A stretch of 64,000 nt of DNA from positions 128,932 to 192,931 of the forward strand of contig NZ_JAKKDU010000002.1 of the NCBI RefSeq assembly GCF_021728535.1, read 5' to 3'. A program made the translations under genes and the position numbers. The stretch comes from Wocania arenilitoris (lineage in GTDB: Bacteria; Bacteroidota; Bacteroidia; Flavobacteriales; Flavobacteriaceae). The notes under the pieces were generated by a model, which worked only from the letters and a program-made list of their open reading frames with translations, made no database searches and had not been told where the DNA came from. Shown here piece by piece: positions 1 through 64,000 of the stretch (position 1 is the first letter of the stretch; every line of letters begins with the position of its first letter).

Positions 1-1
1 T

Positions 2-283
2 GATACTTATGGTACTTGCCCATTTAATATGACTGATGGAGAAATAGCAAAAAAGGTTTCAGAGTTATTTGATATGCGACCATTTGCTGTTGAGGAGCGA
101 TTAAAATTACGTTCGCCAATGTATAGCGAAACTGCTGCTTACGGGCATATGGGTAGAAAGAATGAAACTGTTACAAAAACATTTACTCAACCAAATGGAG
201 AAGCTATAACACTTGATGTAGAGTTGTTTACTTGGGAAAAACTTGATTACGTAGAGAAAGTAAAAACTGCTTTTAGGTTGTAA
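2..283 (+). CDS. metK: S-adenosylmethionine synthetase, C-terminal end (5' part outside window)
   Basis: This is the last 93 codons of MetK, the cytosolic enzyme that makes SAM from methionine and ATP. The reading frame is open from base 2, so the start lies upstream of the window. Visible family marks are the FDMRP segment, TAAYGHMGR, and the near-terminal FTWEKLD, which corresponds to the conserved FpWEktD of MetK. The frame ends with TAA. Its presence directly before leucine and methionine genes fits a sulfur amino acid region, and SAM, its product, is the ligand of the two riboswitches downstream. The call is secure although only the tail is seen. Confidence 0.93.
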   Translation, partial: DTYGTCPFNMTDGEIAKKVSELFDMRPFAVEERLKLRSPMYSETAAYGHMGRKNETVTKTFTQPNGEAITLDVELFTWEKLDYVEKVKTAFRL

Positions 284-378
284 AATCTAAACACTTAAAT
301 AATTAATTTAGCTTTGTAAAATTTTACAGGGCTTTTTTTTGTTTTACTGTGTATTTTGAATTTGTGAAAGTATTGAGT

Positions 379-1494
379 TTAAATAATAGTCGATTGCCCT
401 AAATGAATATTTTTAAAATTCAAATTGGTTTCTTCTGGGTTGTTTATAAAATCTTCAATAAAATCGCCCACTTTAGTCGTGCTAATATTGTCGTATTTCA
501 TATTTAAATCGGGTGTAGTAATATGAAGTTTTAACGATTTGTCTACTGCTTTTCGTACTAAAGCAGCTTCAATATCTAATCCAAAATGATCGAGTAACAT
601 TGCTGCCGATAAAATAGATGCTATAGGATTAGCAACACCTTTATTTTTAAATTCATCATTAGCGCCATGAATAGGCTCAAACATAGCGTGTTTATCGTTT
701 ATTGAGGCTGATCCTAGTAAACCAATGGAGCCAACAATAACACTGGCTTCTTCTGATAAAATATCTCCAAACATATTTTCGGTTAAAATAACATCAAACT
801 GCCTTGGGTTTATAATAAGTTCTCTAGCAGCATTATCAATGTACATAAAATTTAATTTAACATTTGGGTACTGTGTAGCCAATTCTTTAACTACTTTACG
901 CCATAAACGAGAGCTTGCTAGAGCGTTGGCTTTATCAACTAAAGTGAGTTTGCCTTTTCTAGATTGCGCTGCCTTAAAAGCTAAATGTGCAATACGTTCA
1001 ATTTCGAAGCGGGAGTATTCGCAAATATCTGAAGCGTTATCATTAGTTAGTTTTTTTTCTCCAAAATAGAGGCCACCATTAAGTTCGCGGTAAATTAAAA
1101 TATTGGTGTCTCGTATTTGTTTAATTTTTAAAGAAGACATATTTAGTAAATCCTCATAAGCAATAACGGGTCTTATATTTGCAAACAAATCGAGCGATTT
1201 TCTGAGTCCTAAAAGCCCTTGCTCAGGTCTTATTTTTGCATCAGGATCCATATCATATTTAGCACTACCAATAGCACCAAATAAAATAGCATCTGCTTTT
1301 TCGCAAATGCTAATGGTTTCTTCTGGTAATGGGTTACCTGTTTTATCAATTGCCGAAGCGCCAACAAGTGCTTTGTTAAAAGTAAATACATGACCAAACT
1401 CCATGGCTATAGCCTTTAAAACCTTAACGGCTTGAGCAGTAACCTCTGGTCCTATACCATCGCCAGGTAAAACAGCTATATTTAATTTCATCAA
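379..1494 (-). CDS. leuB: 3-isopropylmalate dehydrogenase
   Basis: LeuB oxidatively decarboxylates 3-isopropylmalate with NAD+ in leucine synthesis. The 371-residue product has the normal family length. It shows the N-terminal LPGDGIGPEV motif, GAIGSAKYD, the substrate-binding Arg-rich stretch LGLRKSLDLFANIRP, the catalytic YFGEK and DKAN motifs, the metal-binding NMFGDILSEEAS segment, and the NAD-binding EPIHGAN. Two Met codons open the frame; the second (1491) gives the usual MKLNIAVLPGDG start. It lies 68 bp downstream of leuA on the same strand, so the two probably form an operon. leuC and leuD (isopropylmalate isomerase) are not in this window. Confidence 0.95.
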   Translation of the reverse strand: MMKLNIAVLPGDGIGPEVTAQAVKVLKAIAMEFGHVFTFNKALVGASAIDKTGNPLPEETISICEKADAILFGAIGSAKYDMDPDAKIRPEQGLLGLRKSLDLFANIRPVIAYEDLLNMSSLKIKQIRDTNILIYRELNGGLYFGEKKLTNDNASDICEYSRFEIERIAHLAFKAAQSRKGKLTLVDKANALASSRLWRKVVKELATQYPNVKLNFMYIDNAARELIINPRQFDVILTENMFGDILSEEASVIVGSIGLLGSASINDKHAMFEPIHGANDEFKNKGVANPIASILSAAMLLDHFGLDIEAALVRKAVDKSLKLHITTPDLNMKYDNISTTKVGDFIEDFINNPEETNLNFKNIHLGQSTII

Positions 1495-1562
1495 TTTAAC
1501 TTTTATAATTCTCGCCTTTCGACTATCTCTTATGATAAACTGCGGTAAGAATCTATTTTAAT

Positions 1563-2738
1563 TTAAGCTGAAATAATTTCATTATAAACTTTACTGTTTT
1601 CTATAATTTGATGAATATCTTTATCATCAACTTCTTTCTTTTTATCAGCAAAATCTAAAAAGTTAGTATAAATTTCATCTAACTGAAGCTTTGTTAATTC
1701 GTAACCAATATTTTTTGCTCTGTATGCCAAAGCTGCTCTTCCACTTCTTGCTGTTAAAACAATGGCAGATTCTGTTACGCCAACATCTTTGGGGTCTATA
1801 ATTTCGTAAGTTTCACGATTTTTAATTACACCATCTTGATGAATTCCAGAGCTATGAGCAAAAGCATTAGCACCAACAATAGCTTTATTTGGTTGCGTGT
1901 AAATACCCATGCTATCTGAAACTAATTGGCTAATGCCGTAAAGCATCTCCGTTTGAATTTTAGTATCTAAGTTTAGGTAAGGATGCTGCTTTAAAATCAT
2001 TACAACCTCTTCTAAAGCTGTGTTTCCTGCACGTTCGCCAATACCGTTTATAGTGCATTCAATTTGTCTTGCACCATTAATTACACCTTCAATGGAATTT
2101 GCAGTAGCTAATCCTAAATCGTTGTGACAATGACAAGATAATCTAGCTTTTTCAATGCCTTTTACATTTTCTTTTAAGTATTTAATTTTAGCACCATATT
2201 CGTGTGGCAAACAATATCCAGTTGTATCTGGAATATTTAAAACTGTAGCTCCTGCTTTTATAACAGCTTCACAAACACGAGCTAAATATTCGTTATCTGT
2301 TCTGCCAGCATCTTCAGCATAAAATTCAACATCTTCAACAAAAGATTTTGCATAACTAACGGCTTTAACTGCACGTTCAATAATATTTTCTCGAGTCGAT
2401 TTGAATTTGTGTTTTATATGAGAATCAGAAGTACCAATACCCGTATGAATTCGTGCCGTTTTAGCAAGTTTTAAAGCTTCGGCTGCTACTTTTATATCGT
2501 TTTCAACAGATCGTGTTAATCCACAAACGGTTGCATTTTTTACAATTTTAGATATTTCTTCAACAGATTTAAAATCTCCAGGACTTGATACAGGAAATCC
2601 AGCTTCAATAATATCTACCCCTAAAATATCAAGCTGTTCTGCTATAATTAATTTTTGCTCAGTATTAAGCTTACAACCAGGAACTTGCTCGCCATCACGA
2701 AGTGTTGTGTCAAAAATTTGGACGTTATTATTAGACAT
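1563..2738 (-). CDS. leuA: 2-isopropylmalate synthase, short form without regulatory domain
   Basis: This enzyme condenses acetyl-CoA with 2-ketoisovalerate, the first committed step of leucine synthesis. The N-terminus shows the HMGL/LeuA TIM-barrel signature [13 protein letters not shown], then [11 protein letters not shown], the metal-binding [13 protein letters not shown] and the GIGERAGN motif, followed by the [10 protein letters not shown] segment. At 391 residues it stops shortly after the barrel and linker, so it lacks the C-terminal leucine-binding domain of the ~510-residue LeuA. A homocitrate or citramalate synthase is the alternative, but the tight pairing with leuB favours LeuA. 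The start is the Met that begins [16 protein letters not shown]. It is divergent from the gene at 2887. Confidence 0.88.
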
Positions 2739-2886
2739 TTATTAGAATATATTTTTGTATTGTATTACGAATGTATATTTTGGTTTCTTAAAATGGGAAT
2801 TCAACATACAATTTTTACGATGTTTAAACATGATTTTTGATGTTTAATGTATTAAAAATAAGTGTTTTAGATATGTTTTATTAATT

Positions 2887-4440
2887 ATGACAAAAGAGCA
2901 AAAAGATAATTTGTTTGTACTGGTAAAGTCGCTGTCTAAATCTGAAAAAAGACAATTTAAGCTTTATGTAGGTAGATTAGGTGTTAATGAGGACTCCAAA
3001 TTTTTAATGCTTTTTAATATTCTAGATAAGCTTTCTGTATACAATGAAGCTGCTATTTTAAAAAAAGGCATTGTTAAAAAACAGCAGCTATCTAACTTAA
3101 AAGCACATTTGTATAAACAAATTCTTATTAGTTTAAGGTTAAACCCGTCGCATCAAAATGTTAGAATACAAATACGCGAACAACTCGATTTTGCTACTAT
3201 TTTATACCATAAAGGCTTATATAAACAAAGTCTTAAAATTTTAGATAAAGCCAAAGCTTTAGCCATAAATAATGAAGAAAAAAATATAGCTTATGAAATT
3301 GTTGAACTTGAAAAAATAATTGAATCTCAATATATAACGAGGAGTTTAAGTAACAGAGCAGACGAGTTAACTATTCAAGCAAAAGAACTTAGTTTGCAAA
3401 ATGTTTTAGCAAGTAAATTGTCTAATTTATCACTTCAGCTATATGGCTTATTTTTAAAAACTGGTTATATAAAAAATGATTTAGAACACCAACGCATAAC
3501 AAAGTATTTTAATAGCAGGTTACCAAATTACGAGATTACCAAATTAGGTTTTAGAGAAAAATTATGGCTCTATAAAGCTTATTTGTGGTATAGCTTTTTA
3601 ACCCTAGATTTTTTATCCTGTTATAAATATGCCGCTAAATGGGTTAATCTTTTTTATGAAAATAAAGATATGATTGTATTAAATCCGGTCTTTTTTTTAA
3701 GAGGCAATCATTACTTGTTAGAAGCTTTATTTTATTTAAGACATTATAAAAAATTTAAAGAAACCCTGAGGAAACTTGAAGAAATTACTAAAGAAAAATG
3801 GTTTCCTTTAGACGACAATAACGAAAGTTTAGCTTTTTTATACATTTATAACAATAAATTTAATTTACATTTTATTGAAGGTAGTTTTACTGAAGGATTG
3901 CCCTTAATTGATGACGTTTTAGAACAATTAAAAAAGTACAAAAATCGTATTGACGAGCATCACGTTATGGTGTTTTATTATAAAATAGCAAGCATGTATT
4001 TTGGTGCAGGTGAAACTAAAAAATGCATTACATATTTGAGTAAAATTATAAGCAATAAATCGTTGCAAATGCGCGAAGATTTGTTGTGTTTTTCTAGAAT
4101 ATTAAACTTGGTAGCACATTACGAAGCTGGATTAGATTATAATTTAGATGTACTTATAAAAAGTACGTATAAATTTTTAATTAAAATGGAAGATTTGTAC
4201 GAAGTGCAGAAAGAATTCATAAAGTTTTTGAGAGGGTTAGGCGATATATACCCTCAAGATGTTAAGTCAGAATTTATTAAACTGCACAAAAAATTAAAGC
4301 AATTTGAAGATGATCCGTATCAAAGTAGAGCATTTTTGTATTTAGACATAATTTCTTGGTTAGAATCTAAAATTGAAAACAAGCCTGTAGGCTTAATAAT
4401 TAGTAATAAATTTGAAGCTCAAATTTTAAAGAATCCATAA
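2887..4440 (+). CDS. Conserved hypothetical protein, helical-repeat (TPR-like)
   Basis: I do not recognise a named function. The 517-residue product is rich in Lys, Leu and Glu and is predicted by eye to be almost all alpha-helical. From about residue 95 to 330 it has repeated helix pairs of the type YHKGLYKQSLKILDKAKAL, which look like degenerate tetratricopeptide units. There is no signal peptide, membrane segment or catalytic motif, so a cytosolic protein-binding role is the most that can be inferred. The N-terminus (KSLSKSEKRQFKLYV) is charged and is the type seen in a family common in Bacteroidota. It is divergent from leuA and precedes the first SAM riboswitch, with no evident functional link to either. 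Confidence 0.8.
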   Translation: MTKEQKDNLFVLVKSLSKSEKRQFKLYVGRLGVNEDSKFLMLFNILDKLSVYNEAAILKKGIVKKQQLSNLKAHLYKQILISLRLNPSHQNVRIQIREQLDFATILYHKGLYKQSLKILDKAKALAINNEEKNIAYEIVELEKIIESQYITRSLSNRADELTIQAKELSLQNVLASKLSNLSLQLYGLFLKTGYIKNDLEHQRITKYFNSRLPNYEITKLGFREKLWLYKAYLWYSFLTLDFLSCYKYAAKWVNLFYENKDMIVLNPVFFLRGNHYLLEALFYLRHYKKFKETLRKLEEITKEKWFPLDDNNESLAFLYIYNNKFNLHFIEGSFTEGLPLIDDVLEQLKKYKNRIDEHHVMVFYYKIASMYFGAGETKKCITYLSKIISNKSLQMREDLLCFSRILNLVAHYEAGLDYNLDVLIKSTYKFLIKMEDLYEVQKEFIKFLRGLGDIYPQDVKSEFIKLHKKLKQFEDDPYQSRAFLYLDIISWLESKIENKPVGLIISNKFEAQILKNP

Positions 4441-4528
4441 TTTTTTTAAAAAAAAGCATAAAAAATTTGGTTTATAACTTTTTCTGAACGAATATTTGTA
4501 TTCAGAAAGTTCAATAACTTATTGAAAT

Positions 4529-4644
4529 GTTATCAAGAAAGGTGGAGGGATTAGACCCGGTGAAACCTTAGCAACCCTTTATACATAAAGAAGGTGCTAA
4601 ATTCTACTAAAACTACTAATTATTTAGTGTTTCAGATAGATAAC
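4529..4644 (+). promoter_or_regulatory. SAM-I (S-box) riboswitch upstream of metY
   Basis: The conserved S-box core is readable. P1 is closed by GTTATC (4529-4534) pairing with GATAAC (4639-4644). Inside are AGAAAGGTGGAGGGA, the GACCCGGTGAAACC block, TTAGCAACC and GAAGGTGCTAAATTC, all hallmarks of the aptamer. It lies about 120 bp before metY. SAM binding is expected to lower expression of the metY, metX-thrA and metZ unit. A near twin sits at 21091. Confidence 0.96.
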
Positions 4645-4647
4645 CCA

Positions 4648-4681
4648 AAAATTACTTTCAGTAATTTTAATAGTTTCTTTT
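4648..4681 (+). terminator. Hairpin of the riboswitch expression platform
   Basis: AAAATTACT (4648-4656) and AGTAATTTT (4660-4668) form a 9-bp stem with a TTC loop, four bases after the aptamer ends, followed by a T-rich stretch (AATAGTTTCTTTTT). This looks like a weak intrinsic terminator used as the switch's OFF state. The AT-only stem makes the strength uncertain. Confidence 0.55.
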
Positions 4682-4766
4682 TAACATTTTTCTATTAAGT
4701 ATACCTTTTAAGGGTGCATTTGACTTTTGATTTAATCTATTTATTAACTCAAAAAAAATTAGAAAA

Positions 4767-6041
4767 ATGAGTACACAAAAATTAGCAACAAACGCATTAC
4801 ATGCTGGACACGACGTAACTGCCAATGCAGGAACTAGAGCAGTGCCAATTTACCAAACTACATCGTATGTTTTTAATAATTCAGACCATGCAGCAAATCT
4901 ATTTTCTTTGCAAGAATTGGGTTTTATTTACACGCGTTTAAACAATCCAACCAATCAAATTTTACAAGACCGTTTAGCTGCTTTAGAAGGAGGTGTTGGC
5001 GCCGTAGTTTTTGCTTCAGGAACATCGGCAATTTCAACCGGATTATTAACATTATTAAAGGCTGGAGACCATATAGTAGCATCTAGTAGTTTGTATGGTG
5101 GAACCTACAATTTATTAAGTGTTACCTTGCCAAGATTAGGTATTACAACAACATTTGTTGATGCATCTAATCCAGAAAATTTTGCAAATGCAGTACAAGA
5201 TAATACAAGAGCATTTTTTGCAGAGTCTTTAGGAAATCCTAAGTTAGATGTATTGGATTTAGAAGCAATTTCTGCACACTCAAAAGCAGCTGACGTGCCT
5301 TTTATTGTTGATAATACAGTAGCAACTCCTGCATTATTAAACCCTTTAAAGCATGGGGCTAACATAGTAATTCATTCTTTAACTAAATATATTGGCGGTC
5401 AAGGTACATCTATTGGAGGTGCTATTATTGATGGTGGTACTTTTGACTGGTCTAACGGAAAATTCCCAGAATTCACAGAGCCATCAGCTGGTTACCATGG
5501 ATTAAAATATTACGAAACTTTAGGTGCAGCATCATATACTTTTAAATTAATTTTAGAAGGTTTAAGAGATTTTGGAGGAGCATTAAGCCCAACAAATGCA
5601 TTTAATATTATTCAAGGATTAGAAACGTTATCTGTAAGAATAAAACAACATTCAGAAAATGCATTGGCATTGGCTAAATGGTTAGAACAACAAGACGAAG
5701 TTGCTTGGGTAAACTACCCCGGTTTAGAGTCTAGCAAGTATAAAAAACTTGCTGATAAATATTTGCCTAAGGGGCAAAGTGGTATTGTAACCTTTGGACA
5801 TAAAGGAGGTTTTGATGCGGCTAAAAAAATAGCTGATAACACCAAATTATTTTCTTTACTTGCTAATATTGGAGATACGAAATCGCTAATTATTCATCCA
5901 GCAAGTACCACGCATCAACAATTAGATGAGGCTGAACAAGCATCTGCGGGTGTATCTTCAGATTTAATCAGATTATCAGTAGGTATTGAAGATATTGATG
6001 ATTTAAAAGATGATTTAATAGCCGCTTTTAAAACTATTTAG
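4767..6041 (+). CDS. metY: O-acetylhomoserine sulfhydrylase (aminocarboxypropyltransferase)
   Basis: MetY is a PLP enzyme of the Cys/Met metabolism family that makes homocysteine from O-acetylhomoserine and sulfide. The 424-residue length matches the long MetY type rather than the ~390-residue cystathionine synthases. Motifs are RAVPIYQTTSYVF near the N-terminus, YTRLNNPT, the PLP-ring stacking SSLYGGTYNLL, the DNTVATP segment and the lysine at residue 207 in HSLTKYIGGQGTS, which binds PLP. The C-terminus has IHPASTTHQQL. It is the first gene after the SAM riboswitch and is followed 14 bp later by the MetX fusion that supplies its substrate. Confidence 0.94.
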   Translation: MSTQKLATNALHAGHDVTANAGTRAVPIYQTTSYVFNNSDHAANLFSLQELGFIYTRLNNPTNQILQDRLAALEGGVGAVVFASGTSAISTGLLTLLKAGDHIVASSSLYGGTYNLLSVTLPRLGITTTFVDASNPENFANAVQDNTRAFFAESLGNPKLDVLDLEAISAHSKAADVPFIVDNTVATPALLNPLKHGANIVIHSLTKYIGGQGTSIGGAIIDGGTFDWSNGKFPEFTEPSAGYHGLKYYETLGAASYTFKLILEGLRDFGGALSPTNAFNIIQGLETLSVRIKQHSENALALAKWLEQQDEVAWVNYPGLESSKYKKLADKYLPKGQSGIVTFGHKGGFDAAKKIADNTKLFSLLANIGDTKSLIIHPASTTHQQLDEAEQASAGVSSDLIRLSVGIEDIDDLKDDLIAAFKTI

Positions 6042-6055
6042 TAATACGTTTTCAA

Positions 6056-9000
6056 TTGAAAAATTCGCTATCACATATTAATATTTCAAGCTTTATAACC
6101 GAAAGTAAAGTTAGTATTCCTGAAATAAACTTAAGCTATCAAGTATTTGGTAAGCCATTGGGTTCAGCACCAATAGTTTTAGTAAATCATGCTTTAACAG
6201 GGAATAGTAATGTTACTGGGAAAGATGGTTGGTGGAAAGATTTAATAGGTGATAACAAAGTAATCGATACAAAATTATATTCTGTTTTAGCATTTAATAT
6301 TCCAGGGAATGGGTTTGATGGTTATACTATTGAAAATTATAAAGATTTTGTAGCAAGAGATGTCGCAAATCTGTTTTTGTTGGGCCTAGAAAGCTTACAT
6401 ATAGAAAAACTGTTTGCAGTAATTGGAGGTTCTTTAGGCGGTGGTATTGCTTGGGAAATGGCAGCCATTAAACCAGATTTTACGGAACATTTAATACCTG
6501 TAGCAACCGATTGGAAATCGACAGATTGGTTAATTGCAAATTGTCAAATTCAGGAGCAATTTTTGTTAAATTCTAAAAATCCAGTACACGATGCTAGAAT
6601 GCACGCCATGTTGTGTTACCGTACTCCAGAATCTTTTAAGGAACGTTTCCATCGTTCAAAAAATGACGATTTAGAAATTTTTAATGTCGAAAGTTGGTTG
6701 CTGCATCATGGTAACAAATTGCAAAAGCGTTTTCAACTTTCGGCTTATAAGTTGATGAATCAGTTGCTTAAAACAATTGATGTTACAAAAAACAGAAAAA
6801 ACGATTTTAATGTTTTAGAAAACATAAAAGCGAATATTCATATTATTGGTGTCGATTCCGATTTGTTTTTTACTGCCGAAGAAAACAGGCAAACTCATAA
6901 ACAGCTTGCAGTTACCCACCCTAATGTAACGTATAATGAAATAAACTCGGTACATGGGCACGATGCATTTTTAATTGAATATGAACAATTAGAAAAAATA
7001 ATAGAAGGCATTTTTGTGCCAAATTCTAAAAAAAGGAAAATGAAAGTATTAAAGTTTGGAGGGAAATCTTTAGCAAACGGAGAAGGATTAAATAGAGTGC
7101 TTTCCATCATTGAAAATAAAGTAAAAGCTAACGAAAATATTGCTGTTGTGGTTTCAGCAAGAGGCAATGCTACAGATGATTTAGAAACTATTTTAAATAA
7201 AACCTTAAAAGGTGAAGATTATAAGGGATTATTACAAATATTTAAAGAGTATCAAAAAGCGCCTTTAAAAACTATTGATTTTTCTGAAGAATTTTTAATT
7301 CTTGACAAACTATTTGAAGGTGTAAGTTTGTTACGAGATTATAGTAAAAAAACCAAGGACGAAATTTTAGCACAAGGCGAATTACTATCGGCTAAATTAG
7401 TGGCAGCTTTATTAAAAGAAAGAGATGTAAAAGCCAAAGTAACAGATTCAAGAAAATTAATAAAAACCGATGATAATTTTGGTAACGCACAACCAATCTC
7501 TCAACAAACAAAAGATAACGTTAGAAATTATTTTAAACAAAATGATGGGAATACGGTTAATATAGTAACAGGTTTTATCGCTTCAAACTCTAAAGGAGAA
7601 ACCACAACTTTAGGCAGAAATGGCAGTAATTATTCGGCAGCCTTATTAGCAAATCATTTAGACGCAGACGAACTTCAAAACTATACCCATGTAAGCGGTA
7701 TTTATACGGCAAACCCAGATTTGGTTGCCGATGCTCAAAAAATTAGAGCATTGTCATTTAGTGAGGCAAACGAATTGGCAAACTTTGGCACCACTGTTTT
7801 ACACGCCAAAACCATCATTCCTTTAGTCGAAAAAAACATCAGCCTTCGTATTTTAAATACCTTTAATTCGGATGATGAAGGTACTTTAATTACTGCAAAA
7901 CCAAGCTCTAAGGAAGTTACGTCGTTATCAGTTTTAGATAATGTAGCGTTGTTAAACTTAGAAGGTCGCGGATTATTGGGTAAAATTGGTGTCGATGCAA
8001 GAATTTTTAGAGCATTAAGCGATCATGGTATTAGTGTAAGTATCATTTCTCAAGGTTCTTCAGAAAGAGGTATTGGGTTAATCATAGATGCAGAAAAAGC
8101 AACCCAAGCCGTAATTGCTTTAGAACGGGAATTCGAAAATGATTTTTACTCACAAGACGTTAATAAAATTGAAGTGATTGATGACGTATCAGTTATTTCT
8201 ATAATTGGTATTGCCTTAAGTTCGTTTCATAAACCATTTAATGCCCTAATTAAAAACCAAATTACACCGTTGTTATTTAACAATACGGTTACTGGTAGAA
8301 ATGTGAGTTTGGTGGTTAAAAAAGACCAGTTGCACAAAGCTGTTAATGTAATTCATGGTGAGGTTTTTGGAATTTCAAAAAAGATAAACATAGCCATTTT
8401 TGGTCATGGAGGTGTTGGTGGTGCTTTGATAAATCAGATTTTAAAGTCTAAAGACGAGATTGAAAAACGCAAGGGCATTAATCTAAATGTGTTTGCTATT
8501 GCAAATTCTAGAAAACTAATTTTAAATAAAAATGGAGTTGATGAGAATTGGGAAGATGATTTAGAAACAGCGTTACAAGAAAGTTCAATTGAATCAATTA
8601 TCGCTTTCGCAGAAACACATCATTTAGAAAATTTAATTGCGGTTGATAATACAGCAAGTTCAGATTTTTATCAAAATTACATAGCCCTAGTTGAAGCAGG
8701 ATTCGATTTGGTTTCTTCAAACAAAATAGCCAATACCATTTCTCACGATTTTTATACCAGTTTAAGAGATTATTTAAAAGAGCACAATAAGCAGTATTTA
8801 TACGAAACAACTGTTGGTGCGGGCTTACCCTTAATTGATACCATTAAATTATTGCACGAATCTGGAGAAAACATTACTAGAATTAGAGGTGTGTTTTCGG
8901 GTACGTTGAGTTATTTGTTTAATAACTTTTCTGTTGAAGATAAACCGTTTAGTAAAATCATTCAAGAAACCATAGATAAAGGTTTTACCGAACCAGACCC

Positions 9001-9457
9001 AAGAGAAGATTTTTCAGGAAATGATGTGGCAAGAAAGTTATTGATCTTGGCTAGAGAATTAGATTTACAAAATGAATTTGAAGATGTTATGGTACAAAAT
9101 TTAATACCAGAAACGTATCAAAATATTTCTGTGAAATCCTTTTTAAATCAATTGGATGTTTTAGATGAACAATATCAAAAGATAAAAGAAGAACAAGCTG
9201 AAGGATACGTATTGCGATATGTTGGTGACTTATCGGGCGATTTATCGCAAGACAAAGGCAACCTTGAAGTTAAATTAGTATCTATTCCAGAAGATAGTAC
9301 GCTAGGACATGTTAAAGGAAGTGATGCCATTTTTGAGATTTTTACAGAATCTTATGGCGAGCAACCCATAGTTATTCAAGGCGCAGGTGCAGGAGCAGAA
9401 GTAACTGCACGTGGTGTTTTTGGTGATATTTTGAGATTATCAAAACATATTAATTAA
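6056..9457 (+). CDS. Trifunctional fusion: homoserine O-acetyltransferase / aspartate kinase / homoserine dehydrogenase
   Basis: One uninterrupted 1133-codon frame joins three enzymes. Residues 1-320 are MetX, an alpha/beta hydrolase with nucleophile Ser126 in GGSLGG, Asp269 and His302 (GHDAFL) as the likely triad. Residues 329-770 are aspartokinase, opening MKVLKFGGKS, with ACT-type segments after ~620. Residues 778-1133 are homoserine dehydrogenase, with FGHGGVGG for NAD(P), TVGAGLPLIDT, FTEPDPREDFSG and the C-terminal GAGAGAEVTARGVFGDI. The start must be the TTG at 6056, because the first internal Met is residue 135, inside MetX. Codon 329 is an ATG preceded by AAAAGGAAA, so a separate ThrA might also be initiated internally. 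It converts aspartate towards O-acetylhomoserine for metY upstream and metZ downstream. Confidence 0.92.
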   Translation: MKNSLSHINISSFITESKVSIPEINLSYQVFGKPLGSAPIVLVNHALTGNSNVTGKDGWWKDLIGDNKVIDTKLYSVLAFNIPGNGFDGYTIENYKDFVARDVANLFLLGLESLHIEKLFAVIGGSLGGGIAWEMAAIKPDFTEHLIPVATDWKSTDWLIANCQIQEQFLLNSKNPVHDARMHAMLCYRTPESFKERFHRSKNDDLEIFNVESWLLHHGNKLQKRFQLSAYKLMNQLLKTIDVTKNRKNDFNVLENIKANIHIIGVDSDLFFTAEENRQTHKQLAVTHPNVTYNEINSVHGHDAFLIEYEQLEKIIEGIFVPNSKKRKMKVLKFGGKSLANGEGLNRVLSIIENKVKANENIAVVVSARGNATDDLETILNKTLKGEDYKGLLQIFKEYQKAPLKTIDFSEEFLILDKLFEGVSLLRDYSKKTKDEILAQGELLSAKLVAALLKERDVKAKVTDSRKLIKTDDNFGNAQPISQQTKDNVRNYFKQNDGNTVNIVTGFIASNSKGETTTLGRNGSNYSAALLANHLDADELQNYTHVSGIYTANPDLVADAQKIRALSFSEANELANFGTTVLHAKTIIPLVEKNISLRILNTFNSDDEGTLITAKPSSKEVTSLSVLDNVALLNLEGRGLLGKIGVDARIFRALSDHGISVSIISQGSSERGIGLIIDAEKATQAVIALEREFENDFYSQDVNKIEVIDDVSVISIIGIALSSFHKPFNALIKNQITPLLFNNTVTGRNVSLVVKKDQLHKAVNVIHGEVFGISKKINIAIFGHGGVGGALINQILKSKDEIEKRKGINLNVFAIANSRKLILNKNGVDENWEDDLETALQESSIESIIAFAETHHLENLIAVDNTASSDFYQNYIALVEAGFDLVSSNKIANTISHDFYTSLRDYLKEHNKQYLYETTVGAGLPLIDTIKLLHESGENITRIRGVFSGTLSYLFNNFSVEDKPFSKIIQETIDKGFTEPDPREDFSGNDVARKLLILARELDLQNEFEDVMVQNLIPETYQNISVKSFLNQLDVLDEQYQKIKEEQAEGYVLRYVGDLSGDLSQDKGNLEVKLVSIPEDSTLGHVKGSDAIFEIFTESYGEQPIVIQGAGAGAEVTARGVFGDILRLSKHIN

Positions 9458-9495
9458 AAATAAAGCATAAAGCCAGTTTGGTTTGAGAAAATAGA

Positions 9496-10668
9496 ATGAA
9501 CAAGAATAAAAAACAATTTGAGACAGAAGCTATTCGTACACAAATAAATCGTACAGAATTTTTAGAACATACCAGTCCGTTATACTTAACCTCTAGTTTT
9601 GTGTTTGAAGACGCAGAAGATATGCGAGCTTCCTTTAATGAAGAAAAAGAACGTAATATATATAGCCGTTTTACCAACCCTAATACCTCTGAATTTGTAG
9701 ATAAAATATGTAAAATGGAAGGTGCAGAAAGTGGTTATGCTTTTGCAACAGGAATGGCAGCAGTGTTTTCAACTTTTGCTGCGTTGTTAAATAGTGGCGA
9801 TCATGTTGTTTCGGCACGTTCTATATTTGGTTCTACACATACATTGTTTACAAAGTATTTACCAAAATGGAATATTGAAACTAGTTATTTTAATATTAAC
9901 GAGCCAGAAACTATTGAAGATTTAATTACGCCCAAAACAAGAATTTTATATGCCGAATCGCCAACCAATCCAGCAATCGATATTATAGATTTAGAGCTGT
10001 TAGGAAACATTGCCCAAAAGCACAATTTAATTTTAATTATTGATAATTGTTTTGCAACTCCATATTTACAGCAGCCTATAAAGTTTGGAGCACATTTGGT
10101 TATTCATTCAGCTACTAAGTTAATTGACGGTCAAGGGCGTGTTTTAGGAGGTGTTACTGTTGGAAATGCAGATTTAATTCGAGAAATTTATTTATTTGCC
10201 AGAAATACAGGGCCTGCATTATCACCTTTTAATGCATGGACATTGTCTAAAAGTCTAGAAACGCTTTCTGTTAGAGTAGATAAACATTGTGAAAACGCAT
10301 TAAAAGTGGCTGAATTTTTAGAAAATCATCCTAAAGTGAATTGGGTAAAATATCCGTTTTTAAAATCTCATCCACAGTACAAAGTTGCTAAAAAACAAAT
10401 GAAACTTGGTGGAAACATTGTAGCTTTTGAAGTTAAAGAGGGTATTGAAGCAGGGCGTAAATTTTTAAACGCCATTAAAATGTGTTCGCTATCTGCAAAT
10501 TTAGGAGATACTAGAACTATTGTAACACATCCAGCATCTACTACACACAGCAGTTTGGCAGAAGAAGATAGATTAGTAACAAATATTACTGATGGTTTAG
10601 TTCGCGTTTCTGTTGGTTTGGAGCATGTTGATGATATTATTGCAGATTTGGAGCAGGCTTTGAGCTAA
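9496..10668 (+). CDS. metZ: O-succinyl/O-acetylhomoserine sulfhydrylase or cystathionine gamma-synthase family enzyme
   Basis: This second trans-sulfuration-family PLP enzyme is 390 residues long. It has YSRFTNPNTSEF, the PLP-stacking SIFGSTHTLF, DNCFATPYLQ and the Schiff-base lysine at residue 208 in HSATKLIDGQGR. The GQGR context is characteristic of MetZ (O-succinylhomoserine sulfhydrylase) rather than MetB. Because the operon encodes an acetyltransferase, the substrate here is probably O-acetylhomoserine; the exact acyl group and whether the sulfur donor is sulfide or cysteine cannot be read from the sequence. It starts 38 bp after the fusion gene and is the last gene of the riboswitch-controlled unit. 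Two similar enzymes in one unit suggest divided roles. Confidence 0.85.
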   Translation: MNKNKKQFETEAIRTQINRTEFLEHTSPLYLTSSFVFEDAEDMRASFNEEKERNIYSRFTNPNTSEFVDKICKMEGAESGYAFATGMAAVFSTFAALLNSGDHVVSARSIFGSTHTLFTKYLPKWNIETSYFNINEPETIEDLITPKTRILYAESPTNPAIDIIDLELLGNIAQKHNLILIIDNCFATPYLQQPIKFGAHLVIHSATKLIDGQGRVLGGVTVGNADLIREIYLFARNTGPALSPFNAWTLSKSLETLSVRVDKHCENALKVAEFLENHPKVNWVKYPFLKSHPQYKVAKKQMKLGGNIVAFEVKEGIEAGRKFLNAIKMCSLSANLGDTRTIVTHPASTTHSSLAEEDRLVTNITDGLVRVSVGLEHVDDIIADLEQALS

Positions 10669-10867
10669 GAATATCTTTTAGTTTAATTCCATCTAATATC
10701 TACCTCTTTTTTGCTTTTTAATTGCAACTAAAAATAATTCCAATAAGAAGTAGAAATTAAATTTTAATTCAAATTAAATACAATTTTACTCCTCAACTAA
10801 AATACGTATTGACCACTAATTTTTTCAATATATAAATAATTTTTCCTGAAATACCTATATTAGCACT

Positions 10868-11281
10868 ATGCTATCTAAAAAAACAAAATACGGTTTAAAA
10901 GCACTTACTTATATTGCTAGAAAAAAAGGCGATGCTCCTGTTCGTGTTTCGGAGATTGCCGAAAGCGAAAATATACCGCCTAAATTTTTAGAAAGCATTT
11001 TACTTACCCTTAGAAAATCTGGTGTTTTAGGTTCAAAAAAAGGAAAACATGGCGGTTATTATTTAAGGCAGGATTCAACCGAAGTTAAAATGACGGATGT
11101 TATGCGCGTTCTTGAGGGCCCCATTGCAATGGTACCTTGTGTGAGCCTAAATTTTTATGAAAAGTGTGATGATTGTCCAGATGAAAACCTTTGTAGTGTC
11201 AATAAACTTATGATACAAGTAAGAGATAATACACTTAAAGTCTTTAGAAGTACAACACTAGCCGATTTATCTGCCACATAA
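10868..11281 (+). CDS. Rrf2-family transcriptional regulator
   Basis: This 137-residue protein is a full-length Rrf2 regulator. The winged helix occupies residues 1-65 (LSKKTKYGLKALTYIARKKG and IAESENIPPKFLESILLTLRKSG), with the family's KKGKHGGYYL wing. Four cysteines (91, 100, 103, 109) lie in the CVSLNFYEKCDDCPDENLC region, which in this family can hold an Fe-S cluster or sense cysteine supply. It directly precedes the sulfate-assimilation operon and so is the probable regulator of it, by analogy to CymR and IscR. A palindromic site lies in the promoter of the next gene. It has its own 199-bp upstream region in which I see nothing else distinctive. Confidence 0.93.
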   Translation: MLSKKTKYGLKALTYIARKKGDAPVRVSEIAESENIPPKFLESILLTLRKSGVLGSKKGKHGGYYLRQDSTEVKMTDVMRVLEGPIAMVPCVSLNFYEKCDDCPDENLCSVNKLMIQVRDNTLKVFRSTTLADLSAT

Positions 11282-11397
11282 AAGTTGAGTATTTCTTAAA
11301 ATAAATAGATTTTTAATTTATTTTCTTCAGTTTATCTATAAAATGTTCCATTATTCTAAAAAGTTGTTAATTATCTTTTTTATGTTATAAAATGTTT

Positions 11398-11430
11398 TAC
11401 ATTTGTAATCCCTACTAAATCGATAGGATT
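11398..11430 (+). promoter_or_regulatory. Promoter -10 box and putative Rrf2 operator of the sulfate operon
   Basis: TACATTTG at 11398-11405 fits the flavobacterial -10 consensus TAnnTTTG exactly. Immediately downstream, over the expected start of transcription, is a dyad: AATCC (11407-11411) with GGATT (11426-11430), also readable as CCTA-N9-TAGG. Position and symmetry suit a repressor site for the adjacent Rrf2 regulator. No clear -35 TTG is seen at the usual distance. Assignment to this regulator is inference. Confidence 0.5.
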
Positions 11431-11448
11431 AATATAATACAACGACAA

Positions 11449-11706
11449 ATGATAGCGCAAATGTTATTAAAAAATAAAGAAAAGTCTACATATAAAGAGG
11501 ATAGTGTTGGTGAAAAACCAATCAGAAGCGTAGCAAAAGCACTTAGTTGGAGAGTAGTAGGAACCTTAGACACCTTAGCTGTTTCTTTCGTTTTAGCACA
11601 AGATATTACACTCGCTGCTTCTATAGCTTCTGTAGATTTTATAACAAAATTGATTTTGTATTTTTTCCATGAGCGCGCTTGGAATATTGTTAAATGGGGT
11701 AAATAA
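11449..11706 (+). CDS. DUF2061 small membrane protein
   Basis: The 85-residue product matches the DUF2061 pattern: RSVAKALSWRVVGTLDTLAVSFVLAQDITLAASIASVDFITKL with a terminal FFHERAWNIVKWG. Two hydrophobic segments (about residues 38-52 and 54-72) indicate an inner-membrane protein. The biochemical role of the family is not known to me. It is the first gene of the sulfate-assimilation operon, 14 bp before cysH, and no recognisable sulfate permease is encoded in the cluster, so a part in sulfur-compound transport or sensing is a fair but untested inference. The start is the ATG behind the Rrf2-type dyad. Confidence 0.85.
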   Translation: MIAQMLLKNKEKSTYKEDSVGEKPIRSVAKALSWRVVGTLDTLAVSFVLAQDITLAASIASVDFITKLILYFFHERAWNIVKWGK

Positions 11707-11720
11707 GATATAGAAAAAAG

Positions 11721-12341
11721 ATGTTTACAGAAAATAAAATAGAAGAATTAAATAAAAGCTTTGAAAAAGCGTCACCTTCAGAAATTATTCAGAAAGCGTT
11801 CGAACTTAGCAATGAAGCGGTAGTCACTACAAATTTTAGACCTTACGAAGCAGCAATTTTACATGCTGTTAATTCTGTAAAAGCTAAAACAACTGTAATT
11901 TGGTGCGATACAGGTTATAATACGCCACAAACATATAGACATGCAGAACAAGTTATTAAAGATTTAGACTTGAATGTGTTTTTATATGTGCCAAAACAAA
12001 CATCGTCTCATAGAGATGTAGTTATGGGAATTCCAAGTGTAGATGCTCCAGAACACGCTTTGTTTACAGAACAAGTAAAGTTAGAGCCTTTTAAACGTGC
12101 TATGGATGAGCATAAACCTAAAGTTTGGTTCACAAATTTACGCCAAGGACAAACAGCTTTTAGAAATAGTATTGGTATTTTTAGCCTGAGTAAAGATGGC
12201 GTTTTAAAAGTAAGTCCGTTTTACTTTTGGGCAGATGAAAAACTTGATGCATATTTAGAAGAAAACAACTTGCCAAACGAGTTTAAATATTTCGATCCAA
12301 CAAAAGCATTAGAGAATAGAGAGTGTGGATTACACGCTTAA
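11721..12341 (+). CDS. cysH: Phosphoadenylyl-/adenylyl-sulfate reductase
   Basis: CysH reduces (P)APS to sulfite with thioredoxin. The 206-residue product contains the PP-loop-like fold with VIWCDTGYNTPQTY, the RQGQT segment, and the C-terminal catalytic ECGLHA (Cys202). Only two cysteines are present, Cys202 and the one in VIWCDTG, so the CC...CxxC motif that ligates the [4Fe-4S] cluster of APS reductases is absent. By the usual rule that would make it PAPS-specific, but no APS kinase (cysC) is found in the cluster. It is also shorter than E. coli CysH (244). It is followed 53 bp later by cysD. Confidence 0.92.
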   Translation: MFTENKIEELNKSFEKASPSEIIQKAFELSNEAVVTTNFRPYEAAILHAVNSVKAKTTVIWCDTGYNTPQTYRHAEQVIKDLDLNVFLYVPKQTSSHRDVVMGIPSVDAPEHALFTEQVKLEPFKRAMDEHKPKVWFTNLRQGQTAFRNSIGIFSLSKDGVLKVSPFYFWADEKLDAYLEENNLPNEFKYFDPTKALENRECGLHA

Positions 12342-12368
12342 AAGAATATAATAAAGAAAACTGTTTTC

Positions 12369-12382
12369 GCTTTCGCGGAAAT
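12369..12382 (+). repeat. Short palindromic repeat arm (GCTTTCGCGGAAAT)
   Basis: The gap between cysH and cysD carries GCTTTCGCGGAAAT. Its reverse complement matches 13 of 14 bases at 13318-13331 after cysD. This looks like a member of a dispersed flavobacterial intergenic repeat family. Confidence 0.5.
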
Positions 12383-12394
12383 TAAAATAAGATT

Positions 12395-13300
12395 ATGAAG
12401 AAAGATACATCACATATAAATTCGCTTGAAAACGAAGCTATATACATTATGAGAGAGGTTGCAGCACAGTTTGAAAAACCAGTGTTGTTGTTTTCAGGAG
12501 GAAAAGACTCCATAACTTTGGTAAGATTAGCAGTTAAAGCATTCTATCCAGCAAAAGTGCCTTTTCCATTAATGCATATTGATACAGGGCATAATTTCCC
12601 GGAAACGATTGAGTTCAGAGATCGTTTGGTTAAAGAATTAGGTTTAGAATTAATTGTTCGTAATGTTCAAGATTCTATTGATGAAGGAAAAGTAAAAGAA
12701 GAATCGGGACGGTACGCAAGTAGAAACATGTTGCAAACTACGACGCTTTTAGATGCCTTAGAAGAGTTTAAGTTCGATGCAGCTATTGGTGGTGCACGAC
12801 GTGATGAAGAAAAAGCGAGAGCTAAAGAAAGAGTGTTTTCTGTTCGAGATGATTTTGGTCAGTGGGATGAAAAAAATCAAAGACCAGAACTGTTTGATAT
12901 GTTAAATGGAGATATTGATCATGGACAGAACGTACGTGTATTTCCCATTTCAAACTGGACAGAATTAGATGTTTGGTCTTATATAGAGCGAGAAAATATC
13001 GAAATTCCTTCAATTTATTTTGCGCACAAACGAAAAGTGTTTTTAAGAGATGGCATGATTTGGTCTGCCGAAGATGGCATTGTTTATAGAGATGAGAATG
13101 AAGAAGTACTTGAAGAAATGGTTCGTTTTAGAACTGTAGGAGATATGAGTTGTACGGCGGCTGTTTTATCGGATGCTTCAACTATATCTAAAGTAGTAGA
13201 AGAGATTAGAGATTCTACTATTTCAGAACGTGGTGCACGTATAGATGATAAACGATCTGAGGCAGCCATGGAAAAACGTAAACAACAAGGGTATTTCTAA
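12395..13300 (+). CDS. cysD: Sulfate adenylyltransferase subunit 2
   Basis: CysD is the catalytic ATP sulfurylase subunit, forming APS from sulfate and ATP in a complex with the GTPase CysN. The 301-residue length is normal. The PP-loop is clear (LLFSGGKDSITL), followed by the family motifs LMHIDTGHNFPET, GGARRDEEKARAKER and the C-terminal MEKRKQQGYF. The start MKKDTSHINSLENEAIYIMREV fits family N-termini. cysN follows after 100 bp that carry a hairpin repeat and the spacer sequence AAAAGCTAAAAGCCAACAGC. Operon context and motif completeness make this a firm call. Confidence 0.97.
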   Translation: MKKDTSHINSLENEAIYIMREVAAQFEKPVLLFSGGKDSITLVRLAVKAFYPAKVPFPLMHIDTGHNFPETIEFRDRLVKELGLELIVRNVQDSIDEGKVKEESGRYASRNMLQTTTLLDALEEFKFDAAIGGARRDEEKARAKERVFSVRDDFGQWDEKNQRPELFDMLNGDIDHGQNVRVFPISNWTELDVWSYIERENIEIPSIYFAHKRKVFLRDGMIWSAEDGIVYRDENEEVLEEMVRFRTVGDMSCTAAVLSDASTISKVVEEIRDSTISERGARIDDKRSEAAMEKRKQQGYF

Positions 13301-13317
13301 AATACCATTTTTTTATT

Positions 13318-13336
13318 ATTTCCGCGAAAGTGGAAA
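13318..13336 (+). repeat. Hairpin repeat between cysD and cysN
   Basis: TTTCC and GGAAA (13319-13336) close a small hairpin around GCGAAAGT, followed by TCTTTTAAAA. The inner ATTTCCGCGAAAG is the inverted partner of the repeat before cysD. It may act as a weak terminator or RNA-stability element inside the operon. Confidence 0.45.
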
Positions 13337-13400
13337 TCTTTTAAAAATTAATTAAAAATTAGGCTGCAGCCAAAAGCTAAAAGCCAACAGCATAAAAAAT

Positions 13401-14648
13401 ATGGAAGTATTAAAAATTGCAACTGCAGGAAGTGTAGATGATGGGAAAAGTACGTTAATAGGACGTATACTTTACGATACAAAATCATTAACTACAGATA
13501 AGTTAGAAGCTATCGAAAAAACAAGTAAACAACGTGGATATGATTACTTAGATTTTTCTTTAGCAACAGATGGTTTGGTTGCCGAAAGAGAACAAGGCAT
13601 TACTATTGATGTAGCACACATTTATTTTTCAACAAAAAAGAAAAGTTACATTATTGCAGATACACCGGGTCATGTAGAATATACACGTAACATGGTTACA
13701 GGAGCTTCAACATCGCAAGCGTCTATCATTTTAATTGATGCTAGAAAAGGTGTGATTGAGCAAACTAACCGTCACTTCTTTATCAATAATTTATTGAGAA
13801 TTAAAGATGTTGTTGTTGCCATTAATAAAATGGATTTAGTTCATTATTCAGAAGAAACTTATAATAAAATTAAGGCTGATTTTTCTGAATTAATGAGCAA
13901 AAGAGATTATCAAGATCAAAAAATAACATTCATTCCTGTAAGTGCATTAAAAGGAGATAATGTTGTAAACAAAACTGATAAAATGCCTTGGTACAAAGGT
14001 CAAGCTTTATTAGAGCATTTAGAGCAATTGGATAAAGCAGATATTTTTAATGTAGGTACACCGCGTTTTCCTGTGCAATATGTTATTCGTCCAAAAACTG
14101 AAGATTTTCATGATTTTAGAGGATACGCTGGAAAAGTTTATGGCGGGAATTTAAGTGTTGGTGATAATATTATGGTGTTACCATCAAAAACAAGATCTAA
14201 AATTAAAGATATCTTTTTCTATGATGAAAAGTATGAAACGGCATCTAGACGTTCTTCAGTAACAATCACATTAAAGGATGATATTAACGTGAGTCGTGGA
14301 GATATGATTGTTAAAGAAGGTGATTTGCCAACTATCGATAAACAATTTACGGCGAATGTATGTTGGATGGATTCAGAGAATTTAACCGTTGGTGGTAAAT
14401 ACATTGTGCAGCATGGTGTTAATAAAGTGTTGGCAAAAGTTGATAGAATTAATCATAAAATTCATCCAGATTATTCTGGTATAGATTCAGAAGCGACCTC
14501 ATTAGGGGTTAATGATATAGCATCAGTATCATTCAAGTTAAATAAACCTATTTTTTACGATCAATTTAAAAATCATAGAACTAATGGTTCTTTCATTTTA
14601 ATCGATCCACAATCAAATAATACGGTTGGAGCAGGTTTTATTCAGTAA
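13401..14648 (+). CDS. cysN: Sulfate adenylyltransferase subunit 1 (GTPase)
   Basis: CysN is the EF-Tu-like GTPase that drives APS formation by CysD. G1 is GSVDDGKST (residues 10-18), G3 is ADTPGHVEYTRNM and G4 is INKMDLV. Two beta-barrel domains follow (PVQYVIRP and RGYAGK onward). At 415 residues it ends after the barrel domains, so it is not the CysN-CysC fusion that carries APS kinase. It is 48 bp upstream of the sulfite reductase gene. Confidence 0.97.
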   Translation: MEVLKIATAGSVDDGKSTLIGRILYDTKSLTTDKLEAIEKTSKQRGYDYLDFSLATDGLVAEREQGITIDVAHIYFSTKKKSYIIADTPGHVEYTRNMVTGASTSQASIILIDARKGVIEQTNRHFFINNLLRIKDVVVAINKMDLVHYSEETYNKIKADFSELMSKRDYQDQKITFIPVSALKGDNVVNKTDKMPWYKGQALLEHLEQLDKADIFNVGTPRFPVQYVIRPKTEDFHDFRGYAGKVYGGNLSVGDNIMVLPSKTRSKIKDIFFYDEKYETASRRSSVTITLKDDINVSRGDMIVKEGDLPTIDKQFTANVCWMDSENLTVGGKYIVQHGVNKVLAKVDRINHKIHPDYSGIDSEATSLGVNDIASVSFKLNKPIFYDQFKNHRTNGSFILIDPQSNNTVGAGFIQ

Positions 14649-14696
14649 AAAAATAATTAAAATTTCTTTTCTAATAAAGAGAAGGTCAGGTATATT

Positions 14697-16793
14697 ATGC
14701 AAAGTTTTGAAACAGAAATAGAAAATCCAATTGTTCAAAAGGATATCATAGAATTAGCAAATAAAATTGAGCTATTTCATAATGGTAAAATTGACGAGGA
14801 AAAATTTAGAAGTCTACGTTTAGCTCGAGGTGTTTACGGTCAGCGTCAAGAAGGCGTGCAAATGATTCGGATTAAAATACCTTACGGAAAATTAAAGAGT
14901 AACCAATTACGTAGAATTTCTGAAGTGTCTGATGAGTATTCTCGTGGTCGTTTACACATTACAACCCGTCAAGATATTCAAATTCACTATGTAGATTTAG
15001 ATAGAACTCCAGAACTTTGGTCTGAATTAGAAAAGGATGATGTTACCTTGCGTGAAGCCTGTGGTAATACTGTGCGTAATGTTACAGCGAGCGAAACAGC
15101 TGGTATCGATGTAAACGAACCATTCGATGTATCGCCGTATTCAGATGCACTTTTTAAGTTCTTTTTGCGTAACCCTATATGTCAAGAAATGGGACGTAAA
15201 TTTAAAGTGTCTTTCTCGTCGTCTGATGAAGATACGGGACTTTCGTACATGCACGATTTAGGTTTTATTGCTAAAATCAAAAATGGCATTCGTGGATTTA
15301 AGGTAATGATAGGTGGCGGTTTAGGTTCTCAACCAAGACATGCCGATGTGCTTTATGATTTTTTAGAAACCGATAAAATCATTCCGGTAATGGAAGGGGT
15401 TTTAAGAGTTTTCGATCGTTATGGCGAACGTAAAAGTCGTGCTAAAGCGCGTATGAAATTCTTATTAAAAGACATTGGTTTAGATGCTTTTAAGGCTTTA
15501 GTTGAAGAAGAACAAAATGCGATTGAGTTTAAATCTGTAGCTATTGATGCAGATGCTTACGAGTATTCAAAACCTGTTGAAGTTAAAGATATTCCTAAAG
15601 TTGAAATAAAAAACCAACAAACTTTTAAAACTTGGAAATCAACAAATCTAATTCCTCAAAAACAAGAGGGATATGTGGCTATTGGAATAAAAGTTTTATT
15701 AGGTGATTTTTACACAGATAAAGCACGTTTATTAGCAGATTTAGTTGAAAATTATGCTGCTGGCGAATTACGATTAACGTTACGTCAAAATATTGTTATT
15801 CCGTTTGTAAAACAAGAGCTGGTTCCATTTTTTTATACCGAATTAGAAAAATTAGGATTTGTTGAAGTTGGCTATAACAAAGCCGTAGATATTACTGCAT
15901 GTCCAGGGACAGATACGTGTAATTTAGGAATCGCAAGTAGTACGGGAATTGCTGAAGAATTGGAGCGTGTTATTAAGGCAGAATATCCTCAATATTTAAA
16001 AAACGAAGATCTTGTTATAAAGATTAGTGGTTGTATGAATGCTTGTGGACAACACAATATGGCAAACATTGGTTTTCAAGGGATGTCAGTTCGTACACCA
16101 GAGAAATTAGTAGCACCTGCATTACAAGTTCTTTTAGGTGGAGGTAATTTAGGAGATGGAAACGCTGCCTTTGCTGATAAGGTTGTAAAAGTTCCTAGTA
16201 AAAGAGGTCCAGAAGCTTTAAGACTTATTTTAAATGATTTTGAAGCGAATGCTAAAGGGAAACCATTTGTTGAGTATTATAAAGAAAAAGGAGAGAAGTA
16301 TTTTTACGATTTCTTAAACGATTTACAAGACGTAACTAATTTAACTCAAGAAGATTTTATCGATTGGGGCGAAGAAGAAAAATACGTTAAGGAAATAGGG
16401 ATTGGAGAATGTGCTGGTGTTGTTATCGATTTGATTGCAACTTTATTTTTTGAAAGTGAAGAAAAAATTGAAAACGCTAAAGAAGCCTTTGAAAATGGCG
16501 TGTATTCAGGAGCTATTTATTATGCTTATCAATCGTTAGTTAATTCCGCGAAAGCGTTATTATTAGCAGAAAATAAAAAGACCAATACACATGCTGGAAT
16601 TATTACTCAGTTTGATGAACTTTTTGTTGAAGGAGGGAAAATTGATTTAGGAACGTCGTTTTCAGAATTGATTTATCAAATTAATAAAAATGCACCAACT
16701 AAAGATTTTGCTGTGAACTATATTGATAGTGCAAAAAAGTTTTTAGCTGCAGTTAGAACTTACAGAGAAGTAGAGCAAAATAAGCTAGTATAA
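14697..16793 (+). CDS. Siroheme sulfite (nitrite) reductase with C-terminal HEPN domain
   Basis: Residues 1-570 form a ferredoxin-type sulfite/nitrite reductase that reduces sulfite to sulfide by six electrons. Both pseudo-symmetric halves are present (RLHITTRQDIQIHYV and RLTLRQNIVIPFV). The siroheme/[4Fe-4S] ligands are Cys402, Cys408, Cys446 and Cys450 in ACPGTDTC and SGCMNACGQH. Residues ~580-690 are a separate all-helical HEPN-like domain (YSGAIYYAYQSLVNSAKALL, then THAGIITQFDELFVEGG). The R-x4-6-H RNase motif of many HEPN proteins is not seen, so a binding role is likelier. Context with siroheme genes favours sulfite as substrate over nitrite. SD-like AGAGAAGG precedes the start. Confidence 0.93.
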   Translation: MQSFETEIENPIVQKDIIELANKIELFHNGKIDEEKFRSLRLARGVYGQRQEGVQMIRIKIPYGKLKSNQLRRISEVSDEYSRGRLHITTRQDIQIHYVDLDRTPELWSELEKDDVTLREACGNTVRNVTASETAGIDVNEPFDVSPYSDALFKFFLRNPICQEMGRKFKVSFSSSDEDTGLSYMHDLGFIAKIKNGIRGFKVMIGGGLGSQPRHADVLYDFLETDKIIPVMEGVLRVFDRYGERKSRAKARMKFLLKDIGLDAFKALVEEEQNAIEFKSVAIDADAYEYSKPVEVKDIPKVEIKNQQTFKTWKSTNLIPQKQEGYVAIGIKVLLGDFYTDKARLLADLVENYAAGELRLTLRQNIVIPFVKQELVPFFYTELEKLGFVEVGYNKAVDITACPGTDTCNLGIASSTGIAEELERVIKAEYPQYLKNEDLVIKISGCMNACGQHNMANIGFQGMSVRTPEKLVAPALQVLLGGGNLGDGNAAFADKVVKVPSKRGPEALRLILNDFEANAKGKPFVEYYKEKGEKYFYDFLNDLQDVTNLTQEDFIDWGEEEKYVKEIGIGECAGVVIDLIATLFFESEEKIENAKEAFENGVYSGAIYYAYQSLVNSAKALLLAENKKTNTHAGIITQFDELFVEGGKIDLGTSFSELIYQINKNAPTKDFAVNYIDSAKKFLAAVRTYREVEQNKLV

Positions 16794-16811
16794 GTAAGTT
16801 AAAAAACAAGA

Positions 16812-17570
16812 ATGAGTTTAAAAAACACATTAACAGTAGTAGGAGCAGGGCCAGGAGATATCGATTTAATTACGCTTAAAGCAATTAAAGCAATTAAGTC
16901 TGCCAATGTGGTGCTTTACGATGCGCTTATTAATGAAGCCTTGTTAGAGTATGTTAATAATGATGCAGAATTAATATTTGTGGGTAAACGAAAAGGGTGT
17001 TATGCTTTTCAGCAAGATCAGATAAACGAGCTTATTGTTTTTAAAGCAAAAGAAAAAGGACATGTGGTACGTTTGAAAGGTGGAGATCCTTTCATTTTTG
17101 GACGAGGAGCAGAAGAGATTGACTATGCTAGACAATTTGGACTTGAAACTTATGTTGTTCCTGGAATAACATCAGCAATTGCTGTTCCAGCATATCAAGG
17201 TATTCCACTTACAAAACGTGGTGCTTCAGAAAGTTTTTGGGTAATTACAGGAACAACCAAACAACATAAATTATCAACCGATGTAGCATTAGCTGCGACA
17301 TCAACGGCAACTGTTGTTATTTTAATGGGAATGGGGAAACTTGCGGAAATTGTAAAGATTTTTTCTTCGCAAAATAAGCAAGATACGGCTATTGCCATCA
17401 TTCAAAATGGAACAAGAGTAGATGAAAATGTTGGTATAGGAACCATTAGCACCATTGAAAAAATTGTGGAAGAAAAACAATTGGCGAATCCGGCGATTAT
17501 TGTTATTGGTGATGTGGTTAAGGAAAGAGCAATATTGAGCTCAATTTTCACTAAAGTAGCCGAGGGTTAA
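16812..17570 (+). CDS. cobA: Uroporphyrinogen-III C-methyltransferase
   Basis: SUMT transfers two methyl groups from SAM to uroporphyrinogen III to give precorrin-2, the first step of siroheme synthesis. The 252-residue product shows the N-terminal TVVGAGPGDIDLITLKA, VRLKGGDPFIFGRGAEE and the mid-region VVPGITSAIAVPAYQGIPLTKRG, all SUMT signatures. It lies 18 bp after the sulfite reductase gene, whose cofactor it helps to make, and 3 bp before the next siroheme gene, so the three are likely co-translated. The length fits a stand-alone SUMT rather than a CysG fusion. Confidence 0.95.
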   Translation: MSLKNTLTVVGAGPGDIDLITLKAIKAIKSANVVLYDALINEALLEYVNNDAELIFVGKRKGCYAFQQDQINELIVFKAKEKGHVVRLKGGDPFIFGRGAEEIDYARQFGLETYVVPGITSAIAVPAYQGIPLTKRGASESFWVITGTTKQHKLSTDVALAATSTATVVILMGMGKLAEIVKIFSSQNKQDTAIAIIQNGTRVDENVGIGTISTIEKIVEEKQLANPAIIVIGDVVKERAILSSIFTKVAEG

Positions 17571-17573
17571 ATT

Positions 17574-18152
17574 ATGGATAGAAATAATTTATATCCTATT
17601 TTTTTGAAAGCACGAAGCTTGAATATATTGATTGTTGGTGGAGGCAATGTTGCTGAGGAGAAATTAATGTTCTTGTTAAAATCGAGCCCTGACGCACATG
17701 TAACCATAGTGTCTCCCATGTTTCGTGAGGGCACTAAAGCGCTAGCCGAAAAAGGCTGTGTAAGATTGATTGAGGACAAATACAAAAAAAAGTATTTAAA
17801 AGGAAAGCATATAGTGGTTGCAACGACCGATGTATCTGAAGTTAACGTTAAGGTGTATAAACATTGCAGAAAGCGGAGTATTTTAGTAAATGTAGCCGAT
17901 AATCCACCATATTGCGATTTTTATATGGGAGGTATTGTTACAAAAGGCAATGTGAAAGTAGCTATTAGTACAAACGGAAAGTCGCCAACAACAGCCAAAC
18001 GATTACGTCAGTTTTTCGAGGATGTTATTCCAGAGAATGTAGACGATTTGGTTAAGAATTTAAACGAATATAGAAAAACAATAAAAGGTGATTTCGAACA
18101 AAAAGTGGAAACGCTAAATGAATTTACCAAAGGATTAATAAAAAAAAAATAA
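17574..18152 (+). CDS. Precorrin-2 dehydrogenase / sirohydrochlorin ferrochelatase (Met8/CysG-N type)
   Basis: This 192-residue protein completes siroheme synthesis by NAD-dependent dehydrogenation of precorrin-2 and probably iron insertion. It opens MDRNNLYPIFLKARSLNILIVGGGNVAEEK, a Rossmann GGGnvA motif typical of CysG N-terminal and Met8 proteins, and continues with VVATTD, NVADNPPYCDFYMGGIVTKGNVKVAISTNGKSP, the classic family block. It overlaps nothing and begins 3 bp after the SUMT gene. Whether it also performs chelation, as Met8 does, cannot be decided from the sequence. Confidence 0.92.
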   Translation: MDRNNLYPIFLKARSLNILIVGGGNVAEEKLMFLLKSSPDAHVTIVSPMFREGTKALAEKGCVRLIEDKYKKKYLKGKHIVVATTDVSEVNVKVYKHCRKRSILVNVADNPPYCDFYMGGIVTKGNVKVAISTNGKSPTTAKRLRQFFEDVIPENVDDLVKNLNEYRKTIKGDFEQKVETLNEFTKGLIKKK

Positions 18153-18173
18153 GTTATTAAAAGAATAGCAGAA

Positions 18174-19229
18174 ATGATTAAAACAGATATAATAATAATT
18201 GGTGCGGGACCAACAGGATTATTTACAGTATTCGAAGCTGGATTATTAAAGCTTAAATGTCATTTAATTGATGCATTACCACAACCTGGTGGACAATGTT
18301 CAGAGTTATATCCTAAAAAACCTATTTATGATATTCCTGGTTTTCCAGAAATATTAGCAGGCGATTTAACTAAGAATTTATTAGAGCAGGGTAAACAGTT
18401 TGAACCTGGGTTTACCTTAGGTGAGCGTGCAGAAACTGTTGAAAAACAAGAAGACGGTACTTTTATAGTAACCACAAATAAGGGTACGCAGCATCAGGCG
18501 CCTGTAGTAGCTATTGCTAGCGGTTTAGGTAGTTTTGAGCCTAGAAAGCCACAGCTTGAAAATCTTGCTAAATACGAGGATAAGGGTGTAGAGTATATGA
18601 TAAAAGAGCCAGAAATATATCGTGGTAAAGATGTTGTAATTGCTGGTGGTGGTGATTCTGCATTAGATTGGAGTATCTTTTTATCAGATGTAGCAAAAAG
18701 TGTTACACTTATCCATAGACGTAACGAGTTTAGAGGGCATTTAGATTCTGTTGAGAAAGTACAGGAACTAAAAAATTCAGGAAAAATTAATTTAATTACA
18801 CCTGCTGAAGTTACAGATATTATAGGTAATGGCAAGGTTGAGGCTATTGAAATCAAGAAAAAAGATGAAGATCCTATTGTTTTAAAAACAGATCATTTTA
18901 TTCCATTATTTGGGTTGTCTCCTAAATTAGGGCCTATTGCTAATTGGGGACTAGAAATTGAAAAAAATGCTATAAAGGTTAATAATGCATTAGATTATCA
19001 AACTAATATTCCAGGAATATTTGCAATTGGAGATGGTAATTTTTATCCAGGTAAATTAAAGTTAATTCTTTGTGGTTTTCATGAAGCTACAATAATGTGT
19101 CAAGCAGCTTATCAAATTATTAATCCAGGAAAAAAATACGTTTTAAAATATACAACTGTTAGTGGTATTGATGGTTTTGATGGTTCTCGTAAAGAAGCAC
19201 CTAAAGCAGTTGTTCAAGCTATTAGTTAA
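18174..19229 (+). CDS. Thioredoxin reductase-like ferredoxin--NADP(+) reductase
   Basis: The 351-residue flavoprotein has two dinucleotide folds: IIIIGAGPTGLFTVFEAG for FAD near the N-terminus and VVIAGGGDSALDWSIFLS for NADPH at about residue 155. The PQPGGQCSELYPKKPIYDIPGFP segment and the lack of a redox CxxC motif separate it from true thioredoxin reductases and match the YumC-type ferredoxin-NADP reductases. Placement straight after the sulfite reductase and siroheme genes suggests it reduces the ferredoxin that feeds sulfite reductase. It is the last gene before a palindromic repeat, so it probably ends the operon. Confidence 0.88.
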   Translation: MIKTDIIIIGAGPTGLFTVFEAGLLKLKCHLIDALPQPGGQCSELYPKKPIYDIPGFPEILAGDLTKNLLEQGKQFEPGFTLGERAETVEKQEDGTFIVTTNKGTQHQAPVVAIASGLGSFEPRKPQLENLAKYEDKGVEYMIKEPEIYRGKDVVIAGGGDSALDWSIFLSDVAKSVTLIHRRNEFRGHLDSVEKVQELKNSGKINLITPAEVTDIIGNGKVEAIEIKKKDEDPIVLKTDHFIPLFGLSPKLGPIANWGLEIEKNAIKVNNALDYQTNIPGIFAIGDGNFYPGKLKLILCGFHEATIMCQAAYQIINPGKKYVLKYTTVSGIDGFDGSRKEAPKAVVQAIS

Positions 19230-19261
19230 GGATTAGCATAAATAAACGACTTAAGAAGTAC

Positions 19262-19294
19262 AATCCTGCAAGGTTTTAAAACCTTGTAGGATTT
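19262..19294 (+). repeat. Palindromic repeat / terminator after the sulfate operon
   Basis: AATCCTGCAAGGTTTT and AAAACCTTGTAGGATT form a near-perfect 16-bp stem with one G/T mismatch pair. It follows the ferredoxin reductase gene by 33 bp and may terminate the operon. A degenerate copy with the same end sequences (AATCCTGCAAG, ACCTTGTAGAAT) lies at 21001-21032, so the cysE-cysM pair is bracketed by two copies. Confidence 0.7.
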
Positions 19295-19368
19295 AATATT
19301 TAATAAAAGTTGAATTTACAAGGATATGTTTTACTTTTATAAATCAAATTTCATAACAAATTATAAAG

Positions 19369-20109
19369 ATGAAAAGTTATAATGTTTGTTTAAAGGATAC
19401 GGTTAAAACATTTACTAAAAAATTGTTTTATTCTTTGTTCGATTGTGAGCAAGAAGAAGTGCATAAAGAATATTTAGAAAAAACATTTCTTAAAATAGTC
19501 TCTAAGCTAGAGATAGAAAACGGAAAAGCAATCTGGGAGAGCTTTAAAACGGAGCTTCCTGAGATTAGACGTCAATTAGATCTCGATGCTATTGCATTTG
19601 AAAAAAACGATCCAGCTTCGCACTCTTTAGCTGAGATTTATATGGCATATCCTGGTTTTTATGCTATTTCAATTTATAGATTAAGTCATGCACTTTATAA
19701 TTTAGGTGTTCATATTCTACCAAGAATGATGAGTGAGTACATTCATGGAATTACAGGTATAGATATTCATCCTGGAGCTACTATTGGCGAATCATTTTAT
19801 ATAGATCATGGTACAGGTATTGTTATTGGTGAAACTTCAATTATTGGAGAACACGTTAAAATATATCAAGGGGTAACTTTAGGAGGTATTTCGGTAGCTA
19901 AAAGTTTGGCATCTACAAAACGACACCCTACTATAGAAGATAATGTATGTATATATGCAAATGCTACTATTTTAGGTGGCGATATTGTTATTGGAGCCAA
20001 TAGCATTATTGGAGCCAATGTTTGGATTACTCAATCGGTTCCAGAAAATTCGTTGGTAACCTATCAAACTGAAATTAAAATTAGACCAAAAAAGAATGGT
20101 ATACGGTAA
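19369..20109 (+). CDS. cysE: Serine O-acetyltransferase
   Basis: CysE acetylates serine with acetyl-CoA to give O-acetylserine, the carbon acceptor for sulfide. The 246-residue protein has an N-terminal helical SAT domain ([27 protein letters not shown]) and a C-terminal left-handed beta-helix of hexapeptide repeats, with the catalytic [26 protein letters not shown] block, then [10 protein letters not shown] and KRHPTIEDN. The C-terminus ends PKKNGIR. It overlaps the cysteine synthase gene by 14 bp, which suggests coupled translation and fits the known CysE/CysM partnership. Confidence 0.96.
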
Positions 20110-20986
20110 AACAATACTTGATCAAATAGGTAATACACCTATTGTTGAAGCAAGTCATATTTTAAATAAAAAAGAGGTTCGGTTATTTTTGAAGCTTGAA
20201 GGCGATAACCCTGGAGGTAGTGTGAAAGATCGTGCAGCTTTTAACATGATAAACGAAGCTTTGAAAAGAGGAGATATAAAAAAGGGAGGAACTCTTGTTG
20301 AAGCTACCAGCGGTAATACTGGAATTGCTTTAGCATTTATTGCAAAACTTTTAGGATTAAATATGGTGCTTGTAATGCCTGAGAACTCTACCGTAGAACG
20401 CGTGAAAACCATGCGAGCTTATGGGGCTGAGGTTATATTAACTTCTGCCGATGTTGGTATTGAAGGCTCTAGAGATTTGGCTTTTAAATTACGAGACGAA
20501 AAAGGGTATATCTTGTTGAATCAGTTTGAAAATGACGATAACTGGAAAGCGCATTATAAAACCACTGGCCCTGAAATATGGAGAGATACAGAAGGTGAAG
20601 TAACACATTTTGTATCGGCTATGGGAACTACAGGAACCATTATGGGAACTTCTACCTTTTTAAAAGAAAAAAATAAAGGCATTACCATTGTTGGGGCTCA
20701 ACCTGCTGATGGTGCGAGAATTCCTGGCATAAGAAAATGGTCGCCAGATTATTTGCCTAAGTTTTTCAATCGCTCTAAAGTAGATGTTGTTGTTGATGTA
20801 ACTGAAGAAGATGCTAGAAAAACTACACAGCGTTTAGCAAAAGAAGAAGGTGTTTTTGCAGGTATGAGTAGCGGTGGATCTGTGTTTTGTGCTTTAGAAA
20901 TAGCAAAGTCAATAGAGAAAGGTATTATAGTCGCCATTATTTGCGATAGAGGCGATCGGTATTTATCATCTTCTTTATTCGAATAG
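20096..20986 (+). CDS. cysM: Cysteine synthase (O-acetylserine sulfhydrylase, CysM type)
   Basis: This PLP enzyme makes cysteine from O-acetylserine and sulfide. At 296 residues it has the length of the CysM (B-type) branch. The PLP lysine is residue 44 in GGSVKDRAA; the phosphate and substrate loops are [15 protein letters not shown] and [10 protein letters not shown], and GMSSGG is near the C-terminus. The start overlaps the end of cysE. The C-terminal [14 protein letters not shown] is also typical. It ends the sulfate-to-cysteine block, just before the repeat and the second SAM riboswitch. Confidence 0.95.
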
Positions 20987-21000
20987 ATTTCAAATTAGAT

Positions 21001-21032
21001 AATCCTGCAAGTAAAAAAGACCTTGTAGAATA
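21001..21032 (+). repeat. Degenerate copy of the AATCCTGCAAG palindromic repeat
   Basis: AATCCTGCAAG and ACCTTGTAGAAT match the ends of the repeat at 19262-19294, while the centre (TAAAAAAG) has diverged. It lies between cysM and the metH riboswitch. Confidence 0.55.
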
Positions 21033-21054
21033 AGGAAAACAAAAATATAGTTAG

Positions 21055-21062
21055 TATTTTTG
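21055..21062 (+). promoter_or_regulatory. Promoter -10 box of the metH riboswitch transcript
   Basis: TATTTTTG matches the TAnnTTTG consensus exactly and lies 29 bp before the riboswitch P1 stem. No TTG is seen at the usual -35 spacing. Confidence 0.45.
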
Positions 21063-21090
21063 TTCGCTAGTTCATAAACGTATTAATAAT

Positions 21091-21201
21091 GTTATCAAGA
21101 AAGGTAGAGGGACTAGACCCGTTGAAACCTTGGCAACCCTTTATCTTGTAAAGAAGGTGCTAAATTCTACTAATAATTTAATTGGTTATTGGAAAGATAA
21201 C
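21091..21201 (+). promoter_or_regulatory. SAM-I (S-box) riboswitch upstream of split metH
   Basis: GTTATC (21091-21096) and GATAAC (21196-21201) form P1. The conserved blocks AGAAAGGTAGAGGGA, GACCCGTTGAAACC, TTGGCAACC and GAAGGTGCTAAATTC match the S-box core and nearly repeat those at 4529. After P1, GAAAAGT (21203-21209) and ACTTTTC can form an AT-rich hairpin, a possible platform. It should lower the metH genes when SAM is high. Confidence 0.96.
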
Positions 21202-21256
21202 GAAAAGTGTTTCTTTTACTTTTCTTGACGACATACAGATATAAATTATCAAAAAA

Positions 21257-22270
21257 ATGTCAAACATACAACAGGCTTTAAAAAAACGAATTTTAGTGTT
21301 AGATGGCGCAATGGGTACCATGTTACAAGCCTATAAATTCACTGAAGAAGATTTTAGGGGAGAACGCTTTAAAGACTATCCAACACCTTTACAGGGTAAC
21401 AACGATTTGTTATCTATTACACAGCCAGAAGCTATAAAAACCATCCACGGAAAATATTTTGAAGCTGGAGCAGATATTGTTGAAACCAATACATTTTCTG
21501 GAACAACAATTGCTATGGCAGATTATCAAATGGAAGATTTGGTATATGAATTAAACTACAAGTCGGCTAAAATAGCAAAAGAAGTTGCTGTTGAGTTTAC
21601 AAAAAAAGAACCGCATAAACCCAGATTTGTAGCAGGTTCTATTGGGCCAACAAACCGTACAGCCAGTATGTCGCCAGATGTAAACGACCCAGGGTATAGA
21701 GCCGTAACTTTTGATGAATTACGTATTGCATACAAACAACAAGTAGAAGCTTTAGTCGATGGAGGTGTAGATTTATTATTAGTTGAAACTGTATTTGATA
21801 CACTTAATGCAAAAGCAGCTTTATTTGCTATAGAAGAAGTTAAAGAAGAAAGAAACATAGATATTCCAATCATGCTAAGTGGTACAATTACAGATGCATC
21901 AGGTAGAACCTTGTCAGGGCAAACAGCCGAAGCATTTTTAATTTCGGTATCGCATATACCATTATTATCAATAGGGTTTAATTGTGCTTTAGGAGCTAAT
22001 TTATTGCAACCACATTTAGAAGCTATTGCCAATAAAACAGATTTTGCTATTTCTGCACATCCAAATGCAGGTTTACCAAATGCGTTTGGCGAATACGACG
22101 AAACTCCAGAAGAAATGGGTGAGCAAATTGAAGAATATTTAAAGAAAAATTTAATAAATATTATTGGTGGTTGTTGTGGTACAAGTCCAAAACATATAAA
22201 AGTTATTGCAGATATAGCGACTAAATACAAACCAAGAAATCATACTAGACCTGTTTCTGCATTACATTAA
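21257..22270 (+). CDS. metH: Methionine synthase, homocysteine-binding domain (split MetH, part 1)
   Basis: This 337-residue protein is the first domain of cobalamin-dependent methionine synthase as a separate polypeptide. It opens KKRILVLDGAMGTMLQAYKFTEEDFRGERF and has the zinc-binding cysteines in SIGFNCALG and IIGGCCGTSPKHI, which activate homocysteine. The rest of MetH is encoded at 22557, with a small ABM-fold gene between. It is the first gene after the SAM riboswitch and 5 bp before that small gene, so the three should be one transcript. Confidence 0.95.
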   Translation: MSNIQQALKKRILVLDGAMGTMLQAYKFTEEDFRGERFKDYPTPLQGNNDLLSITQPEAIKTIHGKYFEAGADIVETNTFSGTTIAMADYQMEDLVYELNYKSAKIAKEVAVEFTKKEPHKPRFVAGSIGPTNRTASMSPDVNDPGYRAVTFDELRIAYKQQVEALVDGGVDLLLVETVFDTLNAKAALFAIEEVKEERNIDIPIMLSGTITDASGRTLSGQTAEAFLISVSHIPLLSIGFNCALGANLLQPHLEAIANKTDFAISAHPNAGLPNAFGEYDETPEEMGEQIEEYLKKNLINIIGGCCGTSPKHIKVIADIATKYKPRNHTRPVSALH

Positions 22271-22275
22271 AATTT

Positions 22276-22557
22276 ATGATACTAGAAGTTGCCATATTAA
22301 ACATAAAAGAAGGATTATCTCAAGCTTTTGAATTGAGTTTTCAAAAAGCAGAAAAAATCATTTCATCAATTGAAGGATATGTTTCTCATAAACTAAAGAA
22401 ATGTATCGAGCAAGAAGATAAATATATTTTATTAGTCAATTGGGAAACATTAGAAGATCATGAAAAAGGATTTAGAAAATCTAAAGAATATCAAGAATGG
22501 AAAAAGTTATTGCATCATTTTTACGAACCTTTTCCAGTTGTGGAGCATTATAAATAA
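22276..22557 (+). CDS. Antibiotic biosynthesis monooxygenase (ABM) fold protein
   Basis: The 93-residue product looks like a dimeric alpha-beta barrel protein of the ABM family: [12 protein letters not shown], then a helix, [25 protein letters not shown] and the C-terminal helix with [19 protein letters not shown]. Members bind small ligands or act as cofactor-free oxygenases or heme-degrading enzymes. Nothing here shows which. It sits between the two halves of methionine synthase, 5 bp after the first and sharing one base (TAATG) with the second, which implies translational coupling and perhaps a role linked to MetH. That role is not known to me. Confidence 0.85.
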
Positions 22558-25229
22558 TGAAAATAAAACAAGAAAAATATATGCGTTTGTCTGGTTTAGA
22601 GCCTTTGGTTTTAAACGAAAACAGTAATTTTATTAATGTTGGAGAACGCACCAATGTTGCCGGTTCTCGAAAATTTTTACGTCTTGTTAAAGAAGAAAAA
22701 TTTGATGAGGCTCTCGATATTGCACGTCATCAAGTAGACGGCGGTGCACAAATTATAGACATTAATATGGACGATGGTCTAATTGATGGAAAAGAAGCAA
22801 TGGTACGCTTCTTAAATTTAATTGCAGCAGAGCCAGATATTTGTCGAGTACCTATTATGATTGACTCTTCAAAATGGGAAATCATTGAAGCTGGTCTTAA
22901 AGTAGTACAAGGAAAATGTATTGTAAATTCAATTTCTCTTAAAGAAGGCGAAGACAAATTTATTTTTGAAGCTAAACAAATTAAGAGATACGGAGCAGCA
23001 GTTATTGTAATGGCATTTGATGAAGTTGGACAAGCCGATAATTATGAAAGACGCATTGAAATAGCAAAACGCTCTTATGATATTTTGGTGAATAGAGTAG
23101 GCTTTCCATCAGAAGATATTATTTTCGATTTAAACATTTTTCCTGTTGCTACAGGTATGGAAGAACATCGTAAAAATGCCATCGATTTTATTGAAGCAAC
23201 ACGTTGGGTTCGCGAAAATTTAGTGAATGTTTCGGTAAGTGGAGGCGTAAGTAATGTGTCATTTTCATTTAGAGGAAATAACGGTGTTCGCGAAGCAATG
23301 CATTCTGTGTTTTTATACCACGCTATTCAAAATGGTATGAATATGGGAATTGTAAATCCTGCAATGTTGGAGGTTTATGATGATATTCCTAAAGATTTAT
23401 TAGAACATGTAGAAGACGTTATTTTAGACAGACGCGATGATGCTACTGAGCGCTTATTAGATTTTGCTGAAACTGTTAAAGGATCTAAAGTTGGTAAAAC
23501 AGTCGATTTATCTTGGCGAGAAAATCCGTTGCAAGACAGAATTACACACGCTTTAGTAAAAGGTATTGATGCCTTTATTATTGAGGATATTGAACAAGCA
23601 AGACAGGAAGCAGAAAAACCAATTGAAGTTATTGAAGGGCATTTGATGATAGGTATGAATGTGGTTGGCGATTTATTTGGAGCAGGTAAAATGTTCTTAC
23701 CACAAGTGGTAAAATCGGCTCGAGTGATGAAAAAGGCAGTAGCGTATTTGAATCCGTTTATTGAAGCTGAAAAATCAGATAAATCAGAACCTGTTGGTAA
23801 AATATTAATGGCAACAGTTAAAGGAGATGTACATGATATAGGCAAAAATATTGTAAGTGTTGTTTTAGCATGTAATAACTACGAAATAGTTGATTTAGGT
23901 GTTATGGTGCCGCCAGAAAAAATTATTGAAACAGCTATTAATGAGCGTGTTGATGCTATTGGACTATCTGGATTAATTACACCATCGCTAGATGAAATGG
24001 TATATTTGGCAAAAGAAATGCAACGACAAAATTTTGAGTTGCCATTACTAATTGGAGGTGCAACTACCTCAAAAGCACATACGGCTGTTAAAATTGATAC
24101 ACAATATGAAAATGCAGTGGTACATGTAAATGATGCATCGCGTGCTGTAACTGTGGTTGGCGATTTATTAAATAAAAAATCTGCACACATATACACTGCT
24201 AAGTTAAAAGCTGATTATGATGAATTTAGAACCAAGTTTTTAAAACGAGGAAAAGAAAAATCATATATAACAATTAAAGAAGCTAGAAAAAGAAAATATA
24301 AAATTGATTGGGAAACGTCTAAAATTATGAAACCTAGAGAATTAGGAATTCAAGTTTTAAAACAATTAAGCTTAAAAAAATTAGTGCCTTTTATAGATTG
24401 GAGTCCGTTTTTTAGAAGTTGGGATTTACATGGTAAATATCCAGATATTTTAAAAGATGAGATAGTAGGAGAGCAAGCCACACAATTGTTTGAAGATGCT
24501 CAAGAAATGATTCAGAAAGTACTAGCCAAACAATCATTAAAACCTAAAGCAGTTTTTGGTCTGTTTGAAGCAAACGCAGTAAATGACGATGATATTTCTG
24601 TTCAAAAAAAAGGCAAAGAAATAGCTGTTTTTAGAACGTTACGCCAACAATTAAAAAAACGAGAAGGGATTCCAAACCACGCCTTAGCAGATTTTATTGC
24701 ACCAATAGAAACAGGTAAAACCGATTATATGGGTGCATTTTGCGTTGGTATTTTTGGAGCTCAAGAATTAGCAGATAGTTATAAAGCAAAAGATGATGAT
24801 TATAATGCGATAATGGCACAAGCTATTGCAGATCGTTTTGCTGAAGCTTTCGCAGAATACCTACACAAACAAGTGAGAACAAAGCATTGGGCCTATTCGG
24901 AAGATGAAGATTTAACCAACGATGATTTAATAAAAGAAAGTTATAAAGGTATTCGTCCGGCACCAGGCTACCCAGCTTGCCCTGACCATTTGGAAAAGGA
25001 AACTATTTGGGAGCTCTTAGATGTTGAAAAGCTAATAGGTGTAAAACTAACCGAAAGTCTAGCTATGTGGCCCGCAGCCGCAGTTTCGGGCTATTATTTT
25101 GCAAATAAAGAAGCAAAATATTTTGGTTTAGGAAAGATTACAGACGACCAAGTAACTGACTATGCAACAAGAAAAGGAATAACAAAAGATAAGGCAAGAA
25201 AGTGGTTGCATCCAAATTTAGTGGAGTAA
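22557..25229 (+). CDS. metH: Methionine synthase, folate, cobalamin and activation domains (split MetH, part 2)
   Basis: This 890-residue protein carries the remaining MetH domains. Residues ~20-280 are the pterin-binding barrel ([23 protein letters not shown]). Residues ~330-560 are the cap and B12 domain with DVHDIG (Asp424, His426, Gly429) where His426 coordinates cobalt. Residues ~600-890 are the SAM-dependent reactivation domain with [15 protein letters not shown] and [15 protein letters not shown]. It methylates homocysteine from methyltetrahydrofolate together with part 1. The start overlaps the preceding stop as TAATG. Confidence 0.96.
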
Positions 25230-25308
25230 ATAGCTCCGCCTTACCTCCCTAAAGGAGAGAGTATAGAAATGAAAATAAAGAATATTAAAATATAAAAACC
25301 AATTTAAG

Positions 25309-25337
25309 CCCTTCTTTTCGAGGGGTTGAGGAGGCTT
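25309..25337 (+). repeat. Hairpin repeat that supplies the metF ribosome-binding region
   Basis: CCCTTC and GAGGGG pair around TTTTC, followed by TTGAGGAGGCTT straight before the metF ATG. The tail GAGGAGG is a good Shine-Dalgarno. A related hairpin plus TTGAGAAAGGCTT precedes tyrA at 34952-34982. Confidence 0.55.
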
Positions 25338-26291
25338 ATGAAAGTAACAGAACACATTAAAAAAGCAAAAGGGAAGACTTTGTTTTCTTTTGAAATTATT
25401 CCACCAAAAAAAGGTAAAAGCATTAAAGAATTATATGATAATATAGATCCGTTAATGGAATTTAATCCACCTTTTATAGATGTAACAACTTCGCGAGAAG
25501 AATTTATATACATTGAAAAAGAAGGACTTTTTGATAGGAAAATTACCAGAATGCGCCCAGGAACATTGGGTATATGTGCAGCTATAAAGCACAAATATAA
25601 TGTAGATACGGTACCCCATGTATTGTGTGGAGGATTCACCAAAGAAGAAACAGAGTATTTGTTGGTAGATTGTCACTATTTAGGTATTAACAATGTTATG
25701 GCCTTACGAGGTGATGCCATGAAAGGCGAACAATATTTTAAAGCGACCAAAGGCGGGCATACTTACGCTACTCAATTGGTAAATCAAATTCAGAACTTAA
25801 ATACGGGGAAGTATTTGCATGGTACTTTAGATGTTGATGATAAAGCCGATTTTTGTATTGGTGTTGCTGGTTACCCTGAAAAACACTTGGAAGCACCATC
25901 AATAAAAAGTGATTTAAAGCGCTTAAAAGAAAAGGTTGATGCTGGTGCAGACTATGTGGTAACCCAAATGTTTTTTGATAACAATAAGTATTTTGAGTTT
26001 GTTGAAGCGGCTAAAAAAGAAGGAATTACAGTGCCTATTATTCCTGGAATTAAACCCATTGCAGTCAATAGGCATTTACAATTATTGCCACAGGTTTTTA
26101 AAATAGACTTACCAGAAACTTTAATTGCTGAAGTTGATAAATGTGCAGACAACAAACAAGTACGTCAAGTTGGAGTTGAGTGGTGTATACAGCAGTCTAA
26201 AGAATTGTTAAATGCAGGGGTACCTGTACTACACTATTATTCTATGGGCAAAAGTGATAATATAAAAGCCATTGCTTCTGCGTTGTTTTAA
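25338..26291 (+). CDS. metF: 5,10-methylenetetrahydrofolate reductase
   Basis: MetF reduces methylene-THF to methyl-THF, the methyl donor for the MetH proteins just upstream. The 317-residue product shows FSFEIIPPKKGKS near the N-terminus, VTTSREE, the NVMALRGD flavin-binding motif, AGYPEKH, the DAGADYVVTQMFFD segment and GIKP. I take the ATG at 25338, which follows GAGGAGG, over the in-frame TTG at 25326 because the latter lies inside the hairpin repeat. The gene is 108 bp after metH and likely belongs to the same methionine regulon. Confidence 0.95.
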   Translation: MKVTEHIKKAKGKTLFSFEIIPPKKGKSIKELYDNIDPLMEFNPPFIDVTTSREEFIYIEKEGLFDRKITRMRPGTLGICAAIKHKYNVDTVPHVLCGGFTKEETEYLLVDCHYLGINNVMALRGDAMKGEQYFKATKGGHTYATQLVNQIQNLNTGKYLHGTLDVDDKADFCIGVAGYPEKHLEAPSIKSDLKRLKEKVDAGADYVVTQMFFDNNKYFEFVEAAKKEGITVPIIPGIKPIAVNRHLQLLPQVFKIDLPETLIAEVDKCADNKQVRQVGVEWCIQQSKELLNAGVPVLHYYSMGKSDNIKAIASALF

Positions 26292-26325
26292 TAATTACCT
26301 TATTTTTACTGCATAAATCTTATTT

Positions 26326-27423
26326 ATGCGTCAACTATTTTTATGTGTTTTTTATATAGCTTTTAGCTTTTCTTTTTCTCAAGATAAGACACATACATCT
26401 TATGTTGATATAAGTTATTTTAAAGGTAATATTGCGCTACACAATAGTGATATTCTTCACTTAATAAAAGGACACCCCGAAGGTTTTATTTTAAGTTGGA
26501 ATAAAAAAACGTACGGTTTTAACAATTGGGAACAACGTTATAATTATCCAGACTATGGTATATCGTTTGCGTATCAAAATTTAAAAAATGATGTTTTAGG
26601 CAATGTATCATCGTTGTATGCTCATTATAATTTCTATTTTTTAAAGCGCAATATCATGTTGCGTATTGGTCAAGGTATAGCCTACACAGAAAATCCGTAC
26701 CACAAAGAAAATAATTTTAGAAACATCGCTTTTGGCTCAAAACTAATGAGCAGTACGTATGTAATGATTAATTATAAAAAGGAACGTATTATTGATAGGT
26801 TTGGATTGCAGGCTGGTTTTTCGCTAATTCATTATTCTAACGCTAATGTAAAAGCACCAAATACGAGTATTAATTCGTTAACTTTTAACTTAGGTGTTAC
26901 TTATAGTTTAGATGATGAAGCACTCGAGTATCAAAATACATTAGATGAAAATCATGAAAAATTTACCCAACCTATAAAGTATAATATTGCCTTTAGAAGT
27001 GGTGTTAATCAAAGCGATGTAGTTGGTAGCGGTCAGTTTCCATTTTATATTTTTTCTGCTTATGCTGATAAAAGAATACACCATAAAAGCGCATTACAGT
27101 TTGGAGCAGATGTGTTCTTTTCAAACTTTTTAAAAGAGCTTATATATTATAAAAGTGTCGCGTTTCCAGAAGAAAATGTTGATGGAGACGAAGATTATAA
27201 ACGTATTGGTGTTTTTACAGGACACGAGTTATTTATTAATAAAACGTCATTAATAACCCAATTAGGATATTATGTGTATTATCCGTTTGATTTTGAGGGA
27301 AGAACCTATTTTAGAGTTGGTTTAAAACGCTATTTTAATGATCAGTGGTTTGGAGCTTTAACTTTAAAATCACACGGCGCAAAAGCGGAAGCAGTAGAAT
27401 TTGGAATAGGTATAAGATTGTAA
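26326..27423 (+). CDS. PagL-like outer-membrane acyloxyacyl hydrolase / lipid A deacylase
   Basis: A signal peptide (MRQLFLCVFYIAFSFSFSQ) precedes a beta-rich barrel-like protein of 365 residues. The segment LIHYSNANVKAPNTSIN resembles the catalytic His-Ser region of the lipid A 3-O-deacylase PagL (HxSNAGxxxPNxG). Alternating aromatic strands and a C-terminal strand (AVEFGIGIRL) fit an outer-membrane barrel. It is longer than classic PagL (~170), with an extra central region, so deacylation of lipid A is a family-level inference. It starts 34 bp after metF but has no evident metabolic link with it. Confidence 0.72.
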   Translation: MRQLFLCVFYIAFSFSFSQDKTHTSYVDISYFKGNIALHNSDILHLIKGHPEGFILSWNKKTYGFNNWEQRYNYPDYGISFAYQNLKNDVLGNVSSLYAHYNFYFLKRNIMLRIGQGIAYTENPYHKENNFRNIAFGSKLMSSTYVMINYKKERIIDRFGLQAGFSLIHYSNANVKAPNTSINSLTFNLGVTYSLDDEALEYQNTLDENHEKFTQPIKYNIAFRSGVNQSDVVGSGQFPFYIFSAYADKRIHHKSALQFGADVFFSNFLKELIYYKSVAFPEENVDGDEDYKRIGVFTGHELFINKTSLITQLGYYVYYPFDFEGRTYFRVGLKRYFNDQWFGALTLKSHGAKAEAVEFGIGIRL

Positions 27424-27434
27424 AAAGAATACTG

Positions 27435-27509
27435 TCATTCCTGCGAAGGCAGGAATCTTTTAAGTTGAATCTAAAATATAAAAGTGGATTCCTGCTTTCG
27501 CAGGAATGA
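27435..27509 (+). repeat. Inverted pair of a dispersed 23-bp repeat
   Basis: TCATTCCTGCGAAGGCAGG (27435 onward, arm to 27457) and its inverse ending GCAGGAATGA (27487-27509) match at 22 of 23 positions, separated by 29 bp. This is the well-known type of dispersed palindromic intergenic element. A related single arm lies at 60685-60706. The second arm ends 7 bp before the start codon of the next gene. Confidence 0.75.
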
Positions 27510-27516
27510 CAAAAAA

Positions 27517-28263
27517 ATGAAAAAATTAATTCATATATCAGTTTTATTTTTGTTTTTTGCTTGCGATAGCGAAAATGCAAGTGATTGTTTCCAAAAAACA
27601 GGACGCCTTATTCAACAAGAAATACCTGTTGATACCTTTGATAAAATATTTGTTAATAGAGATATTGAATTAATAATTAAAGACGGCGACATCCAAAAAG
27701 TAATTATAGAAACTGGAGAAAATTTATTAAATGATATTACTGCTATTGTTGTAGATGGTAAATTAACACTTACTGATAATAACAGTTGTAATTATGTACG
27801 CGATTATGGTATAACCAAAGTACATGTAACATCTCCAAATATAACAGAAATAAGAAGTTCAACACAATATGATGTTAAATCGGATGGTGTTTTAACCTAT
27901 CCAAGTTTAACCATTTTGTCAGAAGATTTTAATGCACCAGATACTTTTACCAACGGAAATTTTAGACTTCAAATAGACAATAACGCCTTCGCATTAGTTT
28001 TTAATAATTTATCGAATTGCTTTATTTCGGGTAAAACGAACAACTTGAATATTACATTTGCGGCAGGAACATCGCGATTTGAAGGACGAGATTTAGTGGT
28101 ACAAAATATTCAGTTATGGAATAGAAGTTCTAACGATATGATTGTAAATCCACAACAAGCAATAAGAGGAAAAATATCAGGTACGGGCAATGTCATTGCG
28201 GTAAATAAACCTGCTGTTGTTGAAGTTGAAGAAGTTTACAAAGGGCGTTTAATTTTTGAATAA
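27517..28263 (+). CDS. GIN-domain (DUF2807) lipoprotein
   Basis: The 248-residue product begins MKKLIHISVLFLFFACDS, a lipoprotein signal with the lipobox FFAC. The rest is a right-handed beta-helix-like series typical of the head GIN domain (DTFDKIFVNRDIELIIKDGD, KVHVTSPNITEIRSS, GKISGTGNVIAVNKP). Members are common surface or periplasmic adhesin-like proteins in Bacteroidota; the ligand is unknown. I chose the ATG at 27517; the upstream in-frame GTG would translate part of the dispersed repeat. Its end overlaps the end of ackA on the other strand by 15 bp. Confidence 0.82.
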   Translation: MKKLIHISVLFLFFACDSENASDCFQKTGRLIQQEIPVDTFDKIFVNRDIELIIKDGDIQKVIIETGENLLNDITAIVVDGKLTLTDNNSCNYVRDYGITKVHVTSPNITEIRSSTQYDVKSDGVLTYPSLTILSEDFNAPDTFTNGNFRLQIDNNAFALVFNNLSNCFISGKTNNLNITFAAGTSRFEGRDLVVQNIQLWNRSSNDMIVNPQQAIRGKISGTGNVIAVNKPAVVEVEEVYKGRLIFE

Positions 28264-29436
28264 ATTTACCGATTGCTTTGCAATTTCTAATTCTTCATTT
28301 GTTGGAATAACCAATACTTTAACTTTAGATTGCTCAGTATTTATAGCTTTTAAATTTTTCGGATTAATGTTGTTCTTTTCAGTATCTAACTCTATACCTA
28401 AAAAATCTAAATTTTCGCAAACTTTTTGTCTAATAAGTTTAGAGTTTTCACCAATGCCTGCTGTAAATACAATAGCATCTAATCCGTTTAAAATAGCGGC
28501 GTAACTTCCAATGTATTTTTTTACACGATATACATTCATTTCTAATGCTAATTGGCAAGCTTTATTGCCTTTTTCAGCTTCAGCTTCAATATCTCTTAAA
28601 TCACTATATCCCGTTAAACCTAGCATACCACTTTTTTTTTGTAGTAGTGTATTAATTTCCGTTAAACTATAGTTATATTTTTCAGCTAAATAAAAAATAA
28701 TTGAAGGGTCAATATCTCCAGATCGTGTACCCATAATTAATCCGCTAACTGGTGAAAAACCTAAAGAATGGTCAATGCTTTTTCCGTTTTTTATGGCGGT
28801 CATACTACACCCATTTCCTAAATGAATGGTTATAATTTTTGAATGGGTTTTTCCTAAATATTCAATCGCTTTTTCTGAAACATATTTATGACTTGTGCCA
28901 TGAAATCCATAAACTCGAATGTTATGTTTTTCCGAAAAATCAGTTGGAATAGCATATTTATAAGCATACTCTGGAATGCTTTGATGGAATGCCGTATCGA
29001 AAACTGCTACTTGTTTAGCTTTAGGGAAAATAGTTTCAGCAACTTCTATACCTTCTAAATTTGGAGGATTATGTAACGGTGCTAAAGATGATAGTGCTTT
29101 TATTTTATCTTTTACAGCTTGGGTAATTTCGGTGGTATTGCTAAAATGTTTTCCACCATGAACCACGCGATGTCCAACTATATTAATAGCATCAGTAGAT
29201 TGAATAATACCAGTGTTTTTATGTAAAAGTTGTTTAGCCAATAATTCTAAACCTACTTTATGATTGGGAATATCTTCAGTAATCTCAATAGTGTTATTAT
29301 TGGTTTTAAATTTGAATTTGGCATCGGTAAACCCAATACGCTCAATTAAACCAGAGCACAAAATAGTTTCTTCTGGCATAGAGAATAATTGAAATTTTAA
29401 CGAAGAACTTCCAGAATTTAAAACTAATACTTGCAT
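28249..29436 (-). CDS. ackA: Acetate kinase
   Basis: AckA interconverts acetyl phosphate plus ADP with acetate plus ATP in the cytosol. The 395-residue length is standard. The N-terminal VLVLNSGSSSLKFQLF phosphate-binding motif, the FDTAFHQSIPEYAYKYAIP block, YGFHGTSHKYVS, IHLGNGCS and the VFTAGIGENS near the C-terminus are all present. It is 3 bp downstream of pta on the minus strand, the classic Pta-AckA arrangement for overflow acetate metabolism and substrate-level ATP formation. Confidence 0.97.
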   Translation of the reverse strand: MQVLVLNSGSSSLKFQLFSMPEETILCSGLIERIGFTDAKFKFKTNNNTIEITEDIPNHKVGLELLAKQLLHKNTGIIQSTDAINIVGHRVVHGGKHFSNTTEITQAVKDKIKALSSLAPLHNPPNLEGIEVAETIFPKAKQVAVFDTAFHQSIPEYAYKYAIPTDFSEKHNIRVYGFHGTSHKYVSEKAIEYLGKTHSKIITIHLGNGCSMTAIKNGKSIDHSLGFSPVSGLIMGTRSGDIDPSIIFYLAEKYNYSLTEINTLLQKKSGMLGLTGYSDLRDIEAEAEKGNKACQLALEMNVYRVKKYIGSYAAILNGLDAIVFTAGIGENSKLIRQKVCENLDFLGIELDTEKNNINPKNLKAINTEQSKVKVLVIPTNEELEIAKQSVNLFKN

Positions 29437-29439
29437 AAA

Positions 29440-31530
29440 TTAAAGGTCTTGGGCTTGTATAGCGGTTATTATAACGGTGCTATAAATATCGTCGGCAGTA
29501 CAACCACGACTTAAATCGTTTACAGGTTTATTAAGACCTTGTAGCATGGGACCAATAGCCAATGCACCAGTTTCTCGTTGTACCGCTTTATACGTATTAT
29601 TTCCAGTGTTTAAATCAGGGAAAATAAACACAGTTGCTTGTCCTGCAACATCAGAATTTGGTAGCTTACTTTTTCCAATGCGCATATCTACAGCCGCATC
29701 GTATTGAATTGGTCCTTCAATTTTTAAATCAGGTACTTGCGCTTTAGCAATTTCGGTGGCTTTTCTAACTTTATCAACATCTTCACCTTTGCCAGAGGCT
29801 CCAGAAGAATACGATAGCATAGCTACTTTTGGCTCAACTCCAAAATTTTGAGCTGTTTTTGCTGATGAAATAGCAATTTCTGCTAATTGTTCTGCATTTG
29901 GGTTTGGGTTAATAGCACAATCGCCAAAAATAGATACACGATCTTCTAAACACATAAAGAAAACAGAAGATACGATGTTAACATCAGGCTTTGTTTTTAT
30001 AAACTGTAAAGCAGGACGTAAAGTGTGGGCTGTAGTATGTACTGCGCCAGAAACCATACCGTCTGCATGGCCTTTGTAAATCATCATGGTAGCAAAATAC
30101 GAAACATCAGTCATCGCATCTTTTGCTATATCTAAGGTGATGTTTTTATGTTTTCTAAGCTCATAAAATGTGTTTACATAATCCTCAAAATGAGGAGATT
30201 TAATAGGGGAAACAATGTTTATGTCATCAATATTTAAAGCAATATCAAATTTTTCTAAACGCTCTTTTATTTTTTCTTTTTCACCAATTAAAGTAATATC
30301 AACCACATGAGCATCAATTAGTCTTGCTGTGGCACGCAGCACACGTTCATCATAACCTTCAGGCAGTACAATGTGTTTTTTATCTTTTAAGGCACGTTGT
30401 AATAAATTGTACTGAAACATTCTTGGAGTAAAAATATCTGATTTAAAAGTAATTAAGTCATTTGATAATTTATCAGTGTCTACATGCTTTTCAAAGGCTG
30501 CTATTGATGATGTAATTTTGTCAACATTTTCAGCATATATTTTAGGTTTTATTTTGCCAATAGTATTTGTTACTTGAAATGTACCTTCTTTAACGCTAAT
30601 TATTGGTACAACACTAGACAATCCTTCTATTAATTTTAAAATAGAATCTTCTGGAATTAATCCACCAGTTAAAATAATTCCAGATATTTTTGGGTAATTT
30701 TTAGAAATATTGGCTTGTAATGCTCCTAAAATAATATCGGCTCTATCACCAGGAGTAATTACTAAAGCATTTTCTTTTAAATGTGTTAGGTAATTACGCA
30801 ATTGCATTGCACCAACACTAAAATTGTCTATTTGATTGTTAATTAGGTCTTTACAAAAAAGCACGTTGCCGTCTAATATTTTAAGAACTTCTTTTAATGT
30901 AGGGTTTGCTAAACTTTTTATTTTAGGAATAACACTAATATCTGTACCACTGTTAATACGGGTTTTTAATTGAGTTTTTAATTTGGTAATATAGTCTGGA
31001 TTAATTTTGTTGGTAATTATTGATAACACATCAACTTCTTCTTTAAAAGTATCGTATGATAATTGAACATTATCAACAATTTCGTTTACTTCCTTTTTAT
31101 CGCCTTGCGATACAATAATAACAGGTAAGCCTAAGTTTTTAGAAATTAAAATATTAATATCTAACTCTAAACTAGAATTTTCATGAGAGAAATCGGTGCC
31201 TTCAACAAGTATAATATCAAATTTTTCTTCCAGATATTTATATTTTTTAATAATTTCATCAATAACATCGCCAGATTTTCCTTGGTTGTATAAATCGAGT
31301 ACTTGGTTACGAGTGTAAGCGAAAGTTTTTTTGTAGTTGATATCGATATCAAAATGCGACATCACAGTATTAATATGATTATCCATTTCGCCATCTTCGA
31401 TATCTTCAATTATAGGTCTAAAATAACCTACTTTTGCAGTTTTTCCTAAAAGCATACGCATTAACCCAAGTACAACAACAGATTTTCCACTGTTAGGCTC
31501 AATTGTAGCTACATAAATTCCTTTACTCAT
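29440..31530 (-). CDS. pta: Phosphate acetyltransferase, long form
   Basis: Pta converts acetyl-CoA and phosphate to acetyl phosphate. The 696-residue product is the long form: an N-terminal P-loop dethiobiotin synthetase-like region (IYVATIEPNSGKSVVVLGLMR), a central DRTGG domain (about residues 215-330) and a C-terminal catalytic domain from about 380 (HIVLPEGYDERVLRATARLID, GMVSGAVHTTAHTLRPALQ, the MLSYSSGASGKGEDVDKVR block). A -10-like TATCTTTG lies at 31560-31553 in front of it. It forms an operon with ackA. Confidence 0.97.
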   Translation of the reverse strand: MSKGIYVATIEPNSGKSVVVLGLMRMLLGKTAKVGYFRPIIEDIEDGEMDNHINTVMSHFDIDINYKKTFAYTRNQVLDLYNQGKSGDVIDEIIKKYKYLEEKFDIILVEGTDFSHENSSLELDINILISKNLGLPVIIVSQGDKKEVNEIVDNVQLSYDTFKEEVDVLSIITNKINPDYITKLKTQLKTRINSGTDISVIPKIKSLANPTLKEVLKILDGNVLFCKDLINNQIDNFSVGAMQLRNYLTHLKENALVITPGDRADIILGALQANISKNYPKISGIILTGGLIPEDSILKLIEGLSSVVPIISVKEGTFQVTNTIGKIKPKIYAENVDKITSSIAAFEKHVDTDKLSNDLITFKSDIFTPRMFQYNLLQRALKDKKHIVLPEGYDERVLRATARLIDAHVVDITLIGEKEKIKERLEKFDIALNIDDINIVSPIKSPHFEDYVNTFYELRKHKNITLDIAKDAMTDVSYFATMMIYKGHADGMVSGAVHTTAHTLRPALQFIKTKPDVNIVSSVFFMCLEDRVSIFGDCAINPNPNAEQLAEIAISSAKTAQNFGVEPKVAMLSYSSGASGKGEDVDKVRKATEIAKAQVPDLKIEGPIQYDAAVDMRIGKSKLPNSDVAGQATVFIFPDLNTGNNTYKAVQRETGALAIGPMLQGLNKPVNDLSRGCTADDIYSTVIITAIQAQDL

Positions 31531-31552
31531 TTATTGATTAATTTTTGCGTTA

Positions 31553-31560
31553 CAAAGATA
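31553..31560 (-). promoter_or_regulatory. Promoter -10 box for pta-ackA
   Basis: Read on the minus strand this is TATCTTTG, an exact TAnnTTTG, 22 bp before the pta start. A -35 TTG is not evident. Confidence 0.45.
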
Positions 31561-31721
31561 GAGTATTGCTTGCTTTTGTAAAGATGATATTTGTCATGGT
31601 TTCGCAATATTATACCATTTCTTATTTGAAATAATCGTAATAAAGCACCCTTTTTTTATTTCTACCTCAATAGAAAAAGAAACCATAAGGCTATGCTTTA
31701 TGTTTTGTGTAACTCTTAAAT

Positions 31722-32618
31722 CTAATCTGAAGTTAACTCCCTAAATAAACTCTCTAAACTCGCATTCTTTTGATTGAGTTGAAGAATTTTTAATTGATTG
31801 TCGTGTGCAAAATCAAAGACATAAGACCGCATGTCTTCAGTGGTTTTAAACGTAATTTCGTAAACAAAATCATGCGTATTTACAACCTTCTCTACTTTAG
31901 TGAGTTTTAATAAAAAGGCATCTTCAACACGGTAATCAAACTCCACAATAACAGTTTGTTCTGTACCTTCACGTAGTTCTTTTAGCTTTTTATCGGCAAC
32001 AATTTTACCTTTATTAATAATAATAACGCGGTCGCACATAGCTTCAACTTCTTGCATAATGTGTGTAGATAAAAACACGGTTTTTGTTTTGCCAATATTT
32101 TTAATAAGATTTCTAATATCTATGAGCTGATTGGGGTCTAAACCTGTTGTGGGTTCGTCTAAAATTAAAACATCAGGATTGTGCAGTAATGCATTGGCTA
32201 AGCCTACCCGTTGTCTATACCCTTTTGAGAGTTGCCCAATTCTTTTATGTGCCTCGGGCGTTAAACCAGTAAGTTTAATAACTTTTTCAATACGTGTTTT
32301 GGGTGTTTTGTAAATATTTGCGTTAAAGTTTAAATATTCTTTTACATACATATCTAAATACAAGGGGTTGTGTTCTGGCAAATAGCCAACACTTTGTTGT
32401 ACGTTTTTCAGGTTCTCATTTACATCAAATCCATTTACCTTAGCAACACCATTTGTAGCATTAATACAAGTGGTTAAAATTTTCATCATAGTCGATTTTC
32501 CAGCACCATTAGGTCCTAGAAAACCAACAATTTCTGGTTTTTCAACTTTAAAAGAAATATTCTTTAATACTTTTTGATTTCCGTAAAGCTTCGAAATTCC
32601 TTCAACTTCAATAGACAT
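31722..32618 (-). CDS. gldA: Gliding motility ABC transporter ATP-binding subunit
   Basis: The 298-residue ATPase has Walker A GFLGPNGAGKST, the Q-loop region GYLPEHNPLYLDMYV, signature LSKGYRQRVGLANAL, Walker B VLILDEPTTGLDPN and the switch histidine in FLSTHIMQEVEAMCD. Its length and the C-terminal extension of about 90 residues match GldA, which with GldF and GldG forms a transporter required for gliding in Flavobacterium. gldF and gldG are not in the window, as is usual for the separate gldA locus. It is divergent from the aromatic amino acid operon. Confidence 0.88.
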   Translation of the reverse strand: MSIEVEGISKLYGNQKVLKNISFKVEKPEIVGFLGPNGAGKSTMMKILTTCINATNGVAKVNGFDVNENLKNVQQSVGYLPEHNPLYLDMYVKEYLNFNANIYKTPKTRIEKVIKLTGLTPEAHKRIGQLSKGYRQRVGLANALLHNPDVLILDEPTTGLDPNQLIDIRNLIKNIGKTKTVFLSTHIMQEVEAMCDRVIIINKGKIVADKKLKELREGTEQTVIVEFDYRVEDAFLLKLTKVEKVVNTHDFVYEITFKTTEDMRSYVFDFAHDNQLKILQLNQKNASLESLFRELTSD

Positions 32619-32635
32619 ATTTAAAATAGTTTCTT

Positions 32636-32643
32636 CAAAAATA
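32636..32643 (-). promoter_or_regulatory. Promoter -10 box for gldA
   Basis: On the minus strand this reads TATTTTTG, an exact TAnnTTTG, 17 bp before the gldA start codon. Confidence 0.4.
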
Positions 32644-32724
32644 ATAATTATATAATGTAAAGCTTAGTTTGCTATAAATTCTTTAAAACTATTAATAAAA
32701 TTTAAAAAAACATTATTTAGTATT

Positions 32725-32753
32725 TTGATTTCTTGAAATATTATTTAATTTAG
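32725..32753 (+). promoter_or_regulatory. Promoter of the aromatic amino acid operon
   Basis: TTG (32725-32727), an 18-bp spacer, then TAATTTAG (32746-32753) fit the flavobacterial TTG-N17-23-TAnnTTTG promoter with one mismatch. Transcription would start a few bases before the leader-peptide ATG at 32764. Confidence 0.45.
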
Positions 32754-32763
32754 CCACTTAATT

Positions 32764-32847
32764 ATGACAATGACAGTATTTTATACATATTTTAACAATT
32801 GGTTTTATTTCTTTTTTAGTAAAAGAAACGAGGCGTTGTATGTATAA
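32764..32847 (+). CDS. Aromatic amino acid leader peptide (attenuator)
   Basis: A 27-codon ORF, ATG to TAA, precedes the pheA operon. Residues 5-18 read VFYTYFNNWFYFFF, so the peptide contains six Phe, four Tyr and one Trp. It lies between a plausible promoter and a hairpin followed by seven T. A segment in its codons 22-24, CGAGGC (32829-32834), can pair with GTCTCG (32873-32878), the left arm of that hairpin. Stalling at the Phe/Tyr codons would leave CGAGGC free and break the terminator; completion of translation would cover it and allow termination. It is a leader peptide with no expected function as a protein. Confidence 0.75.
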   Translation: MTMTVFYTYFNNWFYFFFSKRNEALYV

Positions 32848-32872
32848 TTTATAACTATAAATTTTAATATGA

Positions 32873-32899
32873 GTCTCGATGAAAATCGGGACTTTTTTT
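32873..32899 (+). terminator. Attenuator terminator upstream of pheA
   Basis: GTCTCGAT (32873-32880) pairs with ATCGGGAC (32885-32892) in an 8-bp stem with one G-T pair and a GAAA tetraloop, followed by seven T. It lies 5 bp before the pheA ATG, so it can only act as a regulated terminator of this operon. Confidence 0.8.
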
Positions 32900-32903
32900 A
32901 TAT

Positions 32904-33731
32904 ATGATTAAAACAGTAGCAATACAAGGTGTTAAAGGATCGTTCCACCACATTGTTTCTCAAGAGTTTTTTGAGAGGCATGTTAATGCTATTGAATGTT
33001 TAACTTTTGATAGAGTAGTAGATTCTTTAATTTTAAAAGAATGTGATGCCGCGATTATGGCTTTAGAGAATTCTATAGCAGGCTCCATTATTCCTAACTA
33101 TGCGTTAATTGATAATAAGGATTTGCATATAGTTGGTGAGCATTATTTAGATATTCAGCACAATTTAATGGCACTTAAAAACCAAAGTATTAAAGCTGTT
33201 AAAGAAGTATATTCGCACCCCATGGCACTGCTGCAGTGTAAAGAGTTTTTTAAGAAACATCCACATATAAAATTAATTGAAGACAAAGATACTGCTGAGG
33301 TCGCACAGCGTATAAACGAAAAACAATTAAAAGGTGTTGGTGCCATAGCTAGTGTTATGGCTGCTGAAATTTTCGAACTAGATATTTTAGCACATAGCAT
33401 ACAAACTATTAAACACAACGAAACAAGGTTTGCTATTGTTAAACGAACAAATTCTGAAGTGCCAGAAAATGAAATTAATAAAGCCTCAATAAAATTTGAA
33501 GCTAACCATAAACGTGGCAGTTTAGCAACTATTTTAAATGTGATGAGTGATTGTAAGTTGAATTTAACAAAAATTCAATCCTTACCAATTATTGAAACAC
33601 CATGGAAATATGCCTTTTTTGTTGATGTTACTTTTGAGGATTTATCAAATTTTAAAAAAGCAAAGGCATTAATAGAAATTATGGCTGATAATTTTAAAGT
33701 TTTAGGCGAATATAAAAATGCAAAGTTATGA
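32904..33731 (+). CDS. pheA: Prephenate dehydratase
   Basis: This 275-residue enzyme converts prephenate to phenylpyruvate for phenylalanine synthesis. The catalytic domain (1-180) has VAIQGVKGSFHHIVSQEFF, CDAAIMALENSIAGSI and the substrate-binding segment that ends NETRFAIV. The C-terminal ACT domain (about 195-275) has KRGSLATILNVMSDCKLNLTKIQSLPI; the ESRP motif that binds Phe in other enzymes reads QSLP here, so feedback control may differ. There is no N-terminal chorismate mutase; that activity is fused to DAHP synthase at the end of the operon. Its stop overlaps the next gene's start by 4 bp. Confidence 0.94.
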   Translation: MIKTVAIQGVKGSFHHIVSQEFFERHVNAIECLTFDRVVDSLILKECDAAIMALENSIAGSIIPNYALIDNKDLHIVGEHYLDIQHNLMALKNQSIKAVKEVYSHPMALLQCKEFFKKHPHIKLIEDKDTAEVAQRINEKQLKGVGAIASVMAAEIFELDILAHSIQTIKHNETRFAIVKRTNSEVPENEINKASIKFEANHKRGSLATILNVMSDCKLNLTKIQSLPIIETPWKYAFFVDVTFEDLSNFKKAKALIEIMADNFKVLGEYKNAKL

Positions 33732-34873
33732 TTGAAGTTGCTAAACGATTGCATAGCGTTGAAGAATACTACTTCTCAAAAAAATTAAGAGAGGTTAATA
33801 AACTTATTGCAAGTGGTAAGCCTATTATTAACTTAGCTATTGGTAGCCCTGATTTGCAACCACCTCAAAAAGTAATTAAAGCTTTAACTGATGGGTTACA
33901 AAAACCTAACGCACATAAATATCAAAGCTATCAAGGGCTTCCTGAATTAAGAGAAGCTATTACTAGCTTTTATAAAATGCATTTTTCGGTTAACTTAAAT
34001 GCTAATACAGAGGTGCTTCCGTTAATGGGAAGTAAGGAGGGGATTATGCATATTTCTATGACCTACTTAAATGAAGGTGATGAGGTTTTAATACCAAACC
34101 CAGGATATCCAACTTACCAATCGGTTACAAAATTAGTTGGTGCAAACCCTCTTTTTTACGAGTTAGACGCCGCCAATAATTGGTTGCCAGATTTAAAAAG
34201 TTTAGAGAAAACAGATTTAACTAAAGTAAAATTGATGTGGATAAATTATCCGCACATGCCAACTGGTGCGAAGTCAACTAAATATTTATTTGAAGAATTA
34301 GTAGTCTTTGCAAAACGCCATAATATTTTAATTGTAAATGATAATCCGTATAGTTTTATACTAAACGATTCACCTCAAAGCATATTAAGTGTAAAAGGGG
34401 CAAAAGAGGTGTGTTTAGAGCTTAACTCGTTAAGTAAAACGTTTAATATGGCAGGTTGGCGTGTAGGTATGGTACTTGGAGATGGCATACATATTAATAA
34501 TATTTTAAAGGTTAAAACTAATATGGATTCTGGGATGTTTTATGGTATTCAAAGAGGGGCTATTGAAGCTTTAAAATGTTCAAAAATGTGGTTTAGTACA
34601 CTAAATAGTGTTTACCAGCAACGTAGAAAATTAGTTTGGCAATTGGCAGATGCTTTAAATTGTACTTACAATAAAAATGCTACAGGACTTTTTGTTTGGG
34701 CAAAATTACCAGCTAATGTTACATCCGAAGAGTTTATAGATTTAATATTAAAAGAGAATCATATTTTTATTACCCCAGGCACTATTTTTGGTAGTCAAGG
34801 CGAAGGTTATATTAGGTTTTCTTTATGTGCATCAAATGAGGTTTTAGAAGAAGCCATAACAAGATTGAGATAG
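33728..34873 (+). CDS. Class I/II PLP aminotransferase, probably aromatic or aspartate type
   Basis: The 381-residue protein is a fold-type I aminotransferase. It has NLAIGSPDLQPP near residue 38, YQSYQGLPELREAI, the NPGYPTYQS and NDNPYS segments, the PLP lysine in LNSLSKTFNMAGWRVG and a C-terminal YIRFSLCAS. Its position between pheA and tyrA, overlapping pheA by 4 bp (ATGA), suggests it transaminates phenylpyruvate and 4-hydroxyphenylpyruvate to Phe and Tyr. Related enzymes act on aspartate, LL-diaminopimelate or alanine, so the substrate is an inference from context. Confidence 0.88.
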   Translation: MIEVAKRLHSVEEYYFSKKLREVNKLIASGKPIINLAIGSPDLQPPQKVIKALTDGLQKPNAHKYQSYQGLPELREAITSFYKMHFSVNLNANTEVLPLMGSKEGIMHISMTYLNEGDEVLIPNPGYPTYQSVTKLVGANPLFYELDAANNWLPDLKSLEKTDLTKVKLMWINYPHMPTGAKSTKYLFEELVVFAKRHNILIVNDNPYSFILNDSPQSILSVKGAKEVCLELNSLSKTFNMAGWRVGMVLGDGIHINNILKVKTNMDSGMFYGIQRGAIEALKCSKMWFSTLNSVYQQRRKLVWQLADALNCTYNKNATGLFVWAKLPANVTSEEFIDLILKENHIFITPGTIFGSQGEGYIRFSLCASNEVLEEAITRLR

Positions 34874-34951
34874 TATTCAGTTTGCAGTCTCAGTCGCGGT
34901 AAGCAGTTATATAAAGAATAAAAAGAATAATATTAGATAATTTTTGAAAGT

Positions 34952-34982
34952 CCTCTCCAAAGGAGAGGATTGAGAAAGGCTT
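34952..34982 (+). repeat. Hairpin repeat that supplies the tyrA ribosome-binding region
   Basis: CCTCTCC and GGAGAGG (34952-34968) pair perfectly around AAA, followed by ATTGAGAAAGGCTT and the tyrA ATG. The layout and tail match the element before metF at 25309-25337. Confidence 0.6.
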
Positions 34983-35834
34983 ATGAAAAATATATACATA
35001 ATAGGTGTTGGTTTAATTGGTGGTAGTCTTGCTATTGATATTAAAAAGAATAATCCAGATGTTGTTATTCATGGTATTAGCAGAAAAGATACAACATTAA
35101 ACCAGGCATTATCACTTAATTTAATTGATAAAAAAGCCACTTTAGATGATATTGAAAATGCAGATTTGGTTATTGTTTCAATTCCAGTTGATGCCACAGT
35201 AAAATTATTACCATCTATTCTAGATAAAATTTCAGATAATGGATTGGTTGTAGATGCAGGATCAACCAAAGTAGATATTTGTAAAGCAGTTGAAAATCAT
35301 CCAAAAAGAAGAAATTTTTTAGCAATGCATCCTATTGCAGGTACAGAGCATTCTGGACCAAGTGCAGCAATTCCAAATTTATTTATTGGTAAAACAAATA
35401 TTATATGCGAAGTTGAAAAAACAGCTTTTAAACTTCAAGAAAAAGCATTAAAACTGTTTGCCGATGTTGGTATGCGTATGCGCTACATGAATCCAGAAGC
35501 ACACGATAAACATATTGCTTATATGTCGCATTTATCACATATTAGTTCATTTATGTTAGGCAAAACGGTTATAGAAAAAGAAAAAAACGAGCGCGATATT
35601 TTTGATATGGCTGGTAGTGGATTTGAATCAACCGTTCGTTTAGCCAAAAGCTCTCCAGAAATGTGGACGCCTATTTTTAAGCAAAATAAAACCAATGTTA
35701 TAGAAACATTAGAAGAATATATTTCAAATCTCACACAATTTAAAGAGTTAATGAAACAAGATAATTTTGATGCAGTTTTTAAAGAAATGAAAGATACCAA
35801 TCACATAAAAGACATTTTAAAAGGAATAAATTAA
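34983..35834 (+). CDS. tyrA: Prephenate dehydrogenase
   Basis: TyrA oxidatively decarboxylates prephenate to 4-hydroxyphenylpyruvate for tyrosine synthesis. The 283-residue product begins with the NAD-binding IIGVGLIGGSLAIDIKK, and carries the VVDAGSTK, MHPIAGTEHSGP and HDKHIAYMSHLSHISSF motifs, including the catalytic-site histidines. It has no fused chorismate mutase or ACT domain, in agreement with its length. The start is the ATG behind the hairpin repeat, and it is followed 91 bp later by DAHP synthase. Confidence 0.95.
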   Translation: MKNIYIIGVGLIGGSLAIDIKKNNPDVVIHGISRKDTTLNQALSLNLIDKKATLDDIENADLVIVSIPVDATVKLLPSILDKISDNGLVVDAGSTKVDICKAVENHPKRRNFLAMHPIAGTEHSGPSAAIPNLFIGKTNIICEVEKTAFKLQEKALKLFADVGMRMRYMNPEAHDKHIAYMSHLSHISSFMLGKTVIEKEKNERDIFDMAGSGFESTVRLAKSSPEMWTPIFKQNKTNVIETLEEYISNLTQFKELMKQDNFDAVFKEMKDTNHIKDILKGIN

Positions 35835-35852
35835 AACAACAATAATTAAATA

Positions 35853-35896
35853 CCAAATTCCAAGGTATTTCTAGAGCTTCCAATTTTGGAATTTGG
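35853..35896 (+). repeat. Inverted repeat between tyrA and DAHP synthase
   Basis: CCAAATTCCAA (35853-35863) and TTGGAATTTGG (35886-35896) are perfect 11-bp inverted arms with a 22-nt loop. It looks like another dispersed intergenic element; a terminator role is possible but no T run follows directly. Confidence 0.55.
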
Positions 35897-35925
35897 AATT
35901 TGATTTTTGAATTTTTTTAAACATT

Positions 35926-37008
35926 ATGGAAAACAAAAAAGAAATGAGAGCGTGGTTAGATGCTATGAATTTAGATCACCCATTAGTAGTAGCAGGACCA
36001 TGTAGTGCTGAAACAGAAGAACAAGTTTTAAAAATAGCACACGAGTTAAAAGATACCGATGTAAGCTATTTTAGAGCTGGTATATGGAAACCAAGAACGC
36101 GTCCTGGGAATTTTGAAGGTGTTGGTGCCTTAGGACTTAAATGGTTACAGAAAGTTAAGGAAGAAACAGGCATGAAAGTATGTACTGAAGTTGCCAATGC
36201 AGCGCATGTAAAGTTAGCTTTAGAACATGATATTGATATGCTTTGGATTGGAGCGCGATCAACAGTTTCTCCTTTTATAATGCAAGAAATTGCAGATGCC
36301 TTACAAGGTACAGACAAGCCAGTTTTAATTAAAAACCCAGTAAATCCAGATTTATCATTATGGCTGGGTGGTATTGAAAGAATTTACAGTTCTGGAGTTA
36401 AAAATATAGGTGCTATTCATAGAGGATTTTCAACTTACGAAAAAACAAAATACAGAAACAAACCAAAATGGCAAATGGCAATTGAGTTTCAAAACAGATT
36501 TCCAGATATTCCATTAATTAATGATCCGTCGCATATTACTGGAAACAGAGATATGATTTTTGATGTATCTCAAACTGCACTGGATTTAAATTTTGATGGA
36601 TTAATGATTGAAACACATACAGATCCAGATAAAGCATGGAGCGATGCTGCGCAACAGGTAACACCATCTACTTTGATTCAGATTATGAGAGATTTAAAGA
36701 TTAGAAAAGAAACTGATGCCGAAGCGGAGTACCAAACAGCATTAAATAATTTAAGAGCTAAAATAGATGTTATAGATAATCAAATTATAGGATTGCTAGG
36801 TAATCGTATGCTTGCATCAGATGGAATAGGCGCTCTTAAAAAGAAAAAAAATGTTGCCGTTTTACAAAGCAAGCGTTGGAATGAAATTTTAGGTAAAATG
36901 GTTTTAGAAGGTCAAGAACATGGATTAAGTGAAGAATTTATTTTAAAAATGTTTAAAGCTATTCACCAAGAATCCATTAATCATCAAGAAAAGATAATTA
37001 ATGGATAA
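35926..37008 (+). CDS. Bifunctional DAHP synthase / chorismate mutase
   Basis: One polypeptide of 360 residues joins the first and the branch-point steps of aromatic synthesis. Residues 1-260 are a type I-beta (KDO8PS-like) DAHP synthase with VVAGPCSAETEEQ, FRAGIWKPRTRPGNFEG, IHRGFSTYEKTKYRNKP and NDPSHITGNRD. Residues 270-360 form an AroQ chorismate mutase helix bundle (LNNLRAKIDVIDNQIIGLLGNRM, KMFKAIHQESI). This fusion is typical of Bacteroidota. It closes the pheA-aminotransferase-tyrA operon and supplies the prephenate its neighbours use. Confidence 0.95.
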   Translation: MENKKEMRAWLDAMNLDHPLVVAGPCSAETEEQVLKIAHELKDTDVSYFRAGIWKPRTRPGNFEGVGALGLKWLQKVKEETGMKVCTEVANAAHVKLALEHDIDMLWIGARSTVSPFIMQEIADALQGTDKPVLIKNPVNPDLSLWLGGIERIYSSGVKNIGAIHRGFSTYEKTKYRNKPKWQMAIEFQNRFPDIPLINDPSHITGNRDMIFDVSQTALDLNFDGLMIETHTDPDKAWSDAAQQVTPSTLIQIMRDLKIRKETDAEAEYQTALNNLRAKIDVIDNQIIGLLGNRMLASDGIGALKKKKNVAVLQSKRWNEILGKMVLEGQEHGLSEEFILKMFKAIHQESINHQEKIING

Positions 37009-37020
37009 TTATAAAAAAAT

Positions 37021-37102
37021 GAGGCTGTCTGAAAAGAAGCCACTGAAAAAGTAGCTTTTTTTTATTTAAGCCTAAAAAAAGACTGCCTTTTCAGATGGCC
37101 TC
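37021..37102 (+). repeat. Long imperfect hairpin repeat / terminator
   Basis: GAGGCTGTCTGAAAAG (37021-37036) pairs with CTTTTCAGATGGCCTC (37087-37102) at 14 of 16 positions; the 50-nt interior has further short pairings and a run of eight T. It follows the aromatic operon by 12 bp and probably terminates it. The end sequences look like those of a dispersed mobile-type palindrome. The remaining 150 bp to galT show nothing distinctive. Confidence 0.6.
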
Positions 37103-37253
37103 GTTTACTTTATCTTGATTTAGCTATACATATCAAATCATATTGTATTACTTTTCTTATACGTATCGCTACTGTGTATTTTCAAAAGCTTTGGCCTCAA
37201 AAAAAGAATCAATACATACAGAATTTAAATACATTTATATAACAAATCGTTTA

Positions 37254-38276
37254 TTAAATTAAATCTCTTAATCTATCGGCTGCTTGTTCAGCTGTTATAT
37301 CACGTTGTGGTGAACCAAACATTTCATATCCTACCATAAATTTTTTAACTGTTGCATTTCTCAATAGTGGTGGGTAAAAACTCATGTGCCAGTGCCAATG
37401 TTTATTTTTATTACCATCAGTCGGTGCTTGGTGAATACCGCTTGAATATGGAAATGATGTATTAAATAATTTGTCGTAAACTTTTGTAATTTTAGAAATG
37501 GCTTCGGCATATTGTAAAACTTCATGATTATTAATATCTAAAATGTTAGACATTTGTCTTTTGGGCGCAATCATAGCTTCAAAAGGCCAAACAGCCCAAA
37601 AGGGTATTAAAACAATAAAGCTGTCATTTTCAAAAATAATACGTTCTTGTTTTTTCAATTCTTGTTTTAGATAATCGCCTAAAAGACTACTGTTGTTTTT
37701 GTTATAATAACTTAATTGTTGTGTGTTTTTTTTATCAACTTCGTTGGGAAGTGTAGACTGACTCCAAATTTGCCCATGTGGATGCGGATTGCTACAACCC
37801 ATTACAGCTCCTTTGTTTTCAAAAATCTGTACATAGTTAATTAGTTCGCTTGCTCCTAATTCTTTATATTCTTTTTGCCAAGCTTTAATAACTTTTTCTA
37901 TATCATTAACAGCCATATCTGCTAAACTCTTTGAATGATCTGGACTAAAGCAAATTACTTTACATATGCCCTGTTCACTTTCAGCTTTAAATAAACCTTC
38001 GTTTACTGTAAATTTTGGTGATGTGGTTTGTAAAGCAGCAAAATCGTTAGTAAAAACAAACACATCTGTATATTTTGGATTTACCTCTCCGTTAATTCTA
38101 GTATTACCCGCGCATAAGTAGCATTTTTCATCATATGTTAGTCTCTTTTTATTAGAAACCGCTTCATTTTGTCCTTGCCACGGTCTTTTTGCTCGGTGTG
38201 GAGACACTAAAACCCACTCGCCAGTTAAAATATTATAACGTTTATGTGAATAATCCTGTAAGTTTGTATTCTTCAT
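37254..38276 (-). CDS. galT: Galactose-1-phosphate uridylyltransferase
   Basis: GalT exchanges galactose-1-phosphate with UDP-glucose in the Leloir pathway. The 340-residue protein has the N-terminal YNILTGEWVLVSPHRAKRPWQG, the zinc cysteines in CYLCAGN, the catalytic HPH motif in GCSNPHPHGQIW and the C-terminal HKHWHWHMSFYPPL-like histidine cluster. It is 23 bp downstream of galK on the minus strand. No UDP-galactose epimerase or sugar transporter gene is nearby. Confidence 0.96.
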   Translation of the reverse strand: MKNTNLQDYSHKRYNILTGEWVLVSPHRAKRPWQGQNEAVSNKKRLTYDEKCYLCAGNTRINGEVNPKYTDVFVFTNDFAALQTTSPKFTVNEGLFKAESEQGICKVICFSPDHSKSLADMAVNDIEKVIKAWQKEYKELGASELINYVQIFENKGAVMGCSNPHPHGQIWSQSTLPNEVDKKNTQQLSYYNKNNSSLLGDYLKQELKKQERIIFENDSFIVLIPFWAVWPFEAMIAPKRQMSNILDINNHEVLQYAEAISKITKVYDKLFNTSFPYSSGIHQAPTDGNKNKHWHWHMSFYPPLLRNATVKKFMVGYEMFGSPQRDITAEQAADRLRDLI

Positions 38277-38299
38277 TTTTATAATTTAGTAATAATTGA

Positions 38300-39448
38300 T
38301 TATTTAACTAAGTGTGTGCCTTGAGAAAGCTTAATAAAATATATAGAGCAATCTCTATTAAACTTTTCTTTGTATGCTTTGGCTATTGTTTTAGCAAAAG
38401 GTTTAGCTTCGTTCTTTGCTATTAAATTTATAGTGCATCCACCAAAGCCACCGCCCATCATTCTAGCACCTAAAACGTGCTTATTTTTCTTGGCATGTTC
38501 TACAAGAAAATCTAATTCGTTACAGCTTACTTTGTATTGATGTTGTAATCCTTTGTGTGATTGAAAAATTAAAGATCCAAGAGTTTCTAAATCATTATCT
38601 TCAATGGCTTTAGATGCCATAATTACTCTATTATTTTCTTGTATTACATAAAGTGCTTTTTGAAAATTTTCAAGAGTTACTTTATCTTTTATAGATTCTA
38701 TATCTATTATGGTTGCATCTCTTAACGCCTTTACACCTAACAGTTCTGCAATATTTTCGCAAGCAGATCGTCTATCGTTATAGGCACTGTCTGATAGGCT
38801 ATGCTTAACATTAGTATTTATAAGCATGAGTTGATGATCTTTAAAATCAATTTCGTATGGTTTAGATTCTATGGTTCTGCAATCTAAAAGAAGTGCGTTA
38901 TTTTTAATACCAAACATACTGGCGTATTGATCCATGATACCACATTTAACACCTACATAATTATGTTCTGCTTTTTGGGAAATTAATATCATGTCGTGTT
39001 TTGTAAGTCCTAAATTAAAAAGTTCATTTAAGCCAAAAACCACACTGTTTTCTAATGCTGCAGATGATGACATTCCAGCACCTTTTGGGATATTACCTTT
39101 AAAAACAATATTAAAGTTACCAATTACTTTGTTTTTGTTTTTAATTTCTGCAACAACTCCACACACATAGTTTTCCCAGCTACCTTCAGCTAAAGGCTTT
39201 AACTTATCTAAATCAAATTCAACTTTACTATCCATATCTAAGGCATAGGCTGTAGAAATATTTGCGTCTGTTTTTTGAATAGCCGCTACTATTCCTTTGT
39301 TAACAGCAGCAGGAAATACAAAGCCATCATTGTAATCGGTATGTTCGCCAATAATATTAATTCTTCCTGGGGAAAAAATAAGAATTGGTTTAGTTTTAAA
39401 AATGCTGATGAAAGTATTCTTTACTTCATTTATTAATTTAGCTCTCAT
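38300..39448 (-). CDS. galK: Galactokinase
   Basis: GalK phosphorylates galactose at C1. The 382-residue GHMP kinase shows the galactokinase signature GRINIIGEHTDYNDGFVFP, the ATP loop IPKGAGMSSSAALE, the EHNYVGVKCGIMDQYAS segment and the C-terminal GARMMGGGFGGCTINL. It is placed 24 bp after the regulator and 23 bp before galT, so the three genes are one operon. Confidence 0.97.
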   Translation of the reverse strand: MRAKLINEVKNTFISIFKTKPILIFSPGRINIIGEHTDYNDGFVFPAAVNKGIVAAIQKTDANISTAYALDMDSKVEFDLDKLKPLAEGSWENYVCGVVAEIKNKNKVIGNFNIVFKGNIPKGAGMSSSAALENSVVFGLNELFNLGLTKHDMILISQKAEHNYVGVKCGIMDQYASMFGIKNNALLLDCRTIESKPYEIDFKDHQLMLINTNVKHSLSDSAYNDRRSACENIAELLGVKALRDATIIDIESIKDKVTLENFQKALYVIQENNRVIMASKAIEDNDLETLGSLIFQSHKGLQHQYKVSCNELDFLVEHAKKNKHVLGARMMGGGFGGCTINLIAKNEAKPFAKTIAKAYKEKFNRDCSIYFIKLSQGTHLVK

Positions 39449-39472
39449 ACTTATTTGTTTTTTAGCTCGGTA

Positions 39473-40480
39473 TTATAATGAGTTTCTTAATATTAAATTA
39501 TTTGGGTTTTCTATCTGAAGCGTTTCTTTATTTAAAATCATTTTAGCTAAGCGACTACCCATAACATTAAAATCTGTAGAAATAGTTGTAATACCACCTT
39601 CTACAATCTCTTTAAGCAAGGTGTCGTTATACGATATTATTCCTATGTCTTTAGATAAAATAAAATTTTTTTGTTTCATTTTCTTTATAATTTGTAGTAA
39701 GGTTTTATCATCGGGCATAATAAATAGTTCACCTTTATTTAAATGGCTGCTTTTAAAAGCGTTTATAACTTCAAAAGGAGTATTGATTTCTTCACAAAAG
39801 CGGATAAAACCTTTTAAAATTCCTTGTGGCTGCTTGTCTTTAGGAAAAATTAAAATTAACTTTTTGTATTTTTTTATTAAATGATGTGCTTTCTTTAGAT
39901 TGTTATAAAGGGCTTTTTCAAAATTTTGATATACAGCTGGGTATTGCGATAAATCGTTATGAATTTGATCTAAAATATATACTTTTTCAGGAGGCAATTT
40001 TTGTATGTCTTCAATGGTATTACTTATGTTAGCAGGCATTATTACGTAGTAATTGTATGCTCCTAAATTGTTGTCAATTAATTTTTTGAAAATGGTTTTA
40101 TTAAAATGGTGGAAATAAATATCAACTTGAGCATTATCTCCCAAACTTTCTAAAAACGAATTGTATAAATCTTCTTTAAAGGAGTTAAGTTCATCAAAAA
40201 GTAGGAACACCTTTTTTGTAATGGTAATATTTTCACTTGAAATATAATAGCCTTTACCAACAACTGATTGTATAATACCTCTGTTTTTTAATTCATTAAA
40301 TGCCATTATCACGGTATCTCTAGAAAGCGTATGGTCTTTTTTAATTTTATTAATAGAAGGTATTTGATCGCCTTTTTTTAAAGTGCCAGAAGCAATTAGC
40401 TCTTCAATCGAATTAACAATTTGCTTATATTTAGGAATGCCTGTATTTTTTTTTATTTGTATCATAAAAATGGATTGCAA
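39473..40480 (-). CDS. GntR-type regulator with periplasmic-binding-protein-like sensor domain
   Basis: The protein has an N-terminal GntR winged helix (IPKYKQIVNSIEELIASGTLKKGDQIPSINKIKKDHTLSRDTVIMAFNELKNRGII) and a ~240-residue C-terminal domain of LacI type ending DIGIISYNDTLLKEIVEGGITTISTDFNVMG. This architecture is that of sugar-responsive regulators such as AraR. As first gene of the gal operon it probably senses galactose or a derivative and controls the operon and itself. The first Met gives 335 residues; a start at the second Met (40465) gives a more usual MIQIKKNTGIPKYKQI. A repeated site lies just upstream. Confidence 0.88.
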   Translation of the reverse strand: MQSIFMIQIKKNTGIPKYKQIVNSIEELIASGTLKKGDQIPSINKIKKDHTLSRDTVIMAFNELKNRGIIQSVVGKGYYISSENITITKKVFLLFDELNSFKEDLYNSFLESLGDNAQVDIYFHHFNKTIFKKLIDNNLGAYNYYVIMPANISNTIEDIQKLPPEKVYILDQIHNDLSQYPAVYQNFEKALYNNLKKAHHLIKKYKKLILIFPKDKQPQGILKGFIRFCEEINTPFEVINAFKSSHLNKGELFIMPDDKTLLQIIKKMKQKNFILSKDIGIISYNDTLLKEIVEGGITTISTDFNVMGSRLAKMILNKETLQIENPNNLILRNSL

Positions 40481-40501
40481 ATATATAAAAATTAATAAAA
40501 A

Positions 40502-40519
40502 CCTACTAGACCCTACTAG
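40502..40519 (-). promoter_or_regulatory. Putative operator of the gal operon
   Basis: CCTACTAG occurs twice in direct repeat (40502-40509 and 40512-40519). The same stretch contains an ACTAG-N6-CTAGT inverted repeat. It lies 22-55 bp upstream of the regulator's possible start codons, a good place for autoregulation by a GntR-type protein. The binding protein is inferred. Confidence 0.5.
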
Positions 40520-40621
40520 TTTTGTTTTTTGAAAAAAGTGATTTTTTTGAATATGATTTTAGAAAAAAATCAATTTAAAGTTTCTAACTTGTTAAAAAAA
40601 ATGTTGCTTAAAATGATGAAT

Positions 40622-41212
40622 TTATTCTTTTTCCTTTTCGGGATAAGTTGGAGTAATCATAATATGAGCTCTGTGGGTTCCTGGGTTCATTATCCAAGCA
40701 TGTCCTCCTGCTCTTGGTTTAGTAGGTAAACCTGTAGATTCTGTGGTTGCAAATGGGGTGTAAACCACGTACCTTACTTTTTCATTTTCTATTTGTTTTG
40801 TTTCTTCATTAACATCGCCTCTAAGAATAATTAGCGTAGACCCATACGGTATTTTAAGTTTACCACTTTTAACTTCTTCTTCTCTGGTATCAAAAATTTC
40901 TTTAAAGTTTTTTCCTTGTTTTTTTAATTCACGACCGCGAGCCATAAATTCATCTAAATCTTTATGGTAAGCAGCAACATGAAAACCGTCTTTTTTAGGA
41001 TCGTCTGCAAGACAGATATATTGATTGTTTCCTTCTCTTAAAACCACAAAATCGCCATTTGCATTATATCCATAAACTTTTGCTTCGGATCTAAAAGCTT
41101 CTTCTAACGCTAAAATAGCGGTGTTAATTTGCCATTCGTTAGTAGGGATATTGTCTTGAGCCATTAATGAAGTGCAAAGTAAAAGGGAAAACAGTAATAG
41201 TTTTATTTTCAT
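40622..41212 (-). CDS. Secreted protein of unknown function
   Basis: The 196-residue product begins with a clear signal peptide (MKIKLLLFSLLLCTSLMAQ) with cleavage after AQ. The mature part has no domain that I can name. It is hydrophilic, with motifs YICLADDPKKDGFHVAAYHKDLDEFMARGRE, IPYGSTLIILRGD and a C-terminal GGHAWIMNPGTHRAHIMITP that contains three histidines and could bind a metal. No cysteine pair suggests redox work. It is divergent from dsbD across 338 bp, and convergent with nothing. A periplasmic location is inferred; function unknown. Confidence 0.75.
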   Translation of the reverse strand: MKIKLLLFSLLLCTSLMAQDNIPTNEWQINTAILALEEAFRSEAKVYGYNANGDFVVLREGNNQYICLADDPKKDGFHVAAYHKDLDEFMARGRELKKQGKNFKEIFDTREEEVKSGKLKIPYGSTLIILRGDVNEETKQIENEKVRYVVYTPFATTESTGLPTKPRAGGHAWIMNPGTHRAHIMITPTYPEKEKE

Positions 41213-41550
41213 GGTATTTATTTTACGTAAAAAGCTTTATAATATTTTAATTGTGTTAGAAATTAAGATATTTTTCTTTAAATCAATTCATTTGATTGTA
41301 GCTTTATCTCAAGTTCATTACATTATTCGATAAAAATCTTCTTTAAATAAAAGCATCCTACTTTTAAAAACTAAATTCATTAAAACCTATAAGTTTTTTA
41401 TACTTTTAACGTCTATTACAAAGCGTTTAAAAATTTTGTAATATAAACAGATGAAACCGACATGTATAAAATAATCTTTAAGCATACAAAAAAATGATTA
41501 TAATCATTAAAGGCTACATGTAATTAATAAAAAATAGTATAAACAAGCAC
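41213..41550. other. Divergent intergenic region with a 16-bp palindrome
   Basis: This 338-bp AT-rich gap separates the secreted protein gene (minus) from dsbD (plus). I see no ORF or RNA in it. The one clear structure is the perfect palindrome AATGATTATAATCATT at 41493-41508, 43 bp before dsbD; it could be an operator, though it does not match the 7-1-7 Fur-box layout. Confidence 0.4.
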
Positions 41551-43569
41551 ATGAAAAAATTAATTTTAATTTTAGCATTAGCAATTGGGTTCAATGCATT
41601 TTCCCAAATACTAGAGCCAGTAAAATGGACAACATCTGTTGAAAAAATTTCTGAACAGGAGTTTTATTTAATAATGAAAGCCACAATTGAAGAGAATTGG
41701 CATGTTTACTCTCAATATACAGCTGAAGGTGGCTCATTACCAATAGAAATCACTAAAGCGAAAGATACTGATGATTACGAATTGCAAGGCAAAGCTTTAG
41801 AAAGTGAGACCATTAAAAAGTTTAATGAAGTTTTTGAGGTTACCGAAACCTTTTTTGATAATGAAGCCATTTTAAAGCAAAAAATAAAATTAAACAAACC
41901 CGACGTTTCAAAAGTTACATTGAGTTTAACAGGGCAAGTTTGTAAAGAAGTTTGTTTGCAAATTGATGAGGTTTTTACTTTTTTTTTGAATGAGGATGAC
42001 CAAAACGCAAACCCTGAAAACAAAGCAATCGTTGATAATACCATTGTAAATAATAAGTTATATGGTATTACAACAGATGATTTAAGTGTTTCCAGTATTA
42101 AGTGTGAAGGTGAAGTGGCTAATAAAGCTTCTGAAGTGCAAAGCGGAGGTAAATCGTTATGGAGTATTTTCGGTTTAGGTTTCTTAGGGGGGTTGCTGGC
42201 ATTATTAACGCCTTGTGTATTCCCAATGATACCACTTACAGTAAGCTTTTTTACCAAAAAGAGTGGGCAAGATAAAAGCGAAGGAATATCTAAAGCATTG
42301 CTTTATGGGTTTTTTATATTTGCTGTGTATATTATTTTGAGCTTGCCTTTTCATTTGCTCGACTCTGTAAATCCAGATATTTTAAATGAAATTTCAACCA
42401 ATGTATGGTTAAACGTTATTTTCTTTGCTATATTTTTGTTTTTTGCCTTTTCATTTTTTGGGTATTACGAATTAACATTACCATCAAGTTGGACAGATAA
42501 AACGACACAGGGTGAAAGTTCTGGAGGTTTTATTGGCATTTTCTTTATGGCTTTAACATTGGCCATTGTATCGTTTTCTTGTACTGGTCCAATTTTAGGA
42601 TCACTGTTAGCAGGCTCGTTAACCGCTGATGGTGGCGCGTGGCAACTTACATCAGGTATGGCAGGTTTTGGGGTGTCTTTAGGCTTACCTTTTGCCCTAT
42701 TTGCTATGTTTCCGAATATGATGAATGCTCTACCAAAATCTGGTGGTTGGTTAAATACAACCAAAGTCATTTTAGGGTTTTTAGAATTGGCATTAGCCTT
42801 CAAATTTTTATCGAATGCCGATTTGGTTGCGCATTGGAGTATTTTAAAGATTGAACCATTTTTAATTATCTGGATTATCATTTTTGCAGGATTAGCTTTA
42901 TATCTCTTTGGTAAAATTAAGTTTCCGCATGATTCTCCAATTAAAAAATTATCGTTTTCAAGAATATCTGGCGGCATATTAGTAGCGGCATTTACCATTT
43001 ATTTGGTTTCAGGATTTAGAGTAAAAAAAGAAACAAATACATTTACACCCTTAACATTATTAAGTGGTTTGGCGCCTCCTGTAGGGTATAGTTTTTTATA
43101 TCCGAATGAATGCCCTAATAATTTAGAATGCTTTAAAGATTTAAAAACAGGTATAGCTTATGCTAAAAAAGTAAATAAACCTATTATGCTAGATTTTACA
43201 GGCTATGCATGTGTAAACTGTAGAAAAATGGAAGAGCATATCTGGCCATTAGAAAAAATCAACAATTATTTACTGAACGATTTTGTTCTTATTTCACTTT
43301 ATGTAGATGATAAAAAAGCATTGCCCGAAGAGGAGCAGTTAAATGTTAATCGTGTAAATGGAGGGACAAGAAAGCTTGAAAATTATGGACATAAATGGGC
43401 AAATTTTCAAACGCAATTTTTTCAAACTAATTCACAGCCATATTATGTCTTACTAAGTGCGGATGGTACAACAATTTTGAATCAACCCGTTAGTTATACG
43501 CCCGATGAAGAAGACTACGCTAAGTTTTTAGAATGCGGTTTAAGTGTTTTTAAAAAGTTAGAAGAGTAG
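41551..43569 (+). CDS. dsbD: Thiol:disulfide interchange protein, DsbD family
   Basis: This 672-residue inner-membrane protein passes electrons from cytosolic thioredoxin to the periplasm. After a signal peptide (KKLILILALAIGFNAFSQ) comes an N-terminal beta domain to about residue 180 with the pair C-KEVC. About eight membrane segments follow (residues ~205-490), with the buried cysteines in LLTPCVFPMIPL and SFSCTGPILG. The C-terminal thioredoxin-like domain has the active site YACVNCRKMEE. The arrangement matches DsbD of Bacteroidota. The partner could be reductases such as MsrA/B or cytochrome c maturation factors; the sequence does not say. Confidence 0.93.
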   Translation: MKKLILILALAIGFNAFSQILEPVKWTTSVEKISEQEFYLIMKATIEENWHVYSQYTAEGGSLPIEITKAKDTDDYELQGKALESETIKKFNEVFEVTETFFDNEAILKQKIKLNKPDVSKVTLSLTGQVCKEVCLQIDEVFTFFLNEDDQNANPENKAIVDNTIVNNKLYGITTDDLSVSSIKCEGEVANKASEVQSGGKSLWSIFGLGFLGGLLALLTPCVFPMIPLTVSFFTKKSGQDKSEGISKALLYGFFIFAVYIILSLPFHLLDSVNPDILNEISTNVWLNVIFFAIFLFFAFSFFGYYELTLPSSWTDKTTQGESSGGFIGIFFMALTLAIVSFSCTGPILGSLLAGSLTADGGAWQLTSGMAGFGVSLGLPFALFAMFPNMMNALPKSGGWLNTTKVILGFLELALAFKFLSNADLVAHWSILKIEPFLIIWIIIFAGLALYLFGKIKFPHDSPIKKLSFSRISGGILVAAFTIYLVSGFRVKKETNTFTPLTLLSGLAPPVGYSFLYPNECPNNLECFKDLKTGIAYAKKVNKPIMLDFTGYACVNCRKMEEHIWPLEKINNYLLNDFVLISLYVDDKKALPEEEQLNVNRVNGGTRKLENYGHKWANFQTQFFQTNSQPYYVLLSADGTTILNQPVSYTPDEEDYAKFLECGLSVFKKLEE

Positions 43570-43586
43570 AAACTTTTAAGCTAAAC

Positions 43587-45176
43587 CTATGACATAATTC
43601 TAGTTAAATGAAAAAACTTCTTATAGTTTTCAGGTATTTTTTCAATATCTAAAAGTGCACCTTCTTCCATGTAAGGGTAGATTTCTTCGTAAGTCTGTAT
43701 ATTATATAAACCGACTCTTTTACTAATATGATTTCTAGTTAATTCACTTGGAGCATTAAGTCCAGCTGCAGCAACAAGCTCCAAAAAACTATGTATGGTA
43801 GCTTCGTGATATTTCTTAGCGCGTGGTGCTTTATCATCTACAACTAACCCTTTAACTAAAGAGGCATTTTGAGTAGCAACACCAACAGGACAGGTGTTGT
43901 TATTACACTGTAAGGCTTGAATGCAACCAATAGAAAGCATCATAGCACGAGCACTGTTACAACCATCTGCACCTAAAGCAATGGCTCTGGCCATATGAAA
44001 ACCCGAAATAATTTTACCAGCTACAATAACTTTTATGTCTTTTCTCAAACCAAAACCTACTAAAGTATCATGTACAAATATTAAACCTTCACGCAGAGGC
44101 ATCCCCATAGAATTAGAAAACTCAACAGGTGCTGCGCCAGTTCCACCTTCGCCACCATCAACACTTATAAAGTCTGGTTGAATACCAGTAGAGATCATAG
44201 CCTCACAGAAATCCATAAACTCTTGTTTGCGCCCAAGGCATAGTTTAAATCCTATAGGTTTTCCTTCAGATAAGTCTCTAAGTTTTTTAATAAAGTACAT
44301 AAACTCCACTGGATTAGAAAACGCCGAATGCGACGGTGGCGAATGTACTGCAATACCAGGTTTAATGTGTCTTATTTTAGCTATTTCTTCGGTGTTTTTT
44401 ATTGCAGGTAAAATACCACCATGTCCAGGTTTTGCACCTTGAGATAATTTTATTTCAATCATTTTTACTTCAGGGCGCAATGCATTTTCTTTAAAGGTTT
44501 TTTCGTTAAAGGTACCATCATCATGTCTGCAACCAAAATAACCCGTTCCTACTTGCCAAATAAGGTCGCCACCATATTTTAAATGATAGTTGCTTATACC
44601 GCCTTCTCCTGTATTGTGTGCAAAACCACCCATTTTAGCGCCTTTATTTAAAGCTAAAATGGCATTGGCGCTTAAAGATCCAAAGCTCATAGCCGAAATG
44701 TTTAATAGACTAGAAGAATAGGGTTGTTTACAGTCTTTACCACCAATAAGTAAACGTGGAAACTCACCAATATCTTGAGGATTTTTTTTTGCATACATAG
44801 AATGTTCTAACCACTCATAACCAGAATGATAAACGTTTAATTGGGTTCCAAATGGCTCAGTATCGTTTTGGCCTTTTGCTCTTCGGTATACCAAAGATCT
44901 TAAAATGCGGTTTAAAGGTCTTCCTTCTGTATCTGTCTCAACAAAATATTGCATGATTTCTGGTCTAATAGATTCTAACATATATCTAAAACGACCTATA
45001 AGAGGATAGTTTCTTCGTATGGTGTGCTTTTTTTGAAGTATATCGAAAACCCCCATTATTATTAGTGGAGCTATTAATAAAAATGACCATAAAATAGGAG
45101 TCCAAAATAAAGCTACAACAGCTACAGTTAATGTAACTACTATTGAAATTAAAATAAATTTTTCACGAACTTTCAT
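43587..45176 (-). CDS. FMN-binding glutamate synthase family protein, membrane-anchored
   Basis: The 529-residue protein has two N-terminal hydrophobic segments (about 8-45), then the FMN-dependent barrel of the glutamate synthase large subunit central part: SFGSLSANAILALNKGA, GEGGISNYHLKYGGDLIWQ, LSQGAKPGHGGILP and ISVDGGEGGTGAAP. The 3Fe-4S cysteines lie in GCIQALQCNNNTCPVGVAT. The glutaminase and other GOGAT domains are absent, so this is the stand-alone GltB2-like group whose substrate is not established. It is convergent with dsbD (18 bp between stops). Confidence 0.9.
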   Translation of the reverse strand: MKVREKFILISIVVTLTVAVVALFWTPILWSFLLIAPLIIMGVFDILQKKHTIRRNYPLIGRFRYMLESIRPEIMQYFVETDTEGRPLNRILRSLVYRRAKGQNDTEPFGTQLNVYHSGYEWLEHSMYAKKNPQDIGEFPRLLIGGKDCKQPYSSSLLNISAMSFGSLSANAILALNKGAKMGGFAHNTGEGGISNYHLKYGGDLIWQVGTGYFGCRHDDGTFNEKTFKENALRPEVKMIEIKLSQGAKPGHGGILPAIKNTEEIAKIRHIKPGIAVHSPPSHSAFSNPVEFMYFIKKLRDLSEGKPIGFKLCLGRKQEFMDFCEAMISTGIQPDFISVDGGEGGTGAAPVEFSNSMGMPLREGLIFVHDTLVGFGLRKDIKVIVAGKIISGFHMARAIALGADGCNSARAMMLSIGCIQALQCNNNTCPVGVATQNASLVKGLVVDDKAPRAKKYHEATIHSFLELVAAAGLNAPSELTRNHISKRVGLYNIQTYEEIYPYMEEGALLDIEKIPENYKKFFHLTRIMS

Positions 45177-45335
45177 GTTATCAATGTTATATCCAACTTA
45201 ATAACAAATATAGTTTTAGTAAATAGAATTTCAAATGAAACCAATTATACTTTAGAAATTAAATACTTTTTTTAAACGTATTGTTTAAAAAATGTTTTGA
45301 ACCATAAAAATTTAATATTTGAGATTATAACTTTT

Positions 45336-45387
45336 TTGTGTTAGAAAGGCTACTTTATATCGACTAACACAATAATTTGTAATTTTG
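45336..45387 (+). promoter_or_regulatory. Promoter and inverted-repeat operator of the GAF gene
   Basis: TTGTGTTAG (45336-45344) and CTAACACAA (45364-45372) are perfect 9-bp inverted arms separated by 19 bp. Just downstream TAATTTTG (45380-45387) is an exact TAnnTTTG -10 box. The dyad therefore lies over the -35 to -10 region, where a repressor or activator would sit. The -10 position also argues for the downstream start at 45409. Confidence 0.55.
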
Positions 45388-45408
45388 TTATATAATAAAT
45401 ACAATATC

Positions 45409-47781
45409 ATGGATATTAATGATAACCTAGAGTCGCCCTTAAAGCTTCAAGTTAGTTTTAATAAGCTACTTCAGCATTACGAAAAATTAGCTAAAAGTAG
45501 CGATGAGTTTATAACAGCTAAGGCTAAGCGTATATTAAAAACTGCTGATGCTTTTCCGGTTTTGCGTGAGGGTTTTAGTGATATATCTATACTAAACGAA
45601 AGGAAAAAAGAAATTGGCATAATTCTTCAAGATTCTTTTAGTCCAGTTTTAACCAATAACGAAATTAAAACAGCGTCTGTTCCTTTTCATAATCTAATTT
45701 TTAATTCATCTGAACGATTTAAAAACATTATAAGAAATGCTGGTGATGACTTTGAATTAGAAATTAAAAATATGCCAAAAGATGATAAGTACATTATTGC
45801 TTGTACTATCATTTTAAATTTTTGTTATGGATATAACTTAAATTTTAAGCGTCCGTTTTATTATGAAATTCCAGATGTAAATGGCATTACTCATTTTTAT
45901 AAAATATTATATAATGCCGATTTTACTGAGATAGTGCCAAATAAAAATGCGCCAAAAATAACTCAGAAAGACTATGATGAGTTGTTAGATAATTTTGAAA
46001 ATATTGAGCTTTGGAAAGAAAAATTTCCACCAAATAGTTACACCTTTAAAGGCTTTGTAATTTCAAATATTTTTGATGTTACAGATGATCAATCCATTTC
46101 TAATATAAAGTCTACACTTATTGGAGAAGATAAGCGTAAAGATGATGTCTTTATGGAAGGGTTTCAAGACATCTTTAGATCCCTTTTAGGAATAAACGAC
46201 CTTAAAGTTGGGTTTTCTATATACAACGAAGCGGATAGTGTTTTTGAACGTGTTTATGGTGTAGGAATGAAAAGTTTCCTTTTAGGAGATAAAGAGCTTT
46301 TAAGCTGTTCAGATTCGTTGTGTTCTTGGTCTTATAATAGGTTAATTAAAGAAAACAAATATTTTTCAGTTTCTGATGTTGATAAAATGTATAAAAAAGC
46401 AAAAGGTCATGCGCCTCATATTATTACATTACATCAACAAGGGATTAAAAGTGCCATATTTGCACCAATTGCTAATGAAGATGGATTAATGGGTGTTATA
46501 GAGATTGTATCTAATAAACCTCAAGTGCTTAATAGTATTAATGCTAATAAATTAGAAGATGTTATGCCGTTTATTATATCGGCAGTAGAACGCTCAAAAA
46601 ATGATGAGGAGAACTTAATAGAAGCAGTTATTCAAAAAGAGTGCACATCTATTCATCCAAGTGTACATTGGCGATTTGTAAAGGAAGCTAAAGATTACAT
46701 TAAGTCTGAGTTTAACGGAGAAAAAGCGATTTTTAAAAAGATAGCTTTTGATAATATTTACCCGCTTTATGGGCAAATTGATATTAAAGGATCTTCTGAA
46801 GCTCGTAATAAGGCAACAAGATTAGATTTAATGCTACAACTAAATACTGTAAAAAATATTTTTGAAAAAGTTTTAGAAATTGAACCTTTACCGATTTATG
46901 AGCAATATATTTTTCAAATCAATAAGTTTTTAAAAGGACTCAATACGCATTTTCAAGTAGATAGTGAGCAACAAATTTCAGGATTTTTTAAAGATGAAAT
47001 TGAACCCGTATTGAAGCATATTTATACTTTAAAAAGTGTAAAAGAAGATATTGATGCTTATTTTGAAAGTATTGATGATAAAGTAAATGTATTGTATAAT
47101 CATAGAAAAGATTACGATGAAACAATTGCCTTAATAAATAAAGAAATGGCTTCGCTTTTAGATAGAAAACAAGAAGAAGCTCAAGCCATGTATCCGCACT
47201 ATTTTGAGCGTTTTAAAACTGATGGAGTAGAGCATAATATGTATATTGGTGAGTCTATAACTAAAGAAGATAGTTTTAATCCTATTTACCTTTATAATTT
47301 AAGACTGTGGCAGTTACAGGTGATGTGCGAAATGGAAAATGCGTATTATCAAATGCAATCAGAGTTTCCTATTGCACTAGATGTAGCCTCTATGATTTTG
47401 GTATTTAATCAGCCTCTATCAATTAGCTTTAGAATGGATGAAAAGCAGTTTGATGTAGATGGTACTTATAACGCACGTTACGAGATTGTAAAAAAGCGTG
47501 TTGATAAAGCTTATATAAAAGGAACTAAAGAGCGTGTTACTCAAAAAGGTAAAATAAGTATTGTATATTCACAAAAGCAAGATGAAATAGAATATTTGAG
47601 ATATATCAAGTTTTTACAAGAAAAAAAGTACTTGGATACAGATATTGAAATTGTTGAATTACAAGATTTACAAGCAGTAACAGGACTTAAAGCTATAAGA
47701 GTAAATGTGCTTTATCATAAAAATGAAGATGATAAAGCGTTTTACACCTATGATGATTTAATGAAAGAGATAAAAGCTTAG
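45409..47781 (+). CDS. GAF-domain protein of unknown function
   Basis: The 790-residue cytosolic protein has no signal peptide or membrane segment. A GAF domain lies at about residues 250-400 (FMEGFQDIFRSLLGINDLKVGFSIYNEADSVFERVYG, then IKSAIFAPIANEDGLMGVIEIVSN). The other parts, about 240 N-terminal and 390 C-terminal residues, are helical and unassigned; there is no histidine kinase, cyclase, GGDEF or HTH signature. I prefer ATG 45409 (MDINDNLESPLK) to 45385, which overlaps the -10 box. A ligand-sensing role is implied by GAF. It ends 7 bp from the stop of the convergent HD-PycTM gene. Confidence 0.8.
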   Translation: MDINDNLESPLKLQVSFNKLLQHYEKLAKSSDEFITAKAKRILKTADAFPVLREGFSDISILNERKKEIGIILQDSFSPVLTNNEIKTASVPFHNLIFNSSERFKNIIRNAGDDFELEIKNMPKDDKYIIACTIILNFCYGYNLNFKRPFYYEIPDVNGITHFYKILYNADFTEIVPNKNAPKITQKDYDELLDNFENIELWKEKFPPNSYTFKGFVISNIFDVTDDQSISNIKSTLIGEDKRKDDVFMEGFQDIFRSLLGINDLKVGFSIYNEADSVFERVYGVGMKSFLLGDKELLSCSDSLCSWSYNRLIKENKYFSVSDVDKMYKKAKGHAPHIITLHQQGIKSAIFAPIANEDGLMGVIEIVSNKPQVLNSINANKLEDVMPFIISAVERSKNDEENLIEAVIQKECTSIHPSVHWRFVKEAKDYIKSEFNGEKAIFKKIAFDNIYPLYGQIDIKGSSEARNKATRLDLMLQLNTVKNIFEKVLEIEPLPIYEQYIFQINKFLKGLNTHFQVDSEQQISGFFKDEIEPVLKHIYTLKSVKEDIDAYFESIDDKVNVLYNHRKDYDETIALINKEMASLLDRKQEEAQAMYPHYFERFKTDGVEHNMYIGESITKEDSFNPIYLYNLRLWQLQVMCEMENAYYQMQSEFPIALDVASMILVFNQPLSISFRMDEKQFDVDGTYNARYEIVKKRVDKAYIKGTKERVTQKGKISIVYSQKQDEIEYLRYIKFLQEKKYLDTDIEIVELQDLQAVTGLKAIRVNVLYHKNEDDKAFYTYDDLMKEIKA

Positions 47782-47788
47782 AGTTACT

Positions 47789-48991
47789 TTAAACTCTACC
47801 TTGAATTTTAAAAGCTACTGCAAAAGAAATAACACTAATTATTATACCTATCATAAAAACGGTATAGGTTGTTCTTAATAAATTATATTTTGTATTTAGA
47901 ACTAAACCAAGGAAATATAAATCTTTAGTAAGAGACCCATATAGGTAATCTCGATCTTGCATCATTTCGTGCATTGCCCATTCAAATTCATCCAATTTCA
48001 TTTTATGAAAATTGCCAAAAAATAATAAATTCACTTTTTTATTGGCAACATCTTGTTTAGTGAATTTTCCTTTAGTAACGTTAGGTCTGGTAGCTAAAAC
48101 AGAAAGGACTATAGAAGTAACAGTAAATCCAGTAAAAATAACAGTTGGCCAAATAAGATAATCATTAGACGGGTTGTCTAATTTTGATACTAAATTAGAT
48201 AAAACTAATGATATAATAATGGCGTTAACTGACAATAAAATATTAGCTTTAGTATCTGCAATGTCGCTTAAAGTAATGTGATTTCTTAATGCTACTCTAA
48301 ACATGGTTTCAATACCTCGTTCTGGTAAAACTACTTTGTTTTTTTTAAACTTTAGCTCTTCTTTTTTATGTTTTAATTTAGAGCTTTCAAGTTTCAGCTT
48401 CTTTTGCATTTTAAGCAGTTGAGATAAATTTTTACCCTTTCCCTTGTCCCATAGACTAGAGGCTTCGTTGGTGTAAAACCTATGTTTAGTTGATAAAAAA
48501 TTAATGTTATCTTCAAGCCATTCATCTTCGGTTAAAGTTTTATCACATTTAAGCTCCCATTCTTTTCTAAGTAATTCAGCAATGTCAATATAATTTTTGC
48601 TTCCAATATGTGCGCAATCTGCATCTCTAATTATTTTTTCTAGTTGATTTTTAGGATTTTTATAATCCATCTTTGTTGCAAGAATTAAATCACACACAGA
48701 TTTAATATCGTCATCAGAAACGTTATACTCTTTTAAAAAATTAGTAGCTATAATAACACTTTCTACCTCATGGTTTTCAATTCCTTTAGTATAACCTGTA
48801 TCGTGAAACCATGTGGCTAATTTTAATGTGTTTTTTTGCGTGTCATCAAGTTGCGAAAGCTCAGCTAATTCATTGGCTTTTTCAACAACACGTTGTGTAT
48901 GTGCGAGATTATGATAGACAAAAGAGTTATCTAACTTTTCATTTAAAAAATTAATTACAAATTTTTCAGCTACTTCAATTAAAGTATTCAT
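47789..48991 (-). CDS. HD phosphohydrolase fused to PycTM (DUF5706) membrane effector domain
   Basis: Residues 1-190 form an HD domain with metal ligands His31 (HNLAHT), His63-Asp64 (FHDTGY) and Asp125 (RDADCAHIG), suited to hydrolysis of a nucleotide or phosphoester. A Lys/Glu-rich linker (about 195-230) leads to residues 232-395, which match the Pycsar effector TM domain: RNHITLSDIADTKANILLSVN, then paired membrane helices (about 248-267 and 280-300) and a last helix near 375-395. In Pycsar defence such domains perforate the membrane when cCMP or cUMP rises. No pyrimidine cyclase is encoded nearby; the only neighbour that could sense anything is the convergent GAF gene. The domain assignment is by motif recognition. 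Confidence 0.82.
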   Translation of the reverse strand: MNTLIEVAEKFVINFLNEKLDNSFVYHNLAHTQRVVEKANELAELSQLDDTQKNTLKLATWFHDTGYTKGIENHEVESVIIATNFLKEYNVSDDDIKSVCDLILATKMDYKNPKNQLEKIIRDADCAHIGSKNYIDIAELLRKEWELKCDKTLTEDEWLEDNINFLSTKHRFYTNEASSLWDKGKGKNLSQLLKMQKKLKLESSKLKHKKEELKFKKNKVVLPERGIETMFRVALRNHITLSDIADTKANILLSVNAIIISLVLSNLVSKLDNPSNDYLIWPTVIFTGFTVTSIVLSVLATRPNVTKGKFTKQDVANKKVNLLFFGNFHKMKLDEFEWAMHEMMQDRDYLYGSLTKDLYFLGLVLNTKYNLLRTTYTVFMIGIIISVISFAVAFKIQGRV

Positions 48992-49174
48992 ATTGGATGA
49001 ATGGTTTATTAAGTAAAAATACTAAACTTTATTAAACAATTTTATTTGTCGTAATTTATTGTTTTTCTTTCAACTATAAATACTTTTCATAATTGTAAGG
49101 AATTTGTATTTATTTCGACTACATTTAAGTTGAAAAAGCATATTTATTAATTTAACAAGGAAAGGACAAAAAGT

Positions 49175-49636
49175 ATGCTAACTTGGAAAGAATTAATAAA
49201 CTTTTCCGTAAAAGGAAATCCTACTCCAGATAAACGAGTAGAAAAAACAGAAGCCGAATGGCGGGCTCAATTAACTCCAGAGCAATTTAGAATTACAAGA
49301 CAAAAAGGTACTGAACGACCACATAGTGGTGCGCTTTGTAGTATCCATGAGGTTGGAAAGTATAATTGTGTATGCTGTGATACACCATTATTTGATTCTA
49401 CAATTAAATTTGAATCTGGTACTGGCTGGCCTAGTTTTACACAACCCATTAAAGAAAATGCTATTAAGTATGAAAGAGATACAGCTTTTGGTATGGTTCG
49501 CGTTGAGGTGATGTGTAATACTTGTGATGCGCATTTAGGACATGTTTTTCCAGATGGACCAGAACCTAGTGGTTTGCGATATTGCATCAATTCAGAATCT
49601 ATGATTTTAGATAAGGAGGCTGTAAATGACAACTAA
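49175..49636 (+). CDS. msrB: Peptide-methionine (R)-S-oxide reductase
   Basis: MsrB repairs methionine-R-sulfoxide. The 153-residue protein has the fold signature GTERPHSGALCSIHEVGKYNCVCCDTPLF, FESGTGWPSF, the second CxxC of the zinc site (MCNTCDAHLGHVFPDGP) and the catalytic cysteine in LRYCINS. No signal peptide is evident, so it is probably cytosolic. The SD-like AAGGAAAGGA precedes the ATG. Its end overlaps msrA by 11 bp. Confidence 0.96.
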   Translation: MLTWKELINFSVKGNPTPDKRVEKTEAEWRAQLTPEQFRITRQKGTERPHSGALCSIHEVGKYNCVCCDTPLFDSTIKFESGTGWPSFTQPIKENAIKYERDTAFGMVRVEVMCNTCDAHLGHVFPDGPEPSGLRYCINSESMILDKEAVNDN

Positions 49637-50165
49637 AAATTTTCAAATAGCCACTATAGGTGGCGGCTGTTTTTGGTGTACAGAAGCTGTATTTCAAGAA
49701 GTTAAAGGAGTAGAAAAAGTAGTATCGGGTTACTCAGGAGGAAATGTTCCAGGCCATCCAACATATCGTGAGATTTGTTCAGGGTTAACGGGTCATGCCG
49801 AGGTAATACAAATTACTTTTGATTCAAATGTAATCTCTTATGAAGATATTTTAGTCATTTTTATGACAACTCATGATCCAACAACTTTAAATCGACAAGG
49901 GGCAGATCAAGGTACACAATATCGTTCGGTAATTTATTATCATAATGAAGTGCAAAAAGAAATAGCTAAAATCGTGGTTAAGGAAGTTACTCCTTATTAT
50001 GAGAATGCTATTGTAACTGAAATTTTACCACTAGTTGTTTTTTATGAAGCCGAAAAAGAGCATCAGGATTATTACAGGAATAATCAAAATCAAGGCTATT
50101 GTAGTTTTGTGATAACTCCAAAACTAGCGAAGCTTAGAAAGCTACATGCAGATAAATTAAAGTAA
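49626..50165 (+). CDS. msrA: Peptide-methionine (S)-S-oxide reductase
   Basis: MsrA repairs methionine-S-sulfoxide. The catalytic GGGCFWCTEAVFQEV motif is near the N-terminus, followed by VVSGYSGG, TGHAEVIQITFD, FMTTHDPTTLNRQGADQGTQYRSVIYYH and the EKEHQDYYRNN block. The 179-residue length is standard. It overlaps msrB, and AAGGAGG seven bases before the ATG is a good Shine-Dalgarno. A decayed second msrA copy lies at 51018. Confidence 0.97.
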   Translation: MTTKNFQIATIGGGCFWCTEAVFQEVKGVEKVVSGYSGGNVPGHPTYREICSGLTGHAEVIQITFDSNVISYEDILVIFMTTHDPTTLNRQGADQGTQYRSVIYYHNEVQKEIAKIVVKEVTPYYENAIVTEILPLVVFYEAEKEHQDYYRNNQNQGYCSFVITPKLAKLRKLHADKLK

Positions 50166-50182
50166 TTAAAGAATGTTGTCAG

Positions 50183-50269
50183 TTCGAGTGATTTCGAGAT
50201 ATCGAAATCGTATCGAGAACGTTTAATAATGACTTCTCGATACAATTTTTCTTTGAAAAATCACTCGAA
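50183..50269 (+). repeat. Long two-stem hairpin repeat
   Basis: Outer arms TTCGAGTGATTT (50183-50194) and AAATCACTCGAA (50258-50269) and inner arms GTATCGAGAA (50210-50219) and TTCTCGATAC (50234-50243) are all perfectly paired. It occupies the msrA-redoxin gap and looks like a dispersed flavobacterial intergenic element. It may terminate or stabilise the msr transcript. Confidence 0.7.
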
Positions 50270-50296
50270 GAGACTAAAAAAAGAAAGGGCAATAAA

Positions 50297-50788
50297 ATGT
50301 CAAATCAAGCAGGACAAAAACAAGTATTTAAAGCTCCTGAATTTGATGTAAATCAATGGGTAGATGCCGCTGGAAATAAAATAGAAGCCGTAAAACTTTC
50401 AGACTTTAAAGGAAAGCTTAAAGTGGTGTATTGTTTTCAGCATTGGTGCCCTGGATGCCATAGCAAAGGTTTACCAGATTTAAAAAAAATGGTAGATGCT
50501 TTAAAGGATAACCATAAGGTTGTTTTTTTAGCATTACAAACTGTTTTTGAAGGTCATGATAAAAACACTTATGAGAAGATGGTTGAAACTCAAAAGCAGT
50601 ACGATTTAAAAATACCGTTTGGGCATGACTCAGGCAGTTATGGAAAATCAGGATCTAATATTATGTTTAATTATAAAACAGGAGGAACACCATGGTTTAT
50701 TTTTATTGATAAGCATGATAATGTAGTGTTTTCAGATTTACACTTAAACCCAGATAAGGCTATTGAGTTTTTAATAGAGGTGACATAA
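50297..50788 (+). CDS. Thioredoxin-like redoxin family protein
   Basis: The 163-residue protein has a thioredoxin fold with active site QHWCPGCHSKGLPDLKKM (CPGC) at about residues 50-54, the cis-Pro segment GGTPWFIFID and a strand VVFSDLHL. It resembles the AhpC/TSA-redoxin or TlpA type, but without a signal peptide. It follows the msrBA genes and precedes relics of a glutaredoxin, an MsrA and an OsmC protein, so it appears to be the surviving member of a peroxide/redox gene group. The reductant or substrate is unknown. Confidence 0.82.
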   Translation: MSNQAGQKQVFKAPEFDVNQWVDAAGNKIEAVKLSDFKGKLKVVYCFQHWCPGCHSKGLPDLKKMVDALKDNHKVVFLALQTVFEGHDKNTYEKMVETQKQYDLKIPFGHDSGSYGKSGSNIMFNYKTGGTPWFIFIDKHDNVVFSDLHLNPDKAIEFLIEVT

Positions 50789-50789
50789 T

Positions 50790-51039
50790 ATGATTTCAGA
50801 AATTAAACTTTATGGAGCCAAAAGTTGTCACAAAACCCAACATTATAGGATGTTTTTTGAAGCACATAATTTAAATTATGTGTTTATTAGAAGTTGAATA
50901 AAATAAAGACCATGCAGAAGAATTGCGTGGTCTTTATGAAAATAGAAAACTGAATTTTCCAACCATTACAATTGGTAATAAAAAATTGAGAAATCCATCG
51001 GATTTAGAATTAAATAAATGGATAGAAAAGATAAAATAG
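50790..51039 (+). pseudogene. Glutaredoxin-family relic
   Basis: The frame opens MISEIKLYGAKSCHKTQHYRM, a glutaredoxin-like beginning, but meets TGA after about 35 codons. Shifting frame restores KDHAEELRGLYENRKLNFPT and ITIGNKKLRNPSDLEL, the conserved cis-Pro and C-terminal part, up to TAG at 51039. At least one frameshift and a nonsense codon are needed to explain this. A sequencing error is possible, but the next two genes are damaged too. Confidence 0.8.
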
Positions 51040-51410
51040 TACTGGGTGGAGGCTGTCATTGGTGTACTGAAGCCGTTTTCAGTCATTAAGAGGCGTGGTA
51101 AAAGTAGAGTAAGGTTATGTGGCTTCAATGGGTGAAAATAATACATTTTCAGAATCAGTAATCATTCATTTTAACTCTGATGAAATTGAATTGCAAACCT
51201 TAATACAAATTTATTTGCATACTCATAAAAGTACTTCTGCACATTCTATGAGACATAAATACCGTTAAGCTGTTTACACTTTTACTAAAGAACAAGAAAT
51301 GAAGCAGAATCCATTTTAGAAAGTTTACAATTAGAGTTCAATAATAAAATTATCACAAGAGTTTACCCATTTTCAAAATTTAAAATATCACTCCGAACTT
51401 ATTGGGGGCT
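51018..51410 (+). pseudogene. Second msrA-like relic
   Basis: ATG 51018 starts MDRKDKIVLGGGCHWCTEAVF, an MsrA active-site motif with His in place of Phe, then stops. In other frames RGVVKV, GYVASMGENNTFSESVII and LHTHKSTSAHSMRHKYR continue an MsrA-like sequence, and RVYPFSKFK ends it, with several frameshifts and stops (near 51086, 51112, 51267, 51316). It overlaps the glutaredoxin relic by 22 bp, as genes of an operon would. Confidence 0.8.
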
Positions 51411-51625
51411 AAACTAGCCTACATTACTTATTCAAAAAAAAACAGTGACGATTTAATGCTTGATTTAGATGAGCAAAAACGTATAGATCATTTACAAAAG
51501 CGATTGGAATTTGTTGGAGATTAAATGATACTTAAAAAGCGAAACTCAAAGAGATTGCTTCAAAATGCCCTGTGCATAGAACCTTAATATCTGATACAAT
51601 AATTGAAACAGAAGTGATAAATTAA
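51405..51625 (+). pseudogene. OsmC-family 3' relic
   Basis: AYITYSKKNSDDLMLDLDE and HLQKRLEFVGD, followed after a stop and frameshift by KLKEIASKCPVHRTLISDT, match the end of OsmC-type peroxide-resistance proteins, where the CPVH cysteine is catalytic. The N-terminal half with the first catalytic cysteine is missing. It ends at TAA 51625. It is the third damaged redox gene in a row. Confidence 0.72.
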
Positions 51626-51677
51626 AATTATCTACTAAAATTGTATTTCTTATATTTAAAAGTTAATCCACCAATCT

Positions 51678-54600
51678 ATGAAATTTCAAAAATCAGCACT
51701 TTTAATATCCCTTATATTTCTTTTAAATGCGTGTGCAACTTATAAACCTCAGTACAAGGATACAAATTTTCAAACAACATTTCCAGATAAAAAAATAGCG
51801 CATTCGTTTTACCTTATTGGCGATGCTGGTGTTTCAGCGGATGCTAAATCCTCAGAAGCCGTTACTAGTTTTAAAAAAGAATTATCAAAGGCTTCCAAAA
51901 ACAGCACAGTTATTTTTCTAGGAGATAATATTTATCCTAAAGGTTTGCCAAAAAAGAGTGAAGAAGGTAGAGCTTTAGCAGAGAATCAATTGAATACTCA
52001 AATTAATGCAGTTAAAGATTTTAAAGGAGAAACCGTTTTTATTCCAGGAAATCATGATTGGTATAGCAATGGGTTAAAAGGCTTAAAACGACAAGAGAAA
52101 TATATTGAAGATGCGCTTGGTAAAAATACTTTTTTACCAGAAAATGGTTGCCCTATTGAGAAAATTGAGATTGCAAAAGATATAATTTTAATAGCTGTAG
52201 ATTCTGAGTGGTACATGACCGATTGGGGTAAACACCCAACCATAAATGACGATTGTGAGATAAAAACAAGAGCTAAGTTTTTTGATGAATTGGAAGGCGA
52301 AATAAAAAAAGCGCGCGGTAAAACAACCATTATTGCCATTCATCACCCTATGTTTACAAATGGATCTCATGGTGGGCAATATTCTTTTGGGAGTCATATG
52401 TCGCCACTACCTGTTTTAGGAACTTTAAAAAACCTGATTAGAAAAACTGGAGGTATTATAACTGTCGATAATCAAAATAGTAGGTACAACGAGTTTAGAA
52501 AACGTATCATTACATTATCCCAAGAAAACGACAAAACCATTTTTGTGTCTGGGCATGATCATAATTTACAATACATAGTTGAAGATAACTTGCCTCAAAT
52601 TGTAAGTGGTTCTGGATCTAAAATAAACTCAACACGTAATGTTGGTGGCGGCCAGTTTTCTTATGGTGCTTTTGGGTATGCACGATTAGATTTGTTTAAA
52701 GATGGTTCTTCGTATGTCCGTTTTTATGCTAATAATGAGGTGGTTTTTCAAACACAAGTGCTTAAAGAAGATGATAAAAAAGTCTTTAATACCTATCCTA
52801 CATCATATCCAACAGACAAAGTAGCGTCTATTTATACGGAAAAGGAAACTACAAAAGGAGGTCTTTACAAGATGTTTTGGGGTGATCGTTATCGCGAAGA
52901 TTTTAGTGCAAAAGTAAAAGCACCAACAGTAGATTTAGATACTTTATTTGGTGGTCTAACAGTAGTAAGGAAAGGTGGAGGGCATCAATCAAAGTCTCTG
53001 CGTTTAAAAGATAAAAAAGGGCGCGAATATGTTATGCGAGCACTTAGGAAAAATGCTATACAGTATTTGCAAGCAGTGGCGTTTAAAGAACAATATATTG
53101 AAGGGCAATTTGATGATACTTATACCGAAGGTTTGCTTTTGGATGTGTTTACAGGATCTCATCCGTACGCACCATTTACTATTGGAACTTTATCTGATGC
53201 TGTTGGCATATATCATACAAATCCAGTGTTGTATTATGTGCCAAAACAAAACGCATTAGGGCATTTTGCAAGTGAGTTTGGAAATGAGCTATATATGATT
53301 GAAGAACGCACAGATTCTGGTCATGGCAATAAAGCAAGTTTTGGTTTTTCAGATGAATTAATAAGTACAGATGATGTTTTAAAAAAGCTAAATAAAGATG
53401 AGGATTTTGTTTTAGATGAAGAAGCATACATCCGTGCAAGATTATTCGATATGCTTATAGGCGATTGGGACAGGCATGAAGACCAATGGCGTTGGGCAGA
53501 ATTCAAGAAAGATGGTAAAAAGATTTACAGACCAGTACCACGAGATAGAGACCAAGCATTTTCAATTATGGCAGATGGTGCTTTGTTAGGTTTAGCTACT
53601 AAAATTGTTCCGGCATTGCGTTTAATGCAAAGTTATGATGAGGAATTAAAGAGCCCAAAATGGTTTAATCTAGAGCCTTACCCTTTAGATATGGCGCTAA
53701 TAAATCAATCTGGAAAAGACGTTTGGAATGCTCAAGTAAAAAGAATTGTTGAAGGTTTAACAGATAATGTTATTGATGAAGCCTTTACAAATTTTCCTCC
53801 AGAAGTGAATCAAAATACAATTCAAGAGATTAAACAAAAGTTGATAGGAAGACGCTCAAATCTTCAAAAAATATCTGATGCTTATTACGAGCATGTTAAT
53901 AAATTTGCAGTAGTAAAGGGTACAAATAAAGATGATTGGTTTGATGTTGAACGTTTGCCAAATGGAGAAACTAAGGTAACCGCATATCGAATTAAAAAAG
54001 GTAAAAAGGCAGATGTGTTTCATACACGAACCTATTCTTGCGATTCTACTAAAGAAATTTGGATATATGGTTTAGATGATGATGACAGATTTGAAGTTTT
54101 TGGAAATGGAGACAAGCTTATTAAAGTTCGTATTATTGGAGGTCAGAATAACGATGTGTATAATGTTACCAATGGGAAGCGATTAAAAATATACGATCAT
54201 AAAACGAAAGAAAATCAATTCTTAACCAATAAAGGCAGTAAAAAATTGACTGATGATTATGAAACCAACGTGTACGATTATAAAAAGCTAAAAAACAGTT
54301 CAAATCAGTTTGTTCCTACTTTGGGAGCAAACCCGGATGATGGATTTAAAATAGGTTTTGTAAATACCATAACCAATTATGGTTTTGAACGTAATCCGTT
54401 TAGTTCTCAGCATACCATTTCGGCAGCATATTATTTCGCTACTAATGGTTTTGATGTTGGTTATTATGCTGAATTTGCAAATGTTGTAGGACATTGGAAT
54501 TTAGCTGTAGACACCAAATTTACAAGTCCAAATTACGCGGTTAACTTTTTTGGTTTTGGGAATGAAACTGTAAATCCTGAAGCAGAAGATGGCGATAATT

Positions 54601-55349
54601 TCGATTTGGATTATAATCGTGTAAAATTAAGAACCTTTAAAGTAGCACCAGCTTTAACTTGGAGAGGAAAACTAGGTGCAAGTTTAAAGATTGGTGTGTC
54701 TTATGAGTCTAATGAAGTTGATAAAACAGCAGGACGATTTGTAGATATGCCTAGTGTTTTACCAAGTTCTGTATTCGATCAACAAGATTTTTATGGAGCC
54801 GATATGAAGTACGAATTTGCGAATGCTGATAATGCGGCATTCCCAACCTTAGGCATGATGTTCGCATTACAAACAGGATATAAAAATAACGTGAGTACAT
54901 CTAAGGGTTTTGGTTATATAATTCCAGAATTAGGTTTTGATTATAAATTAGTATCAAACGGACAATTAGTTTTAGCAACAAAGCTAAAAGGACATTTTAA
55001 TTTAGGGGATGATTTTGAATTTTATCAAGCAGCTAACTTAGGAGCCAATAATGGATTAAGGGGTTATAGAAATGAACGTTTTACTGGAAAAAGTACCTTT
55101 GTGCAGAGTACTGATGTACGTGTAAACCTCCGTAAAGTTAAAACGGGATTATTACCACTTAATATTGGTGTTTATGGTGGCGTAGACTACGGACGTGTTT
55201 GGATAGAAGGTGAAGATTCTAATAAATGGAATAACTCTTTTGGTGGTGGTATTTTTGCTAATGCGGCAGATATGATGACTTTGAATATTTCGGCTTTTAA
55301 TAGTGATGATGGGTTGCGTTTAGCTTTTAAAATGGGCTTTGGGTTTTGA
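51678..55349 (+). CDS. Large surface protein: metallophosphoesterase, kinase-like region and C-terminal beta-barrel
   Basis: The 1223-residue product begins with a lipoprotein signal (lipobox LLNACAT). Residues ~42-370 are a calcineurin-like metallophosphoesterase with FYLIGDAG, FLGDNIYP, FIPGNHDWY, AIHHPMFT and VSGHDHNLQ. Residues ~430-740 resemble atypical kinases of the HipA/Fam20C sort: REYVMRALRK, then IGDWDRHEDQWRW (Asp598, His600) and VPRDRDQAF (Asp623, Asp625). Residues ~880-1223 are strands of an outer-membrane barrel with a NNGLRGYRNERFTG segment like Omp85/surface-antigen proteins, ending in phenylalanine. The phosphoesterase is a firm call; the kinase-like reading is inference. 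It probably faces the periplasm or surface. Confidence 0.82.
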   Translation: MKFQKSALLISLIFLLNACATYKPQYKDTNFQTTFPDKKIAHSFYLIGDAGVSADAKSSEAVTSFKKELSKASKNSTVIFLGDNIYPKGLPKKSEEGRALAENQLNTQINAVKDFKGETVFIPGNHDWYSNGLKGLKRQEKYIEDALGKNTFLPENGCPIEKIEIAKDIILIAVDSEWYMTDWGKHPTINDDCEIKTRAKFFDELEGEIKKARGKTTIIAIHHPMFTNGSHGGQYSFGSHMSPLPVLGTLKNLIRKTGGIITVDNQNSRYNEFRKRIITLSQENDKTIFVSGHDHNLQYIVEDNLPQIVSGSGSKINSTRNVGGGQFSYGAFGYARLDLFKDGSSYVRFYANNEVVFQTQVLKEDDKKVFNTYPTSYPTDKVASIYTEKETTKGGLYKMFWGDRYREDFSAKVKAPTVDLDTLFGGLTVVRKGGGHQSKSLRLKDKKGREYVMRALRKNAIQYLQAVAFKEQYIEGQFDDTYTEGLLLDVFTGSHPYAPFTIGTLSDAVGIYHTNPVLYYVPKQNALGHFASEFGNELYMIEERTDSGHGNKASFGFSDELISTDDVLKKLNKDEDFVLDEEAYIRARLFDMLIGDWDRHEDQWRWAEFKKDGKKIYRPVPRDRDQAFSIMADGALLGLATKIVPALRLMQSYDEELKSPKWFNLEPYPLDMALINQSGKDVWNAQVKRIVEGLTDNVIDEAFTNFPPEVNQNTIQEIKQKLIGRRSNLQKISDAYYEHVNKFAVVKGTNKDDWFDVERLPNGETKVTAYRIKKGKKADVFHTRTYSCDSTKEIWIYGLDDDDRFEVFGNGDKLIKVRIIGGQNNDVYNVTNGKRLKIYDHKTKENQFLTNKGSKKLTDDYETNVYDYKKLKNSSNQFVPTLGANPDDGFKIGFVNTITNYGFERNPFSSQHTISAAYYFATNGFDVGYYAEFANVVGHWNLAVDTKFTSPNYAVNFFGFGNETVNPEAEDGDNFDLDYNRVKLRTFKVAPALTWRGKLGASLKIGVSYESNEVDKTAGRFVDMPSVLPSSVFDQQDFYGADMKYEFANADNAAFPTLGMMFALQTGYKNNVSTSKGFGYIIPELGFDYKLVSNGQLVLATKLKGHFNLGDDFEFYQAANLGANNGLRGYRNERFTGKSTFVQSTDVRVNLRKVKTGLLPLNIGVYGGVDYGRVWIEGEDSNKWNNSFGGGIFANAADMMTLNISAFNSDDGLRLAFKMGFGF

Positions 55350-55362
55350 TGCATTGTGTCAT

Positions 55363-55379
55363 CCTGAACTCGTTTCAGG
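55363..55379 (+). terminator. Hairpin between two convergent genes
   Basis: CCTGAA and TTCAGG pair around CTCGT, followed by a T-rich stretch. The surrounding GTCATCCTGAACTCGTTTCA looks like a dispersed repeat. It can serve as terminator for the surface protein gene. Confidence 0.5.
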
Positions 55380-55408
55380 GTCTCAATTTTAGTTTAATCT
55401 TATCTAAT

Positions 55409-56200
55409 TCACAATTCAAACTCGTACAAATTCCCACCTTCACCTTTAGTTTTTTCATCAGTAATAAAAACAGTTTTGGCATCTTTAAAACAAACGCCTT
55501 CTTTTTGAGAATTATGGTTAAATGGCAATTCTTCTATATTGCCTTCAAAGAAATCACCATCTTTAAAGCCGGTTATTTTCCAAAGTTTGTCATGATTTAA
55601 TAATACTACGGTTTTACCATCATCACTAATATCAGCTGAGGTTATTTTATTGTTTTTTCCTTCTAAATTAAATGTAGCAATACGTGTAGCAGTATGTAAT
55701 CCAATGGTATTAGGTACTTTAAAAAGCATACTGGATTTGTTTTCTTTACTAAAGATGTAGAAATAATTATTGTAAAGAAAAAAAGTTTCAAAATCTTTAG
55801 GTTTTACTTTTTTTGGTAAAACAAAATTAATACGCTCAGCTTTGGTTTTGTTACTACTAAAATCAGACACTTTGTAAATGGTAAAATCGTCTCTGTTTTT
55901 ACTGTTGTTACCAAAATCGCCAATATATAAATTACCTTCTTTATCAGAAGTTAAATCCTCCCAATCAATATTACTAGAATTACTAATATCAATGTCTTTT
56001 ACAATATTTCCTTTTAAATCTAAACCATAAATATTGTTCTTGTTACCAGAGTCTTCAATAGTCCAAAGTAACTCTGAATTTGCCACAGTTTCTATGGCAG
56101 AGACTTCTTTTAAACTGTTTGGTAAATCTGCAATAACAGTTAAATTTCCTGTTGTACAGCTTGAAGTAATTAGTAATATTGATAAAAGGAATTTATTCAT
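55409..56200 (-). CDS. Lipoprotein, probable beta-propeller
   Basis: The 263-residue product has a lipoprotein signal (FLLSILLITSSCTT). The mature part reads as repeated four-strand blades: AIETVANSELLWTIEDSGNKNNIYGLDLKGNIVKDI, DWEDLTSDKEGNLYIGDFGNNSKNRDDFTIYKV and KITSADISDDGKTVVLLNHDKLWKI. The pattern is that of NHL/SdiA-regulated or phytase-like propellers, but I recognise no catalytic residue. It is convergent with the surface protein gene and divergent from the flavoprotein gene at 56249. Function unknown. Confidence 0.78.
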   Translation of the reverse strand: MNKFLLSILLITSSCTTGNLTVIADLPNSLKEVSAIETVANSELLWTIEDSGNKNNIYGLDLKGNIVKDIDISNSSNIDWEDLTSDKEGNLYIGDFGNNSKNRDDFTIYKVSDFSSNKTKAERINFVLPKKVKPKDFETFFLYNNYFYIFSKENKSSMLFKVPNTIGLHTATRIATFNLEGKNNKITSADISDDGKTVVLLNHDKLWKITGFKDGDFFEGNIEELPFNHNSQKEGVCFKDAKTVFITDEKTKGEGGNLYEFEL

Positions 56201-56248
56201 TTAGGTAGTGCCCATTTATAATGCTAAATTTACACAGTAATTTTTAAT

Positions 56249-57466
56249 ATGACACAATACAACGTTATTATTGTTGGAGGCGGAGCAGCAGGTTTTTTTG
56301 CAGCTATAAATATAGCTGAACAAAATCTAGATTTAAAAGTCGCTATTTTAGAGCGAGGAAGTGAGGGTTTGCAAAAAGTAAAAATTTCTGGTGGCGGACG
56401 CTGTAATGTAACACACGCAGAGTTTATTCCAAGTGAATTAGTGCAAAATTACCCTAGAGGTGAAAAAGAATTATTAGGGCCTTTTCATAAATTCATGACA
56501 GGTGATACTATTGAGTGGTTTGAAAAACGAGGCGTTACTTTAAAAATTGAAGATGATGGTAGAATGTTTCCAGAGTCAAATTCCTCTCAAACAATTATTG
56601 ATTGTTTTTTAAATGAAGCAAAAAAATATAAGGTTGAGATTTTGTATAATCATGTGGTTAAATCCATTCAGAATGAAGAAAACATTTGGAAGTTAAATAC
56701 TAATCAAGGTGACTTTTTAAGTGAAAAATTATTAATAACAACAGGAAGTAATCCTAAAATCTGGAAACTTTTAGAAGCTTTAAATCATACCATTTCAGAA
56801 CCAGTTCCATCACTTTTTACGTTTAACATTAATGATAAGCGCATAAAAGATATTCCAGGTGTTGTAGCAAAAAATGTTGATGTAAAAGTTGTAGATTCAA
56901 ATTTAAAATCTGAAGGCCCTTTGCTTATTACACATGTAGGGATGAGCGCGCCAGCAATTTTAAAATTATCTGCCTTTGGTGCTTTAGAATTAGCCGAATG
57001 CGATTACAAATTTTCAATTGAAGTGAATTTTATAAGGCAATCTTTTGAAGCATGTTTTGAGAATTTAAAATTGCTAAAACAAGAATTAAATAAAAAAACC
57101 GTGTTTAAGTTTTCCCCATTCGATTTACCTAAACGGTTATGGCAACAATTAGTTTTAGCATCAAATATTTTAGAACTTACAACCTGGGCAGATTTAAATA
57201 AACAGCAATTAGAAGCTTTAGCACTACAATTAACCAAAGCTATTTTTAAAGTTGATGGAAAAAGCACGTTTAAAGAAGAATTTGTTACTGCTGGTGGAAT
57301 TAATTTAAAGGAAGTTAATTTTAAAACCTTTGAAAGTAGATTACACAAAAACATGTATTTTGCTGGAGAAGTTTTAAATATTGATGCAGTTACTGGAGGT
57401 TTTAACTTTCAAAATGCATGGACAGGAGCCTTTATTGCTGCAAAATCAATTTCAATATTTAATTAA
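56249..57466 (+). CDS. HI0933/YhiN-family FAD-dependent oxidoreductase
   Basis: The 405-residue flavoprotein has the N-terminal FAD motif VIIVGGGAAGFFAAINIAE, the family-specific KVKISGGGRCNVTHAEF, a central LLITTGSNPKIWKLLEALNH and HVGMSAPAILKLSAFGA, and the C-terminal FVTAGGINLKEVNFKTFESRLHKNMYFAGEVLNIDAVTGGFNFQNAWTGAFIA part that closes the FAD site. The physiological substrate of the family is not known. It stands alone, with its own short upstream region. Confidence 0.93.
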   Translation: MTQYNVIIVGGGAAGFFAAINIAEQNLDLKVAILERGSEGLQKVKISGGGRCNVTHAEFIPSELVQNYPRGEKELLGPFHKFMTGDTIEWFEKRGVTLKIEDDGRMFPESNSSQTIIDCFLNEAKKYKVEILYNHVVKSIQNEENIWKLNTNQGDFLSEKLLITTGSNPKIWKLLEALNHTISEPVPSLFTFNINDKRIKDIPGVVAKNVDVKVVDSNLKSEGPLLITHVGMSAPAILKLSAFGALELAECDYKFSIEVNFIRQSFEACFENLKLLKQELNKKTVFKFSPFDLPKRLWQQLVLASNILELTTWADLNKQQLEALALQLTKAIFKVDGKSTFKEEFVTAGGINLKEVNFKTFESRLHKNMYFAGEVLNIDAVTGGFNFQNAWTGAFIAAKSISIFN

Positions 57467-57511
57467 TTTTGATATTATTTTTATATATTTGATATATAAA
57501 ATCTATATATC

Positions 57512-57763
57512 ATGGGAAAGACTAAAAAATTAATTGAATTAGATGATAAAGCTATCGAAATCCTTGAAAAACAAGCGAAACTTCAAAAGCGGTCACTAAA
57601 AAATTATATAGAATTTACTTTAGAAGATCAGGCATTGCGCTTTAGTGAACCCTCTGAGGAATACAAAGCGATCATGGATGATATGATAAAGCAGATGGAA
57701 AACGGTACATTAAAAACAACACCTCTAAATGAAGTTTTGAAAAAGTATGGGCGTGAATTATGA
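57512..57763 (+). CDS. Antitoxin of a ParE/RelE-type pair
   Basis: The 83-residue protein opens GKTKKLIELDDKAIEILEKQAKLQKRSLKNYIEFTLED, a ribbon-helix-helix type DNA-binding segment, followed by an acidic-to-basic C-terminal tail (residues 45-83) that would wrap the toxin. It overlaps the toxin gene by 17 bp, the typical arrangement for antitoxin-first pairs. No dyad is evident in the 45 bp before it beyond AT-rich TATATAAAATCTATATAT, which is itself partly symmetrical and may be the autoregulatory site. Confidence 0.82.
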   Translation: MGKTKKLIELDDKAIEILEKQAKLQKRSLKNYIEFTLEDQALRFSEPSEEYKAIMDDMIKQMENGTLKTTPLNEVLKKYGREL

Positions 57764-58016
57764 AATTACGGATGTCGCCCAAAAAGAACTTGATAAAGCC
57801 ATATGTTATTTTAAATTAATTGATAAAAGCGAAGAGTTTTTAAATGATTTGATGGCACAATTAGATTTGATAATAAAAATGCCACTTGCATTTCAATTGC
57901 GTTACAGGCAAGTAAGAATTATCACTTTATCCCAATTTAATTACTCAATACACTACTCGATTTATGATGGTACAATTTTTATTCTAAGAATAATAAATCA
58001 AAACCAAGATTTCTAA
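57747..58016 (+). CDS. ParE/RelE-family toxin
   Basis: The 89-residue product has the ParE-like pattern YEITDVAQKELDKAICYF, an internal helix with EEFLNDLMAQLDLIIKMP, and the strands RQVRIITLSQFNYSIHYSIYDGTIFILRIINQNQD at the end. RelE/ParE toxins act on ribosome-bound mRNA or on gyrase; which applies is not readable. The overlap with the antitoxin implies coupled translation. The next gene starts directly after its stop codon (58017). Confidence 0.82.
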   Translation: MGVNYEITDVAQKELDKAICYFKLIDKSEEFLNDLMAQLDLIIKMPLAFQLRYRQVRIITLSQFNYSIHYSIYDGTIFILRIINQNQDF

Positions 58017-58550
58017 ATGCACACTTATATCGCTTTATTAAAGGGGATTAATGTTGGTGGACACAAAAAAGTACCCATGGCAGAATTACGAGAACTTTTA
58101 ACAAAATCTGGATTTAAAAATGTAAAAACTTACATTCAAAGTGGTAATGTGGTGTTTCAATCTTCTGAAACTAATCTTCAAAATTTAGAAAATAACATAC
58201 AGAAGTCAATTTTTGATAAGTTTGGATTTGAAGTTTATGTTATGGTAAGAACAAGAGCAGATTTACAGCGTATTTTTAATGATTCTCCGTTTTCTGAAGA
58301 GAAAAAGGTAAAAAGTTATTTTAGTATGTTGCATAAAACTCCTGAATCAGAATTAGTTAAAGCAGCTTCAGAAAAAATATATGACGGTGAAGAATATTAC
58401 ATTATCAACGACTGTATTTATTTTTATTGCGAAAAAGGATATGGTAAAGCTAAATTTAACATGAATTTTTTCGAGAGGAAACTTAAAACAATAGGTACGG
58501 CAAGAAACTATAACACAATGGTAAAGTTGTTATCTTTGTCCGATATTTAG
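58017..58550 (+). CDS. DUF1697 protein
   Basis: The 177-residue protein shows the DUF1697 signature: TYIALLKGINVGGHKKVPMAELRELLTKSGFKNVKTYIQSGNVVFQS, and the C-terminal LKTIGTARNYNTMVKLLSL. The family is widespread and uncharacterised. No membrane segment or signal is seen. It starts immediately after the toxin stop and ends 4 bp before mvaD, so it may be read through into the mevalonate genes. Its last codons contain a TATCTTTG box that could be the mvaD promoter. Confidence 0.88.
   Translation: MHTYIALLKGINVGGHKKVPMAELRELLTKSGFKNVKTYIQSGNVVFQSSETNLQNLENNIQKSIFDKFGFEVYVMVRTRADLQRIFNDSPFSEEKKVKSYFSMLHKTPESELVKAASEKIYDGEEYYIINDCIYFYCEKGYGKAKFNMNFFERKLKTIGTARNYNTMVKLLSLSDI
58531..58538 (+). 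promoter_or_regulatory. Possible -10 box for mvaD
   Basis: TATCTTTG, an exact TAnnTTTG, lies inside the end of the DUF1697 gene, 16 bp before the mvaD ATG. No -35 TTG is present at the usual distance. Confidence 0.3.
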
Positions 58551-58554
58551 AAGT

Positions 58555-59646
58555 ATGTTAGAAGAACAGTTTATTTCAAAAGAGTATAACAATTTACCTG
58601 AAAAAGGAAGCTTTACTTGGTCATCGCCTAGCAATATAGCCTTAGTAAAATATTGGGGAAAAAAAGAAAATCAAATTCCCGCAAACCCCTCTATAAGTTT
58701 TACGTTAAATAATTGTAAAACTACTACTACTGTAAGTTTTACAAAAAAAGAGAGGAAAGATAATTTTTCTTTTGAGGTCTATTTAGATAATGAAAAAAAA
58801 GATGATTTTAAACCAAAAATTGAAACATTTTTTAAGCGTATTCTGCCTCATTTGTCTTTTTTAAAAGACTATCATTTTAAAATAGAAACTTCAAATACGT
58901 TTCCTCATAGTTCTGGAATTGCATCGTCAGCTTCAGGAATGAGCGCTTTGGCTGCTTGTTTAATGAGTATTGAAAAAGAATTAAACTCTGAAATTACAGA
59001 TGAATATTTTATTAAAAAAGTATCATTTTTAGCACGTTTAGGCTCAGGAAGTGCTTGCAGAAGTTTAGAAGGCGATATAGTAGTTTGGGGAAAACATGAT
59101 GAAATTGAAGAAAGCTCAGATTTATTTGGTGTAAATTATCCTTTTAAAGTCCATCAAAATTTTAAAAATTATAACGATACTATTTTATTAGTTGATAAAG
59201 GCGAAAAGCAAGTAAGCAGTACGGTTGGGCATAATTTAATGCACAATCATCCGTTTGCCGAGCAACGCTTTGCACAAGCACATAAAAACCTTTCAACGCT
59301 TATAAACGTATTTAAAACAGGGGATTTAAAATCATTTATTGAAATTGTTGAAAGTGAAGCACTAACACTTCACGCTATGATGATGACTAGTATGCCATAT
59401 TTTATTTTAATGAAGCCTAATACACTAGAAATCATCAATAAAATTTGGGCGTATAGAAAAGAAACCAATTCTAAGGTTTGTTTTACTTTAGATGCTGGTG
59501 CTAATGTACATGTGTTGTACCCTGAAAATGAAACTGAAAGTGTATTAGAATTCATTAATAATGAATTAGTTGCATATTGCCAAAATGGACATTATATTTG
59601 TGACAGAATAGGTTTTGGAGCAAAATTAATAACTCATTTAATTTAA
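58555..59646 (+). CDS. mvaD: Diphosphomevalonate decarboxylase
   Basis: MvaD makes isopentenyl diphosphate from diphosphomevalonate with ATP. The 363-residue GHMP-superfamily protein has SPSNIALVKYWGKKENQIPANPSISFTL near the N-terminus, the ATP loop FPHSSGIASSASGMSALAAC, SGSACRSLEGDIVVWG and the C-terminal FTLDAGANVHVLYPE. Together with the mevalonate kinase and a prenyltransferase downstream it shows that this organism uses the mevalonate pathway, as flavobacteria do. HMG-CoA and phosphomevalonate genes are not in the window. Confidence 0.95.
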   Translation: MLEEQFISKEYNNLPEKGSFTWSSPSNIALVKYWGKKENQIPANPSISFTLNNCKTTTTVSFTKKERKDNFSFEVYLDNEKKDDFKPKIETFFKRILPHLSFLKDYHFKIETSNTFPHSSGIASSASGMSALAACLMSIEKELNSEITDEYFIKKVSFLARLGSGSACRSLEGDIVVWGKHDEIEESSDLFGVNYPFKVHQNFKNYNDTILLVDKGEKQVSSTVGHNLMHNHPFAEQRFAQAHKNLSTLINVFKTGDLKSFIEIVESEALTLHAMMMTSMPYFILMKPNTLEIINKIWAYRKETNSKVCFTLDAGANVHVLYPENETESVLEFINNELVAYCQNGHYICDRIGFGAKLITHLI

Positions 59647-59684
59647 ATTTGTTTAAAAAAAACTTATATTTGTTAAACAAATTT
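59645..59684 (+). promoter_or_regulatory. Promoter and palindromic operator of the mevalonate kinase gene
   Basis: AAATTTGTTTAA (59645-59656) and TTAAACAAATTT (59673-59684) are perfect 12-bp inverted arms. The right part is itself a palindrome, ATTTGTT-A-AACAAAT (59668-59682). TATATTTG (59665-59672) is an exact -10 box within it. Overlap of box and dyad suggests regulated transcription by an unknown factor. Confidence 0.55.
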
Positions 59685-59706
59685 TTGTAGAATTTAGAAA
59701 CGTTAC

Positions 59707-60636
59707 ATGAAAGGACCTCTTTTTTACTCAAAAATATTACTCTTTGGAGAGTATGGCATTATTAAAGATTCTAAGGGTTTATCTATTCCTTATAACTTTT
59801 ATAATGGCGCTTTAAAGATGGATGATAATACTTCTGAAAGTGCTAAAATTTCTAACGAGAGTTTAAAAGAATTTGTTATTTATTTAAGTAAAATAGATAA
59901 CAAATTAGTAAGCTTTGATATCGCAGTATTAAAAAAACATGTTGATGAAGGAATGTATTTCGATTCGTCAATTCCTCAAGGTTATGGAGTAGGTAGTAGT
60001 GGTGCATTAGTAGCTGCTATTTACGATAAATATGCTCAAAATAAAATTACGGTTCTAGAGAATTTAACCAGAGAAAAGCTTCTCAAGTTAAAGTCTATTT
60101 TTTCTGAAATGGAATCATTTTTTCATGGAAAATCTTCTGGTTTAGATCCTTTAAATAGCTATTTAAGTATTCCTATTTTAATCAATTCGAAAGATAATAT
60201 AGAAGCCACAGGTATTCCTTCGCAAAAAACTGAAGGTAAAAATGCCGTATTTTTATTAGACTCTGGAATTATTGGAGAAACAGCTCCAATGGTTAGTATT
60301 TTTATGGAAAACATGAAACAAGAAGGTTTCAGAAAAATGCTTAAAGACCAATTTATTAAGCATACTGATGCTTGTGTTGATGATTTCTTAAAAGGTGATA
60401 TTAAATCGTTATTTAGTAATACCAAACAATTGTCAAAAGTGGTATTAAATCATTTTAAACCTATGATTCCTAAACAATTTCATGACCTTTGGAAAAAAGG
60501 GATTGAAACTAACGAGTACTATTTAAAACTATGTGGTTCTGGCGGTGGCGGTTATATTTTAGGTTTTACTAAAAATATAGACATTGCTAAACAATCATTA
60601 AAAGATTATAAGTTAGAGGTGGTTTACAACTTTTAA
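59707..60636 (+). CDS. mvk: Mevalonate kinase (GHMP kinase)
   Basis: The 309-residue kinase starts KGPLFYSKILLFGEYGIIKDSKGL, a GHMP N-terminus, and has the phosphate loop PQGYGVGSSGALVAAIYDKY, the FHGKSSGLDPLNSYLS segment with catalytic Asp, and the C-terminal LCGSGGGGYILGF. This matches flavobacterial mevalonate kinases. It follows mvaD by 60 bp that carry a promoter and palindrome, and precedes the UbiA gene. Confidence 0.92.
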   Translation: MKGPLFYSKILLFGEYGIIKDSKGLSIPYNFYNGALKMDDNTSESAKISNESLKEFVIYLSKIDNKLVSFDIAVLKKHVDEGMYFDSSIPQGYGVGSSGALVAAIYDKYAQNKITVLENLTREKLLKLKSIFSEMESFFHGKSSGLDPLNSYLSIPILINSKDNIEATGIPSQKTEGKNAVFLLDSGIIGETAPMVSIFMENMKQEGFRKMLKDQFIKHTDACVDDFLKGDIKSLFSNTKQLSKVVLNHFKPMIPKQFHDLWKKGIETNEYYLKLCGSGGGGYILGFTKNIDIAKQSLKDYKLEVVYNF

Positions 60637-60644
60637 TTAGATCT

Positions 60645-60669
60645 CTCAACTCCGATTAATCGGATTGAG
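60645..60669 (+). terminator. Palindrome after the mevalonate kinase gene
   Basis: TCCGATTAATCGGA (60651-60664) is a perfect palindrome, extended by CTCAA and TTGAG with one bulged C. It lies 8 bp after the stop codon and may be a terminator, although no T run follows. Confidence 0.45.
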
Positions 60670-60684
60670 TATCCGCTGAAATTG

Positions 60685-60706
60685 TCATTCTCGCGAAGGC
60701 GGGAAT
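60685..60706 (+). repeat. Single arm of the TCATTC(C/T)CGCGAAGGCGGGAAT repeat
   Basis: TCATTCTCGCGAAGGCGGGA with AT following is a short self-pairing element related to the inverted pair at 27435-27509. Confidence 0.6.
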
Positions 60707-60737
60707 TTAAATAAAAAGAGTTCCTATTATTTTTCAG

Positions 60738-61640
60738 ATGTTATCCAGAAGACAGAAACATATACTATTAAAATTCTTCAGTATGTTTTCTGTAGTTCGT
60801 GGCTACAATATTTTAGTTATTGTAATTGCACAATATTTAACAGCTGTTTATATTCTTGCTCACGATAAGTCTGTTAAAAGCGTTATTTTTGATATTAATT
60901 TACTCATGTTGGTTTTAGCATCGGCAGCTACTATTGCTGGCGGTTATATTATTAATAATTTTTACGACTCAGAAAAAGATTTAATCAATCGCCCTCAAAA
61001 ATCGAGACTTGATAGATTAGTTAGTCAAAACACAAAGCTATCATTTTACTTTGTATTAAATTTTATGGCAGTTATAATGGCTAGTTATGTGTCATTTAAA
61101 CCAGTTTTATTCTTTTCACTTTACATATTTGGGATTTGGTTTTATTCACATAAATTAAAAAAACTCCCATTTATAGGAAACTTAACTTCTGCCATTTTAA
61201 CTATTACACCGTTTTTTGCCATTTTTATGTATTATAAAAATTTTGAAACTGTCATTTTTGTACATGCCTTGTTCCTATTTTTAATTATATCAATGCGTGA
61301 GCTCACTAAAGACTTGGAAAATATTAAAGGTGACTTACTTTTAAATTATAAAACAATACCTATTACCTACGGAGAAAAAGCATCAAAAGTAATGCTAACA
61401 GCATTAGCTGTATTAACCCTAATTCCTAATTACTTACTAGTAAATCGTTTTGAAATTGGTTATATGTACATCTATTTTTATTTGTGTGTAGTATTACTAA
61501 TAGGTTTTTTATTGTTGCTGTGGAAATCTAAAACAAAAACACATTACCTTATACTTCATAACATTTTAAAATTTATAATTTTAGCAGGTGTTTTTAGCAT
61601 TATTTTAATTAATGTAAATTTAGTATTAAACAGAATCTAA
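60738..61640 (+). CDS. UbiA-family prenyltransferase
   Basis: The 300-residue protein has about nine hydrophobic segments and the UbiA first Asp motif in NNFYDSEKDLINRP (NxxxDxxxD); the second, in MRELTKDLENIKGDL, also fits. It transfers a prenyl chain to an acceptor in the inner membrane. The acceptor is not evident: flavobacterial homologues beside mevalonate genes are commonly annotated as geranylgeranylglycerol-phosphate geranylgeranyltransferase, but a quinone or porphyrin substrate is possible. The context with mvaD and mvk ties it to isoprenoid use. Confidence 0.88.
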   Translation: MLSRRQKHILLKFFSMFSVVRGYNILVIVIAQYLTAVYILAHDKSVKSVIFDINLLMLVLASAATIAGGYIINNFYDSEKDLINRPQKSRLDRLVSQNTKLSFYFVLNFMAVIMASYVSFKPVLFFSLYIFGIWFYSHKLKKLPFIGNLTSAILTITPFFAIFMYYKNFETVIFVHALFLFLIISMRELTKDLENIKGDLLLNYKTIPITYGEKASKVMLTALAVLTLIPNYLLVNRFEIGYMYIYFYLCVVLLIGFLLLLWKSKTKTHYLILHNILKFIILAGVFSIILINVNLVLNRI

Positions 61641-61762
61641 TAGGATAATATTTTAAAAACAGTAATAGCTCAAATTTTTCCAGCATGAATAATACTATTT
61701 CAAATAAGAAATGATATAAAGAAGTCTTAATAATTTATTCAATTGATTTTAATAGGATATAA

Positions 61763-61867
61763 GAAGGAGCACCAGAATTTAATCCTGTAGGGCATTATTA
61801 TCGTCCTGATGTAACTAAATTATCTGTAAATAGAGAACGCCCATCTACCGTTAATTTTAATGATTAA
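61763..61867 (+). pseudogene. Short unassigned coding relic
   Basis: A frame without start codon reads GAPEFNPVGHYYRPDVTKLS and then NRERPSTVNFND before TAA, directly after an in-frame TAA. The composition is protein-like and unlike the AT-rich surroundings. It may be the C-terminal remnant of a lost gene; I do not recognise the family. The rest of the 61641-61933 gap holds no gene. Confidence 0.3.
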
Positions 61868-61909
61868 AAACAAATTCTAATCTTAAATCGTCAATCTTAA
61901 TTTTAACTA

Positions 61910-61917
61910 TATCTTTG
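61910..61917 (+). promoter_or_regulatory. -10 box of the RluB-like gene
   Basis: TATCTTTG, an exact TAnnTTTG, lies 16 bp before the ATG; transcription would begin a few bases before the start codon. Confidence 0.5.
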
Positions 61918-61933
61918 CAGCAAAATTAAAACA

Positions 61934-62776
61934 ATGAGTAAGCAACAAGGTGGTCATAGAAAAGAGAAAACTAAAGTTGAAGCTTCTAAAAAGAACTTCA
62001 AAAAAAGTTATGGTAAAGGCAATGCATCTTATAAAAAAACCGAATCTAAACCAAAAAAACCTTCTAATCCAAATGAGATTCGCTTAAACAAGTACGTCGC
62101 AAATTCAGGAATGTGTTCGCGTCGTGAGGCAGATGTGCATATTGCTACAGGCTTAGTTTCTGTTAACGGAAAAGTAATTACAGAAATGGGTTATAAAGTT
62201 AAGCTAGGTGATGAAGTGCGTTATGATGGTGCGCGTATAAACCCAGAAAAAAAAGCTTACGTATTACTTAATAAACCTAAAGGATTTGCTACAACAACCA
62301 GCGAAGGTAAGGGGCGTACAGTTATGGATTTGGTTGCTAATGCTACAAATTCGAATATTAAACCAATTGGGCGTTTAGGTAGAAATTCTAAAGGGTTGTT
62401 ACTTTTTACTAATGATGATACTATTGTTAGTAAATTTACAAATTCTAAAAATGGTGTGGCGCGTTTGTTTCATATTGAACTAGATAAAAATTTAAAGCTT
62501 GAAGACTTAAAAAAGATTGAAAAAGGTTTTAAAGTTGATGGAAAATTAATTGCTGTTGAAGAAATTAGTTATATTGATGGTGCATCAAAAAAAGAAATAG
62601 GTCTTAAAATTAAAAATACCGGAAACACTATTCTTCGTACTATTTTCGATTATTTAAGCTACGATATAATTAGTATAGACTGTGTAGCCATTGGACATTT
62701 AACTAAAAAAGATATACCACGCGGGCATTGGAAACATTTAACAGAGCAAGAGTTGAATATGCTTAAAATGCTTTAG
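61934..62776 (+). CDS. RluB/RsuA-family pseudouridine synthase homologue lacking the catalytic Asp
   Basis: The 280-residue protein has a lysine-rich N-terminal tail (1-45), an S4 domain (RLNKYVANSGMCSRREADVHI) and an RsuA/RluB catalytic fold (YVLLNKPKGFATTTSEG, DIPRGHWKHLTEQELNMLKML). In active members GRLDxxTxGLL carries the essential Asp. Here the motif reads GRLGRNSKGLL, with Gly149 (GGT at 62378) in its place. Other usually conserved spots also differ: the Y of the K-Y-V strand is F (RLFHIELD), and the R-x-VRRxFE block reads TILRTIFD. It may therefore bind RNA without modifying it. A TATCTTTG box precedes it. Confidence 0.88.
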   Translation: MSKQQGGHRKEKTKVEASKKNFKKSYGKGNASYKKTESKPKKPSNPNEIRLNKYVANSGMCSRREADVHIATGLVSVNGKVITEMGYKVKLGDEVRYDGARINPEKKAYVLLNKPKGFATTTSEGKGRTVMDLVANATNSNIKPIGRLGRNSKGLLLFTNDDTIVSKFTNSKNGVARLFHIELDKNLKLEDLKKIEKGFKVDGKLIAVEEISYIDGASKKEIGLKIKNTGNTILRTIFDYLSYDIISIDCVAIGHLTKKDIPRGHWKHLTEQELNMLKML

Positions 62777-62782
62777 GTTTTT

Positions 62783-63120
62783 TTAAACTCGCCAATATAC
62801 CATAAAAATACCTGATGGATCGTGTACAAAATATTCATTTCCCCAATTGTTATAATGAATTTCTGAAATTCTAACCCTTTTATATTTGTTATTTAAGTTT
62901 AGTTTTTTTAAATTTTCTACTTCTAGAAAAACATAGTGTTATCAACCCAGTCTTTTGCATAATAACCTTGTAGATAAAATCCAAAATCTTCTTGTTTGAA
63001 ATAGGACATTTTATCTAAAGTCTTAGTTTCAGTAAATCCAAAATCTTAATAAAAAGCTCTTGATATATTGTATTATTTGGCACCAATAAAAGCTCTTGTT
63101 GATTTGATTTGTTGTGTCAT
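62783..63120 (-). pseudogene. VOC (glyoxalase-like) protein relic
   Basis: On the minus strand from ATG 63120 the sequence reads MTQQIKSTRAFIGAK, stop, then DFGFTETKTLDKMSYFKQED, FGFYLQGYYAKDWVDN, and after a frameshift VRISEIHYNNWGNEYF and HDPSG, all typical of the VOC superfamily of metal enzymes. Stops (near 63074 and 63050) and at least two frameshifts disrupt it. It is convergent with the RluB-like gene. Confidence 0.8.
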
Positions 63121-63540
63121 GATTGATTAATTGATTGTGATTTTTTAAGAAGAATGAAGATAAATAGATAATAATTATAAAAGCAGCGTTTTAAATAAAA
63201 CCAAAAAAAAATCTGAAAATGTTTGGCGTATTAAAAAATAAATTACTTTTGCTTACCTTTTTTTGAGCAAGAACATTAGGCTTAAAGAAATAGCTGAACA
63301 AATTGAAACCTGTTTCTATGTTCGGGCTTTTGAAAATTAGGAAGTCATATTCAAAAGCAGCTTTCAGATTAAGCAACCGAATTTTAAAGCTAACTTCCGT
63401 GTCTCCAATATATGCTATACAGTATGAATATGCTTTTGTGCCTACAACTTGCAAAGCTTTTCGTATTTGATGTTTAATTGTTATTACCGTAACCTGTAGC
63501 TAATAAACAATTTGCATTTTTTATTTTTTAAATAAACATT
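63121..63540. other. Intergenic region without a supported gene
   Basis: This 420-bp AT-rich gap before the arginine decarboxylase gene holds no ORF with a convincing start. A minus-strand frame at 63454-63191 is open for 87 codons from a TTG (with VGTKAYSYCIAYIGDTEVSF) but matches nothing I know and may be a remnant. No tRNA or hairpin is evident. Confidence 0.35.
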
Positions 63541-64000
63541 TTGAATACTAAATATATTGATTTAATCAATCAGACTTTTGATTTTCCACAAGAGGAATTT
63601 AAAGTTGATAAAGGGCAGTTATATTTTCATGGGATTGATTTAATGCAACTTACAAGACAATATGGTGCGCCTCTAAAATTTACCTATTTGCCACAAATAT
63701 CGAACAATATTAATAGAGCAAAAAGGTGGTTTACAAGTGCTATAGAAAAGTACAATTACAAAGGCAACTATAACTATTGTTATTGCACAAAAAGCAGCCA
63801 TTTTAAGCATGTTTTGGATGAGGCTTTGAAGAATGATATACATATTGAAACATCTTCAGCTTTTGATATTGATATTGTTGAAAATTTAAAGGCTGAAGGA
63901 AAAATTAGAAACAATACCTATGTAATTAGCAATGGTTTTAAACGTGCGCAGTACATTACCAATATTGCACGTTTAATAAATAATGGACATAAAAATACTA
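63541..64000 (+). CDS. speA: Arginine decarboxylase, N-terminal part (3' end outside window)
   Basis: The frame runs from TTG 63541 to the window end (153 codons). The product starts with NTKYIDLINQTFDFPQEEF and contains HGIDLMQLTRQYGAPLKFTYLP and NYCYCTKSSHFKHVLDEALKN, IHIETSSAFDIDIVENL, the N-terminal fold-type III PLP barrel of biosynthetic arginine decarboxylase in Bacteroidota; the Lys in YCTKSSH is the probable PLP-binding residue. It would make agmatine for polyamine synthesis. TTG is chosen as start because the conserved N-terminus begins there and the first ATG (codon 38) is internal. Confidence 0.9.
   Translation, partial: MNTKYIDLINQTFDFPQEEFKVDKGQLYFHGIDLMQLTRQYGAPLKFTYLPQISNNINRAKRWFTSAIEKYNYKGNYNYCYCTKSSHFKHVLDEALKNDIHIETSSAFDIDIVENLKAEGKIRNNTYVISNGFKRAQYITNIARLINNGHKNT

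Follow-up and report, generated by a model that had tools for sequence, protein, structure and literature searches.

A conserved leader upstream of pheA in Bacteroidia with the features of a ribosome-mediated attenuator

The aromatic amino acid operon of the window, by which we mean the whole 64,000-nt stretch analysed (part of a 3.49 Mb genome), is preceded by a short leader that most probably (roughly 0.9) controls it as a ribosome-mediated transcription attenuator of the trp/phe/his kind. The best reading is that it senses mainly the charging of the Phe and Tyr tRNAs. Its anatomy, conservation, covarying alternative pairings, spacing and codon pattern were established by computation, and the mechanism is deduced from comparison and geometry. 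Ribosome stalling had been proposed in the first-pass annotation, and conserved pairing, geometry, codon pattern and a codon content that tracks the controlled gene all argue for it.

All elements of the leader lie on the forward strand. A promoter-like TTG-N18-TAATTTAG of the Bacteroidota primary sigma type (32725–32753; TTG at 32725–32727, TAATTTAG at 32746–32753) is followed by an ORF of 27 codons (32764–32847) encoding the putative leader peptide MTMTVFYTYFNNWFYFFFSKRNEALYV, with six Phe, four Tyr and one Trp codons and an aromatic run at 32779–32817. Region 2, CGAGGC (32829–32834), lies within leader codons 22–24. Its partner, region 3, GTCTCG (32873–32878), is common to the antiterminator and to the left arm of the predicted intrinsic terminator GAGTCTCGAT-GAAA-ATCGGGACTT (32871–32899), which has its GAAA loop at 32881–32884 and seven T at 32893–32899. 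A region 1:2 hairpin (32802–32834) is suggested by the predicted fold and might sequester region 2 when no ribosome is present. Promoter, ORF, hairpin and the two complementary motifs are thus where the first-pass annotation had put them; only the gap between the T run and the pheA ATG (32904) needed correction, from five bases to four. The terminator sits between the leader ORF and pheA, the first structural gene, and since the upstream gene (31722–32618) is divergent it belongs to the operon's own leader.

The promoter motif recurs in relatives: 72 of 96 family loci have TTG-N16-22-TAnnTT(A/T)G no more than 75 nt from the leader ATG, where shuffles expect 1.5. The TAnnTTTG box is placed at −12 to −5 in Flavobacterium psychrophilum in the passages cited here (PMC9723704). 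If it is positioned likewise in the window, transcription would start near 32758, giving a leader 5′ UTR of about 6 nt; the mean mRNA leader length given for F. johnsoniae in the part of PMC6847099 cited is 33 nt.

Downstream, again on the forward strand, lie pheA (prephenate dehydratase; 32904–33731), a class I/II aminotransferase gene (33728–34873), tyrA (prephenate dehydrogenase; 34983–35834) and a DAHP synthase gene with a chorismate mutase domain (35926–37008). The main domains of all four proteins score above the Pfam cut-offs, the ACT domain of PheA scores below, and tyrA is the only one of the four to pass an NCBIfam equivalog cut-off. This gene order is kept in 79 of 80 named contigs, the remaining one ending at the contig edge.

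The leader ORF stands out from its surroundings. Among the 407 ATG ORFs of 15–45 codons on both strands of the window, none is as dense in aromatic codons (10 of 14; runner-up 8 of 14), and an ORF with at least 9 aromatic codons in 14 arose in one of 3,000 dinucleotide shuffles of 32641–32870. The predicted fold of the leader RNA beats 200 of 200 shuffles (z −3.77). A scan of 31500–34000 against 4,227 Rfam families at E values up to 5 gave three matches, all far under their own gathering scores, and assigned the pheA leader to no family; no Rfam amino acid leader or T-box family matches it, including the covariance model for Bacteroid-trp RNA (RF01692). At gathering scores the whole window holds two SAM riboswitches (RF00162) only, at 4527–4646 and 21089–21203 (77 and 87 bits). 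These precede, respectively, an O-acetylhomoserine sulfhydrylase-like gene (4767–6041) and a gene matching the first part of the methionine synthase MetH (21257–22270). An ORF of 1,133 codons (6056–9457) is an apparent MetX-ThrA fusion: its first 320 residues resemble the homoserine O-acetyltransferase MetX (below cut-off) and the remainder matches bifunctional aspartate kinase/homoserine dehydrogenase.

The window's family is very probably Flavobacteriaceae, the name borne by most of the best 80 of 574 named contigs, and 226 of 249 genomes of that family have a PheA match. We read 152 regions upstream of pheA: 97 from the same family (the source genome, three of its genus, the 28 best-scoring, and 60 plus 5 hand-picked lower in the lists) and 55 hand-picked outside it, of which 15 belong to the rest of the order, 20 to the rest of the class and 20 to other classes in the phylum. 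A script seeking an aromatic-rich ATG ORF followed by a terminator found the leader in 124 of the 152, and reading further upstream added one more (L067, genome G015). The leader with its terminator hence precedes pheA in 97/97 loci of the family, 7/15 of other families of the order, 17/20 of the wider class and 4/20 of other classes. The set of 80 named contigs, whose species overlap with the main set, gave the same picture (79 by script, one by eye). In L067 repeats separate the leader from pheA, which begins about 510 nt further on, and in a Gelidibacter locus (L206) the leader is likewise far upstream; in both (about 4090–4500 in L206) repeated copies of an element with ATGAGTTCGAAGAACGAAATAAAATGAACTAGTTGAACTAATCCCGCC lie between attenuator and pheA.

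No leader was found in 27 of the 152 pheA loci. Sixteen of these are from other classes. The others comprise one locus (L108) from a family in which two other members read have the leader, the sole locus read of family f12 (L109), two 0.6 Mb genomes of one family (f16; L112, L113), four loci of family f5 (L117–L120) whose PheA is 27–32% identical, and three of one genus (L123–L125) in which pheA appears directly behind another ORF. In the four leader-bearing loci from other classes (L143–L146), PheA is 42–44% identical to the query, closer than in the 16 others read; the leader may have moved into these classes together with the operon. In three loci (L264–L266), two of them in genomes from the same class-level family and the third in one from a different family, pheA is preceded by two aromatic leaders with terminators in series, one terminator each in L264 and L265 being judged by eye.

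A covariance model built from 66 hand-picked members of the 96 script-found family leaders matches 82 of 100 family genomes at E≤0.001. Counted per genome, wherever the match lies, this amounts to 79/84 genomes with PheA and 3/16 without, the last three being two leaders of other aromatic genes and one bare terminator. The model gave a second match in seven genomes. Six of these, and the match in G056 (L254–L260; E 2e-4 to 9e-4), are terminators lacking an aromatic-rich ATG ORF and were set aside, as was a second DNA match in the source genome (L002), an apparent coding sequence on the opposite strand that we took as chance. The seventh genome, with 6% contamination (G050), has two strong matches, at C240:8625–8757 (E 2e-16) and C91:1–127, only one of which adjoins its PheA match.

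Codon usage in the leaders points to a translated frame. Counted over the final codon of the aromatic run and the seven before it, family leaders contain 290 TTT, 122 TTC, no TTA and one TTG, and the other leaders 75 TTT, 29 TTC and neither TTA nor TTG. Third-position changes that keep Phe are therefore common and those that give Leu nearly absent, a pattern to be read with the caution that leaders were picked by aromatic density. The mean content is 5.2 Phe, 3.9 Tyr and 0.6 Trp codons (n=124). The first-pass annotation had suggested that one peptide senses general aromatic supply. The leaders bear this out only in part: Phe and Tyr codons occur in 124/124 of them, Trp codons in 74/124.

The alternative pairings are conserved and covary. 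For each of the 124 leaders we took as region 2 the best ungapped pairing between the left arm of the terminator and up to 40 nt past the aromatic run, the run being defined as at least four aromatic codons in seven so that a later lone Tyr is excluded. The mean region 2:3 score is 17.3 in the family (n=96; 11.4 in shuffles, 11.5 in upstream control windows) and 21.2 in the other leaders (n=28; 12.6 and 11.3). Individually, only 68/96 family leaders beat their own shuffles at p<0.05, as do 25/28 of the others. Regions 2, 3 and 4 change together between clades, examples of region 2/3 being CGAGAC/GTCTCG, CGGGAC/GTCCCG, GAGCGGTC/GACCGCTC and GCCGGGACT/AGTCCCGGC, as well as CAGGATTGT/ACAATCCTG, paired by eye, in Flavobacterium denitrificans (L227). 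Cognate regions 2 and 3 outscore non-cognate ones in 2,228 of 2,550 comparisons across 51 distinct region-3 types.

Column-by-column counts on an alignment of 66 family leaders (MAFFT, not structure-fitted) agree with this. Antiterminator pairs are formed in 87.6% of cells, against 49.4% in the best slid version. Four of the six pairs changed on both sides, and there are 18 such cells against 5.1 in shuffles, where the leaders share kinship and the changes are non-independent events. The remaining two pairs deviate only through unpaired cells, at least partly from rows that MAFFT set off by one. Further pair types in the antiterminator are no more numerous than in shuffles (7 against 6.1; 153 of 500). 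The terminator is paired in 97.7% of cells, with 16 both-side changes against 2.1 in shuffles. Alignment upstream of pheA in relatives, the check that the first-pass annotation had proposed, thus finds the leader ORF and the CGAGGC/GTCTCG pairing conserved and covarying. In the absence of a ribosome, region 2 is predicted to pair upstream more than with shuffled upstream sequence in 113/124 leaders (mean 0.68 against 0.45), and the 1:2 helices exceed column shuffles in cells paired. The covariation of this hairpin is no better than that of slid versions (partner moved two columns), and because these covary equally we rate the 1:2 helices as weak.

The spacing of these regions fits a ribosome. 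Region 2 starts a median of 11 nt past the aromatic run, and 6–12 nt past it in 119/124 leaders. The 3′ edge of the E. coli ribosome falls 15 nt downstream of the first P-codon base. With this footprint, and with the last codon of the run in the A site of the stalled ribosome, region 2 is modelled to start −2 to +4 nt from the ribosome edge in 107/124 leaders; it starts beyond the edge in 81, and in 43 the modelled ribosome overlaps the first 1–8 nt of the pairing. In 110/124 leaders, half or more of region 2 would be hidden under a ribosome at the stop codon (none of it in 7/124), and in 124/124 that ribosome would stay at least 8 nt short of region 3. With the ribosome stalled and region 4 not yet made, the predicted probability of the 2:3 pairing exceeds 0.5 in 119/124 leaders, a count that benefits from having selected the best-scoring pairing; for a ribosome at the stop codon, the probability of the terminator does so in all 124. 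After region 4 has been made, even a stalled ribosome leaves the terminator dominant at equilibrium (median probability of 2:3 pairing 0.008). The terminator being so much the more stable, kinetic control by a coupled ribosome must be assumed.

We infer from these data that the leader is translated, that transcription can terminate before pheA and that the outcome responds to amino acid supply. RNA polymerase would start about 6 nt before the leader ATG. When charged tRNA-Phe and tRNA-Tyr are ample, the ribosome would reach the leader stop codon and cover region 2; regions 3 and 4 would then pair and stop transcription behind the T run, immediately ahead of pheA. When either tRNA is short (or that for Trp, where its codons are present), the ribosome would stall in the aromatic run, leaving region 2 free to pair with region 3 before region 4 is made, and the operon would be read through. 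If the leader is not translated, upstream sequence may sequester region 2 and so favour the terminator.

Codon content appears to follow the gene that is controlled. Twenty-three family genomes, some incomplete, have no PheA match; 17 of these have a DAHP synthase, and with the best locus of each read and one (L290) lacking upstream sequence, 16 loci were readable. Eight (L274–L280, L282) have a short leader with Trp codons and a terminator before the DAHP synthase gene, seven of them with adjacent Trp codons (for example MTNNNTWWSNSKFYLKR and MFRVITHLVSCNWWLQLKNCR) and one (L280) with a single Trp codon, identified by eye. Completeness is 99% or more for seven of these eight genomes. As a background value, two adjacent Trp occur in 18 of 4,239 ATG ORFs of 12–25 codons from the named loci. 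The other readable loci comprise one directly behind tyrA and seven without a terminator. Of 199 genomes, with and without PheA alike, seven gave a phenylalanine 4-hydroxylase match; a Tyr-rich leader and terminator precede the gene in three of the seven (L252/L267, L268 and L273), the other four having none; these leaders are MKNLNNTYYYYPILTRRIGQ in G044, a GTG start followed by INTNIYYYYYPLLNFRIG in G176, and MKTNRIYTIYMYTFYHRWRAR in G091. Nine of the Trp and Tyr leaders have a region 2-like pairing at 8–32 nt, as raw values without shuffle control.

Comparable leaders precede other amino acid genes of the source genome. One with MNTILNNTWWWHFRN and a terminator, before a trpE-like ORF (gene name by eye), is a Bacteroid-trp RNA, and RF01692 matches 17/21 family genomes (14 over cut-off) and 8/25 in a hand-picked mixed set (6 over cut-off). 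A leader with His codons, MNITQIHHHFCICSQAK (1186–1239 of L250), precedes hisG with a terminator identified by eye. A leader was also looked for before ilvD and none was seen.

Three other explanations were weighed. The leader peptide itself might arrest the ribosome, as a TnaC-like nascent-peptide sensor of a free aromatic amino acid. Within the family the peptide is indeed conserved beyond its aromatic residues, with N or W at set places and an SKRNEALYV-like tail, but that tail overlaps region 2, and across the class only the aromatic run is kept while the order and spacing of Phe and Tyr vary. The Trp and Tyr leaders of other genes likewise have no common motif outside the Trp or Tyr run (by eye), and we regard peptide arrest as improbable.

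Slightly less probable still is an incidental ORF, with the terminator under the control of a metabolite-binding riboswitch or another structured RNA. Such an RNA would be in keeping with the very high conservation of nucleotides among close relatives and with a fold better than shuffles. Against it, the Rfam scan gave no match, RNAalifold on the 66 aligned sequences finds the terminator only, and the leaders of distant relatives have no common aptamer-like sequence (by eye); variation between TTT and TTC with Leu codons almost absent is also hard to reconcile with an incidental ORF. Least probable of the three is that the terminator merely ends an upstream transcript or acts as a constant, unregulated brake, as the upstream gene is divergent and region 2 both covaries with region 3 and keeps a narrow spacing to the aromatic run. 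Attenuation by a stalled ribosome is thus the reading that we retain.

Amino acid leader peptides are textbook regulation in Proteobacteria, where enterobacterial pheA and pheST have leader-peptide attenuators. These resemble the element described here in having a Phe-rich leader ORF, an alternative antiterminator and an intrinsic terminator before the prephenate dehydratase gene. The present leaders differ in mixing Phe with Tyr and often Trp codons, and their operon also includes tyrA and DAHP synthase. Bacteroid-trp RNA, present in the same genome, shares the general design, whereas it has Trp codons and a different operon, and its model misses the pheA leader; it is listed in the part of PMC2864571 cited.

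For F. psychrophilum (PMC9723704; passages cited), 64 structured 5′ regions were described, with strong hints that amino acid operons are preceded by leader-peptide attenuators. Also reported there are elements upstream of pheA and hisG that are conserved in other Flavobacteriaceae genera and have no Rfam match. The structured pheA 5′ element is very probably the same as ours. Its anatomy is absent from the main text as far as cited, and the present analysis adds class-wide spread, covariation, spacing and codon switching. As the first-pass annotation remarked, described cases from Bacteroidota are few in the main texts of the open-licence literature, though the structured pheA element had already been flagged in F. 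psychrophilum in 2021 (PMC9723704). Beyond the passages cited, the main texts of the open-licence PMC literature yielded no dedicated study of the pheA leader. The uORFC-13-1 motif upstream of aroF in Acholeplasma (PMC8632094, as described in the part cited) is alike in that a terminator and a proposed uORF, with one Phe codon or more, precede DAHP synthase, and unlike in its phylum, in concerning aroF only and in its 24 representatives; the likeness is one of description. Small ORFs reminiscent of leader peptides are mentioned for B. thetaiotaomicron in the excerpt cited from PMC7366714. According to the passage cited from a 2010 survey (PMC2965389), amino acid leader peptides had been shown in Proteobacteria and Actinobacteria only, until its own case from Firmicutes. 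We consider it well supported, as far as sequence comparison goes, that the pheA attenuator is of a known type, real and conserved, lacks an Rfam family and was not wholly unknown before; what is new, as far as the open-licence main texts show, is the mechanism-level evidence and the class-wide range.

An old design turns up repeatedly in a bacterial class from which it had hardly been known. The covarying pairings, together with natural codon swaps, make the sensed amino acid predictable from sequence, and the element is a candidate Rfam family. We lean, by a small degree, towards a broader account: that aromatic synthesis is under the control of one attenuator design, which is ancestral in class Bacteroidia, has at times moved with its operon to other classes and is re-tuned through codon swaps when pathways change. 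Its codons would be Phe/Tyr(/Trp) before the full pheA operon, Trp before DAHP synthase where pheA is missing and Tyr before phenylalanine hydroxylase, and in some genomes two such attenuators would stand in series. Bacteroidota ribosomes are reported, in the passages cited, not to use Shine-Dalgarno sequences (PMC6847099, PMC9976891), and the pheA attenuator offers a ready test of transcription–translation coupling in such a phylum. If a single re-tuned ancestral design does underlie these leaders, termination control by stalled ribosomes, and hence close coupling of transcription and translation, would operate throughout a phylum that does not use Shine-Dalgarno sequences.
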